From contig DASQAT010000029.1 in assembly GCA_035635555.1 (NCBI GenBank), positions 1 to 57,810 on the forward strand: DNA of 57,810 bases. Reading direction: 5' to 3'. The stretch comes from Candidatus Dormiibacterota bacterium. GTDB lineage: Bacteria > Acidobacteriota > Polarisedimenticolia > Gp22-AA2. The position numbers and the translations under genes were made by a program. This document shows positions 1 through 57,810 of this stretch, in pieces. The notes below the pieces were generated by a model. The model had not been told where the DNA came from. It made no database searches and saw only the letters and a program-made list of their open reading frames with translations. Each line of letters starts with the position of its first letter. The stretch's first letter is position 1.

Positions 1-1327
<1,327 letters not shown>

Positions 1328-1376
1328 CGTACGTTCCCTCCTGATCGGGAGTGAGGTGTTGATTCGCCGGGCATTG

Positions 1377-1403
1377 CTAGCACTCGACTCAATCGAGTGC
1401 TAA
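1377..1403 (-). promoter_or_regulatory. CIRCE operator (HrcA-binding inverted repeat)
   Basis: On the minus strand the sequence reads TTAGCACTC, nine spacer bases, then GAGTGCTAG. This matches the CIRCE consensus TTAGCACTC-N9-GAGTGCTAA with one mismatch in the final base. It begins on the last bases of the -10 box of the groES promoter, so bound HrcA would cover the transcription start. Confidence 0.95.
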
Positions 1404-1432
1404 TAGTAATCAGGACCCTGGTGGCGTGTCAA
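1403..1432 (-). promoter_or_regulatory. Sigma-70-type promoter for groES-groEL
   Basis: The minus strand shows -35 TTGACA (1427-1432), an 18-nt spacer and -10 TACTAT (1403-1408). The -10 shares one base with the CIRCE element, which places the operator across the start site. Confidence 0.8.
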
Positions 1433-1517
1433 GTGGTGGGCAGGAGTCCAGGAGGCTATATTTATTGGCAGAACCTGGGTCCCCGTGCCCCGGGCGGTTT
1501 TTGGGCCGGTGGACAGG

Positions 1518-2180
1518 ATGGACACCGTGCAACCTCTGGTCGAAGTGCTCAAGTCGCTGATCGAAAGGACCTACGGCATCCCCCCGCTCATCGGTGACCT
1601 GGCCCCCTTCATCGTGGGGGACGAGGGGTTCCGCAGCCTTTACGCAGGGGTCGCCGGGGAGGGGGATCGGACCGGGGCGCGCATCCTCGTGCGCGAGTCG
1701 TCAGGCTCCCTGCGGGCCGCCTTCTATTGCCCCGATTCCCTCGTCCGCCACCTGGAACGGTTCAACCCCTTGCGGGGCCTCGGAGACGTCAACGTCCTGG
1801 AGTTCGGTGTCCTGGTGGAGGAGATCGACCACCTGGTCACCCTGGCGAGCCGGGCCTCGGAGGGGCGGGCGGTGACCCTCCTCGAGCTGGAGCACCACGC
1901 AAACGTCACGAAATACCTGGCCGTGATGCATTTTCTCGGCCGGCAGACGGGGCGCCGATGGGTGGCCGAGCCGCTCCGCCAGTGGGCGCGGCATCATCTC
2001 TTCGAGAGACTGAGCGGTGCAGACAGTGCCGCCGAGAGGAGATACAGGGAGGCGGCGCGCCTGGCCTGGCAGTACCTGAGAACCTTCGAGACCCTGGCGC
2101 CACGCGATCGCCGCATCGAGATCCGGGCCTTCCACAGGCGGCCGTTCCCGGACATCCTGCATCTGGCGACGAGGAACTGA
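1518..2180 (+). CDS. Protein of unknown function (220 aa)
   Basis: I do not recognise this family. The frame could start at ATG 1518 (MDTVQPLVEV) or at an in-frame GTG at 1485; 1518 is preferred because the upstream residues look unstructured. The protein has no signal peptide or membrane segment and looks cytosolic and helical. A central acidic stretch around LVEEIDHLV is followed by VTLLELEHHANVTKYLAV, and the C-terminus is rich in Arg and aromatics (FHRRPFPDILHL). It sits alone between the divergently oriented groES promoter and the convergent S41 protease, whose stop is only 10 nt away. Codon use matches its neighbours, so it is probably real. Confidence 0.7.
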   Translation: MDTVQPLVEVLKSLIERTYGIPPLIGDLAPFIVGDEGFRSLYAGVAGEGDRTGARILVRESSGSLRAAFYCPDSLVRHLERFNPLRGLGDVNVLEFGVLVEEIDHLVTLASRASEGRAVTLLELEHHANVTKYLAVMHFLGRQTGRRWVAEPLRQWARHHLFERLSGADSAAERRYREAARLAWQYLRTFETLAPRDRRIEIRAFHRRPFPDILHLATRN

Positions 2181-2190
2181 ACCGAAGTGT

Positions 2191-3756
2191 CTAGCGCTCG
2201 GCCGCGGCCTTCTGGTCGGCGAGCGCGGCCAGGTTCTCGGCCTGCGGGAAGAGATCGAGCGCCTTGCGCAGCTGGAGGTCGCTCTCGGAGTGCACTTTGT
2301 AGGCCTCTTCCAGGCCCCAGAGCGCCGAAAAGATAGCCTCCTTGATCTCCCCCTTGAGACGATCGGAGTTGGACTCGATGTCGGCGGGAGTCCATTTGAG
2401 CTTTCGCCCGGTCAGGAACTCCTGGAACTCCTGCATCACGGCGGGGTTGATCTCGAAGGTCCGCTGGACGCCCTTGTGCCTGGCGTTATAATCCACGGCG
2501 AAATCGAAGAAGACACGCACGCGCTCGAGTTGGTCCACGAAGGGCGGGGTCGGGTCCGCGACCACGACATCCGGGTGGATCCCGCCCCCTCCGTACACCG
2601 TGCGGCCCGCGTCGGTCCGGCGGATGTCCTTGGAGAGGTGGATCAGCTCCTCGTCGCTTTCGTCGTGGGACAGGTAGTCCTCGAGCGAGTTGTAGTCGCG
2701 CTGGATGAGGCGGCCGCTCGGCGTGTAGTAGCGGGCGGTGGTCAGGGCCAGGGCGGCGTCCTGGCTGAGGGGGTAGACCGTCTGCACGAGGCCCTTGCCC
2801 CACGTCGTCTCCCCGACGATGAGCCCGCGGTCGTGGTCCTGGATGGCACCGGCCACGATCTCCGAGGCGCTGGCGCTGAACTTGTCCACCAGGACCACGA
2901 GGGGCTGGTCCAGACGCTCGCCGGTGCCCGAGGCGCGGTACTCCTGATCCGCGCCGCTGATCCGTCCGTGCGTGTAGACGATCATCTGGTCCTTCTTGAG
3001 GAAGCGATCCGCGACCCGCACCGCCTGCTCGAGAAGACCGCCCGGATTGCGCCGCAGGTCGAGGATGAGGCGCGTCATCCCCTGCTTTTCGAGGGTCCGG
3101 ATGCGTTCGTCGAGCTCCCGGTCCGTGGTGCGCGTGAAGTTCTCGATCTTGATGTACCCCACGCCGGGACGGATCAGGAACGCCTGGCGGATGCTGTTGG
3201 TCGGTATGTCATCGCGCGTGATCGTGAAGTGCAGGACCTCGGTGTCGCCTGGCCGGGTGACCGTGATCGACACCTTCGTTCCCTTCGGCCCCTTCAGGCG
3301 CTTCAGAGCATCATCGATCGTCATGTCGAGCGTGTCCACCCCTTCGATCTGCGAAATCACGTCTCCCGCCCTGATTCCGACATTCCACGCCGGCGTCCCC
3401 TCGAGCGGGGAGATCACGGTGAGAGGCTTGTCATTGGAGGGCTTCGAGATGACGATTCCGAGACCGGAAAAGCTGCCCGACTGCTCCTCGAGCATGTGCC
3501 TGTAGTCGTCCGGGTCCAGATAGTTGGAATGAGGATCCATCGTGCGGAGCATGCCGCGGATCGAACCCTCGATCGCCACGCGGGGCTCGACCGGCTCCGC
3601 CGCCCGGGCCTGGAGGAGTCCGAGCAGGTGCGTATAGGTGGCGAGCTGTTCCCCGGTCCGTTCGGAAACCGATGCGGCGCGCCCGCCGAGCAGCCCCCCG
3701 GCGAGGCCGCCCGCGATCACAAAAGCCAGCCCCCCGAGGATCGTCTTCCGCCGCAC
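2191..3756 (-). CDS. ctpA: S41 family C-terminal processing peptidase (Ctp/Prc-like)
   Basis: A 521-residue secreted serine protease of the Ctp/Tsp family, which degrades or trims periplasmic proteins from their C-termini. Residues 1-28 form a signal anchor (RRKTILGG then a Gly/Ala-rich hydrophobic run). A PDZ domain spans roughly residues 95-175 (SGLGIVI to VTRPG) and the S41 catalytic domain follows. The Ser-Lys dyad is visible as S296 in the SASASE motif and K321 in WGKGLVQT, 25 residues apart as in E. coli Prc. The C-terminal 120 residues are helical and charged. The start is GTG at 3756, preceded by GGAGAG five bases upstream. A clear promoter lies just upstream. Confidence 0.95.
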   Translation of the reverse strand: MRRKTILGGLAFVIAGGLAGGLLGGRAASVSERTGEQLATYTHLLGLLQARAAEPVEPRVAIEGSIRGMLRTMDPHSNYLDPDDYRHMLEEQSGSFSGLGIVISKPSNDKPLTVISPLEGTPAWNVGIRAGDVISQIEGVDTLDMTIDDALKRLKGPKGTKVSITVTRPGDTEVLHFTITRDDIPTNSIRQAFLIRPGVGYIKIENFTRTTDRELDERIRTLEKQGMTRLILDLRRNPGGLLEQAVRVADRFLKKDQMIVYTHGRISGADQEYRASGTGERLDQPLVVLVDKFSASASEIVAGAIQDHDRGLIVGETTWGKGLVQTVYPLSQDAALALTTARYYTPSGRLIQRDYNSLEDYLSHDESDEELIHLSKDIRRTDAGRTVYGGGGIHPDVVVADPTPPFVDQLERVRVFFDFAVDYNARHKGVQRTFEINPAVMQEFQEFLTGRKLKWTPADIESNSDRLKGEIKEAIFSALWGLEEAYKVHSESDLQLRKALDLFPQAENLAALADQKAAAER

Positions 3757-3786
3757 TGCGTCTCTCCTTGAACGTGCTGTGGCTCA

Positions 3787-3815
3787 ATTATAGTGCCCGA
3801 TCCGGCCGGTGTAAA
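3787..3815 (-). promoter_or_regulatory. Sigma-70-type promoter for the S41 protease gene
   Basis: Minus strand: -35 TTTACA (3810-3815), 17-nt spacer, -10 TATAAT (3787-3792). It gives a 5' leader of roughly 25 nt to the GTG start at 3756. Confidence 0.75.
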
Positions 3816-3989
3816 GAAACGAGGGATGGAGGCGGCGCACGCCCCGTCGGCGGAATGACGCCCGTCCGCCGGAATCGTCGCGGACGATGGTGCTAAGATG
3901 CTGCGAAGAGACGGAGCGCCCGGCGGGAGAGGGGAAACGGGGAGAGCGTCATCGGAAGGGACGCCCATCCTCGGGAGGCGGAACAAGAG

Positions 3990-4262
3990 ATGTTCGGCTC
4001 GATAGGCGGTCCCGAGTTACTCGTCATCTTCGCAATCGCCCTGCTGATCTTCGGACCGAAGAAGCTTTCGGAGCTTGGACGCACTCTCGGCAAGGGGGTC
4101 GCTGAATTCCGCAAGGCGGCCACCGATCTGCGGGACACCCTCGATGCCGAGGTCACGCGGTCCGATTCCGCGCCTCCCAAGGAGAAGACGCCGGCCGATC
4201 CCGCCGACCAGCAGGGGGCCGCCGCGGCCATCGATGCCAAGACGCGGGACGACCGGGGCTGA
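3990..4262 (+). CDS. tatA: Sec-independent translocase subunit TatA/TatE
   Basis: A 90-residue TatA-type subunit of the twin-arginine translocase, which forms the expandable pore for folded proteins in the inner membrane. It has the expected short N-terminal transmembrane helix (GGPELLVIFAIALLIF), the FGPKKL hinge, an amphipathic helix (LSELGRTLGKGVAEFRKA) and a disordered charged tail. tatC follows after 10 nt. Only one TatA-like gene is present and no separate TatB, so this protein may serve both roles, as in minimal TatAC systems. A TatB elsewhere cannot be excluded. Confidence 0.95.
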   Translation: MFGSIGGPELLVIFAIALLIFGPKKLSELGRTLGKGVAEFRKAATDLRDTLDAEVTRSDSAPPKEKTPADPADQQGAAAAIDAKTRDDRG

Positions 4263-4272
4263 TCTCCCGACC

Positions 4273-5001
4273 ATGAGCTTCCTGGAGCACCTCGAGGAGC
4301 TCCGGAAGCGGCTGATGCGGTCAGTCTTCGCGATCGCGGGGGCATTCGCGCTCTGCCTCGGCTATTCCCGGAACATCCTGGACTATCTCATCCGTCCCAT
4401 CCGCCCCTTTCTGGGGGAGAACAAGCCCGTCTACCTCGATCTCGCCGAGCCGTTCATGCTGTACATGAAGGTGGCGTTCCTCGCGTCGTTGTTTCTCGCG
4501 GCGCCCGTGATCCTGTACCAGGTGTGGGCCTTCATCCGGCCGGGACTGTATCCGAAGGAAAGGCGCTACGCCGTACCGTTCGTGCTCTTCGCGACGGTGT
4601 TCTTCGTCCTCGGCGGCGCGTTCGGCTATGGCGTGGCGTTCCCGGTCGCGTGCAAGTTCCTGTTGAGCGTCGCGGAGGGTTTCACGCCGGCGCTGCGGGT
4701 GAGCAGCCTGTTCGCCTTCGAGAGCAAGATGATCCTGGGCATGGGGCTGGTGTTCGAGCTGCCGACCGTGGTGTATTTCCTCTCCCGGCTCGGGCTGATC
4801 ACCGCGGGCTTCCTGTGGCGGAATTTCAAATACGCCATCCTGATTATCTTTATCGTCGCGGCGGTGATCACGCCGACGCCCGACGTCGTGACCCAGTGCG
4901 TCTTTGCGGGACCGATGATCCTTCTGTACCTCATCGGCATCCTCGTGGCCCACGTCTTCGGTCGCGAGCGCGCGCCGCAGCCGGCCGCCGACGAAGTGTG
5001 A
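4273..5001 (+). CDS. tatC: Sec-independent translocase subunit TatC
   Basis: A 242-residue polytopic membrane protein, the twin-arginine signal receptor of the Tat translocase. The cytosolic N-terminus SFLEHLEELRKRL is the TatC signature region that contacts the RR motif. Six transmembrane helices follow, with the FxxPGLYPKER-type loop (FIRPGLYPKERRYA), an E in the FELP motif of helix 4, and the final hydrophobic pair ending ITPTPDVVTQ. ATG 4273 is chosen because it begins exactly at the family start. It is paired with tatA, and an LPS kinase gene follows 17 nt later. Confidence 0.97.
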   Translation: MSFLEHLEELRKRLMRSVFAIAGAFALCLGYSRNILDYLIRPIRPFLGENKPVYLDLAEPFMLYMKVAFLASLFLAAPVILYQVWAFIRPGLYPKERRYAVPFVLFATVFFVLGGAFGYGVAFPVACKFLLSVAEGFTPALRVSSLFAFESKMILGMGLVFELPTVVYFLSRLGLITAGFLWRNFKYAILIIFIVAAVITPTPDVVTQCVFAGPMILLYLIGILVAHVFGRERAPQPAADEV

Positions 5002-5018
5002 ATCCCGCGGGAGACCCG

Positions 5019-5894
5019 ATGCGCCGCGTGCCGCGCGAGCCCACGCCACACTATGTCGAGGTCCGCTCGCCCGCGGCGTTCTGGGTCGCCGGGCGCGAGT
5101 GTGCGGAAGCGATCGCGCGTGGACAGGCCGATTTCCTGTTCGAGGAACGGCCGCGCGCCCCCCTCGAAGCGGGCTCCGGTCGCGGAGGCCTGTCCCGCTT
5201 CACCCTGGCCGGGAAAGCCGCGGTGGGGAAGCGGGCGCTGCGCGGGGGCCTCTTCGGGCCGCTCCTCGGCGGCCTGTACCTGGGGAGTCGTCGCGCCCTG
5301 GACCAGGTGTGGACTTCGGACCGCCTCCGATCGGCCGGCGTGGCGACGCCCGAGATCCTGGCGGCCGGCGCGGGACGTGTCCTCGGACCGCTCCGGGCTC
5401 ACGCCATCGTGAACCGCGAGCTGACGGGCGCGCGCAACCTCCTGGAGCTGGCGGGTGAGGCGCCGGGGCCCCCTTTGCGGCGCGAGATCCTCCTGGAATG
5501 CGCCGGCCTGTTGCGGCGGATGCACGAGGCCGGCTTCCTGCACGCCGATCTGAACGTCGGCAACCTCGTGCTGGAGCGCGGCGCGGGAAAGCCGGTCCTG
5601 AACGTCGTCGATCTCGACCGAGGTCGCTTCCTGCCGGCCGTCTCGCCGCGGCAGCGTTTCAGAAACCTGGCCCGCCTGCTGCGATCGTACGAGAAATGGA
5701 TCGCGCCCCGTCTGCGGCTATCCAGGCGCGAAGAGCTTCTCTTTCTGCGGTGCTACGCGGGTCGCGACCGGGCGCTGCTGCGTCGACTCGTGACTTCGCT
5801 CTCGCGTTATCGGTCGCGGCTCGGTCCCAGGCGGATCCGCTGGCGCCACGCCGTGCGGCGCTCAAAGGACCGCCTGGCGGGGCCTCTCCAGTAG
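5019..5894 (+). CDS. WaaP/KdkA-type lipopolysaccharide core or Kdo kinase
   Basis: A 291-residue protein of the eukaryotic-like small-molecule kinase family that phosphorylates Kdo or heptose in the LPS inner core (KdkA, WaaP/RfaP). The catalytic loop is visible as LHADLNVGNLVL around residue 180, with the HxDLxxxN arrangement. The Mg-binding segment follows as NVVDLDRGRF, replacing DFG. The conserved text RNLARLLRSYEKW after it is typical of KdkA. It follows tatC by 17 nt and converges with the heptosyltransferase gene, overlapping its 3' end by 33 nt. LPS neighbours support the assignment; whether the acceptor is Kdo or heptose cannot be told. Confidence 0.85.
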   Translation: MRRVPREPTPHYVEVRSPAAFWVAGRECAEAIARGQADFLFEERPRAPLEAGSGRGGLSRFTLAGKAAVGKRALRGGLFGPLLGGLYLGSRRALDQVWTSDRLRSAGVATPEILAAGAGRVLGPLRAHAIVNRELTGARNLLELAGEAPGPPLRREILLECAGLLRRMHEAGFLHADLNVGNLVLERGAGKPVLNVVDLDRGRFLPAVSPRQRFRNLARLLRSYEKWIAPRLRLSRREELLFLRCYAGRDRALLRRLVTSLSRYRSRLGPRRIRWRHAVRRSKDRLAGPLQ

Positions 5895-6944
5895 CAAGAC
5901 CGCCGCCCGCTCAACCTCCTCGACGCCGACCTCCTCGAGGCAGAACGGCTTTCCTGAAGGCGCCGGCGGGCACTCGCGGAAGAAGTCCTGCCGGCAGGGA
6001 GAGCAGGGGTAGTCGCCGCCGACCGTGACGACGCGCCCGCCCCGGGTCGTCGGCCTCGTGCGACGGGGTGTTCCAGGACCGAAGATGCCGACGGTCGGCA
6101 CGCCGAGAGCGGCGGCCACGTGCATGGGGCCGCTGTCGTTTCCCACGAAGAGATGGCAGCGTTCCAGGATGCCGCCGCTCGTCTTGATCGACAGTCCGGG
6201 CGGCGGCACGAGCACGCGCCCGGACGGCAGGTCGCCGGCGATCTGTCTCAGGAGACCGTGCTCGGCCGCGCTGCCGAACAGGATGAGACGGGCCCCGTGC
6301 GTCTGGGCCAGGCGACGACCGAGTTCGGCGAAGCGCTGCGGGTGCCACGCGCGCGGTTCCTTCGAGGCGCCGGGATGGAAGGCGAGGAGCGGCGCGTGGC
6401 CGGAGAGGCCGGCCTCCGCCAGAAGCGTGGCGGCCAGCTCCCGGTCGACCTGGCTCAGGTGAAACGAGGGATACGGGTCCTCGATCGGGCACCCGAGGGC
6501 ACGCGCGATCCCCAGGAACACCTCGAGGTGATGCGTGTCCGCGGGCGGCGGCTCGAGCGCGTGGGTCAGGAGGAATGAGCGACGGTCCGTCGCGAGACCG
6601 ACCCGGTGGCGGGCTCCGGCCAGGAACGCCAGGGCCGCTGCCTCGAAGGCCTTCTGGAACAGGACCGCCAGGTCGAAACGCTGGCGCCGCAGCGCGGCCG
6701 CCAGCCGCACACGGCCGCGTACGCCGCGGTGGCGGCCGGCGCTGTCGTATTCGATGAGGTCGTCGTAGACCGGATCGCCCCGCAGCGTGTCGATCACCCA
6801 GCTCTTCGCCAGGAGGGCGATCCTCGCGCCAGGGTAATGCGCCCGCAGGGCGCGCACCGCGGGGGAGATCATCACCACGTCGCCGATCCAGTTGTTGACG
6901 CGGATCAGGATGCGCCGGATGCCCGACGGATCGATCGACGTCAT
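5862..6944 (-). CDS. waaF: Lipopolysaccharide heptosyltransferase II (GT9)
   Basis: A 360-residue GT9 glycosyltransferase that adds L-glycero-D-manno-heptose to the LPS inner core on the cytosolic face. The N-terminal Rossmann domain opens with RRILIRVNNWIGDVVM, where N-W-I-G-D is the family acceptor/donor motif. The C-terminal domain has the ADP-heptose-binding motif GNDSGPMHVAAALGVP and a downstream cysteine cluster (CSPC, ECPP) common in WaaF. The ATG at 6944 overlaps the stop of the preceding heptosyltransferase gene by 4 nt, indicating translational coupling. The assignment as type II rather than I rests on the NNWIGD motif and overall resemblance. Confidence 0.9.
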   Translation of the reverse strand: MTSIDPSGIRRILIRVNNWIGDVVMISPAVRALRAHYPGARIALLAKSWVIDTLRGDPVYDDLIEYDSAGRHRGVRGRVRLAAALRRQRFDLAVLFQKAFEAAALAFLAGARHRVGLATDRRSFLLTHALEPPPADTHHLEVFLGIARALGCPIEDPYPSFHLSQVDRELAATLLAEAGLSGHAPLLAFHPGASKEPRAWHPQRFAELGRRLAQTHGARLILFGSAAEHGLLRQIAGDLPSGRVLVPPPGLSIKTSGGILERCHLFVGNDSGPMHVAAALGVPTVGIFGPGTPRRTRPTTRGGRVVTVGGDYPCSPCRQDFFRECPPAPSGKPFCLEEVGVEEVERAAVLLLERPRQAVL

Positions 6945-8038
6945 CGGACGGCGACCGCCGCGCGGGGAGCGAGGGAGGACCTCAGGAGCCGGGGCGTCTG
7001 CCGGTGCGCGGCCGGGATCGCGAGGATCCGCCGGGCCGATTCGTACGCCATGTCCGGGGTGATGCCGGACGTGCGCCGCCCCGAACGCAGGACGACGTGG
7101 ACGCCGCCCAGCGGAGCGTTGAGACGCGGGTCGGTCGGACCGAACAGGGCGAGCACGGGGCATCCGACGCTCCAGGCCAGGTGCATCGGCCCTGTGTCGG
7201 CGCCGACGAACAGGGCGGCGCGCCTCAGGATGGAGGCCAGGAGTCGGAGCGAGGTCGGTGGGGCGACCTCGGCGCGACCGCCCGAAGACGCGGCGACCGA
7301 GCGCGCCAGCTCCTCCTCCCCGGGACCCCAGACGACGAGGACCAGGACTCCGGCGTCCGAGGCCAGCCGCCCGGCCAGTCTGGAGAAGTGCTCCGCCGGC
7401 CAGCGCTTGTGCCTCTGGCGCCGGCTCGTGCCCGGCGAGAGCACGACCACGGGGAGCCCTCGCGGGTTGAGGGAGCGCAGCAGGTCCTCGGCGGCGCGCC
7501 CTTCGTCGGGTCGCTCGGGAAGGATCATTTCGATGGTGTCCCCGCGGGCGCCGATCGCCTCGGCAATGAGCAGGTTCCGCTCGACCCGGTTCAGGCGGCG
7601 CTCGTGGGGGCGCACCCACTCGTTGGTGAACAGCCAGCTGAGCTCCCTGCAGTGCCCGGGCGACAATCCCACGCGGCGGGGAGCGCCCGACAGGAGGGCG
7701 AGCAGGCCGCTCTTGAGGCTTCCCTGGAAATCCAGCGCGACATCGAAGCGCCGGCGGCGCAGGTCGCGAGCCACGCCGGCCAGGAGACCCGCCAGGATCC
7801 GGGGGTGCGCGGCGTCGCGCAGCTCGCGGCGCGGAAATCGCAGGACTTCGTCGATCTCGGGATGGCCGAGAAGGAGATCGCGGGACAGGTCCTCCACGAG
7901 CCAGGCGACGCGCACGGCGGGATAGCTCGCGCGGATCAGGTGCAGAGCGGGGAGCGTCCGCAGGACGTCGCCCACCGCTCCGAGGCGGATGAGGAGCACG
8001 TGGTCGTGGTCCTCGAGGCGGCGGGTCCTGTCATCCAT
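6941..8038 (-). CDS. Glycosyltransferase family 9, heptosyltransferase I-like
   Basis: A 365-residue GT9 protein, upstream partner of the WaaF gene. It opens with VLLIRLGAVGDVLRTLPALHLIR, the LGAxGD motif of heptosyltransferase I/WaaC, and contains DFQGSLKSGLLALLSGAPRRVG, a WaaC hallmark. The ADP-heptose site is FVGADTGPMHLAWSVGCPV near residue 270. WaaC transfers the first heptose to Kdo. Its stop overlaps the next start by 4 nt. It is divergent from the Trm112-like/hldA pair, so heptose activation and transfer genes are grouped. Some paralogues act on other sugars, so the substrate is inferred. Confidence 0.85.
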   Translation of the reverse strand: MDDRTRRLEDHDHVLLIRLGAVGDVLRTLPALHLIRASYPAVRVAWLVEDLSRDLLLGHPEIDEVLRFPRRELRDAAHPRILAGLLAGVARDLRRRRFDVALDFQGSLKSGLLALLSGAPRRVGLSPGHCRELSWLFTNEWVRPHERRLNRVERNLLIAEAIGARGDTIEMILPERPDEGRAAEDLLRSLNPRGLPVVVLSPGTSRRQRHKRWPAEHFSRLAGRLASDAGVLVLVVWGPGEEELARSVAASSGGRAEVAPPTSLRLLASILRRAALFVGADTGPMHLAWSVGCPVLALFGPTDPRLNAPLGGVHVVLRSGRRTSGITPDMAYESARRILAIPAAHRQTPRLLRSSLAPRAAVAVR

Positions 8039-8081
8039 CGACCCCGGGATCTTACACCGGCGGGCCGGCGGCCCAGGCCGT

Positions 8082-8111
8082 TTGACAAGATTTTCGACCG
8101 GATGCTATAAA
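8082..8111 (+). promoter_or_regulatory. Promoter for the Trm112-like gene and hldA
   Basis: Plus strand: -35 TTGACA (8082-8087), 18-nt spacer, -10 TATAAA (8106-8111) with an upstream TG giving an extended -10 (TGCTATAAA). Confidence 0.8.
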
Positions 8112-8134
8112 TCGAGGCGTCCCACGGGAGCGTC

Positions 8135-8317
8135 ATGACGGTCGATCCGAGCCTTCTGGAGATTCTGGCCTGTCCGATGTGCAAGACCGAGGTCACCTTG
8201 ACCCCGGACGGAACCGGACTCGTCTGCCGGTCCTGCCGCCGGTGTTACCCGATCGTCGACGGCATTCCGATCATGCTCGTCGAAGAAGCGACCGTCCTGC
8301 CCGAGGATCGTCCCTGA
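8135..8317 (+). CDS. Trm112/YcaR family zinc-ribbon protein
   Basis: A 60-residue protein of the Trm112/YcaR (UPF0434) family. The start DPSLLEILACPMC is diagnostic, and two pairs of cysteines (CPMC and CRSC) form a small zinc ribbon, followed by the conserved YPIVDGIPIMLVEEA end. In eukaryotes and archaea Trm112 activates methyltransferases; bacterial YcaR homologues are small and poorly understood, often located near LPS genes such as kdsB or lpxK, as here. Its stop (TGA 8315-8317) overlaps the probable CTG start of hldA. Confidence 0.93.
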   Translation: MTVDPSLLEILACPMCKTEVTLTPDGTGLVCRSCRRCYPIVDGIPIMLVEEATVLPEDRP

Positions 8318-9321
8318 GCCGAGAGGAGAGCCGGGATCCCGGCATCGACCGGGCGCGCGCCACGGCGCTGGCGGCGCGCTTCCCCGAAATCTCGCTCCTG
8401 GTGGTCGGCGATCTGATGATCGACCAGTATCTCTGGGGGAACGTATCGCGCATCTCCCCCGAGGCCCCCGTACCGGTCGTCCGCCTCGAGCGCGAGAGTT
8501 TCCGCCTCGGTGGCGCCGGTAATGTCGTGAACAACCTGGTGGCGCTCGGCTCGCGGGCCGTGCCCGCGGGAGTGCGCGGCGACGACCGCCAGGGCGACCT
8601 GCTGGAGACGTTCTGCCGCGACACGGGCATCCCGACCGACGCGCTGGTGGTTGCCGCCGGTCGGCCCACGACCGTGAAGACGCGGGTCATCGCGCACAAT
8701 CAGCAGGTCGTGAGGGTCGACCGCGAAGTGGATTCCCCCCTCGACCCCGCGGTTGCCGGACGTCTCAAGGAGAAGGCCTTGTCGGCGCTGGCGGGCGCCC
8801 ACGGTCTCGTGGTCTCCGACTACGACAAGGGCGGGGTCTCGGCGGACCTGCTTGAGGCGATCCTCCCCGAGGCGGCGCGGCGGCGCCTGCCGGTCGTGGT
8901 GGACCCGAAGGTGCGTCTGTTCCCGCATTACCGGCCCGCGACCGTCGTGACGCCCAACACCCGCGAGGCGATGGAGGCGGCGGGCCTCCCGGCCCGTACC
9001 GAGGCGGAGTTCGACGCCGTCGGCCGCAAACTGCTGGATCTCCTCGACAGCCCCTACGTCCTGATCACGCGGGGCGAGCGCGGCATGCTCCTCGTGCGCA
9101 GGGAAGGAGGAAACCTGCGAATCGCGGCGACCGGACGCGAGGTGTTCGACGTGACGGGGGCGGGGGACACCGTCGCGGCCACGCTTATTCTTTCCCTGGC
9201 CGCCGGCGCGAGCATGGAAGAGGCGGCGCTCCTCTCCAACCGGGCGGCCGGCGTCGTCGTGGGAAGGATCGGCGCCGCCACCCTCACGGCGCGGGATCTG
9301 CTGGAGACATTCGTCGACTGA
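8314..9321 (+). CDS. hldA: D-glycero-beta-D-manno-heptose-7-phosphate kinase (HldA / HldE kinase domain)
   Basis: A PfkB-fold sugar kinase that phosphorylates heptose-7-phosphate to the 1,7-bisphosphate on the way to ADP-heptose. Motifs seen are VVGDLMIDQYLWGNVSRISPEAPVPVV, the glycine pair RLGGAGNVVNNL, and the PfkB ATP/anion-hole motif DVTGAGDTVAAT near residue 290. No nucleotidyltransferase domain follows, so this is the single-domain HldA form. There is no ATG or TTG near the expected N-terminus. I propose CTG 8314, with GAGGA six bases upstream and overlapping the upstream stop; an in-frame GTG at 8179 would give an extra 45 residues inside the previous gene. The C-terminus converges with the DUF4388 gene. 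Confidence 0.9.
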   Translation: MSREESRDPGIDRARATALAARFPEISLLVVGDLMIDQYLWGNVSRISPEAPVPVVRLERESFRLGGAGNVVNNLVALGSRAVPAGVRGDDRQGDLLETFCRDTGIPTDALVVAAGRPTTVKTRVIAHNQQVVRVDREVDSPLDPAVAGRLKEKALSALAGAHGLVVSDYDKGGVSADLLEAILPEAARRRLPVVVDPKVRLFPHYRPATVVTPNTREAMEAAGLPARTEAEFDAVGRKLLDLLDSPYVLITRGERGMLLVRREGGNLRIAATGREVFDVTGAGDTVAATLILSLAAGASMEEAALLSNRAAGVVVGRIGAATLTARDLLETFVD

Positions 9322-9329
9322 GCGGGTGT

Positions 9330-10061
9330 TCAGGCCGCCGGAGAAATACGGATGGTGATGCCGAGCGTCAGGAGAGCCCAGAGCAGACGGCAGATCTCGA
9401 AGTCGCTCACGCTCGACGTGCGGCAGAGCTCCCGCAGGGTGACCGGGCGCTCGCAATGGGACAGAAGCGTCCACTCCTCCAGGGACAGGGTCAGGTCGCG
9501 GCTCATGTCCTCCAGCCCCGGGGCCGTCTGATACCGCATGTCCAGGTCGCCGACCGCCTCCCAGATGCGCTCCCAGCTGTCGATCCGGCGGATTCCCTCA
9601 AGGATCGTGTTCCCCGCGCTCAGCTTGAGGGTGATCACCTCGTCGGTGGGCAGATCGCCGGGGCGGTAACGGTACCGTCCGCGTGTCCAGAGAAACAGGC
9701 TGCAGACGATGTTCCGGACCTGGTTGCGCACGCCTTCGACGAGGTCGTGAGGCTGAATCAGTCCCTGCTCGACCAGGACGGTGCCCAGGCGCTTGCCCTC
9801 CTCGGCGGCCCGTTCGAGAGAGCCCATCAACCCCTCGAGGCTGACGAGGCCGGCCTTGAAGAAGATCTGTCCCAGCCGATCGTCGCGATCGTTGGACGTG
9901 GCGAACACGGGCCGGCCCGAGTGGATGTAGATCGACTTCTCGCTGGTATCCCCGGTGAGGGTGAGGACACCGGTCTCCTTCCGGCGCAGGATGGAGTACA
10001 TCAGGCCAGGAAGGGTCGTGGTGGAGAGGATTCCCTCGCGCGGCAGGCTGTCGTTCTGCAT
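9330..10061 (-). CDS. DUF4388 domain protein
   Basis: A 243-residue cytosolic protein whose N-terminal half matches the DUF4388 pattern: LSTTTLPGLMYSILRRKETGVLTLTGDTSEKSIYIHSGRPVFATSN, with the GR-PVFA turn and the DRLGQIFFKAGLVS segment. Such domains occur in delta-proteobacterial and acidobacterial signalling and gliding proteins and are thought to mediate protein interactions. The C-terminal part (SRDLTLSLEEWTLLSHCERPVTLRELCRTSSVSDFEICRLLWALLTLGI) looks like a winged-helix domain. ATG 10061 is preferred over an upstream in-frame start at 10127. It is divergent from the XRE-TPR regulator, and a TTGACA promoter lies upstream. Confidence 0.8.
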   Translation of the reverse strand: MQNDSLPREGILSTTTLPGLMYSILRRKETGVLTLTGDTSEKSIYIHSGRPVFATSNDRDDRLGQIFFKAGLVSLEGLMGSLERAAEEGKRLGTVLVEQGLIQPHDLVEGVRNQVRNIVCSLFLWTRGRYRYRPGDLPTDEVITLKLSAGNTILEGIRRIDSWERIWEAVGDLDMRYQTAPGLEDMSRDLTLSLEEWTLLSHCERPVTLRELCRTSSVSDFEICRLLWALLTLGITIRISPAA

Positions 10062-10082
10062 CGCCCTCGATCGACCCCGGGT

Positions 10083-10111
10083 ACGGTAGGGACAGGGTGC
10101 ACAATTGTCAA
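10083..10111 (-). promoter_or_regulatory. Candidate promoter for the DUF4388 gene
   Basis: Minus strand: perfect -35 TTGACA (10106-10111), 17-nt spacer, weak -10 TACCGT (10083-10088). The weak -10 suggests an activator or a low basal level. Confidence 0.5.
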
Positions 10112-10359
10112 GCAGAGCGCCGGCCACGTCCGGGTCCTGGAAATTCGACTATCTCTCGTTCCTGGAGTAAGATATCCCATGCTGCAGATCATCCGCAAGG
10201 CGATTACAAATGTTTCTTGACGGAACTTTCATATAGCGGCACTATTGCAGCAGTCGTCGCTCCCCCGTACCTTTCAGGAACTTGCAGAGCGCCGACGAGC
10301 CAATGAGCCGCATGCACGCGATTGAATCTGGGGCGACGCAACGCAGGCGTCGGGGGAAC

Positions 10360-11544
10360 ATGGAGATGGAACAGGAACTGCGGGGCAGCACCCGGCTCGG
10401 GAACTATCTTCGCCGGCTCAGGATCGGATACGGCTTGTCACTGCGCCGTGTGGAGGACAAGGCGAAGACCGGAGGCGGCGAGATCGACAATTCCCAGCTG
10501 TCACGTTACGAACGCGGCAAGTGCTACCCCTCCTTCGACAAGCTGTGCCTTCTGGCGAACATCTTCAACGTCCCGATCCAGAACTTCTCCGACGTCCTCG
10601 ACCTGGAGCGGGTCGATCCGTTCGATCCGGCCCCCTCCTCGACCTACGTCGACCTGAGGGAAGAGGCCAACCGTGAATGGGACCAGGGGAATCATGCCCG
10701 GGCCTACGCCATCTACGAGACGGCCCTGGCGCGCCTGGAGGACGGGGTGGAGGGGGAGGTCGATCCCGAGACCCTGGCCCGGGCGCGATTCAATCTGGCC
10801 CGGACCCTCCTGCGCATGGGGAAAATCAGCCTCGCCGAAACCGAGCTCCGGCTCATTCTGAGACGCCACAAGGAGATTTCCGCGACCACCGAGTGCGCGG
10901 TTCTGGGCTGCCTGGCCGACGCGCACGAAGACAAGGGGGACCGCTATCTGGCGCTCCTGGAATCGGAGAAGGCCCTGACGATTGCCCGCAAGGACGCGAA
11001 CGCCGAGTACGAAGGGTATGCGCTGCACCGCATCGGGCGCCTGCACTTCGTGGACGGCAATTACGAGAAGGCGCTCGACGGATTCCGCGAGGCGCGTGAG
11101 CGGCTGGAGGACAGGGCCAGCCGCTATGACCTCACTCTCATCCGCATCAACATCGGCTTCTGCCAGGCGATGATCGGTCGCATGGACCGGGGCATCCGCG
11201 AGCTGAAGGAAGCGCTCCAGGTCGCGAGCAAGGAGGGGTTCCGCCGCTGCTCGACTTTCGCCCTGCTGTACCTCGGGCAGATTCATCTGCTCAAGCAGGA
11301 GCACGTCCGGGCGCGCGATTATTTCGAGGAAGCGGAGCTCATGGCCCACGGGGGAGAGGAGAGGTTCGTGGACATCCTCTTCCAGACCGCCTATCACCTC
11401 TGGGATATGGCGCGGATCTCGAGGAACCAGGTGCAGGAGAAGGTCTACTTCGGCCGCTTGAAATTCCTGCGATCGCAGATCGACCGGCAATTCCAGGAAG
11501 TTGAAAAGTTCGACCAGTTCATCGAACAAGGAAAGGGCAGGTGA
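10360..11544 (+). CDS. XRE-family HTH regulator with C-terminal TPR repeats
   Basis: A 394-residue protein with a DNA-binding XRE/cro helix-turn-helix at about residues 10-75 (LGNYLRRLRIGYGLSLRRVEDKAK then SQLSRYERGKCYPSFDKLCLLANIFNV). About 290 residues of tetratricopeptide repeats follow (for example ARARFNLARTLLRMGKISLAETEL and IGRLHFVDGNYEKALDGFREA). This layout recalls RRNPP-type regulators in which the TPR part senses a peptide or partner; ligand binding here is not shown. The start is chosen at ATG 10360; ATG 10366 has a better-spaced GGGGGA, and in-frame starts exist back to 10303. The secreted protein gene follows 4 nt after the stop, and the DUF4388 gene is divergent. Confidence 0.85.
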   Translation: MEMEQELRGSTRLGNYLRRLRIGYGLSLRRVEDKAKTGGGEIDNSQLSRYERGKCYPSFDKLCLLANIFNVPIQNFSDVLDLERVDPFDPAPSSTYVDLREEANREWDQGNHARAYAIYETALARLEDGVEGEVDPETLARARFNLARTLLRMGKISLAETELRLILRRHKEISATTECAVLGCLADAHEDKGDRYLALLESEKALTIARKDANAEYEGYALHRIGRLHFVDGNYEKALDGFREARERLEDRASRYDLTLIRINIGFCQAMIGRMDRGIRELKEALQVASKEGFRRCSTFALLYLGQIHLLKQEHVRARDYFEEAELMAHGGEERFVDILFQTAYHLWDMARISRNQVQEKVYFGRLKFLRSQIDRQFQEVEKFDQFIEQGKGR

Positions 11545-11548
11545 TCCG

Positions 11549-12298
11549 ATGAGCGTGCTGCGCGGCATCCGGTTCTGGTTCGCGGTCGCGGCGCTCCTGG
11601 TCCTGCCTTCCACCGTGGTCGCCGAGGTCAGCGTCCAGGTCGACTCACACGGCAACTACAAGCGCTACTTCTACCTGACCGGAGGCGGGGGCAAGTCGGC
11701 CATCGTCTGGACGCAGGTGCGGCCGCACCTCTCGCCCCGGCTCGTGCTCAATCCGCTCGGGGACAGTTACGGCGACGGTCCGCCCGTGATCCAGGTCTCG
11801 CCGGCGACGGGTTACCCCTGGGTGGTCTGGCCCAAGAACTTCGGAAACATCCAGCAGCTGGCGTTCTCCACCTGGGACGGCAAGGGCTGGACCGAACCGG
11901 CCCTGGTCAACCCCGGGGTCCCGCTGGTTTACAGCGACCAGAGCCCCGCCCTGGTGATCGATCAGTTCGGCAAGCCGTATCTGGTCTGGGCGAGAGCGGA
12001 GCAGACGACCAGGATTTACTTCACGACGCTGATCAAGGGACAATGGTCGCCCGGGTTCGTGCTCAGCGATCCCACCGTCGACAGCCGGGCACCCGCAATC
12101 ACGCTGAACGGAAAGACCGCGGTCGTCACCTTCCAGACCCCGACCGGGTCCGTGACGAGGACCTACGAAACGGCGATCCTCGTCAACAGCGCCGCCAGCC
12201 TGATGGACAACCCGATCCCGCCGCTCAACGCGCCGCCACCGACGACCGATCCCGGGGGCGGTGCCGGCGGAGGCTCCAATCAGGCGAAGATGGAGTAG
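11549..12298 (+). CDS. Secreted protein with sialidase/beta-propeller-like repeats, unknown function
   Basis: A 249-residue exported protein. Residues 1-25 are a clear signal peptide (SVLRGIRFWFAVAALLVLPSTVVA). The mature part has repeated strands of the type found in exo-sialidase/BNR-like propellers: PWVVWPKNFGNIQQLAFSTWDGKGW, then PYLVWARAEQTTRIYFTTLIKGQWS. The tail is a proline/glycine-rich linker (PPPTTDPGGGAGGGS). I do not recognise a specific family. It starts 4 nt after the XRE-TPR gene and is probably in its operon, so it may be co-produced with or controlled by that regulator. A hairpin follows its stop. Confidence 0.75.
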   Translation: MSVLRGIRFWFAVAALLVLPSTVVAEVSVQVDSHGNYKRYFYLTGGGGKSAIVWTQVRPHLSPRLVLNPLGDSYGDGPPVIQVSPATGYPWVVWPKNFGNIQQLAFSTWDGKGWTEPALVNPGVPLVYSDQSPALVIDQFGKPYLVWARAEQTTRIYFTTLIKGQWSPGFVLSDPTVDSRAPAITLNGKTAVVTFQTPTGSVTRTYETAILVNSAASLMDNPIPPLNAPPPTTDPGGGAGGGSNQAKME

Positions 12299-12315
12299 GC
12301 GCGGCCATCGGGGTT

Positions 12316-12642
12316 CTATCCCTCCGTCGCGGAGGGATGCCCGCCGACAGGCCCCTGATGGCGGGCCATCTGCAGGCGCAGGGCGTCACTCTCCTCCTCC
12401 AGACGCTGCAGTTGCTTGCGAAGCTGCCTGTTGGTGATCCGGATCTTGATGCCGTCGAGCACGCCGATGGCGCAGGTGAAGGCCACTCCGAAGATGGCCG
12501 CCGTCGCCAGCACCGCGCCCATGGGGACCGGCCCGATGTGCCAGAGCCAGAGGTTGACGGTCACATCGGAGCTGTTCAGGACTCCCAGGACGAACAGGAC
12601 CCCGAAAAAGAAGAAGACGACGAGATAGACCAGGATGTTCAC
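12316..12642 (-). CDS. LapA-domain (DUF1049) inner-membrane protein
   Basis: A 108-residue inner-membrane protein with the LapA/YciS domain. There are two transmembrane helices (NILVYLVVFFFFGVLFVLGVL and GAVLATAAIFGVAFTCAIGVL) flanking the conserved NSSDVTVNLWLWHIGPVPMG loop, then a cytosolic coiled coil (RQLRKQLQRLEEESDALRLQM). In E. coli LapA works with LapB in LPS assembly and LpxC turnover. The start is GTG 12642, preceded by GGAGGA and overlapping the kdsC stop by 4 nt. Its place at the end of a Kdo operon fits a role in LPS assembly; no lapB is visible here. Confidence 0.85.
   Translation of the reverse strand: MNILVYLVVFFFFGVLFVLGVLNSSDVTVNLWLWHIGPVPMGAVLATAAIFGVAFTCAIGVLDGIKIRITNRQLRKQLQRLEEESDALRLQMARHQGPVGGHPSATEG
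12318..12338. terminator. Hairpin between converging genes
   Basis: A perfect 9-bp stem, ATCCCTCCG / CGGAGGGAT, with a 3-nt TCG loop lies between the stop of the secreted-protein gene and the 3' end of lapA, and includes the last codons of lapA. There is no T-run, so it is a likely bidirectional 3'-end structure rather than a textbook intrinsic terminator. Confidence 0.5.
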
Positions 12643-13226
12643 CGCTGTTCCTCCGCCGGCCGTGCGCCCCGGGCGCGCCGCGCACCGGAGCGCGCCGGAT
12701 CGTACCACTCGATGACCTCCTCCCACTTCCCCTGAGCCTTGAGGATCGCGTCGACGACCTCGCGCACCGCCCCGCGCCCGCCCGGGTCGCGCGTCACGAA
12801 CAGGGCGCGGCGGAGCACCTCGGGACGCGCGTCCGCCACCGCGACCGGCATGCCGACCCGGCCCAAAACCGCCAGGTCGGTCAGGTCGTCGCCGATGTAG
12901 CACACCTGGGCGTCGCTCAGCTTCAACCGGCGCACGATTCGATCGTAGGCCTGGAGCTTGTCCCGGACGCGAAGATGCACCTCGTGCAGACCCAGCTCCT
13001 CGGCCCGGCGGACCACGGCGGCGCCGCCGCGGCCCGAAAGCACTCCGGTGCGCAGCCCCATCCTCCTGGCGATGGAGAGCCCGATCCCGTCCTTCACGTC
13101 GTAAGTCTTGGCCTCGGCGGTCCCCTCGATGAAGGAGATCCGCCCGTCGGTCAGGACACCGTCCACGTCCATGAGAAGCAGGCAGATGCGGCGCGCACGC
13201 GGAGCGAACGGCCTGCGGCACCTCAT
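12639..13226 (-). CDS. kdsC: 3-deoxy-D-manno-octulosonate-8-phosphate phosphatase (KdsC)
   Basis: A 195-residue C0-type HAD phosphatase that removes the 8-phosphate from Kdo-8-P. The catalytic DxD motif is D20-V-D22 in LLLMDVDGVLTDG, followed by the family motif KTYDVKDGIGLSIARRMG, the SGR motif LSGRGG, and the metal-binding GDDLTDLAVLGRVGMPVAVADA. The length is typical, though the C-terminal tail is longer than usual. It lies 40 nt after kdsD and overlaps lapA by 4 nt in the Kdo operon. Confidence 0.95.
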   Translation of the reverse strand: MRCRRPFAPRARRICLLLMDVDGVLTDGRISFIEGTAEAKTYDVKDGIGLSIARRMGLRTGVLSGRGGAAVVRRAEELGLHEVHLRVRDKLQAYDRIVRRLKLSDAQVCYIGDDLTDLAVLGRVGMPVAVADARPEVLRRALFVTRDPGGRGAVREVVDAILKAQGKWEEVIEWYDPARSGARRARGARPAEEQR

Positions 13227-13266
13227 GGCGTTATTCTCCGTCGCCGGAGGCGGCCCGGCCCCGCTC

Positions 13267-14223
13267 CTAGAAGAGCTGTGTGCGCCACAGATCGTGAATG
13301 TGCAGGACCCCTTCGACCCGATCCTGCGCGTCGATGACGACCAGCGAGGTGATCTTCCGCGCTTCCAGGACGTTGAGCGCGGCCACGGCCAGCTCCTGCC
13401 GGCCGATGGTGACCGGACCTCGCGACATGACGGCGTCCACCGTCATCGACAGCAGATTTTCGCCGCGCCCGAGATGTCGGCGCAGATCACCGTCGGTGAT
13501 CACCCCCGCCAGCGTTCCGTCCTCCCGCACCACGCAGGCCATCCCGAGCTTCCTGTCGCTCATGGTGCGGATCGCCTCCCGCATGGGCGTGCCGACCCGC
13601 ACCAGCGGCGCGTTGTCTCCGGAATGCATGACCTGCGCCACGGTGACGACCTTGCGGCCGATGTCGCCGCCCGGGTGGTTCCGGGCGAAATCCTCCAGCG
13701 TGAAGCCGCGTCTTTCGAGGAGGGCCATCGCCAGGGCGTCCCCCATCGCCAGGGCCGCCGTCGTGCTGGCTGTCGGCACGAGGCCGAGAGGGGAGGCCTC
13801 CTGCTCGATGCGCACGTCCAGGACGATCCGCGAGTGGCGCGCGAGCGTCGAGGCGGGACTGCCGGTCATCGCGATCAGGCCGACGTCGAGACGCTTGATG
13901 AGCTCAAGGAGTCGCAGGATCTCTTCGGTCTCGCCGCTCTGTGACAGCGCCAGCACAGCGTCCCCCGGTACGACCATGCCGATGTCCCCGTGGACCGCTT
14001 CCGCCGGGTGCAGGAACAGGGACGGAGTCCCGGTGCTGTTGAACGTCGCGGCGATCTTGGCGCCGATGAGACCCGATTTGCCCATGCCGGTCACCACGAC
14101 CCGTCCCTTGCAGGCGAACAGGGTCTCGACGGCGCGGTCGAACCCCTCGCCCAGTCGTGGCACCAGATCGAGGATGGCGCGGGCCTCCAGCTCGAGCACC
14201 GCGCGCGCGATGGTCCGTGTCAC
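13267..14223 (-). CDS. kdsD: D-arabinose-5-phosphate isomerase (KdsD)
   Basis: A 318-residue isomerase converting ribulose-5-P to arabinose-5-P, the first committed step to Kdo. The SIS domain is visible as VVVTGMGKSGLIGAKIAATFNSTGTPSLFLHPAEAVHGDIGM with the SQSGETEEI phosphosugar motif. Two CBS domains occupy about residues 195-318 (VRVGTPMREAIRTMSDRKLGMACVV and IGRQELAVAALNVLEARKITSLVVID). It starts with a 4-nt overlap on the kdsA stop. All motifs are intact. Confidence 0.96.
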   Translation of the reverse strand: MTRTIARAVLELEARAILDLVPRLGEGFDRAVETLFACKGRVVVTGMGKSGLIGAKIAATFNSTGTPSLFLHPAEAVHGDIGMVVPGDAVLALSQSGETEEILRLLELIKRLDVGLIAMTGSPASTLARHSRIVLDVRIEQEASPLGLVPTASTTAALAMGDALAMALLERRGFTLEDFARNHPGGDIGRKVVTVAQVMHSGDNAPLVRVGTPMREAIRTMSDRKLGMACVVREDGTLAGVITDGDLRRHLGRGENLLSMTVDAVMSRGPVTIGRQELAVAALNVLEARKITSLVVIDAQDRVEGVLHIHDLWRTQLF

Positions 14224-15038
14224 CGGGCCCCCCTGACGACGGCGTCGATGGCCATCACTTGGCGGAGGAGCGGCTCGACCGCGGGGAGCGGCAGGGAATT
14301 CGGCCCGTCGCTCTTCGCCCTCTCCGGATGGTCATGCACCTCGCAGAACAGCGCGTCGATCCCGACCGCGGCGGCCGCCCGCGCGAGAAACGGGATGAAC
14401 TCGGAGTCGCCTCCGCTCCTGTCTCCCAGCCCCCCGGGATGTTGCACCGAATGAGTCGCGTCCATCACCACGGGACATCCGAAGCGTCGCATGACGACGA
14501 GGGACCGGAAGTCGACGATCAGGTTCTGGTACCCGAACGTCGTGCCCCGCTCGGTGACCAGCACCTTGTCGTTCCCCGTGGAGCGCACTTTGTCGATGGC
14601 GTGGCGGATTTCCGGTGGCGACAGGAACTGCCCTTTCTTGATATTGACCGCGCGACCCGTCCGGCCGGCGGCGACCAGCAGGTCGGTCTGCCGGCAGAGG
14701 AAAGCCGGGATCTGCAGCACGTCCAGGACCTGGGCGGCCTCGTCGGCCTGGCCGGGCTCGTGGATGTCCGAGAGGAGCGGCACGCCCACCTCCGCCTTGA
14801 CCGCCTTCAGGATGCGCAGCCCCTCCTTCAGGCCGGGACCGCGGAACGACTCGATCGAGCCGCGGTTGGCCTTGTCGAACGACGACTTGAAGATGTACGG
14901 GACGCCGCAGTCGCGCGCGAGCTTCGCGAGGGCGCGGGCCATGTGCAGGGCGTGCTCCTCCCCCTCGATTACGCAGGGGCCGGCGATGAACGCCAGGGGC
15001 GCGCCGTCGCCGACGGCGAGATCCCGGGTGATCGCCAC
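14220..15038 (-). CDS. kdsA: Kdo-8-phosphate synthase (KdsA)
   Basis: Condenses phosphoenolpyruvate with arabinose-5-P. Motifs are FIAGPCVIE, FKSSFDKANR, the SFRGPGLKEGL loop, LSDIHEP, LCRQTDLL, INIKKGQFLSP, and DATHSVQ. A cysteine (AGPCVIE) sits at the position that marks metal-dependent KdsA enzymes, though that cysteine is seen more widely in related DAHP-type sequences. I chose GTG 15038 because it gives 272 residues and the usual short lead into the first strand. GTG 15098, inside pyrG and preceded by AGGAG, is in frame and would add 20 residues. It is in the Kdo operon between pyrG and kdsD. Confidence 0.95.
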   Translation of the reverse strand: MAITRDLAVGDGAPLAFIAGPCVIEGEEHALHMARALAKLARDCGVPYIFKSSFDKANRGSIESFRGPGLKEGLRILKAVKAEVGVPLLSDIHEPGQADEAAQVLDVLQIPAFLCRQTDLLVAAGRTGRAVNIKKGQFLSPPEIRHAIDKVRSTGNDKVLVTERGTTFGYQNLIVDFRSLVVMRRFGCPVVMDATHSVQHPGGLGDRSGGDSEFIPFLARAAAAVGIDALFCEVHDHPERAKSDGPNSLPLPAVEPLLRQVMAIDAVVRGAR

Positions 15039-15063
15039 CCGGCGGGTCCCTTCGGGGCCCCGA

Positions 15064-16674
15064 TCAGCGCTGGGTCTGCCGGAACTGCCTGCAGGCACCG
15101 ATAAAGCTCCTGAAGAGCGGATGGGGGAGCATCGGCTTCGACTTGAACTCGGGATGGAACTGGCAGGACAGGAAATACGGATGGTCCTGGATCTCCACGA
15201 TCTCCACGAAACGGCGATCGGGGGTCTCGCCGCTGACCCGCATTCCCTTCTTCAGCATGGCGTCGAGGTACTCCCTGTTCACTTCGTAGCGGTGGCGGTG
15301 CCGCTCGCTGATCTCCGCCCTGCCGTAGGCGCGATGCGCCTGCGATCCCGGTTCCAGGACACACGGCCATTTTCCGAGGCGCATGTTCCCTCCCATGCGC
15401 TCAACTCCCTCCAGCTCGCGCAGCTTGTAAATCACCGGATACGGGGTGCCCGGGTTGAACTCGGCGGAGTCGGCGTCCTTCAGGCCGCAGACGTTGCGCG
15501 CGAACTCGATCACCGCGCACTGCAGACCCAGGCAGATGCCGAAGAAGGGGATCTTGCGCTCCCGCGCGTGCCTTATCGCCTCGAGCATGCCGGCGACGCC
15601 GCGGATGCCGAAGCCGCCGGGAACGAGGATCCCGTGGCACGGGGCGATCGCCTCCTCCAGCTGCCCGTCGGTCATGTTGTCCGCCTCGATCCAGCGCAGC
15701 TTCACCCGCACGTCGTTGGCGATGCCGCCGTGACAGAGGGCCTCGTTGAGGCTCTTGTAGGAATCCTCGTAGGTGACGTACTTGCCGACGATGCCGATGG
15801 CCACATCGCCGCCGGCCGGGCTCTTGATCTTCTCGACCATGCGCACCCAGTCGTCCATGTTCTTGTCGCGATAGGGCAGGTCCAGGAGCTTCAGGAGAAT
15901 GGCATCCAGTCCCTCCCGCGCGAGGACCAGGGGGACCTCGTAGATGGTCTCCACGTCCTTGGCCGTGATGACCGCCTCCTCGGGGACGTTGCAGAACAGG
16001 GCGATCTTCTTCTTGATCTCCTTGGGGATGAAACGGTCGGTCCGGCACATGAGGACGTCGGGCTGGATCCCGATCGCGCGCAGGTCGCGCACGGAATGCT
16101 GCGTCGGCTTGGTCTTCAGCTCCCCGGACGCGCCGATGTAGGGCACCAGAGTGAGATGGACGAAGACCGCGTCGGTGCGTCCGGCCTCCAGCCGGAACTG
16201 GCGGATCGCCTCGAGGAACGGCAGCGACTCGATGTCGCCCACCGTCCCCCCGATCTCCACGATCTGGATGTCGACGCCCTTCGATATCTTGCGGATGCTC
16301 TGCTTGATCTCGTCCGTCACGTGCGGGATGACCTGCACCGTGCCACCCAGGTAGTCGCCGCGTCTCTCCTTGGCGATCACCTGCTCGTAAATCCGGCCGC
16401 TCGTGAAGTTGTGATCGCGGGTGGACACGCTGGAGGTGTAGCGCTCGTAATGCCCCAGGTCGAGGTCGGTCTCCACTCCGTCCTCGGTCACGTACACTTC
16501 CCCGTGCTGGTAGGGGCTCATGGTCCCGGGATCGACGTTGAGATAGGGATCGAGCTTCTGCAACGTCACGCCGAAGCCGCGGGCCTCCATGAGACGGCCG
16601 ATCGAAGCCGCCGCCAGACCCTTGCCCAGGGAGGAGACCACACCCCCCGTGATGAAGATGTACTTGGTCGGCAC
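15064..16674 (-). CDS. pyrG: CTP synthase (PyrG)
   Basis: A 536-residue CTP synthase that aminates UTP using glutamine. The N-terminal synthase domain begins [16 protein letters not shown] with the P-loop, followed by [27 protein letters not shown] and [14 protein letters not shown]. The class I amidotransferase domain carries the nucleophile C381 in FFGICLGLQ and the His-Glu pair in QFHPEF. GTG 16674 is preceded by GAGGAG with a 6-nt gap. It lies 10 nt after kdsB and before kdsA, so CTP supply is co-expressed with the CTP-using KdsB. Confidence 0.97.
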
Positions 16675-16684
16675 GTTCAACTCC

Positions 16685-17440
16685 TCATGAGGACGTCCGA
16701 AGCGCCCGTTCCACCGCGGAGACGTCGTCGGGGGTGTCGACCCCGTGATAACGTCCGCGCGCGCGCAGGACCTTGATCGAATGGCCGCGCTCCAGCGTCC
16801 GGAGCTGCTCCAGCCCTTCCAGTCTCTCCAGGACGCCGGGGCTCCACGACGCGAACTCCAGGAGGAACCCGCGGCGGTACGCGTACAGTCCGACGTGGCG
16901 AAGCCACGGCCGCTCCGTCCCCGCCAGGACATGGGGAATCGGGCTGCGCGAAAAGTAGAGCGCACGGCCCGAAGCGTCGCACACGACCTTGACGATGTTC
17001 GGATCGCGCGCCTCCTCCGGGTCGAGAAGCGGGTCGGCGAGGGTCGCCATGTTCGAGGACGGATCGTCGTCGAGACACTCGACCAGCCGGTCGATATCGA
17101 GCGGATCGAGCAGCGGCTCGTCCCCCTGGATGTTCACGAACACGTCGGCGGGAAGGGACCGGGCGACCTCCGCCAGGCGATCCGTGCCGGACGCGTGGGC
17201 CGCGGAGGTCATCACCACGTCGCCACCGAACGCGCGCACCGCCGAGGCGATCCGGTCGTCGTCCGTCGCCACGAGAAGGCGGGCGATGCGGCTGGCCGCG
17301 CGCGCCCTTTCGAAGACGCGCTCGACGAGCGTCCGGCCGCCGATGAGGGCAAGGGGTTTTCCCGGGAAACGGGACGACTGGTAGCGGGCCGGGATGACAC
17401 CGACGGCGTGCGTGGCTGCCTGGGGTGTCGGGTGCCGCAT
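16685..17440 (-). CDS. kdsB: CMP-Kdo synthetase (KdsB)
   Basis: A 251-residue cytidylyltransferase that activates Kdo with CTP. It has the N-terminal CTP-binding motif [16 protein letters not shown], the ATDDDRI segment, [17 protein letters not shown], and YFSRSPIPH with HVGLYAYRR, all diagnostic. The ATG is at 17440, with a promoter immediately upstream. First gene of the minus-strand run kdsB-pyrG-kdsA-kdsD-kdsC-lapA. Confidence 0.97.
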
Positions 17441-17446
17441 CGACGG

Positions 17447-17476
17447 ATGTTAGCGCACGCCGCTCCGACATGTCAA
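17447..17476 (-). promoter_or_regulatory. Promoter for the Kdo operon
   Basis: Minus strand: -35 TTGACA (17471-17476), 18-nt spacer, -10 TAACAT (17447-17452). The -10 ends 7 nt before the kdsB ATG, so the transcript would be leaderless or nearly so. Confidence 0.7.
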
Positions 17477-17687
17477 AAGCAAAATCCTTCGCGGCACCCG
17501 GCTCCGCGCGGCCGGACGCGGCGAAACGGTCTCCTCGGCTGGAGCGGAGCGCGCCGCCGCGGGCGGTGCGCGCGAAACGAATTCTCTCGATTGCGCGTCG
17601 CTCGATGCTAGTATTGATGCAGACACGGCTCGTCGAAGCGACGTCTTTCGGCGGACAAGGCCGCGGCCGCCGGCAGGAGGGCACCGG

Positions 17688-18152
17688 ATGGCAGGAGAGA
17701 TCGAGAAGAACCTGGAAACCCTCGGATTCCGCCTGCCGGAGGTGGGCAAGCCTCTCGGGACGTACGTTCAAAGCGTGCGGAGCGGGAACCTCCTTTACAT
17801 CTCCGGCAAGCTCCCCAAGGAAAACGGACGCCTGAAATTCCCCGGCAAGATCGGGCGCGAGGTCACGGTCGACGAGGGGAAGGAGGCGGCCCGTCTCGCC
17901 GCCCTGAGCGTGCTGGCGACGGCCAAGCAGGCCGTGGAGGACCTCGACCGCGTGAAGAGGGTCGTCGAGGTGATCGGTTACGTCGCCGTGGCGCCGGGGT
18001 TTCTCGACGCGTTCGAGGTGCTCGAGGGCGCCTCCGAGGTGTTCGTCAAGGTGTACGGCGATCGGGGACGTCACGCCCGGCTCGGTGTCGGCGTCGCGGA
18101 GCTCCCCTCGAACGCCTGTCTGCAGCTGCAGGCGACCCTGGAAATCGAGTAG
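17688..18152 (+). CDS. Rid family (YjgF/YER057c/UK114) protein
   Basis: A 154-residue Rid-fold protein. Family text includes YVQSVRSGNLLYISGKLPKENGRL, AALSVLATAKQAVEDLDRVKRVVEVIGYVA and HARLGVGVAELPSNACLQLQATLEIE. RidA proper deaminates enamine/imine intermediates using a conserved Arg just before the LP motif (RLP); here that position is Glu (AELP), as in the longer Rid subgroup whose activity is less clear. Therefore I call it Rid family rather than RidA. The gene for a thioredoxin-like ferredoxin begins 7 nt later. Confidence 0.88.
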   Translation: MAGEIEKNLETLGFRLPEVGKPLGTYVQSVRSGNLLYISGKLPKENGRLKFPGKIGREVTVDEGKEAARLAALSVLATAKQAVEDLDRVKRVVEVIGYVAVAPGFLDAFEVLEGASEVFVKVYGDRGRHARLGVGVAELPSNACLQLQATLEIE

Positions 18153-18158
18153 CCGCGC

Positions 18159-18521
18159 GTGAACCTCCCCTTCAAGCAGCACATCCTGATCTGCACGGGG
18201 CCGCGCTGCGGGGGGGAGCGGGGCTCCGAGAGAATCCGCCAGGAGTTCCGCAGGCAGTTCGTGCGCCAGTCCCTGCCGGCTTCCGTGAAGGACACACCGT
18301 GCATCTGTTTCGGCCTGTGCAGTCACGGACCGAACGTGATCATCTACCCCGACGGAGTCGTGTACAGCGGCGTGCGGCAGCAGGACGTGGCGGAGATCGT
18401 GCGCGAGCATCTCGTGCGCGGCCGCGTGGTCGAGCGCCTGCTGCTCCGCAAGCCGGCCCCCGACGCCGCCGAGGAGACGGATCCCGGGACCGACCCGGTC
18501 CCGGACGGCTCCCTTCCCTGA
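18159..18521 (+). CDS. Thioredoxin-like [2Fe-2S] ferredoxin
   Basis: A 120-residue protein with the thioredoxin-fold ferredoxin pattern also seen in the NuoE C-terminal domain. Cluster ligands are probably the cysteines in LICTGPRCGG (C12 and C17) and in CICFGLCSHGP near residue 50, followed by NVIIYPDGVVYSGVRQQDV. The C-terminal 25 residues are a low-complexity acidic tail. The start is GTG 18159, 7 nt after the Rid gene, so the two are likely co-transcribed. The redox partner is unknown. Confidence 0.85.
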   Translation: MNLPFKQHILICTGPRCGGERGSERIRQEFRRQFVRQSLPASVKDTPCICFGLCSHGPNVIIYPDGVVYSGVRQQDVAEIVREHLVRGRVVERLLLRKPAPDAAEETDPGTDPVPDGSLP

Positions 18522-18586
18522 AGCGCCACGTCCCGGCCCGCGGCGCCGCCGGGACCGCAGGCCCGTCCCCGGACCGCAGGGGGGGA

Positions 18587-18592
18587 TATAAT
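18587..18592 (+). promoter_or_regulatory. -10 box placing moaA start at the mRNA 5' end
   Basis: A perfect TATAAT is followed by exactly six bases and then the moaA ATG (18599). No good -35 is seen. This geometry would make a leaderless mRNA. The G-run just upstream could instead be a distant ribosome-binding site, so this is tentative. Confidence 0.45.
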
Positions 18593-18598
18593 CGGCGC

Positions 18599-19624
18599 AT
18601 GACTGCAAGCCGGGCGGAACGAGGCTTCGCGGGCGTGCTCGTCGACGCCTACGGGCGGGTGGCGCGCAGCCTCCGCCTCTCGGTCACCGACAGGTGCAAC
18701 CTGCGCTGCCTGTACTGTATGCCGGCGGGTGACATCCCCTGGTTTCCAAAGGAACGCATCCTGAGCTTCGAGGAGATCGAGCGCCTCGCCATCATCCTCG
18801 CGGCGCAGGGGGTGCGGGAGATCCGTCTCACCGGTGGAGAGCCCCTCCTGCGGCGGGACCTCCCGGTCCTGGCGCGGATGCTGGCGCGTATCGAGGGGAT
18901 CGAGGACCTGGCGGTCACGACCAACGGGATACTGCTGCGGTCGATGGCCGGGCCCCTGCTCGACGCCGGCGTGCGCCGGTTCAACGTCCACATCGACTCG
19001 CTCGATCCCGAGGGTTTCGAGGCCGTCAGCCGCCGGGAGGGGCTCGCCGACGTCCTCGGAGGGCTCGGCGAGCTCGAGAGGCTCGGGGCGATCCCGATCA
19101 AGATCAACGTGGTCCTGGTGCGCGGCGTCAACGACGACCAGATCGAGCACTTCGTGGATCTGGCTCTGCGTCATCCGTACCAGGTGCGGTTCATCGAAAT
19201 GATGCCCCTCGGGGGTGGCGATCCCTTCGAGTCGGATCGGCTGGTCCCGGGTCGCGAAGTGAAGCAGCGGATCGAATCGATCCGGACGCTCCTGCCCGCG
19301 GGTCGCGATCGGCCTTCCGCTCCCGCGAGCGTCTACCGCCTGCAGGACGGCGTGGGCGATATCGGGTTCATCAATCCGGTCACCGAGCCGTTCTGCGCCG
19401 ACTGCGATCGGATCCGCCTGACGGCCGACGGCAAGATCCGCAATTGCCTGTTCGCGCGCGAGGAGACCGACGTCGCGGCCCTGCTGCGCGACGGCCGCCC
19501 GGACGAGGAGATCGCACGGGCGATCGCGACGTCGGTCGGAGCGAAGGGGCCGGGGGGTTGCCTCGATCTGAACAGGTTCTACCGGGAACGCCTGCCGCGC
19601 AAGATGTGGCAGATCGGCGGATAG
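18599..19624 (+). CDS. moaA: GTP 3',8-cyclase MoaA (molybdenum cofactor biosynthesis)
   Basis: A 341-residue radical SAM enzyme for the first step of molybdopterin synthesis. The SAM cluster motif is C33-N-L-R-C37-L-Y-C40, followed by LTGGEPLLRRDL and TTNG. The C-terminal second-cluster cysteines are in FCADCDRIRLTADGKIRNC, the MoaA CxxC-x13-C pattern. The usual GG C-terminal tail needed for catalysis is present (QIGG at the end). No other moa/moe genes are in the window. A hairpin follows the stop. Confidence 0.95.
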   Translation: MTASRAERGFAGVLVDAYGRVARSLRLSVTDRCNLRCLYCMPAGDIPWFPKERILSFEEIERLAIILAAQGVREIRLTGGEPLLRRDLPVLARMLARIEGIEDLAVTTNGILLRSMAGPLLDAGVRRFNVHIDSLDPEGFEAVSRREGLADVLGGLGELERLGAIPIKINVVLVRGVNDDQIEHFVDLALRHPYQVRFIEMMPLGGGDPFESDRLVPGREVKQRIESIRTLLPAGRDRPSAPASVYRLQDGVGDIGFINPVTEPFCADCDRIRLTADGKIRNCLFAREETDVAALLRDGRPDEEIARAIATSVGAKGPGGCLDLNRFYRERLPRKMWQIGG

Positions 19625-19648
19625 AGCGCCGTCCCGCCCTGGAGGGCG

Positions 19649-19672
19649 CTCCCGGCGCGGCGCGGCCGGGAG
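19649..19672. terminator. GC-rich hairpin downstream of moaA
   Basis: A perfect 8-bp stem CTCCCGGC / GCCGGGAG with an 8-nt loop lies 25 nt past the moaA stop. No T-run follows, so termination strength is uncertain. Confidence 0.45.
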
Positions 19673-19714
19673 TTCGTCCCGCTGTGCTATGCTTGCCCGC
19701 TCCGGAGGGCATGG

Positions 19715-20506
19715 GTGGCGGCGGGGATCGCGATTGGATTCTTCACCAGCGCCGCCGCCGGGATCCTGGCGGCGCTCCTGATGGCCCCTTTCCGCGAGCT
19801 CGGACGGTTCTTCTTCGTGCTCAACGCCGGGGTGGCCTTCGTCCTCCTGTGTCTTGCGGCGCCCTACCGGCTTTCCTCTCCGGGTGCCACGTTTGTCGGC
19901 CGGGTCCTCGCGGGGCTCGCGATGATTCTGGTCGGCGGCTACCTCGCGGCGCTCCTCCTCCTGCGCCGCGGCCGATCGTGGAGCGGGCTCCTGGCATCGG
20001 CGGCGGCCACGGCCCTCGTCGCGACCGCGACGGACGGCTGGCTGGCCGCGGGGGAGGGGGGGGCGAAATGGATTTTCGGCGTCAACGCCCTTTGTGCCGC
20101 CGGTCTGATCGGTTCCGTGACGGTCGGCATGCTTCTGGGACACTGGTATCTGGTGCGCACCCGGCTCGATGTCTCGCACCTTTCGACGTTCGCGGGTTTC
20201 TTCGGAATCGCGGTCGCCGTACGGGCGGCGCTCCTCCTGGTCGGACTGGTCGGGGCGGGAGCGCGGTTCCCGGAGGGTCTGGAGCCGTTCCTGCGCCTGA
20301 CCGCGGTCGACCGCGGATTCTTCTTCTGGCAGCGTGTCTTTTTCGGGATTCTGGGACCGGCGGCGTTCGCGTACATGGTGCGCGAGACGGCCCGCCTGCG
20401 GTCCACGCAATCGGCGACCGGTATCCTTTATATGGCCATGATCTTCGTCGTCTATGGAGAGTTCCTGGCCCGTTACCTCACGGTGGCCGGGGCCGGACCG
20501 ATGTGA
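19715..20506 (+). CDS. Multi-pass membrane protein of unknown function
   Basis: A 263-residue protein with about seven or eight transmembrane segments (for example IGFFTSAAAGILAALLMA, FFFVLNAGVAFVLLCLA, LAGLAMILVGGYLAALLLL, FFGIAVAVRAALLLVGLVG). The loop GHWYLVRTRLDVSHLSTFAGFFGIAV is distinctive, with an HWYL motif that could carry a membrane ligand, but I do not recognise the family. The start is GTG 19715. Its stop overlaps the next ATG in the form TGATG, tying it to the zinc-ribbon membrane protein. Confidence 0.75.
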   Translation: MAAGIAIGFFTSAAAGILAALLMAPFRELGRFFFVLNAGVAFVLLCLAAPYRLSSPGATFVGRVLAGLAMILVGGYLAALLLLRRGRSWSGLLASAAATALVATATDGWLAAGEGGAKWIFGVNALCAAGLIGSVTVGMLLGHWYLVRTRLDVSHLSTFAGFFGIAVAVRAALLLVGLVGAGARFPEGLEPFLRLTAVDRGFFFWQRVFFGILGPAAFAYMVRETARLRSTQSATGILYMAMIFVVYGEFLARYLTVAGAGPM

Positions 20507-20961
20507 TGCGGTCGAAATCTTCCCCGAGGCCGCGCACCGTGGCCTACGTGTGCGAGTGCGGACGCGAGGTCGTGCAGTCGCTCGCCCAGGACGCCCGGCC
20601 GGCGGTTTGTCCCGGTTGCGGCCAGACGGCGCAGGGTGTCGCGCGCGACGCCGCGGCGGACTGGGGTCTGCTGTCGCATTGCGCGCGCTGCGGCGTGGAC
20701 CGGCTCTACGTTCAGAAGGACTTCAACAAGAAGGCGGGACTGTGGGTCTTCGTCGTGGCCGCGGTCCTCAGCGTCCCGACCTGGGGGCTGAGCCTCGTCG
20801 CGGCCACGCTCATCGATCTCCTCCTGTACTACTCGCTGGGAGACGCAACCCTGTGCTACGGCTGCGGCGCCGTGCACCGCGGCTTCCCGAGAAACCCGGC
20901 GCACGGCGTCTTCGACATCCACGTGCAGGAGTCGGTTGACCGTCGCGTTCGGACGGCCTGA
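20506..20961 (+). CDS. Zinc-ribbon membrane protein of unknown function
   Basis: A 151-residue protein with an N-terminal zinc ribbon: cysteines in VCECG, VCPGCG and HCARCG (residues about 14 to 64), then a hydrophobic stretch long enough for one or two membrane helices (GLWVFVVAAVLSVPTWGLSLVAATLIDLLLYYSL), then a further CYGCG pair and HRGFPRNPAHGVFDIHVQE. The text around the last motif suggests a second metal site. The start overlaps the upstream stop (TGATG). I do not recognise a function; it may work with the flanking membrane proteins. Confidence 0.72.
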   Translation: MRSKSSPRPRTVAYVCECGREVVQSLAQDARPAVCPGCGQTAQGVARDAAADWGLLSHCARCGVDRLYVQKDFNKKAGLWVFVVAAVLSVPTWGLSLVAATLIDLLLYYSLGDATLCYGCGAVHRGFPRNPAHGVFDIHVQESVDRRVRTA

Positions 20962-20971
20962 GGTGACGAGG

Positions 20972-21907
20972 ATGGCCGATACGGGGAGTCAGGGGAGCGG
21001 CAGCGCGGGCGCCACCGGCGCCGGGGACCAGAAGGGGGACTGGAGGGTCGTCCTGCAGTTCTTCGTCGTCCCGCTCGCGCTGGTGGCGGTTCTGGTCACC
21101 GTCTTCTTCGGGCTCCAGGTGCTGCGCTCGCGCCGGCCCGATCCCCGCGCGACGCTCGACGATCTGAAAGGCACGGGGGGCTTCCTGTTGCCCTGGGTCG
21201 GGGATCCCAAGCGCTGGCAATCCGGCTACGACCTGTCGCTCCTCCTGCGATCCGCGGAGGGCGCGGCGGCCCCGATTCCGGAGATGGCCGCCGCGTTCCA
21301 CGAGACCCGTCGCTCGGGCGACCTGAAGCTGCGGCGCTACCTGGCGCTCGCGCTCGGACGTACCGGCGACGCGCGCGCCGCCGCCGCGCTCGGGGAGGGG
21401 CTCGACGACGCCGACGGCGACACGCGACTCTACTGCGCCTGGGGATTGATGCAGGTCGGCGGCGAAAAGGCGCTCGCCGATCTGCGTCGCGTGGCCGCCG
21501 CGCACTCCGACGAAGGAGTCCGGAAGATGGCGGTCTTCGGCCTCGGGGAGCGGCGGGACCCCCAGGCGGCGCCGGTCCTGCGCCGGGCCCTCGGCGATGC
21601 CGGCAAGGACGTCCGCTGGAACGCCGCCCTCTCGCTGGCGAGGCTGGGGGACGCGTCAGGCGAGACGGTCCTGGTGGAGATCCTCGAGACCTGGACGCCG
21701 GGTGCCGCACGGAGCGGGGCGCCCGCGGCCGCGGATGACGCGGCGCCGGCCCTCAACGCCATCCGGGGCCTCGCGCTCCTGGGGGACGGGACCGCGCGGG
21801 CCGCGCTCGAGCGCGCGGCGCGGGCGGGGAAGAGCGAGGACATCCGCGCCACCGCGCGCCTGGCGATCGAATCGATGGCCGCGGGGGCGCGCGGCTCGTT
21901 GCCTTGA
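20972..21907 (+). CDS. Membrane-anchored HEAT-repeat protein
   Basis: A 311-residue protein with one N-terminal transmembrane helix (VVLQFFVVPLALVAVLVTVFFGLQVL, residues about 24-50), then a long helical region of HEAT-type repeats outside it (for example RRYLALALGRTGDARAAAALGEGLDD, GVRKMAVFGLGERRDPQAAPVLRRAL, DVRWNAALSLARLGDASGETVLVEIL). Such repeats usually form protein-interaction scaffolds. ATG 20972 is preferred (AGGTGA five bases upstream) over an in-frame TTG at 20936. It is the third gene of a short run with two unrecognised membrane proteins and directly precedes the Fe-S/complex I genes. Confidence 0.78.
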   Translation: MADTGSQGSGSAGATGAGDQKGDWRVVLQFFVVPLALVAVLVTVFFGLQVLRSRRPDPRATLDDLKGTGGFLLPWVGDPKRWQSGYDLSLLLRSAEGAAAPIPEMAAAFHETRRSGDLKLRRYLALALGRTGDARAAAALGEGLDDADGDTRLYCAWGLMQVGGEKALADLRRVAAAHSDEGVRKMAVFGLGERRDPQAAPVLRRALGDAGKDVRWNAALSLARLGDASGETVLVEILETWTPGAARSGAPAAADDAAPALNAIRGLALLGDGTARAALERAARAGKSEDIRATARLAIESMAAGARGSLP

Positions 21908-21971
21908 CAGGGATGGACGCACCCCCTAGGATCATGAAGGATTGATGCGTTCCGCGCGCCCGGGTGATCCG

Positions 21972-22379
21972 ATGAACGGCTCTCTCAAGTACAGCGACAT
22001 CGTGCTCGACCACTACAGAAACCCGCGCAACGTCGGCGAGGTTCGCGGAACGGCAGCCGTGGCCCAGGTCGGCGATCAGTCGACGGGGGATGTCCTCAAG
22101 ATCAGCATGAGGATCGAGGACGGCAGGGTCGCGGACGCGCGATTCAAGGCGTTCGGCTGCACCGCGGCGATCGCGGCGGGCAGCATGGTGACCACGCTCC
22201 TTCTGGGCCGGAGCGTCGACGAGGCGCGCCGGCTCTCCAACCGGGACGTCGTCCGGGCGCTCGGCGGGCTGCCGGAATCGAAGATGGAATGCTCCGTCCT
22301 GGCGGAGCAGGCGATCCACGAGGCCCTGGACCGCCATCAGGAGACGATGGAGAGGGAGGTCGCGACGTGCCGGTCGTAG
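21972..22379 (+). CDS. NifU/IscU-type Fe-S scaffold-like protein with altered first ligand
   Basis: A 135-residue protein with the IscU/NifU N-terminal fold: [21 protein letters not shown] at the start, then [16 protein letters not shown] and [15 protein letters not shown]. IscU uses three cysteines. Here the second (FGC) and third (MEC) are present, but the first, in the xCGD motif, is Thr38 (STGD), and the His before the third cysteine is Glu. The conserved Asp of GD is kept. So it may hold a cluster differently, act as a chaperone or carrier, or be degenerate. Its end overlaps the nuoI start by 13 nt, which ties it to complex I subunits. Confidence 0.85.
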
Positions 22380-22927
22380 GCCGGCCCGTCCAGCGCCCGG
22401 GGCGTCCGGGTCTCCTGGAGAAGACCTACATCCCGTCGATCCTGAAGGGGATGTGGATCACCCTGCGACACATGATCCGCCCCAAGGTCACGATGCGCTA
22501 CCCGGAGGAAACCTGGCGGCTGCCGGAGAATTACCGCGGCCTGCCGGCGCTGGTGCGGGACGAGGAGAGCCGCGTCAAGTGCGTGGCCTGCTTCCTGTGC
22601 GAGTACGTCTGCCCGCCCAAGGCGATCCACATCGAGGCCCAGGAGATCACGACGGGCGTCGAGAAGGGACCCAGGATCTTCGACATCAACATGCTGCGCT
22701 GCATCATGTGCGGCTACTGCGAGGAGGTCTGCCCGGAGCAGGCGATCTTCCTCACCAAGGAGTACAAGACGGTCGGGCTGAGCCGCGAGCAGATGATCTT
22801 CCCCAAGGACAAGCTCCTGGCCATGGGCGGAACGAGACCGGACCCGATCAAGAAGTGGGCGCGGCTGACGCGCGCGCAGGAGGAAGTGCGCGGGTCGGCG
22901 GGCGCCGGACAGGGCGCGCCACGATGA
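22367..22927 (+). CDS. nuoI: NADH-quinone oxidoreductase subunit I (NuoI)
   Basis: A 186-residue NuoI, the subunit with clusters N6a and N6b in the peripheral arm of complex I. Two 4Fe-4S motifs are visible: [16 protein letters not shown] and [16 protein letters not shown]. The N-terminal helix region [33 protein letters not shown] is typical. The start is GTG 22367 behind GGGAGGT. It overlaps the next gene (nuoB) by ATGA. Other nuo genes are not in the window. nuoI next to nuoB is itself unusual, because in most clusters they are separated by other subunits. Confidence 0.95.
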
Positions 22928-23487
22928 TGGAGACGCCGGCGCCGCCGCGCGGCGATCACGCGCAGATGGAGGAAAGGCATGCCCTCGACCAGTGGGTGAT
23001 GACCACGCGGCTGGCCGACTACGTAGCGTGGGGCCGCAAGAACTCCCTCTGGCCGATGCCGATGGGGCTCGCCTGCTGCGCCATCGAGCTGATGGCGATG
23101 GTGGCGCCGCGCTACGACGTCGCGCGCTTCGGGGCCGAGGCCCTGCGCTTCTCCCCGCGTCAGGCCGACCTGATGATCGTGGCGGGCACGGTCACGAAAA
23201 AGATGGCGCCCGCCGTGAAGCGAATCTTCGACCAGATGCCGGAGCCGAAGTGGGTCATCTCGATGGGCGCCTGCGCCTCATCCGGTGGCATGTTCCGTTC
23301 CTATCCGGTCGTGCAGGGGGTCGACGAGATCATCCCGGTGGACGTCTACATCCCCGGCTGCCCCCCCCGGCCGGAGGCCTTGATCGAAGGGATCATGCAG
23401 GTCCAGAGACTCGTGCAGGAGCGGGCGAGGGCGGGGCGCGGGACGGACCCACCCGGACGCCGGACCCCGGCCTCCGCGGGAACCTGA
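22924..23487 (+). CDS. nuoB: NADH-quinone oxidoreductase subunit B (NuoB)
   Basis: A 187-residue NuoB, which carries the terminal cluster N2 that reduces quinone. All four N2 ligands are present: the tandem CC in [10 protein letters not shown], the cysteine in [10 protein letters not shown], and the one in [27 protein letters not shown] is also diagnostic. The ATG at 22924 is used (a second ATG follows at once). Its start overlaps nuoI by 4 nt and the NDUFAF7-like methyltransferase begins 3 nt after the stop. Confidence 0.97.
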
Positions 23488-23490
23488 GCG

Positions 23491-24732
23491 ATGCTTCTCC
23501 CCGACGTGAGCCTGCGCCTGGAGTCCGAGATCGCCGCCGAGATCGCGGCGCGCGGGCCGATCCCGTTCGCGCGCTTCATGGAGCTGTGCCTGTATCACCC
23601 GGTGCTCGGGTACTACACACGGGGCGTCGGAGGGGGGGGCGGTCGCGATTACGTCACGAGCAGCGGGATCCACGCCGCGTTCGGGGCGCTCCTGGCGCGG
23701 CAGGCCGAGGAGATGTGGCGTCGCGCCGGACGGCCCGAGCCCTGGCACTTCGTCGAGTTCGGGCCTGGCGAGGGATACTTCGCGTCCGATTTCCTGCGCG
23801 AGGCGGCCAGGAACGGGGCCTTCGCCGCCGCCTTGCGTTACCTCCTGGTCGAGCCGAGTCGGGCGCTCCAGGAGCGCCAGCGCTCGAGACTGAAGGGGCG
23901 CACCTCGATCCCGTTGTCCTGGGTGGACGAGCAGGGACTCGACGGCCGCGCCCCGCTCGTCGGCTGCCTCTTCGCCAACGAGGTCCTGGACGCCTTCCCG
24001 GTGCACCGGGTGGTGGGGTCCGCGGACGGGCCGCGCGAGATCCACGTCGTGGTGCGCGACGGCGGGCTGCACGAAACGCTTCTCCCGCTGTCGGCTCCGG
24101 CGCTCGAGCGTTTTCTCGCGGAGTCGGCTCTCACCCTGGAGCCGGGGCAGGAAGCCGACATCAACCTCGCCGCCCCCTGCTGGATCACCTGGGCGGTGAG
24201 TCTGATGAAGAAGGGGTATCTCGTGGTGGTGGATTACGGCCACGAGGCGCAGGACCTGTACGCTCCGCAGCGCCGGCGCGGCACTCTCCTGTCGTACCAC
24301 CACCACCGCGTCAACGAGGAGTTCCTGCAGCGGCCGGGGGACCAGGACCTGACTGCGCACCTCGATTTCACCGCGCTCCGCCGCGCCGCGGAGGCCAGGG
24401 GTGCGCGGTGCCTCGGCCTGACCACACAGTCGCGCTTCCTCCTCGCCCTCGGGGCCCTGGACTTTCTGCCCGTGCCGGCGGCTGGCTCGCCGGAGACCGG
24501 GCGCGCGGGTGCCGACGCGGTCCGGTCGGTCCGGGAGAGGGAGGCGCTGAAGGAGCTGATCCTTCCCGGGAGGATGGGCGACACGTTCCGCGTCTTCGTC
24601 CTGGGCGTCGGGGACGTGCCCCGCGACCTCGCGGGTCTGTCGCGGCCATGGGCGCGCAGCGAGGAGACGGCCGCCACCGCGCCGTTGTCGCCGCCGCGCG
24701 GCGCATCCTCGGCGGACGAGCAGGAGAACTGA
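23491..24732 (+). CDS. MidA/NDUFAF7-type SAM-dependent methyltransferase (DUF185)
   Basis: A 413-residue class I methyltransferase of the MidA/NDUFAF7 (DUF185, Methyltransf_28) family. Diagnostic text includes PFARFMELCLYHPVLGYY at the N-terminus, the SAM-binding FVEFGPGEGYFASDFL, and FANEVLDAFPVHRVV, then GYLVVVDYGHEAQDLYAPQRRRGTLLSYHHHRVNEEFLQRPGDQDLTAHLDF. NDUFAF7 symmetrically dimethylates an arginine of the NDUFS2 (NuoD) subunit early in mitochondrial complex I assembly. Bacterial homologues are usually only annotated as SAM-dependent methyltransferases. Location directly behind nuoI-nuoB and before an Mrp/Ind1-type NTPase suggests the same role here; the substrate is inferred. Confidence 0.9.
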   Translation: MLLPDVSLRLESEIAAEIAARGPIPFARFMELCLYHPVLGYYTRGVGGGGGRDYVTSSGIHAAFGALLARQAEEMWRRAGRPEPWHFVEFGPGEGYFASDFLREAARNGAFAAALRYLLVEPSRALQERQRSRLKGRTSIPLSWVDEQGLDGRAPLVGCLFANEVLDAFPVHRVVGSADGPREIHVVVRDGGLHETLLPLSAPALERFLAESALTLEPGQEADINLAAPCWITWAVSLMKKGYLVVVDYGHEAQDLYAPQRRRGTLLSYHHHRVNEEFLQRPGDQDLTAHLDFTALRRAAEARGARCLGLTTQSRFLLALGALDFLPVPAAGSPETGRAGADAVRSVREREALKELILPGRMGDTFRVFVLGVGDVPRDLAGLSRPWARSEETAATAPLSPPRGASSADEQEN

Positions 24733-24733
24733 C

Positions 24734-25816
24734 TTGAGCACCGGGATTGTCGAGCAGGCGAAGGTCCTCGACGCCCTCAAGGGCGTGAAGGATCCCGAGC
24801 TGCATGTGGACATCGTCTCGCTCGGGATGATCGAGGATCTCAGGATCGAGGGGGAGCGCGTGTCCTTGACGGTCAATCTCACGACCCCCGGCTGCCCCCT
24901 GAAGGCTCAGATCGAAAAAGAGGTCAAGGACGCGCTGGCGCACGTTCCCGGTGTCGGCGCGGTCCATCTGAAGATGGGCGCCAAGGTCCGCCGCAGCATC
25001 GAGACCGAAGGGGATCTGATCCCGGAGGTGGCGAACGTGGTCGCAATCGGCTCCGGGAAGGGGGGCGTCGGAAAGTCCACGGTCAGCGTCAACCTGGCCC
25101 TGGCATTCGCCCGCGCGGGGGCGTCTGTCGGGCTTCTGGACGCCGACATCTACGGACCGAACGACCCGCAGATGCTGGGGGTCAAGGCGCAGCCCGAAGT
25201 CCGGGACCGCAAGCTCGTCCCGGTCCCCGTGCACGGGATCAAGATGATGTCGATGGCCTTCTTCCTGAAGGAGGACGAGCCGGTCGTCTGGCGCGGCCCG
25301 ATGCTCCACGGCGCGATGAAGCAGTTCCTGGGGGACGTCCTGTGGGGCAGGCTCGACTACCTGTTCATCGACCTCCCCCCGGGCACGGGCGACGTCCAGC
25401 TCACGTTGTCGCAGATCATCCCGTTGACCGGGGCGGTCCTGGTCACGACACCCCAGGACGTGGCGCTCCTGGACGTGCGCAAGGCCGCGGCGATGTTCAA
25501 GAAGGTGAACGTGCCGATTCTCGGCGTCATCGAGAACATGTCCTACTTCAACTGCCCGCACTGCGGCGAGCGGGTCGAGATCTTCAGCCACGGCGGAGGC
25601 CGCAGGGCCGCCGAGCAGTTCACGACCGAGTTCCTCGGCGAGATTCCCCTCGACGTGCGCGTGCGGCAGGGGGGGGACGAGGGGCGCCCGGTCGTCGTGC
25701 ACGATCCGAAGTCCGGTCCCGCCCTGACATTCAGGGAAATCGCCGACAAGCTCGCGGCCATCATCAGCGTGCAGACCTTCAAGAAATACGAGCACGAGAT
25801 CGTGATGAAGTCATGA
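24734..25816 (+). CDS. Mrp/NBP35/Ind1-family P-loop ATPase (Fe-S carrier)
   Basis: A 360-residue Mrp (ApbC/NBP35) protein. An N-terminal MIP18-like DUF59 domain (residues about 8-85, LKGVKDPELHVDIVSLGMIEDL) precedes a P-loop NTPase with the deviant Walker A GSGKGGVGKST at residues 106-116, a Walker B near FIDLPPGTGDVQLTL, and the cluster-binding CPHC motif in NMSYFNCPHCGE. In mitochondria the relative Ind1/NUBPL delivers Fe-S clusters specifically to complex I. The start is TTG 24734, two bases after the methyltransferase stop with AGGAG upstream. It overlaps the SurA-like gene by 4 nt. Confidence 0.93.
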   Translation: MSTGIVEQAKVLDALKGVKDPELHVDIVSLGMIEDLRIEGERVSLTVNLTTPGCPLKAQIEKEVKDALAHVPGVGAVHLKMGAKVRRSIETEGDLIPEVANVVAIGSGKGGVGKSTVSVNLALAFARAGASVGLLDADIYGPNDPQMLGVKAQPEVRDRKLVPVPVHGIKMMSMAFFLKEDEPVVWRGPMLHGAMKQFLGDVLWGRLDYLFIDLPPGTGDVQLTLSQIIPLTGAVLVTTPQDVALLDVRKAAAMFKKVNVPILGVIENMSYFNCPHCGERVEIFSHGGGRRAAEQFTTEFLGEIPLDVRVRQGGDEGRPVVVHDPKSGPALTFREIADKLAAIISVQTFKKYEHEIVMKS

Positions 25817-26877
25817 GGACGGCCAGCGACCGGAGAGATCGGACCGGAGCCGTCCGCCGGGGCGCCGCGGGGCTGATCCTGTGGGCCGCGGTCCTCTCCG
25901 GGCCGGGAGCGGCGGCGGCCCCCCCCGCGGCGAAGAGCACCCCGCCCGCCGGCACGGGAAAGGGAAAGACCGCGGCGGCGACCTCCGGAACCGACGTGAT
26001 GGCCCGCGTCAACGGCCACCCGATCCTCAGGCGCGATTTCGATCTCGCCGTGCAGCTGCAGTTCCGCGGTCGCCGCAATCCTGTCGGGTTGAAGGAGCTG
26101 CAGGCGCTCCGCGACCAGGTCCTCGAGGGACTGATCGACAACGAGCTTCTCTACCAGAAGGCGGCGAAGAGCGAGGCCCCCGTCTCCGACGGCGACGTCG
26201 AGGCTGAGTTCCAGAAGATTAAGGAAGGTTTCGCCACCGCCGATGCCTTCTCCGGCATCCTCAAGAGAAACGGCGTCGGCGAGGCCGACTTCAAGGACCA
26301 GCTCCGCCGCACCCTTCTCGTGACGCGCTTCGTGGATCGACAGGTGGTCGGTGAGATCAAAGTCCCGGAAGAGGACGTGCGCCGCTACTACGACCAGAAC
26401 CCCGTCGAGGTGAACCGCAAGGAGGCGGTGCAGGTGACGCAGATCCTGGTGCGCGTCTCCCCCGACGCCGACGCGCGGGCCCGGGCCGCCGCACGGGAGA
26501 AGATCGAGGCGATCCTCAAGGAAGTCAAGTCGGGCGGAGACTTCGCCGACCTGGCGCGCAAGCACTCCGAAGACCACGAGGCCAGGAGCGCCGGCCACAC
26601 CGGCTGGATCGTCCGGGGCAATGGACCGCCCGCGATCGAGAAGACCGCCTTCGCGCTGCAGCCGGGTCAGACCAGCGACGTGATCGAGTCGCGTCTCGGC
26701 CTTCACATCGTCAAGGTCCTTCAGAAGAGGGCCGAGGGCCCGATTCCTTACGATGAGCTGAAGGAGACGATCCGGGCCAAGCTGGTGGCGCGGGAGCGCG
26801 CCGGAAAGATCCGCGCGTACGTCGACGACCTCAAGGAGCAGGCGCGCGTGGAGCGCGGCTCCAGGACGACTCCCTGA
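25813..26877 (+). CDS. SurA-like periplasmic peptidyl-prolyl isomerase
   Basis: A 354-residue exported chaperone. There is a signal peptide (RRGAAGLILWAAVLSGPGAAAA), then a SurA N-terminal chaperone domain (VMARVNGHPILRRDFDLAVQLQFR and LIDNELLYQKAAK), one parvulin-type PPIase domain (VQVTQILVRVSPDADARARAAA to AIEKTAFALQPGQTSDVIESRLGLHIVKVLQ) and a charged C-terminal helix. It helps fold outer-membrane and periplasmic proteins. Its start overlaps the Mrp gene by ATGA. The link with Fe-S genes may be only operon layout. SurA of E. coli has two PPIase domains; this one has a single one. Confidence 0.9.
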   Translation: MRTASDRRDRTGAVRRGAAGLILWAAVLSGPGAAAAPPAAKSTPPAGTGKGKTAAATSGTDVMARVNGHPILRRDFDLAVQLQFRGRRNPVGLKELQALRDQVLEGLIDNELLYQKAAKSEAPVSDGDVEAEFQKIKEGFATADAFSGILKRNGVGEADFKDQLRRTLLVTRFVDRQVVGEIKVPEEDVRRYYDQNPVEVNRKEAVQVTQILVRVSPDADARARAAAREKIEAILKEVKSGGDFADLARKHSEDHEARSAGHTGWIVRGNGPPAIEKTAFALQPGQTSDVIESRLGLHIVKVLQKRAEGPIPYDELKETIRAKLVARERAGKIRAYVDDLKEQARVERGSRTTP

Positions 26878-27114
26878 AACGGATTCCCCTGCCGGATGAT
26901 GGACGGCCGAGGGTCTGCCCGATGATGCAGTTCGCGTCCCTTCTGGGTGCGGCGCTGATCCTGGCGGCGTACGCGGCCCACCAGGCCGGCCGCATGCGGC
27001 CCGATTCCCTGGTCTATCACGCGCTGAACGCGCTCGGCGGCCTGGTCCTGTGCGTCGTGGCCGTCGACGCGTCCCAGGCCGGGTTCATCGTCCTGGAGGG
27101 GGCGTGGACCGCGA

Positions 27115-28572
<1,458 letters not shown>

Positions 28573-28607
28573 GGCCTCGCCGCGGCGCTTCGGTCCCATC
28601 GATCGAC

Positions 28608-28637
28608 ATGCTAGCAAAACGCCCGCTCCACGGACAA
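28608..28637 (-). promoter_or_regulatory. Promoter for aspA
   Basis: Minus strand: -35 TTGTCC (28632-28637), 18-nt spacer, -10 TAGCAT (28608-28613) with an upstream TG (extended -10). The start site would fall near ATG 28599, giving a very short or absent leader for that start. Confidence 0.65.
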
Positions 28638-28663
28638 TGCCGGCCGGTTCGCCGCGTGCGCTG

Positions 28664-28672
28664 TGATAGAAT
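28664..28672 (+). promoter_or_regulatory. Extended -10 promoter element for bcp
   Basis: TGATAGAAT (TG, one base, TAGAAT) lies about 80 nt before the bcp ATG. No clear -35 is seen, which is common for extended -10 promoters. Confidence 0.45.
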
Positions 28673-28750
28673 TCAGCCCACACACGGACCGCGACATCCG
28701 GGACCCGGGTGGACTGACGCCGGGGCCGGGCGAACGACAGGAGGCACCGC

Positions 28751-29236
28751 ATGGAGATGGACGCGAGACCCCAGGTCGGCTCGAAGGCCCCCGACTTCAC
28801 TCTCGTGGGCACCGGGGGCAAGAGGGTCGGCCTGAGGGATTTCGTCGGCAAGAAGAATCTCGTCCTCTATTTTTACCCCAAGGACGCGACACCCGGCTGC
28901 ACCATGGAGGCGTGCGGTTTCCGCGACGCCTACCCGCACTTCGAGGAGAGCGACACGGTCATTCTCGGCGTCAGCCGTGATCCGCTCGCTGCGCACGAGA
29001 CGTTCTCCTCCAAGCACCGGCTGCCGTTCCTCCTTCTGAGCGATCCCGGCGCCGAGGTCTGCACCGCCTACGGAGTCTTCGGCACCAAGAGCTTCCTCGG
29101 CCGCGAGTTCCTCGGGATCCACCGCACCACCTTCGTCATCGACAGCAGCGGCACGATTCGCGGGGTGTTCCCCAAGGTGAAGGTGCGCGAGCACGCGCAG
29201 GACGTGCTGCGCTTCATCAAGAGCGAGCTCGCCTGA
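28751..29236 (+). CDS. bcp: Peroxiredoxin, Bcp/PrxQ type
   Basis: A 161-residue thiol peroxidase that reduces hydroperoxides in the cytosol. The peroxidatic cysteine is C50 in YPKDATPGCTMEACGFRD with a resolving cysteine five residues later (C55), the PrxQ arrangement. LGVSRDPLAAHETFSSKHRLPFLLLSD and VIDSSGTIRGVF are typical. The ATG at 28751 is used. It is the first gene of a short run with an unrecognised gene and a Rieske protein. Confidence 0.95.
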   Translation: MEMDARPQVGSKAPDFTLVGTGGKRVGLRDFVGKKNLVLYFYPKDATPGCTMEACGFRDAYPHFEESDTVILGVSRDPLAAHETFSSKHRLPFLLLSDPGAEVCTAYGVFGTKSFLGREFLGIHRTTFVIDSSGTIRGVFPKVKVREHAQDVLRFIKSELA

Positions 29237-29243
29237 GCCCGCC

Positions 29244-29597
29244 GTGCCGCACGTCGTCCTGGAAGGTCGCATCAGCGTGGACGACGCGGCCCGGGTGTTC
29301 GAGCCGTTCGTGACCCGTCACGGAGAACGGATCATCAAGGCCGAGCGGTTCTACCGCGAGAGGGACGCCCGCGCGGCTCTCATCGAGATGGTGGTGGTCG
29401 AGGCGGGCCACACCCAGAAGTTCTTCATCCAGCTGTCACCGCGCGACACCGGTCTGACCGTCCGCCTCGAGCCACTGACCGACCCCGAGAAGAGCCCGGC
29501 GGTCAAGAGCGCCATCGCCCAGGTGGCGCACCGGCTCCGTGCGGCGACGGGGGCGTCGTACGGCAGCACCAACATCGAGGAGCACCTGGTCCGCTGA
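29244..29597 (+). CDS. Protein of unknown function (117 aa) between bcp and a Rieske gene
   Basis: A 117-residue soluble protein starting at GTG 29244, 7 nt after bcp. It has no membrane segment and no cysteine. Alternating strands and helices (VVLEGRISVDDAARVFEPFVTRHGERIIKAERFY, then ALIEMVVVEAGHTQKFFIQLSPRDTGLTVRLEPLTDP) suggest a small alpha/beta fold. I do not recognise the family. Spacing of 10 nt to the Rieske gene suggests a common redox or stress function, but nothing in the sequence shows it. Confidence 0.7.
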   Translation: MPHVVLEGRISVDDAARVFEPFVTRHGERIIKAERFYRERDARAALIEMVVVEAGHTQKFFIQLSPRDTGLTVRLEPLTDPEKSPAVKSAIAQVAHRLRAATGASYGSTNIEEHLVR

Positions 29598-29607
29598 GGG
29601 GAACGCC

Positions 29608-29919
29608 ATGGCGATCAAGGCGCGCTGCGGCCGAGCGGAGGATCTCCCGCCCGGCTCCAGCAAGGTGGTGCAGGTCAAGGAGCACATGGTGGCGATCTTC
29701 AACGTGGACGGCCGCCTGCACGCGATCGACAACACCTGCCCGCACCAGGGAGGGCCGCTGGGGGAGGGATACCTCGAGGACAACGCCGTCATCTCGTGTC
29801 CCTGGCACGGCTGGACCTTCGACGTGCGCACCGGGGTGTCGCCCATCGATCCGGAGATGAAGGTCGCCTGCTACGCCGTCCGGATCGAATCGGGGGAGAT
29901 CATCGTGGAGATCCCCTGA
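29608..29919 (+). CDS. Rieske [2Fe-2S] ferredoxin
   Basis: A 103-residue single-domain Rieske protein of the NirD/biphenyl-dioxygenase-ferredoxin type. Cluster ligands are C44 and H46 in NTCPHQGGPLGEG and C64 and H67 in ISCPWHGWTFDVRTG. It lacks a membrane anchor, so it is a soluble electron carrier. The partner enzyme is not in view. Start ATG 29608. The 3' end overlaps convergent trmB by 20 nt. Confidence 0.93.
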   Translation: MAIKARCGRAEDLPPGSSKVVQVKEHMVAIFNVDGRLHAIDNTCPHQGGPLGEGYLEDNAVISCPWHGWTFDVRTGVSPIDPEMKVACYAVRIESGEIIVEIP

Positions 29920-30544
29920 CGGGACCCGGCGACCGAGCGTAGCAGGCGCGATTGATGGGCCGCCCCGCATCGAGATACTTCGCCTCGTAGCTCGTCCTGC
30001 CCGACGCGCCTTCCGGCGGGAACAGGGGGTCCTCGGCCTCGCGCAGGACCGCGCTGTTCCCCGCCATCACCCGGATCTCATCGAAGTACTCGCGCACGTC
30101 GGTGGACAGGTCGAGGTAGCCGCCGGGGACCAGGATGCGCTCGATGTGCAGGAGCGCCGCGGGCGAGAAGAAGCGGCGTTTGCGATGCCTCTTCTTCGGC
30201 CAGGGGTCGGGACAGTAGACGTGCACCCTTGTGATCGAGGCGTCGGGGACGAGCGCCTGCAGGACATGGCGCGCGTCGGCCCGGAACAGGCGCACGTTCC
30301 GCAGACCCTGGCGTTCCGCCCGATCCTTGGTCACGCGCAGGTACTTGAGCGACCACTCGACGCCGAGGAAGTTGACCTCCGGGCGCGCCGCGGCCTGCGC
30401 CAGCAGGAACCGTCCCTTGCCCGTGCCGATCTCGATCTCGACCGTCCCGGCGTTTCCGAACAGGGACGGGAAATCGAACGGACCGCTCACGCTCCCGGGG
30501 AGGATCTCCAGGGCGGGCGATTCAGATGACGCGGCGGTAATCAT
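29900..30544 (-). CDS. trmB: tRNA (guanine-N7-)-methyltransferase TrmB
   Basis: A 214-residue SAM-dependent enzyme making m7G46 in tRNA variable loops. The SAM motif is VEIEIGTGKGRFLLAQA, and the TrmB signature VHVYCPDPWPKKRHRKRRFFSPAALLHIERIL is unmistakable. The start at ATG 30544 lies inside the end of the upstream thyX-like gene (23-nt overlap), so the two are translated from one mRNA. Confidence 0.96.
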   Translation of the reverse strand: MITAASSESPALEILPGSVSGPFDFPSLFGNAGTVEIEIGTGKGRFLLAQAAARPEVNFLGVEWSLKYLRVTKDRAERQGLRNVRLFRADARHVLQALVPDASITRVHVYCPDPWPKKRHRKRRFFSPAALLHIERILVPGGYLDLSTDVREYFDEIRVMAGNSAVLREAEDPLFPPEGASGRTSYEAKYLDAGRPINRACYARSPGPVRGSPR

Positions 30545-32162
30545 CGAGGCGGTAGGTCCACACGCGCTCGCCGCAGTAGCGCTTCCCCTCGGGGCAGATC
30601 GGGCGGGCCTTGGCCATCTGCCGCAGGCTGCAGGGCGGCAGCAGGTAGCGCCCGATGCGGGGATTCACCGAGCCTATCTGCTGGGCCTCGTCGACGGACG
30701 CGCGCCAGATCTCCTCCTGCGCGTTGTAGCACAGCCGCATGGCGAGCTTGTGGTGCAGGTCGAGCAGGTTGGCCGACTCCGTGAAGCGGAGGGCCAGGGC
30801 GTTGGGCAGGACGTAGGCGGCGAACTCGTCCTGCACGCCGAGCGCCCGCAGACGGGAGAAACCCTCCCAGCTCGACTCCATGACCTCGCGGTAGCGCGCG
30901 AGACAGGCCTCGTCCTCCCGCACCAGGAGCGGAGTGATGTAGTCGGGCTCGGGCGTCAGCTGCGTGTGCAGGATCGGCCGCGACGCCGGCGTCATCCTGT
31001 GCCGCTGGTTCTGCGAGTCGGCGGTGTGGCTCATCTTCTTGCGGAAGGTGTAGTGGCAATGGACCATGGCGCGGGAGAGCTTGCTGAGGCTCGTCAGGTT
31101 CAGAGCCTCGCCCAGGTATCGGTTCCGGGCCGGGTCCATCACCGCGGCGATCGCGTCGTCGTCCGTCAGGCGATCCCGCGTCAATCCCAGCACCTCGCGC
31201 ACGGCCCGCGCCAGGGTCTCTTCGTTCTTCGCCGGGTAATCGGCCAGGACCGAAACGCGTCCTCCCAGGTCGCGATCGAACTCCCGCAGGAACTCCAGGC
31301 GCTGGGCGTCCCTCCGCGGTCCAGAGGCGCGCAGCGCCTCCCATTCGGCCGTCTCCTCCTCCGGGATCGGGCCTTCGAGGATGGCGGCGTATGCCGGCTC
31401 CCGCGCCAGGAGCTCCTCCACCATGCGCCCGACCACGAGGCGCTGCTCGAGCGGCGTGTCCGGCTCCCTGCAGATGCGGTGGTAGCGCAGGAGCGTCAGG
31501 CCGCTGACCGTGTGATAGAGGTAGGCGAAGGTGGCGACCGGCAGGACGTAGCGCGCCACCTCCTGCGCCTTCTTCTGCACCTCCTTGTCGTACTTCGCCC
31601 CATAGTGGCGTCGCGCGGGGTAGCGGCCGTAATAGGCGGAGGAGGCGGGGCCGAGGAGCAGGCGGCAGAGATCGTCGTAGGCCCGCTGCTGGCGGGCCAC
31701 CGTCTCCTCGTACACCTCGAGCGCCTGGCGCTGCAGGGGCGGCACGGCGTAGTGCCCCGGCTTCACGGTGACATATCTCTGGCTGACCTGCTCGGAGTTG
31801 TAGAAGGGGTGGCTGTGCAGGAATGACCAGAGGAACTGGCGGCTGACGTTGTCGAGCGCGAACTGGAAGTGGGCGTGCTGCAGCGTCGTGTGGTGCCCCG
31901 CCTGGTAGAGATCGCGGGCGAGGGAGTCGCGTCGCCGCCTGCGCTCCTCCTTCTTTTCGGGAGGGGCCTGCGCGTCCCCCAGCACCTGCTCATCGCGCAC
32001 GATGCCGCTTCCCGAGTAGCAGGTGCGCGCCGTCGCCACGACGTTGTCGAAGGCGCGGACGAAGGCGTTCGTGATGCGCACCTCAGGGGCGGGCGACAGG
32101 AAGCGGGGCCCTGCGTCCTCGGAGCTCGATGAGGTCTCGGGACGCGCCACGGTGAAGGTCAT
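30522..32162 (-). CDS. Double-length ThyX-like (FAD-dependent thymidylate synthase family) protein
   Basis: A 546-residue protein, about twice the usual 220-250 for ThyX, and readable as two ThyX-like halves. Half one (to about residue 290) has HTTLQHAHFQFALDNVSRQFLWSF then SEQVSQRYV and ends with FAYLYHTVSGLTLLRYHRI. Half two has LTSLSKLSRAMVHCHYTF, SQNQRHRMTP and LPNALALRFTESANLLDLHHKLAMRLCYNAQEEIW. The signature RHRxxS...S.RY is altered in both: HSH replaces RHR in the first half, and FRKK replaces it in the second. So dUMP methylation is not assured. Start ATG 32162 sits 6 nt after a TATAAT box. trmB overlaps the 3' end. Confidence 0.82.
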   Translation of the reverse strand: MTFTVARPETSSSSEDAGPRFLSPAPEVRITNAFVRAFDNVVATARTCYSGSGIVRDEQVLGDAQAPPEKKEERRRRRDSLARDLYQAGHHTTLQHAHFQFALDNVSRQFLWSFLHSHPFYNSEQVSQRYVTVKPGHYAVPPLQRQALEVYEETVARQQRAYDDLCRLLLGPASSAYYGRYPARRHYGAKYDKEVQKKAQEVARYVLPVATFAYLYHTVSGLTLLRYHRICREPDTPLEQRLVVGRMVEELLAREPAYAAILEGPIPEEETAEWEALRASGPRRDAQRLEFLREFDRDLGGRVSVLADYPAKNEETLARAVREVLGLTRDRLTDDDAIAAVMDPARNRYLGEALNLTSLSKLSRAMVHCHYTFRKKMSHTADSQNQRHRMTPASRPILHTQLTPEPDYITPLLVREDEACLARYREVMESSWEGFSRLRALGVQDEFAAYVLPNALALRFTESANLLDLHHKLAMRLCYNAQEEIWRASVDEAQQIGSVNPRIGRYLLPPCSLRQMAKARPICPEGKRYCGERVWTYRLDDYRRVI

Positions 32163-32168
32163 GCCGCG

Positions 32169-32198
32169 ATTATACCGGCCCCCCGCCGGAGCGATCAA
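32169..32198 (-). promoter_or_regulatory. Promoter giving a leaderless thyX-like mRNA
   Basis: Minus strand: -35 TTGATC (32193-32198), 18-nt spacer, -10 TATAAT (32169-32174), six bases, then ATG 32162. Transcription would start at or beside the A of the start codon, and no Shine-Dalgarno sequence is present. Confidence 0.65.
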
Positions 32199-32259
32199 CG
32201 CGGCCGGGGCCGGTACGCCCGCCGAGGGCCTTTTCCCCGTTGTCACGGGCACTTGTGGT

Positions 32260-32265
32260 TATAAT
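32260..32265 (+). promoter_or_regulatory. -10 box upstream of lpdA
   Basis: A perfect TATAAT on the plus strand, 90 nt before the lpdA start and divergent from the thyX-like promoter. The best -35 with 17-nt spacing is CCGTTG, which is weak, so activation by a factor is possible. Confidence 0.45.
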
Positions 32266-32354
32266 TCCCGCCGTCCGGCGTGAACCCGTTTCCTGAGGCG
32301 CGCGCCCGCCGCCGCGGGGGGCGCTGCGCGAGGCGCGCGCGGGGGGAGGCACAC

Positions 32355-33764
32355 GTGGCCGAATCGCAGATGAGTTTCGACGTCACCGTCATCGGCAGTG
32401 GTCCGGGCGGGTACGTCGCCGCCATCCGGGCGGCGCAGCTCGGGCTGAAGACGGCCCTGGTCGAGAAGTGGCCCGCTCTGGGCGGCACCTGCCTGCACAT
32501 CGGCTGTATCCCGACCAAGGCGCTGCTCTACAGCGCCGAGGTGCTGGAGCTGGCCCGCGACTCCGCGCGCTTCGGGGTCAAGACCGGCGATGTCAAGCTC
32601 GACCTCGAGGCGGCGCACAAGCACAAGTCCGACGTCGTGCGGCGCCAGGCGCGCGGGGTCGAGTACCTCATGAAGAAGAACGGCATCACGGTGCTCGCGG
32701 GGCATGGGCGGCTGAAGGGGACAGGACAGGTGGAGGTCGCGGCCAAGGACGGCTCGAAGCAGGTCGTGGCGACCAAGAGTGTGATCCTCGCGACCGGGTC
32801 GGTGCCGAAGCTCCTGCCGGGTCTCAAGGTCGACAGCACGCGCGTCGTCACGAGCACGGAGGCGCTGGCCCTGGAGTTCGTCCCGAAGACATTCCTGATC
32901 CTCGGCGCGGGAGCCGTCGGCGTGGAGTTCGCCTCGATCTACACGCGCTTCGGCAGCACCGTGACGCTCGTGGAGATGCTCCCGAGGGTCCTGCCCCTGG
33001 AGGACGAGGATGCCTCGGCCGAGCTCCACAAGGCGTTCCGCAAGCGCGGCATCGACGTGCGCGTCTCCACGAAGGTCGAGAGCGTCAAGGTGCTCGACAA
33101 GGGAGTCGAGGTGCAGGTGCACTCCGAGAAGAACGGCAAGGAGACGCTCAAGGCCGACGTGCTGCTGGTCGCGGTCGGGCGCAGGCCCGTGACCGAGGAC
33201 CTGGGCCTCGAGGGGACGAAGGTCGAGCTGGACCGCGGCTTCGTGAAGGTCGACAGGCAGATGCGCACCGGCGAGCCTTCGGTGTTCGCGATCGGCGATC
33301 TTCTGCCGACACCGGCCCTGGCCCACGTCGCCTCTCACGAGGGGATCGTGGCGGCGGAGGCGATCGCGGGCAAGAACCCCGCGCCGATCAACTACGACCA
33401 GGTGCCGAGCTGCACCTACTCCGAGCCGGAGGTCGCGAGCATCGGATTGACGGAACAGGCGGCCCGGGCCCGCGGTCACAAGGTGCGGGTGGGGAAATTC
33501 CCGTTCAGCGCCTCCGCCAAGGCGGGTATCCAGGGGACGCCGGAGGGTTTCGTCAAGCTGGTGGGGGCGGAAAAATACGACGAGCTGCTGGGCATCCACA
33601 TCGTCGGCCCGAAGGCGACCGAGCTCATCGGGGAAGGAGGGCTGGCGCTCCGGCTCGAGTCCACGGTCGAGGATCTGTTCCAGGCCATCCACGCCCACCC
33701 GACGCTCTCCGAGGCGATGGCGGAGGCGGCGCTCAACCTGCATGCGCGGGGCATCAACCTCTGA
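32355..33764 (+). CDS. lpdA: Dihydrolipoyl dehydrogenase (E3)
   Basis: A 469-residue FAD disulfide oxidoreductase that reoxidises dihydrolipoamide of 2-oxoacid dehydrogenase complexes. The FAD motif is VIGSGPGGYVAAIRAAQLG, the redox disulfide is C46/C51 in GGTCLHIGCIPTK, the NAD domain has LILGAGAVGVEFASIYTRFG, and the C-terminal His-Glu base is in HAHPTLSEA. The start GTG 32355 has GGGGGGAGG five bases upstream; a later ATG (32370) is a weaker alternative. It heads the dehydrogenase gene run. Confidence 0.96.
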   Translation: MAESQMSFDVTVIGSGPGGYVAAIRAAQLGLKTALVEKWPALGGTCLHIGCIPTKALLYSAEVLELARDSARFGVKTGDVKLDLEAAHKHKSDVVRRQARGVEYLMKKNGITVLAGHGRLKGTGQVEVAAKDGSKQVVATKSVILATGSVPKLLPGLKVDSTRVVTSTEALALEFVPKTFLILGAGAVGVEFASIYTRFGSTVTLVEMLPRVLPLEDEDASAELHKAFRKRGIDVRVSTKVESVKVLDKGVEVQVHSEKNGKETLKADVLLVAVGRRPVTEDLGLEGTKVELDRGFVKVDRQMRTGEPSVFAIGDLLPTPALAHVASHEGIVAAEAIAGKNPAPINYDQVPSCTYSEPEVASIGLTEQAARARGHKVRVGKFPFSASAKAGIQGTPEGFVKLVGAEKYDELLGIHIVGPKATELIGEGGLALRLESTVEDLFQAIHAHPTLSEAMAEAALNLHARGINL

Positions 33765-33787
33765 CCGGGACCGCGCGGAGCCGTGCC

Positions 33788-34861
33788 ATGAGCACCGTCC
33801 TGAGAAGGAGCCGCAAGACGCCCGCCTCCCGTGGCGAGCGCGAGCCGCCCCCTCGCGGCCTGTTGCCGGATCCGCCGCGGCCGATGCAGAACCCGGGTCT
33901 GTCGCGCCAGCAGCTTCGCGAGATCCATCGCTTCCTCTGTCTCAACCGGCTGGTCGAGGACAGGCTGTCGGCCCTGTACCGCCAGGGGCAGATCCACGGT
34001 GGCCTTTACAGCAGCCTGGGACAGGAAGGGATTTCGGTCGGGACGGCGTACGCCCTGGCCCCGGACGATCTGCTGGCGCCGATGATCCGGAACATCGGAT
34101 CGCTCCTGGTCCGCGGTGTCGCGCCGCTGACCCTGTTCCTGCAGTTTCTGGCGCGGGCGGACGCCCCGACGGGCGGCAAGGACGGCACGCTGCATTTCGA
34201 CGACCTGGACAAGTCGATCGTCGGGCCGATCAGCGTCCTGGGGACGCTCATCCCGGTGATGACGGGCGCGGCCCTGGCGGCGCGCATGCGCGGCGAGAAC
34301 CGCGTCGCACTGACCTACATCGGCGACGGCGGCACCTCGACCGGCGACTTTCACGAAGGGCTGAACCTGGCGGCCGTCCTGAACCTCCCCCTGATCCTGG
34401 TGGTCGAGAACAACGGCTACGCGTATTCGACACCGACGCACAGACAGTTCGCCGTGCACAGCCTGGCCGAGCGCGGGCCGGCCTACGGCGTCGCCTCCGA
34501 GAGCATCGACGGGACCGATGTCCTGGCGGTGTATGCCGCGACCCGCCGCGCGGTCGAGAGAGGCCGCAGGGGGGGCGGGCCGACGCTCCTGGAGTGCCGC
34601 GCCTTCAGGCGCCGCGGCCACGCCGAGCACGACGACATGCGATACGTGCCCAAGGCTCTCCTCCAGGCGTGGGAGAAGAGGGATCCGCTCGATCGCCTCG
34701 AGGGGTTCCTGCTGCACGAGGGGGAGGCGACGAAGAAGGAGCTCAGGGCGGCCCGGGAGGAGATCGGCCCTGCGCTCGACGAGGCCGCGCGCTCGGCGCT
34801 CGAACGCCCCTACCCGCCGCCCGAAGAAACGCTGCGGGGCGTCTATCACGGGACGGAGTAG
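33788..34861 (+). CDS. 2-oxoacid dehydrogenase E1 component, alpha subunit (first paralogue)
   Basis: A 357-residue E1-alpha subunit of a pyruvate- or branched-chain-type dehydrogenase. The thiamine diphosphate motif runs from GDGGTSTGDFHEGLN to VENNGYAYSTP, the GDG...NN pattern. FRRRGHAEHDD corresponds to the phosphorylation-loop region near the active site. The N-terminal 45 residues are a basic, proline-rich extension. It is followed 6 nt later by a second E1-alpha. Substrate is not settled by sequence; pyruvate and branched-chain 2-oxoacids are both possible. Confidence 0.92.
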   Translation: MSTVLRRSRKTPASRGEREPPPRGLLPDPPRPMQNPGLSRQQLREIHRFLCLNRLVEDRLSALYRQGQIHGGLYSSLGQEGISVGTAYALAPDDLLAPMIRNIGSLLVRGVAPLTLFLQFLARADAPTGGKDGTLHFDDLDKSIVGPISVLGTLIPVMTGAALAARMRGENRVALTYIGDGGTSTGDFHEGLNLAAVLNLPLILVVENNGYAYSTPTHRQFAVHSLAERGPAYGVASESIDGTDVLAVYAATRRAVERGRRGGGPTLLECRAFRRRGHAEHDDMRYVPKALLQAWEKRDPLDRLEGFLLHEGEATKKELRAAREEIGPALDEAARSALERPYPPPEETLRGVYHGTE

Positions 34862-34867
34862 AGACCG

Positions 34868-35938
34868 ATGCTGGCCAGGGACAGGAAATCGTCGGCGCGC
34901 GGCCCCGGGGCCGTTGCGGCGCCCGCCCGGCCGGCGACCGGGGCGACCGGCGTCCCCGACGACGCGTCCCTCCTGAAGATGCTCTATTCCATGAAGCTGA
35001 CGCGGGCGATCGAGACGCGCATCGAGCGCAAGCTGTACCGGCAGGGAAAGATTGTCGGCGGCGTGTACGTCGGGCGCGGACAGGAGGCGATCTCGGTCGG
35101 CGCGGCGATGCACATGCGGCGCGGCGGGGGCGAGGATCACGACGACATCGTCTCGCCGTCCCACCGGGACATGGCGGTGTTCCTGATGCAGGGGGTGCCG
35201 CCGGAGCGGATCCTGGCGCAGTACATGGGGCGCAGGACCGGGCTGACGCGCGGCCGCGACGGCAACATGCACATGGGGGACCTGCGCCACCGTCTGGTCG
35301 CCTTCGTGTCGCACCTCGGCGACAGCATTCCGGTGGCGGCCGGCTGTGCCCTGACCTTCAGGATGCGCGGCACCGACCAGGTGTCGTTCTGTTTCTTCGG
35401 CGAAGGCGCCACGAGCCGCGGCGACTGGCACGAGGGGCTGAACTTCGCGGCGGTCCTGAAGCTCCCGGTCGTGTTCATCTGCAACAACAACCAGTACGCC
35501 TACTCGACGCACGTGTCGCGCCAGATGAAGGTCGAGCGCGTGTCCGACCGGGCGCGCGGCTACGGCATGCCGGGGGAGTCGCAGGACGGCAACGACGTCC
35601 GCGTGGTCTACGAGGCCGTCGGCCGGGCGGTCGCGCGGGCCCGCCGCGGCGAGGGGCCGACGCTCCTGGAGTTCGTCACCTTCCGCATGACCGGCCATTC
35701 GGCGCACGACGATGCCGGCTACGTGCCCAAGGCCCTGTTCGAGGAATGGGAGCGGAAGGACCCCATCCGGCTTTTCGAGGACGACCTGAAGGGGCGCGGT
35801 CTCCTCGACGCGGGTGCGCTGCAGGCGATGGAGTCGCGCATCGAAGCGGAGCTGGACGAGGCGGTCGCCTGGGCCGAATCGCAGCCGTACCCCGACCCGG
35901 AGGAATGCCTGATCGGGGTCTATCATGAGCAGGCCTGA
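34868..35938 (+). CDS. 2-oxoacid dehydrogenase E1 component, alpha subunit (second paralogue, BCKDH-like)
   Basis: A 356-residue E1-alpha, a divergent paralogue of the gene just before it. Its ThDP motif is FGEGATSRGDWHEGLN to CNNNQYAYST; GEG instead of GDG is the form found in branched-chain 2-oxoacid dehydrogenase E1-alpha. VGRGQEAISVGAAMHM, SHLGDSIPVAAGCALTFRMRG and MTGHSAHDDAGYVP are conserved. An N-terminal Ala/Pro-rich extension of about 30 residues precedes the domain. Only one E1-beta follows, so the two alphas may compete for it or form a mixed heterotetramer. Confidence 0.93.
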   Translation: MLARDRKSSARGPGAVAAPARPATGATGVPDDASLLKMLYSMKLTRAIETRIERKLYRQGKIVGGVYVGRGQEAISVGAAMHMRRGGGEDHDDIVSPSHRDMAVFLMQGVPPERILAQYMGRRTGLTRGRDGNMHMGDLRHRLVAFVSHLGDSIPVAAGCALTFRMRGTDQVSFCFFGEGATSRGDWHEGLNFAAVLKLPVVFICNNNQYAYSTHVSRQMKVERVSDRARGYGMPGESQDGNDVRVVYEAVGRAVARARRGEGPTLLEFVTFRMTGHSAHDDAGYVPKALFEEWERKDPIRLFEDDLKGRGLLDAGALQAMESRIEAELDEAVAWAESQPYPDPEECLIGVYHEQA

Positions 35939-35974
35939 CGCCGCGGGCGTCGGTGAGGACGGGAGGAGAGGACC

Positions 35975-36952
35975 GTGGCGCTGACGACCTACGTCGAGGC
36001 GATCAAGCAGGGGATCTGGGAGGAGATGGAGCGCGACGACCGCGTGTTCATCCTGGGCGAGGACGTGGGCGTGTACGGCGGCGCCTTCAAGGTCACCGAG
36101 GGGATGCTCGACAGGTTCGGGGAGATGCGTGTGATCGACACGCCGATCTCCGAGTCGGCGATCGTCGGGGCCGCGATCGGCGCGGCGCTCATGGGCATGC
36201 GTCCGATCGCCGAGATGCAGTTCATCGACTTCATCTCCTGCGCCTTCGACCAGATCACCAACTTCGCGGCCAAGAACCGTTACCGCTGGGGAGCGGGTGT
36301 GCCGATGGTCATCCGGGGTCCCAGCGGCGGCGGCGTGCACGGCGGTCCGTATCACTCGCAGAACCCCGAGATGTATTTCGTGCACACGCCGGGGCTCAAG
36401 GTCGTCGCGCCGGCGACCGCCTACGACGCCAAGGGGCTCATCAAGGCGGCGATCCGCGACGAGGATCCGGTCATCTACCTGGAGCACAAGTACCTGTACC
36501 GCCGGATCAAGGAGGAGATCCCCAAGGAGGACTACATCGTGCCGATCGGGCAGGCGGCGGTGCGGCGCGAGGGGCGGGACCTGACGATCCTCACCTACGG
36601 CGCCATGCTGTACCAGGCGCTGGAGGCGGCGGAGACCCTGGCGCGCGAGCCGGGGATCCAGACCGAGGTCGTCGACCTGCGCTCGCTCCTGCCTCTCGAC
36701 AAGGACGCCATCCTGAACGCGGCCAGGAAGACCGGCAAGGTCCTCGTCGTCCACGAGGACACGCGCACAGGCGGGATCGCGGGGGAGATCGCCGCGATCA
36801 TCAACGAAGAGGTGTTCGAGTACCTCGACGGTCCCGTGCTCCGGGTGACCGCGCCGGACACGCCGGTGCCTTACAGCCCGCCCCTGGAGGAATTCTTTCT
36901 TCCGAACAAAGAGAAGATTCTGAAGGCCGCGCGTCAGCTCGCGGCCTACTAA
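35975..36952 (+). CDS. 2-oxoacid dehydrogenase E1 component, beta subunit
   Basis: A 325-residue transketolase-like E1-beta, which pairs with E1-alpha to decarboxylate the 2-oxoacid. Signature text: FILGEDVGVYGGAFKVTEGM, RVIDTPISESAIVGAAIGAALMGMRPIAEMQF, and GGVHGGPYHSQNPEMYF, then VVHEDTRTGGIAGEIAAIINEE. The start GTG 35975 follows GGAGGAGAGG. The E2 gene begins 11 nt after its stop. Confidence 0.95.
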   Translation: MALTTYVEAIKQGIWEEMERDDRVFILGEDVGVYGGAFKVTEGMLDRFGEMRVIDTPISESAIVGAAIGAALMGMRPIAEMQFIDFISCAFDQITNFAAKNRYRWGAGVPMVIRGPSGGGVHGGPYHSQNPEMYFVHTPGLKVVAPATAYDAKGLIKAAIRDEDPVIYLEHKYLYRRIKEEIPKEDYIVPIGQAAVRREGRDLTILTYGAMLYQALEAAETLAREPGIQTEVVDLRSLLPLDKDAILNAARKTGKVLVVHEDTRTGGIAGEIAAIINEEVFEYLDGPVLRVTAPDTPVPYSPPLEEFFLPNKEKILKAARQLAAY

Positions 36953-36963
36953 AGGAGCAGACC

Positions 36964-38328
36964 ATGCGGGTCGACGTGATCATGCCTCAGATGGGGGAGA
37001 GCATCGCGGAGGGGACCCTCACGCGCTGGCTCAAGAAGCCGGGAGACAAGGTGGCGCGCGACGAGCCGATCTTCGAGATCTCGACGGACAAGGTGGACGC
37101 CGAGATCCCCTCGCCGGCGGCCGGCACGCTCGCCGAGATCAAGGTCCAGGAAGGACAGACCGTCCCGATCAACACCGTCGTGGCGCAGATCGAGACCGAG
37201 GCCGGCGCTGTCGCCGCCGCCGGGAAGCCGGCGCCGCCGGCGCAGGCCGCGGCCCCCCCGGCGCCCGCGCGGCAGAGCGCGTCCGCGCCGCCCGGCGACG
37301 GCCAGGAGCGCTCGGCGAGGCCCGCGCCCGCCCCGCCCCCGCCGGCGCAGGTCGCGCCGCCCGCGGGCGCTCGGGACGTCCCCAAGGCCGCGTCTCTCAT
37401 CGCCTCGGGCGCCTCGGTCGAGGACCTGCGCCGGGTGCGCTCCTCCCCCGTCGTGCGCAAGATCGCCCAGGAGCACGACATCGACATCTCCCGGATCCCG
37501 GGGACGGGCGCGAGCCGCCGGGTGACGAAGAACGACATCCTGAAGGCGATCGAAGGGGGCGGACCGGGGGCCGGAGCGACCGGCGCGGCCGCGGGCGTGT
37601 CGCGCGCTGCGGCGCCGGTGTTCGCTCCCGGCGAGCGGGTCACCGTCGTCCCCATGAGCGCGATGCGCAAGAAGATCGCCGAGCACATGGTGATGAGCCG
37701 CCGCACCTCGGCGCACGTGACCACCGTGTTCGAGGTCGACATGAGCCGCGTCATGAAGCTGCGCGCCGAGCACCAGCAGGCGTTCCAGGGGCGTCACGGG
37801 GTGAAGCTGACACCGACGCCGTTCATGGTGAAGGCCGCGGTCGAGGCGCTCAAGGCCTTCCCCGATCTGAACGCCTCGATCGACGGCGACGCCATCGCCT
37901 ACAAGAAGGACATCAACATCGGCATCGCCGTGGCCCTCGACTGGGGATTGATCGTGCCGGTCGTGAAGCACGCCGACGATCTCAGCCTGTCCGGGATCGC
38001 CAAGACGGTGACCGACCTGGCCGAACGGGCCCGGGGCAAGCGACTGACGCCGGACGAGGTGCAGGGCGGGACGTTCACCATCACCAATCCGGGAAGCTTC
38101 GGCAGCCTGTTCGGCACGCCCATCATCAACCAGCCGCAGGTGGCGATCCTGGGGGTCGGCGCCATCCAGAAGAGGGTCGTCGTGGTGGACGACGCCATCG
38201 CCATCCGGCCCATGGTCTACCTCGCGCTGTCGTTCGACCATAGGCTCATCGACGGAGCCGTGGCCGACCAGTTCGTGGCGCACATCAAGACCATCCTGCA
38301 GGATGGGAAGTTTACCGAGATCGTCTGA
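36964..38328 (+). CDS. 2-oxoacid dehydrogenase E2 component, dihydrolipoamide acyltransferase
   Basis: A 454-residue E2. There is one N-terminal lipoyl domain with the lipoylation lysine at K43 in ISTDKVDAEI, an Ala/Pro-rich linker (residues about 80-135), an E3/E1-binding domain (VRSSPVVRKIAQEHDIDISRIPGTGASRRVTKNDI), a second linker, and the catalytic domain with SFDHRLIDGAVADQFV near the end. Its stop overlaps the lipB start (TGATG), so the substrate of lipoylation and the lipoyl transferase are made together. Confidence 0.96.
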   Translation: MRVDVIMPQMGESIAEGTLTRWLKKPGDKVARDEPIFEISTDKVDAEIPSPAAGTLAEIKVQEGQTVPINTVVAQIETEAGAVAAAGKPAPPAQAAAPPAPARQSASAPPGDGQERSARPAPAPPPPAQVAPPAGARDVPKAASLIASGASVEDLRRVRSSPVVRKIAQEHDIDISRIPGTGASRRVTKNDILKAIEGGGPGAGATGAAAGVSRAAAPVFAPGERVTVVPMSAMRKKIAEHMVMSRRTSAHVTTVFEVDMSRVMKLRAEHQQAFQGRHGVKLTPTPFMVKAAVEALKAFPDLNASIDGDAIAYKKDINIGIAVALDWGLIVPVVKHADDLSLSGIAKTVTDLAERARGKRLTPDEVQGGTFTITNPGSFGSLFGTPIINQPQVAILGVGAIQKRVVVVDDAIAIRPMVYLALSFDHRLIDGAVADQFVAHIKTILQDGKFTEIV

Positions 38329-39044
38329 TGCGTCGCTGCCACCACGAGTTCCTCGGGCGCGTCGATTACGCCGAAGCGTCGGCGATCCAGGACGAGCACG
38401 CCCGCCTCGTGAAGGGGGGCGGGGAGGAGCACCTCCTCCTCCTCGAGCACCCGCCGGTGATCACGCTGGGCCGGAATGCCCGCGGCGAGGACGTCCTGTC
38501 TGGCGAGGCGGCGCTCCGGGAGCGGGGTGTGTCGATCGCCCACACGAATCGGGGCGGTCAGGTCACCTATCACGGGCCCGGCCAGCTGGTCGGGTATCCG
38601 ATTCTGGACCTGAGCCCGGACCGGCGTGACGTGGCGCGCTACCTCCGGGACCTGGAGGAGGTCCTGATCCGGACACTCGCCCGCTACGGCCTGCGCGCGT
38701 CGCGGATCGCCGGTCTGACTGGGGTGTGGGCCGGTGACAGGAAGATCGCCAGCATCGGGGTGCACCTGTCGCGCTGGGTCACGACGCATGGTTTCGCGCT
38801 CAACGTCAGCACCGACCTCGAGCCGTACTCCTGGATCGTCCCGTGCGGCCTGAGCGCCGGTGCCATCACCTCCATGGAGCGCGTCATCCATCGGACCGTG
38901 TCCCTCGAGGAGGTGGCGGCGGCGCTGGTCGGCGAATTCGCGGTCGTCTTCGGGAGAGAGATGGTGCCGCGTGACCGGGAACGGGTGGCGGGCCGCCGTC
39001 CGGCCGCGGGCGAAGGACGGCGGTCGATACAGGAGGCCTCGTGA
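38328..39044 (+). CDS. lipB: Octanoyl-[acyl-carrier-protein]:protein octanoyltransferase LipB
   Basis: A 238-residue LipB, which moves octanoate from ACP to lipoyl domains. RGGQVTYHGPGQLVGYPI, the catalytic lysine in AGDRKIASIGVHLSRWVT and the catalytic cysteine in WIVPCGL are all present. The C-terminal 30 residues are a charged tail not found in the E. coli protein. It overlaps the E2 stop and the lipA start, in a tightly coupled set. Confidence 0.95.
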   Translation: MRRCHHEFLGRVDYAEASAIQDEHARLVKGGGEEHLLLLEHPPVITLGRNARGEDVLSGEAALRERGVSIAHTNRGGQVTYHGPGQLVGYPILDLSPDRRDVARYLRDLEEVLIRTLARYGLRASRIAGLTGVWAGDRKIASIGVHLSRWVTTHGFALNVSTDLEPYSWIVPCGLSAGAITSMERVIHRTVSLEEVAAALVGEFAVVFGREMVPRDRERVAGRRPAAGEGRRSIQEAS

Positions 39045-39991
39045 TGTCCGACGGCGCGGCCGCCCGGCAGTCGGGACCGAAGCCGCCCTGGCTCAAGGTG
39101 CGTCTCGATACCGGGCCCGGCTATCGCATGGTGCGCGGCATGGTGGAAGGGCTGCAGCTGCACACCGTCTGCCAGGAGGCCCGCTGCCCCAACATCTACG
39201 AGTGCTGGGGGGATCGCACGGCCACGTTCATGGTCCTGGGAGACGTCTGCACGCGACGCTGCGGCTTCTGCGCCGTGGCCACCGGCCGCCCGCGGCTCGT
39301 CGACCCGGCCGAGCCGGAGCACGTGGCCGAGGCGGTGGCGCACCTGTCGCTCCGGCATGCGGTGATCACCATGGTCGACCGCGACGATCTGCCGGACGGC
39401 GGCGCCGCCCACCTGGCCGCCGTGATCCGCGCGGTGCGATACCGCAACCCGGACTGCGAGGTGGAGATCCTCACCTCCGACTTCCGGGACGTGGCGTCTC
39501 CGCTCGACGCGATCCTGCAGGAGGGTCCGGTCACGTTCAGCCACAACATCGAGACCGTGCCGCGGCTCTACCCCGTGGTCAGGAGCGGCTCGAAATTCGA
39601 GCGCTCCCTCGACCTTCTGCGCGGCGCAGTCGCCTGGCGCGGAGAGGCCGCGCGCCCGCTGGTGAAGACGGGGCTGATGGCGGGACTCGGCGAGAGCCGC
39701 GATGAGCTCCTGGACACCTTCGCGCGCCTGGCGGAATCGGGCGTGGAGATCCTGACGATCGGCCAGTATCTCCGGCCCACGCTGCAGCACCTGCCCGTGG
39801 TCCGTTACTACCATCCCGATGAATTCGCGGCCCTGCGCGCGCAGGCGATGTCCCTGGGGTTCCGGCACGTGGAGGCGGGACCGCTCGTGCGCAGCTCGTA
39901 TCACGCCAGGCGTCACACCGAATCGGCCGTCTCGAGCCCCACGGCGCGCTCCGCCGATCCCGGACTTGACTCTCCCGCGCCCCGACCGTAA
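39044..39991 (+). CDS. lipA: Lipoyl synthase LipA
   Basis: A 315-residue radical SAM enzyme that inserts two sulfurs into octanoyl domains. Auxiliary cluster cysteines are in TVCQEARCPNIYECWG, the SAM cluster is CTRRCGFC, and the C-terminal RSSYHA supplies the unusual Ser ligand. One oddity is VITMVDRDDL, where most LipA proteins have a Ser in place of that Met. ATG 39044 is spaced 7 nt from AGGAGG, while GTG 39041 is also in frame. The 3' end hosts the promoter of the Rrf2 gene. The auxiliary cluster is consumed in the reaction, so nearby Fe-S genes are meaningful. Confidence 0.96.
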   Translation: MSDGAAARQSGPKPPWLKVRLDTGPGYRMVRGMVEGLQLHTVCQEARCPNIYECWGDRTATFMVLGDVCTRRCGFCAVATGRPRLVDPAEPEHVAEAVAHLSLRHAVITMVDRDDLPDGGAAHLAAVIRAVRYRNPDCEVEILTSDFRDVASPLDAILQEGPVTFSHNIETVPRLYPVVRSGSKFERSLDLLRGAVAWRGEAARPLVKTGLMAGLGESRDELLDTFARLAESGVEILTIGQYLRPTLQHLPVVRYYHPDEFAALRAQAMSLGFRHVEAGPLVRSSYHARRHTESAVSSPTARSADPGLDSPAPRP

Positions 39992-39994
39992 TAT
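39966..39994 (+). promoter_or_regulatory. Promoter for the rrf2-iscS-iscA run, inside the lipA 3' end
   Basis: Plus strand: -35 TTGACT (39966-39971), 17-nt spacer, -10 TAATAT (39989-39994). The box spans the last codons and stop of lipA. Confidence 0.8.
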
Positions 39995-40009
39995 AGGACC
40001 GTTACGGTC
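39984..40009 (+). promoter_or_regulatory. Candidate Rrf2/IscR-type operator
   Basis: GACCGTAA (39984-39991) and TTACGGTC (40002-40009) form a perfect 8-bp inverted repeat separated by 10 bases, covering the -10 and start site. Inside it, GACCGT-T-ACGGTC (39997-40009) is itself a perfect palindrome, so three copies of the half-site GACCGT occur. Position right at the promoter of an Rrf2-family gene suggests autoregulation. Confidence 0.65.
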
Positions 40010-40040
40010 GCATTTAGAGCAGAAAAACCGGAGGCCCGGG

Positions 40041-40463
40041 ATGATCCGCCTGTCCAAGAGGACCGACTACGGCTTCCTGGCGATCCAACTCCTGATGTCG
40101 GTGCCGAGCGGGGAGTACCGGAGCGCGCGCGAAATCGCGGCGCGGCACAACATACCTCCGGCCCTGATGGCCAAGCTCCTCCAGCGTCTGGCCCGCAAGG
40201 GTCTGGTCGCCTCGCACCACGGCATCAAGGGGGGCTACCAGATCGCCCGGCCGGCCTCCGAAATCAATCTGATGCAGATCATCGAGGCCCTCGAGGGACC
40301 CGTGAAGACCTCCGACTGCCGGCATGCTACGCCTGATGAATGCCGCAGGTCCGGGTCGTGCGACGGCTGCCGTCCGGGGCGGGCGGTGCAGAAAAAGATC
40401 GCGGAGATCCTGGAGCGCACGACGCTCAGGGACCTGGCGCTGCTGCAGGAGGTGCCGGAGTGA
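40041..40463 (+). CDS. Rrf2-family transcriptional regulator, IscR-like
   Basis: A 140-residue winged-helix regulator. [17 protein letters not shown] is the Rrf2 start, and [44 protein letters not shown] is the DNA-binding part. Cysteines C93, C101, C107 and C110 form the C-terminal cluster, close to IscR's three cysteines plus one His. An Fe-S cluster-sensing role is likely from that and from its position before iscS. Its stop overlaps the iscS start by 4 nt. A strong promoter and an inverted repeat lie upstream. Confidence 0.92.
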
Positions 40464-41662
40464 AGGGGGTCCCGGTCTACATGGACAACCACGCGACCAC
40501 GCGGGTCGATCCGCGCGTGGTCGAGGCGATGCTGCCGTACTTCGACAGCGACTACGGCAACGCCGCGTCGCGCACGCACGTCTTCGGCTGGCGGGCGGAG
40601 GAGGCGGTCACGCGGGCGCGCATCCAGGTGGCCCGGCTGATCGGCGCCGATCCCAAGGAGATCGTCTTCACCTCCGGCGCCACGGAATCGAACAACCTGG
40701 CGATCCTCGGCGCGTTCGAGGCCTGCCGGTCGAAGGGGGACCACCTGGTGACCGGGGCCACCGAGCACGCCGCAGTCCTCGACCCGGTCGAGGCGCTGCG
40801 GGCGCGCGGCGCGCGCGTGACCGTCCTGCCGGTGGACCCCCAGGGGCGCGTCGATCCCGGCGACGTGCGCCGGGCGATCACCGACCGCACCGTTCTCGTC
40901 TCGCTCATGCTCGCGAACAACGAGGTCGGCACGCTGCATCCGGCGGCCGAGATCGGCCGCATCTGCAAGGACAGGGGCGTGCTGTTCCACAGCGACGCGG
41001 CGCAGGCGATCGGCAAGGTCCCGGTGGACGTGCGGGCTCTGGGGGTCGACCTCCTGTCGATGTCGGCCCACAAGGTCTACGGGCCGAAGGGGACCGGGGC
41101 TCTGTACGTGAGGCGCCGGGACCCGCGTGTGGTGCTCGACCCGATCCTGCACGGAGGGGGTCACGAGCGCGGCCTGCGCTCCGGCACGCTGAACGTGCCG
41201 GGCATCGTCGGCATGGGTCAAGCACTCGAGATCGCCGCGTCCGAGATGCCCGGGGAGTCGGTGCGTCTGCGCGCCCTGCGCGACCGCCTGCACGGCCGCA
41301 TCACGGAACGGATCGACGACGTGCGGCTCAACGGCCACCCCGTCGAGAGACTGCCGCACAACCTCAATCTCAGCTTCGCGTACGTGGAGGGGGAGGCGCT
41401 CCTGATGGCGCTCGACGATGTCGCCGTGTCGTCCGGATCCGCCTGCACCTCGGCGAAGAAGGAGCCGTCGCACGTCCTGCGCGCCATGGGGCTCAGCGAC
41501 GCGGAGGCGGTCACATCGATCCGCTTCGGTCTGGGCCGCTTCAACACACGGGACGAGGTCGACGAGGTCGTCGATCGCGTCGACGCGGCGGTCAAGAGGC
41601 TGCGGGCCATCTCCCCGTTGTACGCGGCGGCGCGCGGCGGGGCCGGGATATCAGCGCGATGA
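40460..41662 (+). CDS. iscS: Cysteine desulfurase IscS/NifS
   Basis: A 400-residue PLP enzyme that takes sulfur from cysteine for Fe-S clusters and tRNA thiolation. [22 protein letters not shown] begins the protein. The PLP lysine is K205 in [10 protein letters not shown] and the persulfide cysteine is C329 in [17 protein letters not shown], in the flexible loop of the IscS (class I) type. GTG 40460 has AGGAGGT upstream. It lies between the Rrf2 regulator and iscA with no iscU between, unlike a standard isc operon. Confidence 0.95.
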
Positions 41663-41681
41663 ACGACTACCAGGAGGAACG

Positions 41682-42005
41682 ATGATTCACGTCACGGACA
41701 AGGCGGCCGAACAGATCAAGACCATTCTGCACAAGGAAAGTCTGGAGGGCCACGGCCTCAGGGTCGCGGTCGTCGGAGGCGGCTGCTCCGGCATGTCGTA
41801 CAAGCTGGCCTTCGAGAAGGAGCCCGTCGAGGGCGACAAGGTCTACGAGGAGAACGGCGTGCGCATCTTCGTCGACACCAAGAGCTATCTCGTCCTGAAC
41901 GGGACGACGCTCGATTTCTCGGACGGCTTGAACGGCACCGGGTTCAGCTTCACCAACCCGAACGCCAAATCGACGTGTGGTTGCGGCACGTCGTTCTCCG
42001 CCTGA
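41682..42005 (+). CDS. iscA: A-type Fe-S carrier IscA (HesB family)
   Basis: A 107-residue A-type carrier. The three conserved cysteines occupy the same positions as in E. coli IscA: C35 in GGGCSGMSYKL, and C99 and C101 in STCGCGTSF. It passes 4Fe-4S clusters to targets, LipA among them in known systems. CAGGAGG lies six bases upstream of ATG 41682. It ends the rrf2-iscS-iscA run. Confidence 0.95.
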   Translation: MIHVTDKAAEQIKTILHKESLEGHGLRVAVVGGGCSGMSYKLAFEKEPVEGDKVYEENGVRIFVDTKSYLVLNGTTLDFSDGLNGTGFSFTNPNAKSTCGCGTSFSA

Positions 42006-42111
42006 GATCGTTCCGGGTCCCGCCCGCCTCCTTCCCGATCCGGCCGACCTGACGGCGCGCGCCGGCGCGCGCGCTCCGCGAGATGGAACGCGCTGGAAAC
42101 GGCCCGCGATA

Positions 42112-42141
42112 TTGCGCGGCGCGGATCGCGCGTGCTATCAT
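42112..42141 (+). promoter_or_regulatory. Promoter for the deoxyhypusine synthase-like gene
   Basis: Plus strand: -35 TTGCGC (42112-42117), 18-nt spacer, -10 TATCAT (42136-42141), with TG one base upstream of the -10 (extended form TGCTATCAT). Confidence 0.6.
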
Positions 42142-42193
42142 CGGTTGCAGTTCCACGAAGTTCGCTCGCGATCACCGAACAGCAAGGGCGGAG

Positions 42194-43327
42194 ATGGCTC
42201 ACAAGAAAAATCTTCTTTCGGGCCAGAGGATTTATCCCGATCCCATCCGCGGCGGCATGACCGTCGATCGGCTGATCGACGACACCTTCCTCGCCTACAA
42301 CGGCGGACGTCTGCAGAAGGCCTGCCGTCTGTTGACGGAGAAGATGCTCCAGGAGGACGTCACCGTCGGGCTGAGCCTCTCCGGCGCCCTGACGCCGGCC
42401 GGCGTCGGACGGTCGTGCATCATCCCGCTCATCCAGTCGGGATTCGTCGACTGGATCGCGTCGACGGGCGCGAACCTCTACCACGACACGCACTACGGGC
42501 TCGGCATGTCGCTGCACCGGGGCTCGCACGAGGTGGATGACACGCTCCTGCGGCGCGAGGGCGTCATCCGCATCTACGACGTCCTGTTCGACTACAACGT
42601 CCTGCTCGACACCGACAACTACCTGCGCGCCGTCATGGCGGAGAAGGCCTTCGACAAGGAGATGGGGACCGCCGAGCTGCACTACCTGCTCGGGAAGTAC
42701 CTGGCGGCCCGTGAGAAGGAGATCGGTGTCGTGGACACCTGCGTCCTCACGGTGGCGTACCGCGCCGGAGTCCCGTGCTACGTGTCGTCGCCCGGCGACT
42801 CCTCGATCGGCATGAACGTCGCCGAGCTGGCCATGCGGGGCGTCGGTCCGCGCATCGACGTGTCGCGGGACGTCAACGAGACCGCCGGCATCGTCTACGC
42901 GGCCAAGCAGCGGGAGGGCAAGAGCGGCGTGCTCATGCTGGGCGGCGGCTCCCCCAAGAATTTCGTCCTGCAGACCGAGCCGCAGATCCAGGAAATCCTC
43001 GGTCTCGCGGACCGCGGCCACGACTACTACATCCAGGTCACCGACGCCCGGCCGGACACCGGCGGCCTGTCGGGGGCGACCCCCGCGGAGGCGGTCTCCT
43101 GGGGAAAGGTCGACCCGGACAAGCTCACCGACTCGGTGGTGGTGTACGCCGACAGCACGATCGCCGTCCCGCTCATCGTCGCGTACGCCGTGTCGCGGGC
43201 CAAGCCGCGCCGGCTGAAGAGACTCTACGATCGACGCGACGACCTGGTCGAAAGGCTCAAGAAGGACTTCCTCGTCGAGCACGAGAGGCGCACGCGCGAG
43301 ACGGTGAAGGCCCAGCAGGGCCGCTGA
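42194..43327 (+). CDS. Deoxyhypusine synthase-like protein
   Basis: A 377-residue protein of the deoxyhypusine synthase (DHS) family. It has LSGALTPAGVGRSCIIPLIQSGFVDWIASTGANLYHDTHYGLG, which matches the DHS NAD-binding start, VPCYVSSPGDSSIGMNV, and LMLGGGSPKNFVLQTEP. The lysine K255 in the latter aligns with the active-site lysine of DHS. Bacteria lack eIF5A, the DHS target, and bacterial members are reported as homospermidine synthase-like enzymes or remain unassigned, so polyamine chemistry is the likely role. The start ATG 42194 is preceded by GGCGGAG. The 3' end overlaps convergent thiO by 71 nt. Confidence 0.88.
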   Translation: MAHKKNLLSGQRIYPDPIRGGMTVDRLIDDTFLAYNGGRLQKACRLLTEKMLQEDVTVGLSLSGALTPAGVGRSCIIPLIQSGFVDWIASTGANLYHDTHYGLGMSLHRGSHEVDDTLLRREGVIRIYDVLFDYNVLLDTDNYLRAVMAEKAFDKEMGTAELHYLLGKYLAAREKEIGVVDTCVLTVAYRAGVPCYVSSPGDSSIGMNVAELAMRGVGPRIDVSRDVNETAGIVYAAKQREGKSGVLMLGGGSPKNFVLQTEPQIQEILGLADRGHDYYIQVTDARPDTGGLSGATPAEAVSWGKVDPDKLTDSVVVYADSTIAVPLIVAYAVSRAKPRRLKRLYDRRDDLVERLKKDFLVEHERRTRETVKAQQGR

Positions 43328-44474
43328 CCGGCCCCGGCACCTCCGCGTCGACCACCCCCCCGTTCCAGTCCTGGAACCGACCTGGATCGAAGGGAGACAG
43401 ATCCATGCCGGGATCCTGGTCCGCGAGCAGTCGCGCGACGAGACGCGCGGTGACCGGCGCGAGCAGGATTCCATTGCGCAGGTGTCCGCAGGCGTGCAGG
43501 AGACCCGGGGCGGCCCGGCCGATGGCGGGAAGGCCGTCGGGAAGAGCGGGCCTCAGACCGGCCCAGGCAGAATGGAACGGCGCCGTCGCGAGCCCGGGGA
43601 CGAGGGCCAGGGCGCCGGCGCTGAGGTCCCTGAGAGCCGCTCCCGTCACGGACTTGTCGAAGCCCGCATCCTCCATCGTGCTGCCCGCCAGAACGCGCCC
43701 GTCGCGTCGCGGCACGAGATAGCAGTCGGGGCCGAAGATCGGGAAGACGGGAGCGGCGGCGGGACCGAGACAGACGATCTGGCCACGGACCGGGCGCAAC
43801 GGCAGCGGGGGATCGATCCCGGCGATCTCCGCCGACCATGCGCCGGCGGCGATCACGACGGCGCCGGCGCGCGCACGCCCGCCGCCGATGCCCACCCCGA
43901 CCACGCGGCCCTCTTCCACCAGGAGCCTGTCGGCGCGCGCATCCTCCTGCAGGCGGACCCCGAGACGCGAAGCCGAAAGCCTGAGACCCTCGACCAGGAC
44001 GACGTTGTCCACCGACAGGTCGCGCGGCAGGTACAGCGCCTCGCACCAGTCGGGATGGAGCGCCGGCTCCATGCGGCGCAGCGCCTCGCCGCCGATCCGC
44101 TCCGCGGGCAGACCGAGCGCCCGCTGGAAGGCGAAGCGTCGGTCCAGCTCCTCCGTCTCCCGGCCGGAGCGCGCGGCGACGAGAGTGCCGCGGCGCCACA
44201 GAGCGGGGTCCAGACCGCTCTCCTCCTCGACACCGGCCGCGAACTCGGGGAAGAGATCGCGGCTCGCGAGGCCAAGGGTGAAGAGAGGACCCGCGCGGTC
44301 CGCCTCGGCCTGCGGGCTGAGAAGCCCGGCCGCCGCGCCGCTGGCCTCTCCGCCGATCTTTCCCCGATCCAGGAGGCGCACGCGCAGGCCCAGGAGCGCC
44401 GCCTCGCGCGCGATCGAGAGACCGATGATCCCGCCGCCCACGACGAGGACGTCGTCGATCCGTTCCTGATCCAT
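43257..44474 (-). CDS. thiO: Glycine oxidase ThiO-like FAD amine oxidase
   Basis: A 405-residue D-amino-acid-oxidase family protein. The FAD site is VLVVGGGIIGLSIAREAALLGLRVRLLDRG. LSPQAEADRAGPLF, VRGQIVCLG and the C-terminal HLRNGILLAPVTARLVA are ThiO hallmarks. In thiamine synthesis ThiO makes the imine of glycine used for the thiazole ring. The 70 C-terminal nucleotides overlap the convergent DHS-like gene, and its tail (SRACASRARRGSPS) is low complexity, so the true functional end may be about residue 365. No other thi gene is near. Confidence 0.88.
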   Translation of the reverse strand: MDQERIDDVLVVGGGIIGLSIAREAALLGLRVRLLDRGKIGGEASGAAAGLLSPQAEADRAGPLFTLGLASRDLFPEFAAGVEEESGLDPALWRRGTLVAARSGRETEELDRRFAFQRALGLPAERIGGEALRRMEPALHPDWCEALYLPRDLSVDNVVLVEGLRLSASRLGVRLQEDARADRLLVEEGRVVGVGIGGGRARAGAVVIAAGAWSAEIAGIDPPLPLRPVRGQIVCLGPAAAPVFPIFGPDCYLVPRRDGRVLAGSTMEDAGFDKSVTGAALRDLSAGALALVPGLATAPFHSAWAGLRPALPDGLPAIGRAAPGLLHACGHLRNGILLAPVTARLVARLLADQDPGMDLSPFDPGRFQDWNGGVVDAEVPGPVSGPAGPSPSRACASRARRGSPS

Positions 44475-44550
44475 GTGAGAGGCAGTCTATCGCCCGCTCG
44501 CAGGTGCGTCAACGCGAGCACCGGGGCTGACCGAGCTATCCCGAGTCGGC

Positions 44551-44663
44551 GCGGCGGGCCTGCCGCCGGGTCGCGCCTCATGTCACTCGCGCGGGGTACT
44601 CAAGCCTTGCTCACGCGCATGGCGCGGCTCAAAATCGGCGCGACCCGGCGGCAGGCCCGCCGC
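44551..44663 (+). repeat. Palindromic element, copy 1
   Basis: Perfect 27-bp inverted repeat arms (44551-44577 and 44637-44663) enclose a 59-nt interior that starts TCATGT and ends GCGCGGCTCAAAATC. A second copy in opposite orientation lies 100 nt away. The interior ends are conserved between copies while the stems differ in sequence but remain base-paired. It lies in a 508-nt stretch without a gene. No transposase is present. Confidence 0.8.
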
Positions 44664-44762
44664 TCCCCATCCGGATCCCAGTGCTTCGCGGTGCTCACTT
44701 CGTGCACCCGCGGTCGTGCGAGTAGTCCTTTACGGGACGGTGAGGTCATCGTCAGCCCTGCG

Positions 44763-44887
44763 AGGCGGGCCGGAGCGCGCGGCAGGGGCGTGGCGATTTT
44801 GAGCCGCGCCATGCGCGCGACCGGGGCACCGCGTGCGCCGCGCGAGCGAACATGAGCCACGCCCCTGCCGCGCGCCCCGGCCCGCCT
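44763..44887 (-). repeat. Palindromic element, copy 2 (inverted)
   Basis: Inverted-repeat arms of 32 bp (44763-44794 and 44856-44887) with one mismatch enclose a 61-nt interior. Read on the minus strand the interior begins TCATGTTC and ends GGCGCGGCTCAAAATC, matching copy 1. A 24-bp block (44794-44817) is an exact reverse complement of 44614-44637 in copy 1. Short reading frames through both copies look like by-products of the repeat rather than genes. Confidence 0.8.
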
Positions 44888-44922
44888 GCGTGGAGGCGAA
44901 GATGCGGTCGTCCGGGAAGTGA

Positions 44923-44951
44923 TTGACTTCGCGGGAATCGGTTCCTAGAAT
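44923..44951 (+). promoter_or_regulatory. Promoter for the MFS transporter gene
   Basis: Plus strand: -35 TTGACT (44923-44928), 17-nt spacer, -10 TAGAAT (44946-44951), about 30 nt before the GTG start. Confidence 0.75.
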
Positions 44952-44982
44952 CGGGACCCCCTGCGTGGGAACCGGAGGAGTG

Positions 44983-46251
44983 GTGCTGGACAGGCGGGCG
45001 CTCGCGATCCTTTTCCTGACGCTCTTCCTGCTGATGCTGGGCGTGGGGATCATCATCCCCAACATCGTCTACCAGGCCGAGGCCAGCCACGCCACCGTGC
45101 CCCAGGCGACCTTTCTCTTCACCCTGTACTCCCTGATGCAGTTCCTGTTCGCGCCCGTGTGGGGACACCTCTCGGATCGCCTGGGGCGCAAGCCGATCCT
45201 GGTCGCCGGCCTGCTCGGGAACGCCGTCGGTCTGGCGCTGTTCGGGATCTCGTCCCGGCTGACGCTGCTGTACGTCGCGCGCGCTCTCTCGGGACTCATG
45301 TCGTCCGCGGCGCTGCCGACGGCCATGGCCTACGTCGCCGACGTCACGGACGAAAAGAGCCGCGGGCGCGGTATGGGTCTGATGGGAGCGGCCATGGGGC
45401 TGGGCTTCATATTCGGTCCCGGAATCGGCGGGTCGCTGTCTCGCTTCGGACACGGGGTCCCGTTTCTGGCGGCGTCGGGACTGAACCTCGTGACCTGCGT
45501 CCTCGCCGCGCTGCTTCTGCGCGAGAGTCTGGGGACGAGGCCGCGTCCGGCCGAGGGAGAGGACGTGGCCGCGATTCATCCGACGGAGGCGCCGGTCTCG
45601 TCGGAGGTGCCGTCGCCCGAGCCGCCGGTCATCCCCCGACCGTGGAGGGCCGTGGCGAGCCCGCTCCTGACGTTCTACCTCGTGGCCTTCTTCGTCACCT
45701 TCTCCATGGCCTCCCTCGAATCGATCTTTCCCTGGTTCATCCAGGATCGCTTCGGCTTCGGCGCGGGCGACATGGGCCTCATGTTCCTGTTCATGGGGAT
45801 CGCCGTCTTCCTGGTGCAGGGGTTCCTCCTCGGTCGCTGGATCGCCGCCTTCGGGGAGGAGAACGTCCTGGTGAGCGGGCTCCTGATCAACGCGCTCGGA
45901 TTCCTCTTGGTGATCGCCGCGAACGGCCGCGTTGCGCTCACCGCGGCGCTGGTCGTCGGCGGCGTGGGGAACCAGATCATGCGGCCGACCAACGCCTCCC
46001 TGATCAGCAAGAGAACGAAACGCGGTCAGGGGGCCGCGATCGGGATCATGGATTCGTTCGACTCGGCCGGCAGGATCCTCGGACCGATGGCCGCCGGGGC
46101 GCTGTACGGTCCCGGCCGCACCTACCCGTACATCGCGTCCGCGGCGATCATGGCCACGGTCGGTGCGGCGCTCTGGGCGAGGAAGACGGTGCGGCAGCGC
46201 GCGGCGGGCGGGGAGACCGCCGGGGGGGTCACTTCTTCGGACGCCCCTTGA
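44983..46251 (+). CDS. Major facilitator superfamily transporter
   Basis: A 422-residue, 12-helix inner-membrane transporter with the MFS loop-2 motif GHLSDRLGRKPILV after helix 2 and the helix-4 text ARALSGLMSSAALPTAMAYVAD. It resembles drug/tetracycline-efflux type members (DHA1). A hydrophilic central loop (GTRPRPAEGEDVAAIHPTEAPVSSEVPSPEPP) separates the two halves. The start is GTG 44983 or the adjacent GTG 44980, right after GGAGGA. The substrate is unknown. The 3' end overlaps the secreted-protein gene by 23 nt. Confidence 0.88.
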   Translation: MLDRRALAILFLTLFLLMLGVGIIIPNIVYQAEASHATVPQATFLFTLYSLMQFLFAPVWGHLSDRLGRKPILVAGLLGNAVGLALFGISSRLTLLYVARALSGLMSSAALPTAMAYVADVTDEKSRGRGMGLMGAAMGLGFIFGPGIGGSLSRFGHGVPFLAASGLNLVTCVLAALLLRESLGTRPRPAEGEDVAAIHPTEAPVSSEVPSPEPPVIPRPWRAVASPLLTFYLVAFFVTFSMASLESIFPWFIQDRFGFGAGDMGLMFLFMGIAVFLVQGFLLGRWIAAFGEENVLVSGLLINALGFLLVIAANGRVALTAALVVGGVGNQIMRPTNASLISKRTKRGQGAAIGIMDSFDSAGRILGPMAAGALYGPGRTYPYIASAAIMATVGAALWARKTVRQRAAGGETAGGVTSSDAP

Positions 46252-46867
46252 CCACGTGCTGGTCGAGCGGCTTCAGATCGTTCACGACGACGCGCCGCAC
46301 CAGGTGGTCCTGCACCAGGAAGAAGGTCTGGATGCCTCCGTCCTCGTTCTTGTACTGGTACATCTTGGGCGCCGCAGAGGATTCGACCGGGGGACGCTTG
46401 CGCAGGGCGCCTCGCGCCTCCTGCCCGAGCACTTCGAACGGCTGTCCGTAGGCCTCCAGAAGATCGTTGACCGTGGATCCCTTGCCGATCCCCTTGCCGG
46501 TCCGGTAGGGCGTCTCGGCCATGCCATCGTACACTCCGTCCAGATTGAAGCCGATCGAGGCCAGCTTCAGCTCTCCGGGGTTCCCCACGGCGATGCACGA
46601 GATCCCCGCCTCGGCGATCCGTACGTTCGTCGCGTCGTCCTGGCCCGAGAAGGGGTGCACCTTGGCGCCGGGGAATTTCTTGATCAGCTCGTCGAGGGGC
46701 TGGCCGATGTAGACGAGGTCGCGGATGCCCACGTGCAGCTCGATCGGCGGCTTCGTGCCCGCGCCGGTGTCCTTCTTGCCGGGCGGGGGTGGCGCGCCGA
46801 AGACAGGGTGGAACAGCGCCAGAAGAAGGAGGAGCATGGCCGTCTGCCGGTCCTGGCGTGGTCGCAC
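46229..46867 (-). CDS. Secreted protein of unknown function
   Basis: A 212-residue exported protein. GTG 46867 is chosen because GGAGAG lies seven bases upstream and because it gives a good signal peptide (basic RPRQDRQ then MLLLLLALFHPVFGA). In-frame ATGs at 46927 and 46837 are alternatives. The mature protein has two similar ~60-residue units: LVYIGQPLDELIKKFPGAKVHPF and KGIGKGSTVNDLLEAYGQPFEVLG, each of the type seen in domains that measure a periplasmic curve or threshold (SmpA/OmlA-like), but I do not assign a family. An extended -10 lies at 46937-46945. Confidence 0.72.
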   Translation of the reverse strand: MRPRQDRQTAMLLLLLALFHPVFGAPPPPGKKDTGAGTKPPIELHVGIRDLVYIGQPLDELIKKFPGAKVHPFSGQDDATNVRIAEAGISCIAVGNPGELKLASIGFNLDGVYDGMAETPYRTGKGIGKGSTVNDLLEAYGQPFEVLGQEARGALRKRPPVESSAAPKMYQYKNEDGGIQTFFLVQDHLVRRVVVNDLKPLDQHVVKGRPKK

Positions 46868-46936
46868 CGGGGGTCTCTCCGGAAAAGGGCCGCCCCGCCG
46901 CGATTCGCCGGAGGTGCGGCCCCGCATGAGGCGCGA

Positions 46937-46945
46937 ATTATAGCA
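46937..46945 (-). promoter_or_regulatory. Extended -10 promoter element for the secreted protein gene
   Basis: Minus strand TGCTATAAT, a perfect extended -10. With no clear -35, it would start transcription near 46930, giving a leader of about 60 nt to GTG 46867. Confidence 0.55.
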
Positions 46946-47021
46946 CGCTGCCCGATGCCACCGGGCGCGGGGTCGGAGGGGGAGTCGAGGTAGAATGAGG
47001 GTCCTTCGGCGAGAGGTCGGC

Positions 47022-47792
47022 ATGGAGGACGAGGTCCCGGCGAGAAGCCGCGAGTCGATCGTCCAGGAGGCATTCGCGCGGCAGGCCCGCGACTTCGCCC
47101 GGAGCCCCCTGCAGACCGATCCCCGGCGCCTGCGGCGGCTGATCGAGTTCACCGGAGCGCGAGCGGGGGAGCGCGCGCTCGACGTGGCGTGCGGACCCGG
47201 CATCGTCATGGCGGCGCTCCAGCGGGCGGGCCTTCTGGCGGTGGGCATCGACCTGACGCTGGCGATGCTCCGGGAGGCCGCGTCGAGGGGAGGGCGCTTC
47301 GTGCAGGGAGATACCGGCCGGCTGCCGTTCCGGGAGTCGACCTTCGAGGTGGTGGTCTGCCGCAACTCGCTGCATCACGTCAGCGACCCGTCGGGTGCCA
47401 TCCGTGAGATGGCCCGGGTCCTGCGTGCGGGCGGTCACCTCGTGGTGGAGGACATGCGCGCGCCCGACGACGAGTCGAAGCGCACCTACCACGAGACCAT
47501 CGAGAGTCTGCGCGACGTGTCGCACGCGCGCACGCTCACGCGCGGCGATCTCAGATCGATGGCGGCGGCGGCAGGTCTCGTGGACTTCGAGGAGCTCCCG
47601 ATCACGCTGGTCATCGATTTCGACGAGTGGGTCGACCGGGCATACCCGCCACCCGATCGCCGGGAGCGGGCGCGTCTCATGCTCGAGGCGTGTGTCGAAC
47701 GGGACCTGTGCGGTCTGAGGGTGTGGAAGGAAGGGGACCGGTTGAAGTTCGAGAGGCAGAGCCTCCTGTTCAAGGGGGCGCGGACGGCATGA
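47022..47792 (+). CDS. SAM-dependent class I methyltransferase (UbiE/Methyltransf_11 type)
   Basis: A 256-residue methyltransferase with the SAM-binding motif ALDVACGPGIVMAALQRAG, then VGIDLTLAMLREA, VQGDTGRLPFRESTFEVVVCRNSLHHVSDPSGAIREMARVLRAGGHLVVEDM. This order is that of the ubiE/arsenite-methyltransferase-like group; the substrate is unknown. ATG 47022 has GAGAGG five bases upstream; ATG 46995 is an alternative. Its stop overlaps the Nudix start by ATGA. Confidence 0.85.
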   Translation: MEDEVPARSRESIVQEAFARQARDFARSPLQTDPRRLRRLIEFTGARAGERALDVACGPGIVMAALQRAGLLAVGIDLTLAMLREAASRGGRFVQGDTGRLPFRESTFEVVVCRNSLHHVSDPSGAIREMARVLRAGGHLVVEDMRAPDDESKRTYHETIESLRDVSHARTLTRGDLRSMAAAAGLVDFEELPITLVIDFDEWVDRAYPPPDRRERARLMLEACVERDLCGLRVWKEGDRLKFERQSLLFKGARTA

Positions 47793-48355
47793 CCGACGAT
47801 TTCGTCCACGATGACGGAGCGGGACCCTACACGCACTGCCCGCGTTGCGGCGGCCGGCTCGAGAGGCGGGTTGTCTTCAGCCACGACCCGCCCCGGCTGG
47901 TGTGCGCCGCGTGCCGGTTCGTCTTCTACCTGGATCCCAAGGTCGCCGTAGGGACGATCTGCCGGGCGGACGGGAAGATCGTGATGCTGCGCCGCGCCAT
48001 CGAGCCGTCCTACGGCAGGTGGGTGTTCCCCGGCGGCTACGTCGATCGAGGCGAGTCGCTGGAGGAGGCGGCGCTGCGCGAGGCGAGGGAGGAGATCGGT
48101 GCGGTGATCCGCCTGACGCGTCTCGTCAACGTCTACTCGTACACCGGAAGGCCGGTGATCGTCGTGGTCTACGACGCCGACATCGTGGGGGGCGAGATCC
48201 GCGGCGGGGTGGAGGCGCTGGAGGTGCGCGCCTTCGATCCCGGGGGCATTCCCTGGGACGATCTGGCCTTCCGGAGCACGCGCGAGGCCCTCCAGGAATG
48301 CCTGCGCACCGGCATCGCGCCCGGCTCATTCGAACATCAACAGAGGAGGGGCTGA
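47789..48355 (+). CDS. Nudix hydrolase with N-terminal zinc ribbon
   Basis: A 188-residue Nudix enzyme. The N-terminal zinc ribbon has HCPRCGGRL and VCAACRFVFY. The Nudix box is GGYVDRGESLEEAALREAREEIGA, with all catalytic acids. VAVGTICRADGKIVMLRRA is the strand before it. Such proteins hydrolyse nucleoside diphosphate derivatives, NADH or ADP-ribose; the zinc ribbon is similar to that of NudC-related enzymes. Both ends are coupled to neighbours by stop/start overlaps. Confidence 0.9.
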   Translation: MTDDFVHDDGAGPYTHCPRCGGRLERRVVFSHDPPRLVCAACRFVFYLDPKVAVGTICRADGKIVMLRRAIEPSYGRWVFPGGYVDRGESLEEAALREAREEIGAVIRLTRLVNVYSYTGRPVIVVVYDADIVGGEIRGGVEALEVRAFDPGGIPWDDLAFRSTREALQECLRTGIAPGSFEHQQRRG

Positions 48356-49155
48356 TGCTTCTGGAAGGACGGGTGGCGGTGGTGACCGGAGGCGGCCGCG
48401 GCATCGGGCGGAGCATCGCCGAGCTGTTCTACAAGGAGGGGGCGAGGGTCGCCGTCGCCTCGCGCAACACCAAGGCCCTCCAGTCGTTCACGATGGAGCT
48501 GAACTCGGGGGACCACCGCATCGTGCCGTTCCGCTGCGACGTCACGGACAGGGACGAGGTGGAGGTCATGATCGGCAACGTCGTGGAGGTGTGGGACCGG
48601 ATCGACATCCTGGTCAACAACGCCGGCGCCTCCGGGATGACGCCTATCGCAGCGGGCGACGCGCCGGGACAGGACGAGAAGGTCGACGCGAAGTGGCTGG
48701 AGATCCTCTCCACCAACCTCACCGGTCTTCATTACTGCACGCGCGAGGCGTTGCGCCACATGCCCTCGGGGGGCAGCGGCCGCGTCCTCAACCTGTCGTC
48801 GGTCCTCGGCAAGTTCGGGGTGCCCGGGTACACCGCCTACTGCGCCAGCAAGCACGGCGTCGTCGGCTACACGAGGGCCCTCGCCCTCGAGGTCGCCCCG
48901 CGGAAGATCACGGTCAACGCGCTCTGCCCCGGCTGGGTCGACACGGAGATGTCGCGGGCCGGGATCGAGGAAGGGGCCTTGCGGGACGGCATCGCGCCGG
49001 CGGAGTTCCGCGCGCGCGCGGAGCAGCGGGTTCCTCTCGGCCGCTTCATCACGCCGCAGGAGGTGGCGCGCCTGGCCCTGTTCCTGGCCTCCGACACCGG
49101 CGCCGGGATCACGGGGCAGGCGATCAACATCGACGGCGGGGCCGCGATGTGGTGA
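48355..49155 (+). CDS. Short-chain dehydrogenase/reductase
   Basis: A 266-residue classical SDR. The cofactor motif is VVTGGGRGIGRSIA, then NNAG, the catalytic Ser in NLSSVLGKFG, and the YxxxK pair in YTAYCASK. The C-terminus GITGQAINIDGGAAMW is typical of 3-oxoacyl-ACP-reductase-like members. It starts in the Nudix stop (TGATG) and overlaps the thioesterase start (GTGA). The substrate is open; fatty acyl or alcohol substrates are possible given the neighbour thioesterase. Confidence 0.92.
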   Translation: MLLEGRVAVVTGGGRGIGRSIAELFYKEGARVAVASRNTKALQSFTMELNSGDHRIVPFRCDVTDRDEVEVMIGNVVEVWDRIDILVNNAGASGMTPIAAGDAPGQDEKVDAKWLEILSTNLTGLHYCTREALRHMPSGGSGRVLNLSSVLGKFGVPGYTAYCASKHGVVGYTRALALEVAPRKITVNALCPGWVDTEMSRAGIEEGALRDGIAPAEFRARAEQRVPLGRFITPQEVARLALFLASDTGAGITGQAINIDGGAAMW

Positions 49156-49598
49156 GCCGGGCGGCGAAGGCCGAGGGGTACGCGCTGGCGGTCCCGGTCG
49201 ACGTGCGCTTCCGGGACATGGACAGCATGGGTCACGTGAACAACGCGGTGTACTTCACCTATTTCGAGAACGCCCGCATCGCCTACTGGCGCGCCGTTCC
49301 GGGGATTCGATCGCGCCGCAACCTGGACTATATCCTGGCGCGGGCCGAGTGCGACTTCCGCAGTCCCACCACGAACGAGGACGACCTCTGCTGCCACGTG
49401 CGCGTCGCGTGGTTCGGACGGTCCTCGTTCGCATTCGAGTACCTCCTGCGCGACGAGCGGTCGGGGCGGAACGTGGCGGAGGGACGCACCGTGCAGGTGA
49501 TGTACGACTACGCGGTCCGCCGGAGCCGCCCCCTCGACCCCGATCTGAAGGCGGCGATCGAGCAGTTCGAGGGACGGAGCGTCCCGTCCCGGTCTTGA
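49152..49598 (+). CDS. 4HBT-type acyl-CoA thioesterase
   Basis: A 148-residue hot-dog-fold thioesterase. The diagnostic segment is VRFRDMDSMGHVNNAVYFTYFENAR, with the catalytic Asp in RDMDSMGHVNN, followed by ILARAECDFRSPTTNEDDL. It hydrolyses acyl-CoA thioesters of unknown chain. The start GTG 49152 overlaps the SDR stop; a GTG one codon earlier is also in frame. Confidence 0.9.
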   Translation: MSRAAKAEGYALAVPVDVRFRDMDSMGHVNNAVYFTYFENARIAYWRAVPGIRSRRNLDYILARAECDFRSPTTNEDDLCCHVRVAWFGRSSFAFEYLLRDERSGRNVAEGRTVQVMYDYAVRRSRPLDPDLKAAIEQFEGRSVPSRS

Positions 49599-49636
49599 GC
49601 GGCCGCGCGCCCGCGCGGCGATCGAGGGAGGTGCGC

Positions 49637-50152
49637 GTGGCCAAGGGAAGCGTGGCGGTTCTCGTGGAGAACGACTATCAGGACATGGAAGTGTGGGTGC
49701 CGCTGTACCGCCTGCGCGAGGAGGGCTATCGGGCGGTCGTGGTCGGGCCCCAGGCGAAGGAGTATGTCTCCAAGCACGGCTATCCGATCCGCGCCGAAGT
49801 CGCGGCGGCGGACGCGAAAGGCGACGACTTCATCGGCGTCGTCGTGCCGGGTGGCTGGGCTCCCGACCGCCTGCGCCAGGACGAGGCGGTCCTGGCGCTC
49901 GTGCGCCGGCTGAACGAGAAGACGAGGATGGTCGCGGCGATCTGCCACGCCGGATGGGTCCTGGCCTCCGCCGGCATCGTCAGGGGACGGCGTCTGACCT
50001 GCTACGCGGCGATCCGCGACGATCTGCGGCACGCCGGCGCCGAGGTGGTCGATCAGGAGGTGGTGCGGGACGGGAACCTGATCACCTCCAGGAAACCGGA
50101 CGATCTCCCGGCCTTCTGCCGCGAGATCGTGAAGGCCCTCCGGGAAGTCTGA
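49637..50152 (+). CDS. PfpI/DJ-1 superfamily protein
   Basis: A 171-residue class I glutaminase-like fold protein. The nucleophile is C103 in AAICHAGWVLASAGIVRGRRLTCY, with the glutamate-bearing strand before it and VVPGGWAPDRLRQDEAVLALVRRL. This type (PfpI, YhbO) is known for protease, deglycase or chaperone-like activity; activity here is inferred. GTG 49637 is used because GAGGGAG lies six bases upstream. Confidence 0.9.
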   Translation: MAKGSVAVLVENDYQDMEVWVPLYRLREEGYRAVVVGPQAKEYVSKHGYPIRAEVAAADAKGDDFIGVVVPGGWAPDRLRQDEAVLALVRRLNEKTRMVAAICHAGWVLASAGIVRGRRLTCYAAIRDDLRHAGAEVVDQEVVRDGNLITSRKPDDLPAFCREIVKALREV

Positions 50153-50162
50153 GCGCGCCGCC

Positions 50163-50999
50163 TTGGGACCCGGTGACAGCCGGCTGCGCATCGGCGCCTC
50201 CTCCTGGAGCGCCCCGTCGTGGGAAGGCGTGTTCTACCCGCCCGGCACGCCTCCTTCCGATTACCTGGCCCACTACGCCTCGCGCTACGACACCGTCGAG
50301 GTGGACGCCACGTTCTACGGCATCCCCGGCGAGAGGATGGTCGACGCCTGGCGCGAGCGCACGCCGGCGGGGTTCGTGTTCGCCGCCAAGTTCCCGCAGA
50401 TCATCACGCACGAGAAGCTCCTCGACGGATGCGCCGGGGAAACCCTCGCCTTCGTGCGCGTGATGGATCGGCTGGGCGACAAGCTCGGCCCGCTGCTCCT
50501 GCAATTCCGCTATTTCCGCAAGGAGGAGTTCCCCGATCCGAACCCCTTCATCGATCGGCTGGAGCGCTTCCTCCCTTCGCTGCCGCGCGGCCGGCGGTAC
50601 GCCGTCGAGGTGCGGAACAAGACGTTCGTGACCGCCCGGTTCCTCGACGTCCTGCGACTCAACGGCGCGGCGCTGGCCCTCATCGACCATCCGTGGTTCT
50701 TCGGAGTCGATCAGGTCCTGAAGAAGAAGGGGAACGTCCTGACGGCCGATTTCACCTACGTCCGCTGGCTCGGAGACCGCAAGGAGATCGAGGCGAGGAC
50801 GACGCGCCGGGACAGGTTGGTCGTGGACCGCCGGCGCGACCTGCGACGCTGGATCCCGGCGCTCCGCGGCCTCCTCGGTCGCGGGACGACGGTCTACGGC
50901 TACTTCAACAACCACTACGCGGGATACGCCGTGGGATCGATCGAGATGTTCCGGGAGATGTGGCAGGAGGCCTCGTCGACGGGGACCGGCTCCGCGTGA
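50163..50999 (+). CDS. DUF72 (YecE) family protein
   Basis: A 278-residue TIM-barrel-like protein of the DUF72/YecE family. RIGASSWSAPSWEGVFYPPGTPPSDYLAHYASRYDTVEVDATFYGIP is diagnostic, with FVFAAKFPQIITHEK, the EVRNKTF strand, YVRWLGDR, and the terminal TVYGYFNNHYAGYAVGSIEMF. The function of the family is unknown. The start is TTG 50163, 10 nt after PfpI. A strong hairpin follows. Confidence 0.92.
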   Translation: MGPGDSRLRIGASSWSAPSWEGVFYPPGTPPSDYLAHYASRYDTVEVDATFYGIPGERMVDAWRERTPAGFVFAAKFPQIITHEKLLDGCAGETLAFVRVMDRLGDKLGPLLLQFRYFRKEEFPDPNPFIDRLERFLPSLPRGRRYAVEVRNKTFVTARFLDVLRLNGAALALIDHPWFFGVDQVLKKKGNVLTADFTYVRWLGDRKEIEARTTRRDRLVVDRRRDLRRWIPALRGLLGRGTTVYGYFNNHYAGYAVGSIEMFREMWQEASSTGTGSA

Positions 51000-51013
51000 A
51001 ACGACGCCCCGCG

Positions 51014-51049
51014 CGACGGGGGCGCGGCATCGGCTCCGCGCCCCCGTCG
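51014..51049. terminator. Strong GC hairpin between converging genes
   Basis: A perfect 14-bp stem CGACGGGGGCGCGG / CCGCGCCCCCGTCG with an 8-nt loop sits between the DUF72 gene and the convergent peroxiredoxin gene. There is no T-run; it would act on both strands. Confidence 0.65.
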
Positions 51050-51069
51050 GGATCGGGCCGCGTCCCGTC

Positions 51070-51762
51070 CTACAGCGGTCTCTTCATCAGATAGAAGTCG
51101 AGCTTCTTGAAGTTCGAGGCCAGGCGCTGCTCGACCTCCTTCTCGGTCTTGGGGGGCGGAACGATCACCTCGTCCCCCGGTTTCCAGTTGACCGGGCAGG
51201 CCACGGAGTTCTGGTCCACGGTCTGCAGCGCGTCCAGGATGCGCACCATCTCGTCCACGTTCCTTCCGACGTTGAGCGGATAGTAGACGAGAGCCCGCAC
51301 CACGCGCTTCGGGTCGATGAAAAACACGGCGCGCACCGTCGCCGTGGCGGACGCTCCCGGATGGATCATTCCGTACTTCACGGCCACCGCCGCGTTGTTG
51401 TCGGCGATCATCGGGTAGGGGATCAGGACGTCGAAGATCTGCTTGAGGTTCTGCCGCCACGCGAGGTGGCTGTGGATCGAGTCGATCGACAGGCCGATGA
51501 GCCGCGTCTTGCGCTTCTCGAACTCGGCGTTGCGCCGCGCCAGCTCCGTCAGCTCCGTGGAGCAGACGGGGGTGAAGTCGGCAGGATGGCTGAACAGCAC
51601 CACCCACTGTCCGTCCTGCCACTTCGACAAGGTGAGCTCGCCCTGCGTGGTGATCGCGGTGAAATCGGGGGCGACGTCGCCGATCCTCGGGATCGACCCG
51701 GCTTCCGGTGCGGGTACCGCCGCTCCGGTCGTCTGCGTCCCTGGCTGGGGCATCGTGGACAT
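51070..51762 (-). CDS. Peroxiredoxin, 1-Cys (Prx6/AhpC-like) type
   Basis: A 230-residue peroxiredoxin. The peroxidatic cysteine is C67 in HPADFTPVCSTELTELARR, the Prx6 pattern. VGRNVDEMVRILDALQTVDQNSVACPVNWKPGDEVIVPP and the C-terminal helix with YLMKRPL are typical of the long 1-Cys subgroup. A 20-residue Pro/Thr-rich N-terminal extension precedes the domain. A good promoter lies 100 nt upstream. Confidence 0.93.
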   Translation of the reverse strand: MSTMPQPGTQTTGAAVPAPEAGSIPRIGDVAPDFTAITTQGELTLSKWQDGQWVVLFSHPADFTPVCSTELTELARRNAEFEKRKTRLIGLSIDSIHSHLAWRQNLKQIFDVLIPYPMIADNNAAVAVKYGMIHPGASATATVRAVFFIDPKRVVRALVYYPLNVGRNVDEMVRILDALQTVDQNSVACPVNWKPGDEVIVPPPKTEKEVEQRLASNFKKLDFYLMKRPL

Positions 51763-51860
51763 GCGGTGTCTCCATTCCGGCCGGCGGAAGAAACGCCCCG
51801 GGGAGGTCCGGGATGCCGGCTCCCGCGGCCACGTTCGTTCGTGCGTTGAGAAGAGTCTAC

Positions 51861-51889
51861 AGTCTAGCGATCGACGCTCGGACGGTCAA
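51861..51889 (-). promoter_or_regulatory. Promoter for the peroxiredoxin gene
   Basis: Minus strand: -35 TTGACC (51884-51889), 17-nt spacer, -10 TAGACT (51861-51866), leaving a leader of about 90 nt. Confidence 0.7.
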
Positions 51890-51918
51890 GCGGCCGGGTT
51901 GAGGATCGGAGCGCCGGA

Positions 51919-52401
51919 TCATCGGGTGCGGCGCGCCCCGGGTCTGCGCCGCGCGGGTCGCGTGCGGGCCGACAGCGCACCTATTCCGGCGGTCGCGGCG
52001 TCCCGGTCCTGCTGGGTCGTGCCGCTGCTGCAGCCGATGCCGCCGACGATGCGGCCGTCCACGAAGATCGGCAGCCCGCCGCCCACGATCATGAACCGGC
52101 CCTGGTTGCCGATGTTGATGCCGAACGCCGGCCGGCCCGGAGCCGCCATCTCGGCGTACTCGTGGGTGGCCCGGCGCGCGCAGGCCGCGGTCCAGGCTTT
52201 CGAGACCGCGATGTCGATGCTGCTGAGCTTGGCGCCGTCCATCCGGTTGAACGCCAGCAGGTGGCCCGCGTCGTCGACCACCGCGATGTCCATGGGCACA
52301 CCGATGGCCGCGGCCCGGCGCGCCGCCGCCGCCAGGATGAGGCGGGCCCCCTGGAGCGTGAGGCGCGGACTGTTCCGGGTGACGAACTCGGGCTTGGCCA
52401 T
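51919..52401 (-). CDS. GlcG/HbpS-family (DUF336) protein
   Basis: A 160-residue protein of the GlcG/HbpS family. LTLQGARLILAAAARRAAAIGVPMDIAVVDDAGHLLAFNRMDGAKLSSIDIAVSKAWTA and GGLPIFVDGRIVGGIGCSSGTTQQD are diagnostic. Streptomyces HbpS binds heme and modulates a sensor kinase; GlcG is in the glycolate locus. No signal peptide is visible and the C-terminal tail is Arg-rich. It is divergent from yfiR and its kinase, so a sensory link is possible but not shown. ATG 52401. Confidence 0.88.
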   Translation of the reverse strand: MAKPEFVTRNSPRLTLQGARLILAAAARRAAAIGVPMDIAVVDDAGHLLAFNRMDGAKLSSIDIAVSKAWTAACARRATHEYAEMAAPGRPAFGINIGNQGRFMIVGGGLPIFVDGRIVGGIGCSSGTTQQDRDAATAGIGALSARTRPARRRPGARRTR

Positions 52402-52573
52402 ACCCCCCCCGCGCCGCGTCCCTCGCTTCCTGATCCTGTTCAGGGGGCAGCGGCCAGAATTTTGACGGGCAGTATAGCCCAGGACTGCGATCGGATCGCC
52501 TCCCACCGGCGGACGCCGGGGGTGTCGCGACCGCAACCCCTCGGAGATCCGACGTTTCCGCTCCCCCCGTGCG

Positions 52574-52602
52574 TTGCGGGTCCCGGAGCGCGAACATATA
52601 TT
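52574..52602 (+). promoter_or_regulatory. Promoter for the yfiR-kinase-regulator operon
   Basis: Plus strand: -35 TTGCGG (52574-52579), 17-nt spacer, -10 TATATT (52597-52602). The 80-nt leader after it can fold into a three-way junction. Confidence 0.65.
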
Positions 52603-52689
52603 TCGAGCCGCCAGCCGGGAGCTTCGAGCCCGGCACGGGGACGGCGCGCGCTGTCGTTGGCGGTCGGCGTCTGTCTCCCTGGAGAGATC

Positions 52690-53294
52690 ATGAGGCCTCA
52701 GGCGGCACGCCGCCGTCCCGGACCCATCCGCGCGCCCGGCCGAGCCGCCGCCTGTCTCGTCCTGTGCGCCGCCCTCATCGGAGCCCCGCGGGCCCAGAAC
52801 ACCCCGCCCGCGAATTTCGAGCACGAAGTCAAGGCGAGCTTCGTCTACACCGTCGCCAAGTTCGTCGACTGGCCTCCCGAGGCCTTCGTCGACCCGGCCG
52901 CCCCCTTCGTCTTCGTGGTCCTCGGAGACGATCAATTCGAGGATTCGCTGGTCCACACCGTGGCCGGCAAGACCGTGAGCGGCCACCCGGTCGAGGTCGT
53001 CGGCGTGAAGGACGCGAAAGACCTGGTCGCGTGTCACGTGCTTTACCTCGGGCGCTCCGAGGCCCCCAATGTGGACGACGTGCTGAAGCGATTGCACGGC
53101 GCCAGCGTCCTGACCGTCTCCGACTTCGACCATTTCGCCCAGAGCGGCGGCGTGATGCGGCTCGCGCTGGACGAGAACATGGTCCGCTTCGAGATCAACG
53201 TGGATGCCGCCGCGCGGGCCCATCTCCAGATCAGCTCCAAGATCCTGAAGCTGGGGAGACTCGTCCGGGACAGGAAGCACCTGCTGGGGGCGCC

Positions 53295-53298
<4 letters not shown>
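52690..53298 (+). CDS. YfiR family periplasmic protein (DUF4154)
   Basis: A 202-residue exported protein with a basic N-terminus and hydrophobic signal core (AACLVLCAALIGAPRAQ), then the YfiR domain: EHEVKASFVYTVAKFVDWPPEAF, VFVVLGDDQFEDSLV, VGVKDAKDLVACHVLYLGRSE, and VLTVSDFDHFAQSGGVMRLALDENMVRFEINVDAAARAHLQISSKILKLGRLV. In Pseudomonas YfiR represses the inner-membrane diguanylate cyclase YfiN from the periplasm. Its stop overlaps the kinase start (GTGA), so the kinase is the likely partner. Confidence 0.92.
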
Positions 53299-56968
<3,670 letters not shown>

Positions 56969-56972
<4 letters not shown>

Positions 56973-57628
56973 AGATCCTGATCGCGGAAGACGACCCTGT
57001 TTCACGGCGCGTCCTCGAGGCCACGCTCCTGAAGTGGGGCTACGAGGTCACGACCACCAGCAATGGCACGGAGGCCTGGGCGGGACTCAACGCCCCCGGC
57101 GCCCCGAGGCTGGCCATCCTCGACTGGATGATGCCCGAGATCGACGGGGTGGAGATCTGCCGGCGCGCCCGCGGGCTCCCCGATCAGGGCCCCCTGCACC
57201 TCATCCTTCTGACGGCGCGCGGCCGCAAGGAGGACGTGATCGCCGGGCTGCAGGCCGGCGCCGACGATTACGTCACCAAGCCCTTCGACCACGAGGAGCT
57301 CAAGGCCCGTGTCCAGGTCGGCACGCGCATCGTCGAGCTGCAGACCATGCTCGCGGCCCGGGTCACCGAGCTCGAAGAAGCCCTGACCCGCGTCCGCCAG
57401 CTGCGCGGACTGCTCCCGATCTGCTCGTACTGCAAGAAGATTCGCGATGACCAGAACTACTGGCAGCAGGTCGAGCAGTACGTGTCAACGCACACCGACG
57501 TGCAGTTCAGCCACGGCATCTGCCCGGACTGCTACCGCAAGGTGGTCGAGCCGCAGCTCGACGACGCCCTGCGGGACCATGGCGCCGTCCGGGAGCCGGT
57601 GAAGAAGCGGCGCGGCGGCACGCAGTAG
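56969..57628 (+). CDS. Response regulator with C-terminal CxxC/CxxC module
   Basis: A 219-residue regulator. The receiver domain (residues 1-120) has D8/D9, the phosphoacceptor D52 in LAILDWMMPEIDG, a conserved Thr in LLTAR and Lys in VTKPFD. A coiled-coil linker (IVELQTMLAARVTELEEALTRVRQL) leads to RGLLPICSYCKKIRDDQNYWQQVEQYV and FSHGICPDCYRK, two CxxC pairs about 35 residues apart, likely a metal site. This module is common after receivers and PAS domains, but its output is unknown. The DNA-binding domain typical of OmpR or NarL is absent. It overlaps the kinase stop by 4 nt. Confidence 0.88.
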
Positions 57629-57698
57629 GAAAATGCCCGACAAGCGTGTGGATGGGTGTCCGGATGAGAACGGGAAGGATGGACTCCTGTTCAGGTCC

Positions 57699-57713
57699 GA
57701 CCGGACGCCGGTC
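57699..57713 (+). terminator. Short hairpin downstream of the response regulator
   Basis: A perfect 6-bp stem GACCGG / CCGGTC with a 3-nt ACG loop lies 70 nt past the stop. No T-run follows, so this is a weak candidate. Confidence 0.3.
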
Positions 57714-57810
57714 TTCGGGAGGCGCGGCAGGGGCTCCGGTCAGGCGTTGCTGACGACTTCCTGAGTTTTCTCGCTCCCGGCACGGTTCTTTCTACAGGGA
57801 GTCTCCCCGC
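57714..57810. other. Right window edge, nothing assigned
   Basis: No gene can be assigned in the last 97 bases. One minus-strand frame is open from the edge to a stop near 57745 and could be the C-terminus of a gene lying outside the window, but it is too short to judge. Confidence 0.3.

Follow-up and report, generated by a model that had tools for sequence, protein, structure and literature searches.

Results

Two inverted hairpins lie between divergent genes

The window, which is the whole 57,810-nt stretch of DNA that was analysed, carries two inverted hairpins in the gap between a minus-strand thiO gene and a plus-strand MFS gene, and the predicted promoters of both genes point outward from the pair (Table 1). 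The left hairpin has perfect 27-bp arms (44551-44577 and 44637-44663) around a 59-nt interior (44578-44636), and its arms can be extended to 44548 and 44666 to give 30 bp with one mismatch. The right hairpin is inverted onto the minus strand, with 32-bp arms (44856-44887 and 44763-44794) around a 61-nt interior (44795-44855). These coordinates bear out the geometry described in the first-pass annotation, which had also reported one mismatch in the longer arms; the 32-bp arms stand, but their sole imperfect position is a G.T pair. The 24-nt block that had been called exactly complementary between the copies, CGCGCATGGCGCGGCTCAAAATCG, is indeed common to both without a single change. The pair is far from chance: the 19-nt core of this block occurs twice in the window against 0.01 occurrences expected, and folding gives the two hairpins z-scores of -9.5 and -8.2, which 0 of 200 shuffles equalled.

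Table 1. Features of the hairpin locus, in window coordinates.
Feature	Position	Strand	Remark
Glycine-oxidase/ThiO-like flanking gene (thiO)	43257..44474	-	translation inspected, named without family search
thiO -10 box TAGACT	44484..44489	-	spacing 17
thiO -35 box TTGACG	44507..44512	-	18 bp outward of left terminal repeat; family rule 12 bp
Left terminal-repeat remnant CCGAGCTATCCCGAGT	44531..44546	+	consensus CTGAGVYATCCCCRGT
Left hairpin, 5' arm	44548..44577	+	arm pairing
Left hairpin, interior	44578..44636	+	TCATGTCACTCGCGC ... CATGGCGCGGCTCAAAATC: 8x8 internal loop, inner stem, variable apical loop
Left hairpin, 3' arm	44637..44666	+	arm pairing
Variable spacer between the convergent hairpins	44667..44762	.	
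Right hairpin, 3' arm (minus-strand reading)	44763..44794	-	
Right hairpin, interior	44795..44855	-	
Right hairpin, 5' arm	44856..44887	-	promoter-proximal side
MFS gene -35 box TTGACT	44923..44928	+	predicted from sequence
MFS gene -10 box TAGAAT	44946..44951	+	spacing 17
MFS transporter-like flanking gene	44980..46251	+	named by inspection; start approximate

The hairpin forms a family confined to one genus

A covariance model built from 21 copies in the window's own genome found the hairpin in all five sequenced species of one genus, each of the 5/5 genomes holding 7 to about 45 copies and the genus about 110 in all. It found none in 55 further genomes from the phylum, three of which belong to the same family. 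The genus comprises Acidobacteria 'gp22' and groundwater relatives, from soil and groundwater habitats. The window's own genome (4.28 Mb) holds about 22-24 copies, many of them as convergent pairs; throughout the genus, the two interiors of a pair are separated by ~110-280 nt. A search for the core motif in 84,980 species returned nine exact matches outside the genus and one in viral contigs, none of them with hairpin arms. The further copies that the first-pass annotation had proposed to look for, in the same genome and in relatives, thus exist in number, and their stems differ; neither an absence of other copies nor a family with identical stems or unpaired arms was found.

Each hairpin is ~115 nt long. 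Its outer stem measures 26-30 bp and leads into an 8x8 internal loop (TCATGCTC / TCGAAATC), beyond which come the inner stem (GC(T)CGCGC / GCGCGGC) and a variable apical loop. Pairing exceeds 90% at most stem positions as far as pair 25 and has dropped to background once pairs 28-30 are reached, in 5/5 genomes; one near-loop position is often mismatched in one species.

Several copies depart from this general plan. A second hairpin class in the relative G001 (L103:2966-3139, L108:3463-3634 and L111:840-1197) has the identical 8x8 internal loop with another inner stem and interior (TCATGCTCGGCGACGGG...CTTGCCTCGAAATC). At a tRNA-Met site of the same genome (L114:3060-3300), a pair looks deletion-fused, two left halves being joined into a new hairpin. 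Among copies of G002 (for example, L137 and L145), divergence is 14-55% in the ~22-nt apical loop and only about 8-20% in the element flanks; judging from these alignments, the loop seems to change faster than its surroundings. In G000, the end of contig C27 (L055:1562-1673) and the start of C28 (L056:99-209) have a common 5' flank and hairpin arms that do not pair 5' to 3', which is probably an assembly break or chimera at the repeat. Finally, the arms of several copies in the window's genome (window 44551-44570, L062 and L063) have a piece in common, GGCGGGCCTGCCGC, which suggests that arm sequence may sometimes be exchanged between copies.

The element has IS10-like terminal repeats and 9-bp target duplications

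The ends of the element read CTGAGVYATCCCCRGT and resemble the end of IS10, CTGAGAGATCCCC, over the first 13 bases only: both begin with CTGAG and contain ATCCCC. This IS10 end sequence was also found beside an IS4-like transposase in plasmids, and the terminal repeats are in keeping with a MITE derived from the IS4 family (IS10 group). Insertions are flanked by 9-bp target duplications (CTTTGCCGG, CCCCGCCGC, TTATCTGCC/TCATCTGCC, TGCGTCTCG and CCCAGAAAT), which are exact in L187, L120, L288 and L297 and partly decayed in others. One relative carries two near-identical ~540-bp copies in unrelated flanks, and copies in another align from end to end and then diverge abruptly. Variants include one of 327 bp without the hairpin and one of 82 bp with almost nothing inside.

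The 9-bp target duplication and the non-autonomous copies bounded by repeats are traits common to this family and to IS10/Tn10, other IS4-family elements and their derived MITEs. Unlike IS10, the present elements have hairpins at their ends and came without a transposase: a PF01609 search of the genus and family returned two genes, one each in G004 and G006 and both without ends that match, and no long (autonomous) element lay between matching ends in these genomes, which are draft MAGs and may miss the parent. IS10 has the target consensus NGCTNAGCN, a trait of IS10 and not of all IS4-family elements. It was not seen in the 9-bp targets here, which have no consensus apart from G+C; in its place stands a site fixed relative to a promoter.

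Element ends are phased to predicted promoters

Promoters were predicted from sequence only. TTG stands at offset 12 from the terminal repeat in 27 of 66 non-redundant ends, against 0.6 expected (P about 1e-37), while the neighbouring offsets 11, 13 and 14 have it in 2, 1 and 2 ends. Offset 12 equals the 9-bp duplication plus 3 bp, followed by TTGAC, which puts the target at about -48 to -40. Measured from the hairpin arm, outward TTGAC motifs peak at 31-32 bp; full promoters point outward in 24 cases and inward in none, and the phased promoters are found on that side of the hairpin which carries the terminal repeat. Phasing of fewer than all ends is expected, since an element as a rule has a promoter at just one of its ends. 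The relative G007 (genus g4), which is without the g1-type hairpin, has the same phasing in 14 of 26 terminal repeats, ends that are also part of the 66, and is an independent confirmation of the insertion rule. Its 26 ends (L288-L307) belong to the same MITE family and enclose other internal inverted repeats (for example, L292:892-1057).

No copy overlaps a predicted gene, though 87% is coding, as predicted by a home-made caller that misses some genes, the window thiO among them. Copies in convergent gaps number zero, but such gaps are rare at this size (2 of 55 controls), and the zero carries no weight. At the window locus, the promoter TTGACT-N17-TAGAAT follows the right hairpin, and the first-pass annotation had correctly placed the pair just upstream of it. 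This MFS promoter is conserved in 5/5 species, including G001 and G002, in which the site is empty; since these two relatives keep the promoter without the element, the phased promoters belong to the host. Together, these data show that insertions of the family fall upstream of predicted sigma70-type promoters with almost base-exact precision, and promoter position, a passing remark in the earlier description, is the central feature of the family.

The transposase would be directed to such sites by promoter-bound RNA polymerase or sigma, or by recognising the -35 hexamer. A transposase that needs no RNA polymerase and itself reads TTGAC at a set distance from where it cuts is possible if rather doubtful, and would be a variant of the explanation that we favour below. 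It is consistent with the fifth base, which is C in 22 of the 27 ends with TTG at offset 12. The variants TTTACC and TTGAAC at or next to the phased position argue against it, as does a -10 box (TA...T) at 16-18 bp in 20 of these 27 ends, compared with 3% in the background, although the latter is a weak point, as an intergenic TTGAC usually is a promoter. With a -10 box present at the right spacing, guidance by polymerase or sigma would be the likelier of the two.

Hairpins persist where terminal repeats have decayed

The left repeat of the window copy (44531-44546) departs from the original pattern at two positions, and a right terminal repeat was not recognisable for this copy. The thiO promoter (TTGACG-N17-TAGACT) is at offset 18 in the window and, by inspection, at 12 or 13 in the relative G003, and a decayed remnant lies at the orthologous spot in G004. 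The orthologous site in G003 (L274:950-1400, equivalent to window 44500-44920) holds a different long inverted-repeat element with a similar terminal start, GCGAGCTCTCCCGGGT. Taken together, the imperfect left repeat, the shifted thiO offset, the G004 remnant and the different element in G003 indicate that the window holds an old copy of a non-autonomous transposon, which is probably immobile.

Decay of the ends extends to the whole of the window's genome, in which the terminal repeats are mostly at background (median 6 mismatches in 16, shuffled mean 6.8) and the 19-nt core has 0-2 mismatches, and to G004, in which no terminal repeat rises above background and the core has 0-1; as the hairpins were found via the core, its conservation is possibly exaggerated. 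The same intergenic sites are occupied by hairpins in several species, a few at nearly the same base. Stems at syntenic sites resembled each other no more than those elsewhere did, and these comparisons do not separate vertical retention from reinsertion or homogenisation. All in all, we see moderate support for a hairpin that is itself useful, or maintains itself, as DNA. It may act as a protein-bound cruciform or single-strand hairpin, or as a supercoil or insulator element between the upstream gene and the promoter.

Stem pairing is maintained at the DNA level

In an alignment of 100 copies, both partners vary at 27 of 33 pairs, with 587 such cells against 166 in shuffled alignments, and the signal is lost when the partner is slid by one base, in agreement with the earlier claim that the stems diverge yet stay paired. 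Across 82 hairpins and 26 pairs, we counted 2012 Watson-Crick pairs, 21 G.U, 37 A.C and 62 others; on the transcribed strand at tandem sites, there were 13 G.U and 14 A.C. Where pairing is selected in RNA, one expects G.U to be tolerated and A.C to be excluded. As G.U did not exceed A.C, whether pooled or on the transcribed strand, pairing is maintained at the DNA level, and the stem sequence drifts almost freely while that pairing is kept.

The arms may owe their identity to selection that favours a DNA hairpin, to template switching that copies one arm from the other, or to both. If the covariation arose only from template switching between arms (quasipalindrome correction), the hairpin would be functionless and persist by chance; this reading, which we think unlikely though worth weighing, competes with the function part of our explanation and not with its MITE or targeting part. 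The missing G.U bias suits it, and so do coupled changes already seen between copies whose flanks differ by about 8-15%, a suggestive comparison of close paralogs that fits arm copying. In template switching one arm copies the other, and homogenisation of the arms is a known outcome (PMC8604942). Two observations speak against it: arm pairing stops abruptly at 26-30 bp in every genome even though the adjacent terminal-repeat sequence is partly palindromic, and the unpaired core has 0-2 of 19 positions changed where the terminal repeats are at background. Template-switch homogenised inverted repeats, or quasipalindromes (PMC8604942, PMC7202029), are alike in having arms kept identical at the DNA level; they differ from the present family in its conserved internal-loop motif, fixed arm length and defined genomic position.

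The first-pass annotation had read the pattern as selection for structure, as in a structured RNA or a hairpin-mobilised element. A cis-regulatory leader, terminator or small RNA with its stem under selection would account for the strong covariation, the very stable fold and the many copies close behind the stop codon of the upstream gene, but it is very improbable. Besides the G.U and A.C counts, both orientations occur, with the members of a pair mutually inverted; the phased promoters point away, which leaves the hairpin upstream of the start site of the downstream gene; no T-run follows the stem; and an Rfam search of the hairpins gave no matches above threshold, only chance-level microRNA and snoRNA scores.

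Discussion

We consider it likely that the family is a hairpin-bearing, IS10-like MITE with promoter-phased insertion, guided by polymerase or by the -35 element, and with a hairpin that acts as DNA. The unit is bounded by the IS10-like terminal repeats, with the hairpin just inside one or both ends, and would be moved in trans by a putative transposase that makes the 9-bp target duplications. Survival offers another account of the phasing, in which selection purged the insertions at all other places in promoter regions. Insertions near promoters are clearly under selection, and copies are absent from genes; survival should, however, permit many positions further upstream, and the one-base precision (27 ends at offset 12 against 2, 1 and 2 nearby), which recurs in a second genus whose elements have a different interior, makes it still less credible than a structured RNA.

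Least probable of all is a REP/BIME/REPIN-type element moved by a Y1 (RAYT) transposase, which the paired, inverted, intergenic palindromes of the family recall, as in BIMEs, along with being mobile yet kept: the present units are far longer, with terminal repeats and a ~115-nt hairpin of conserved interior and variable stem, and a search for Y1_Tnp in five genomes of the genus found none while control genomes were positive. To our knowledge, Y1 transposition does not produce target duplications, and those found here contradict mobilisation of this type. Of the earlier term 'hairpin-mobilised element', mobility holds, given the 540-bp copies, the 9-bp duplications and the empty site; as the means of movement, a conventional terminal-repeat transposon is a better explanation than the hairpin.

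The stems offer a natural case of DNA-level covariation, a signal usually taken as proof of a functional RNA, and comparing G.U with A.C is a simple way to separate RNA-level from DNA-level pairing. Going beyond the MITE reading, we tentatively propose, at somewhat less than even confidence, a bacterial DNA transposon family for which RNA polymerase or sigma is the guide to sigma70 promoters, and whose end hairpin may have turned into a host DNA element upstream of promoters, free in stem sequence and held in pairing. The usual description of bacterial transposons is that they avoid promoters or disrupt them, and we found no description of a promoter-phased bacterial MITE in the open-access papers searched, a set that is incomplete. 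Yeast Ty1/Ty3 retrotransposons insert at a fixed position relative to RNA polymerase III promoters. The present family has the same fixed relation to a promoter; unlike Ty1/Ty3, it is bacterial, has DNA transposon ends and sits at sigma70-type promoters, and its guidance by polymerase is presumed. If the proposal is true, promoter complexes would serve this family as landing marks, a safe-harbour strategy known from the yeast retrotransposons.
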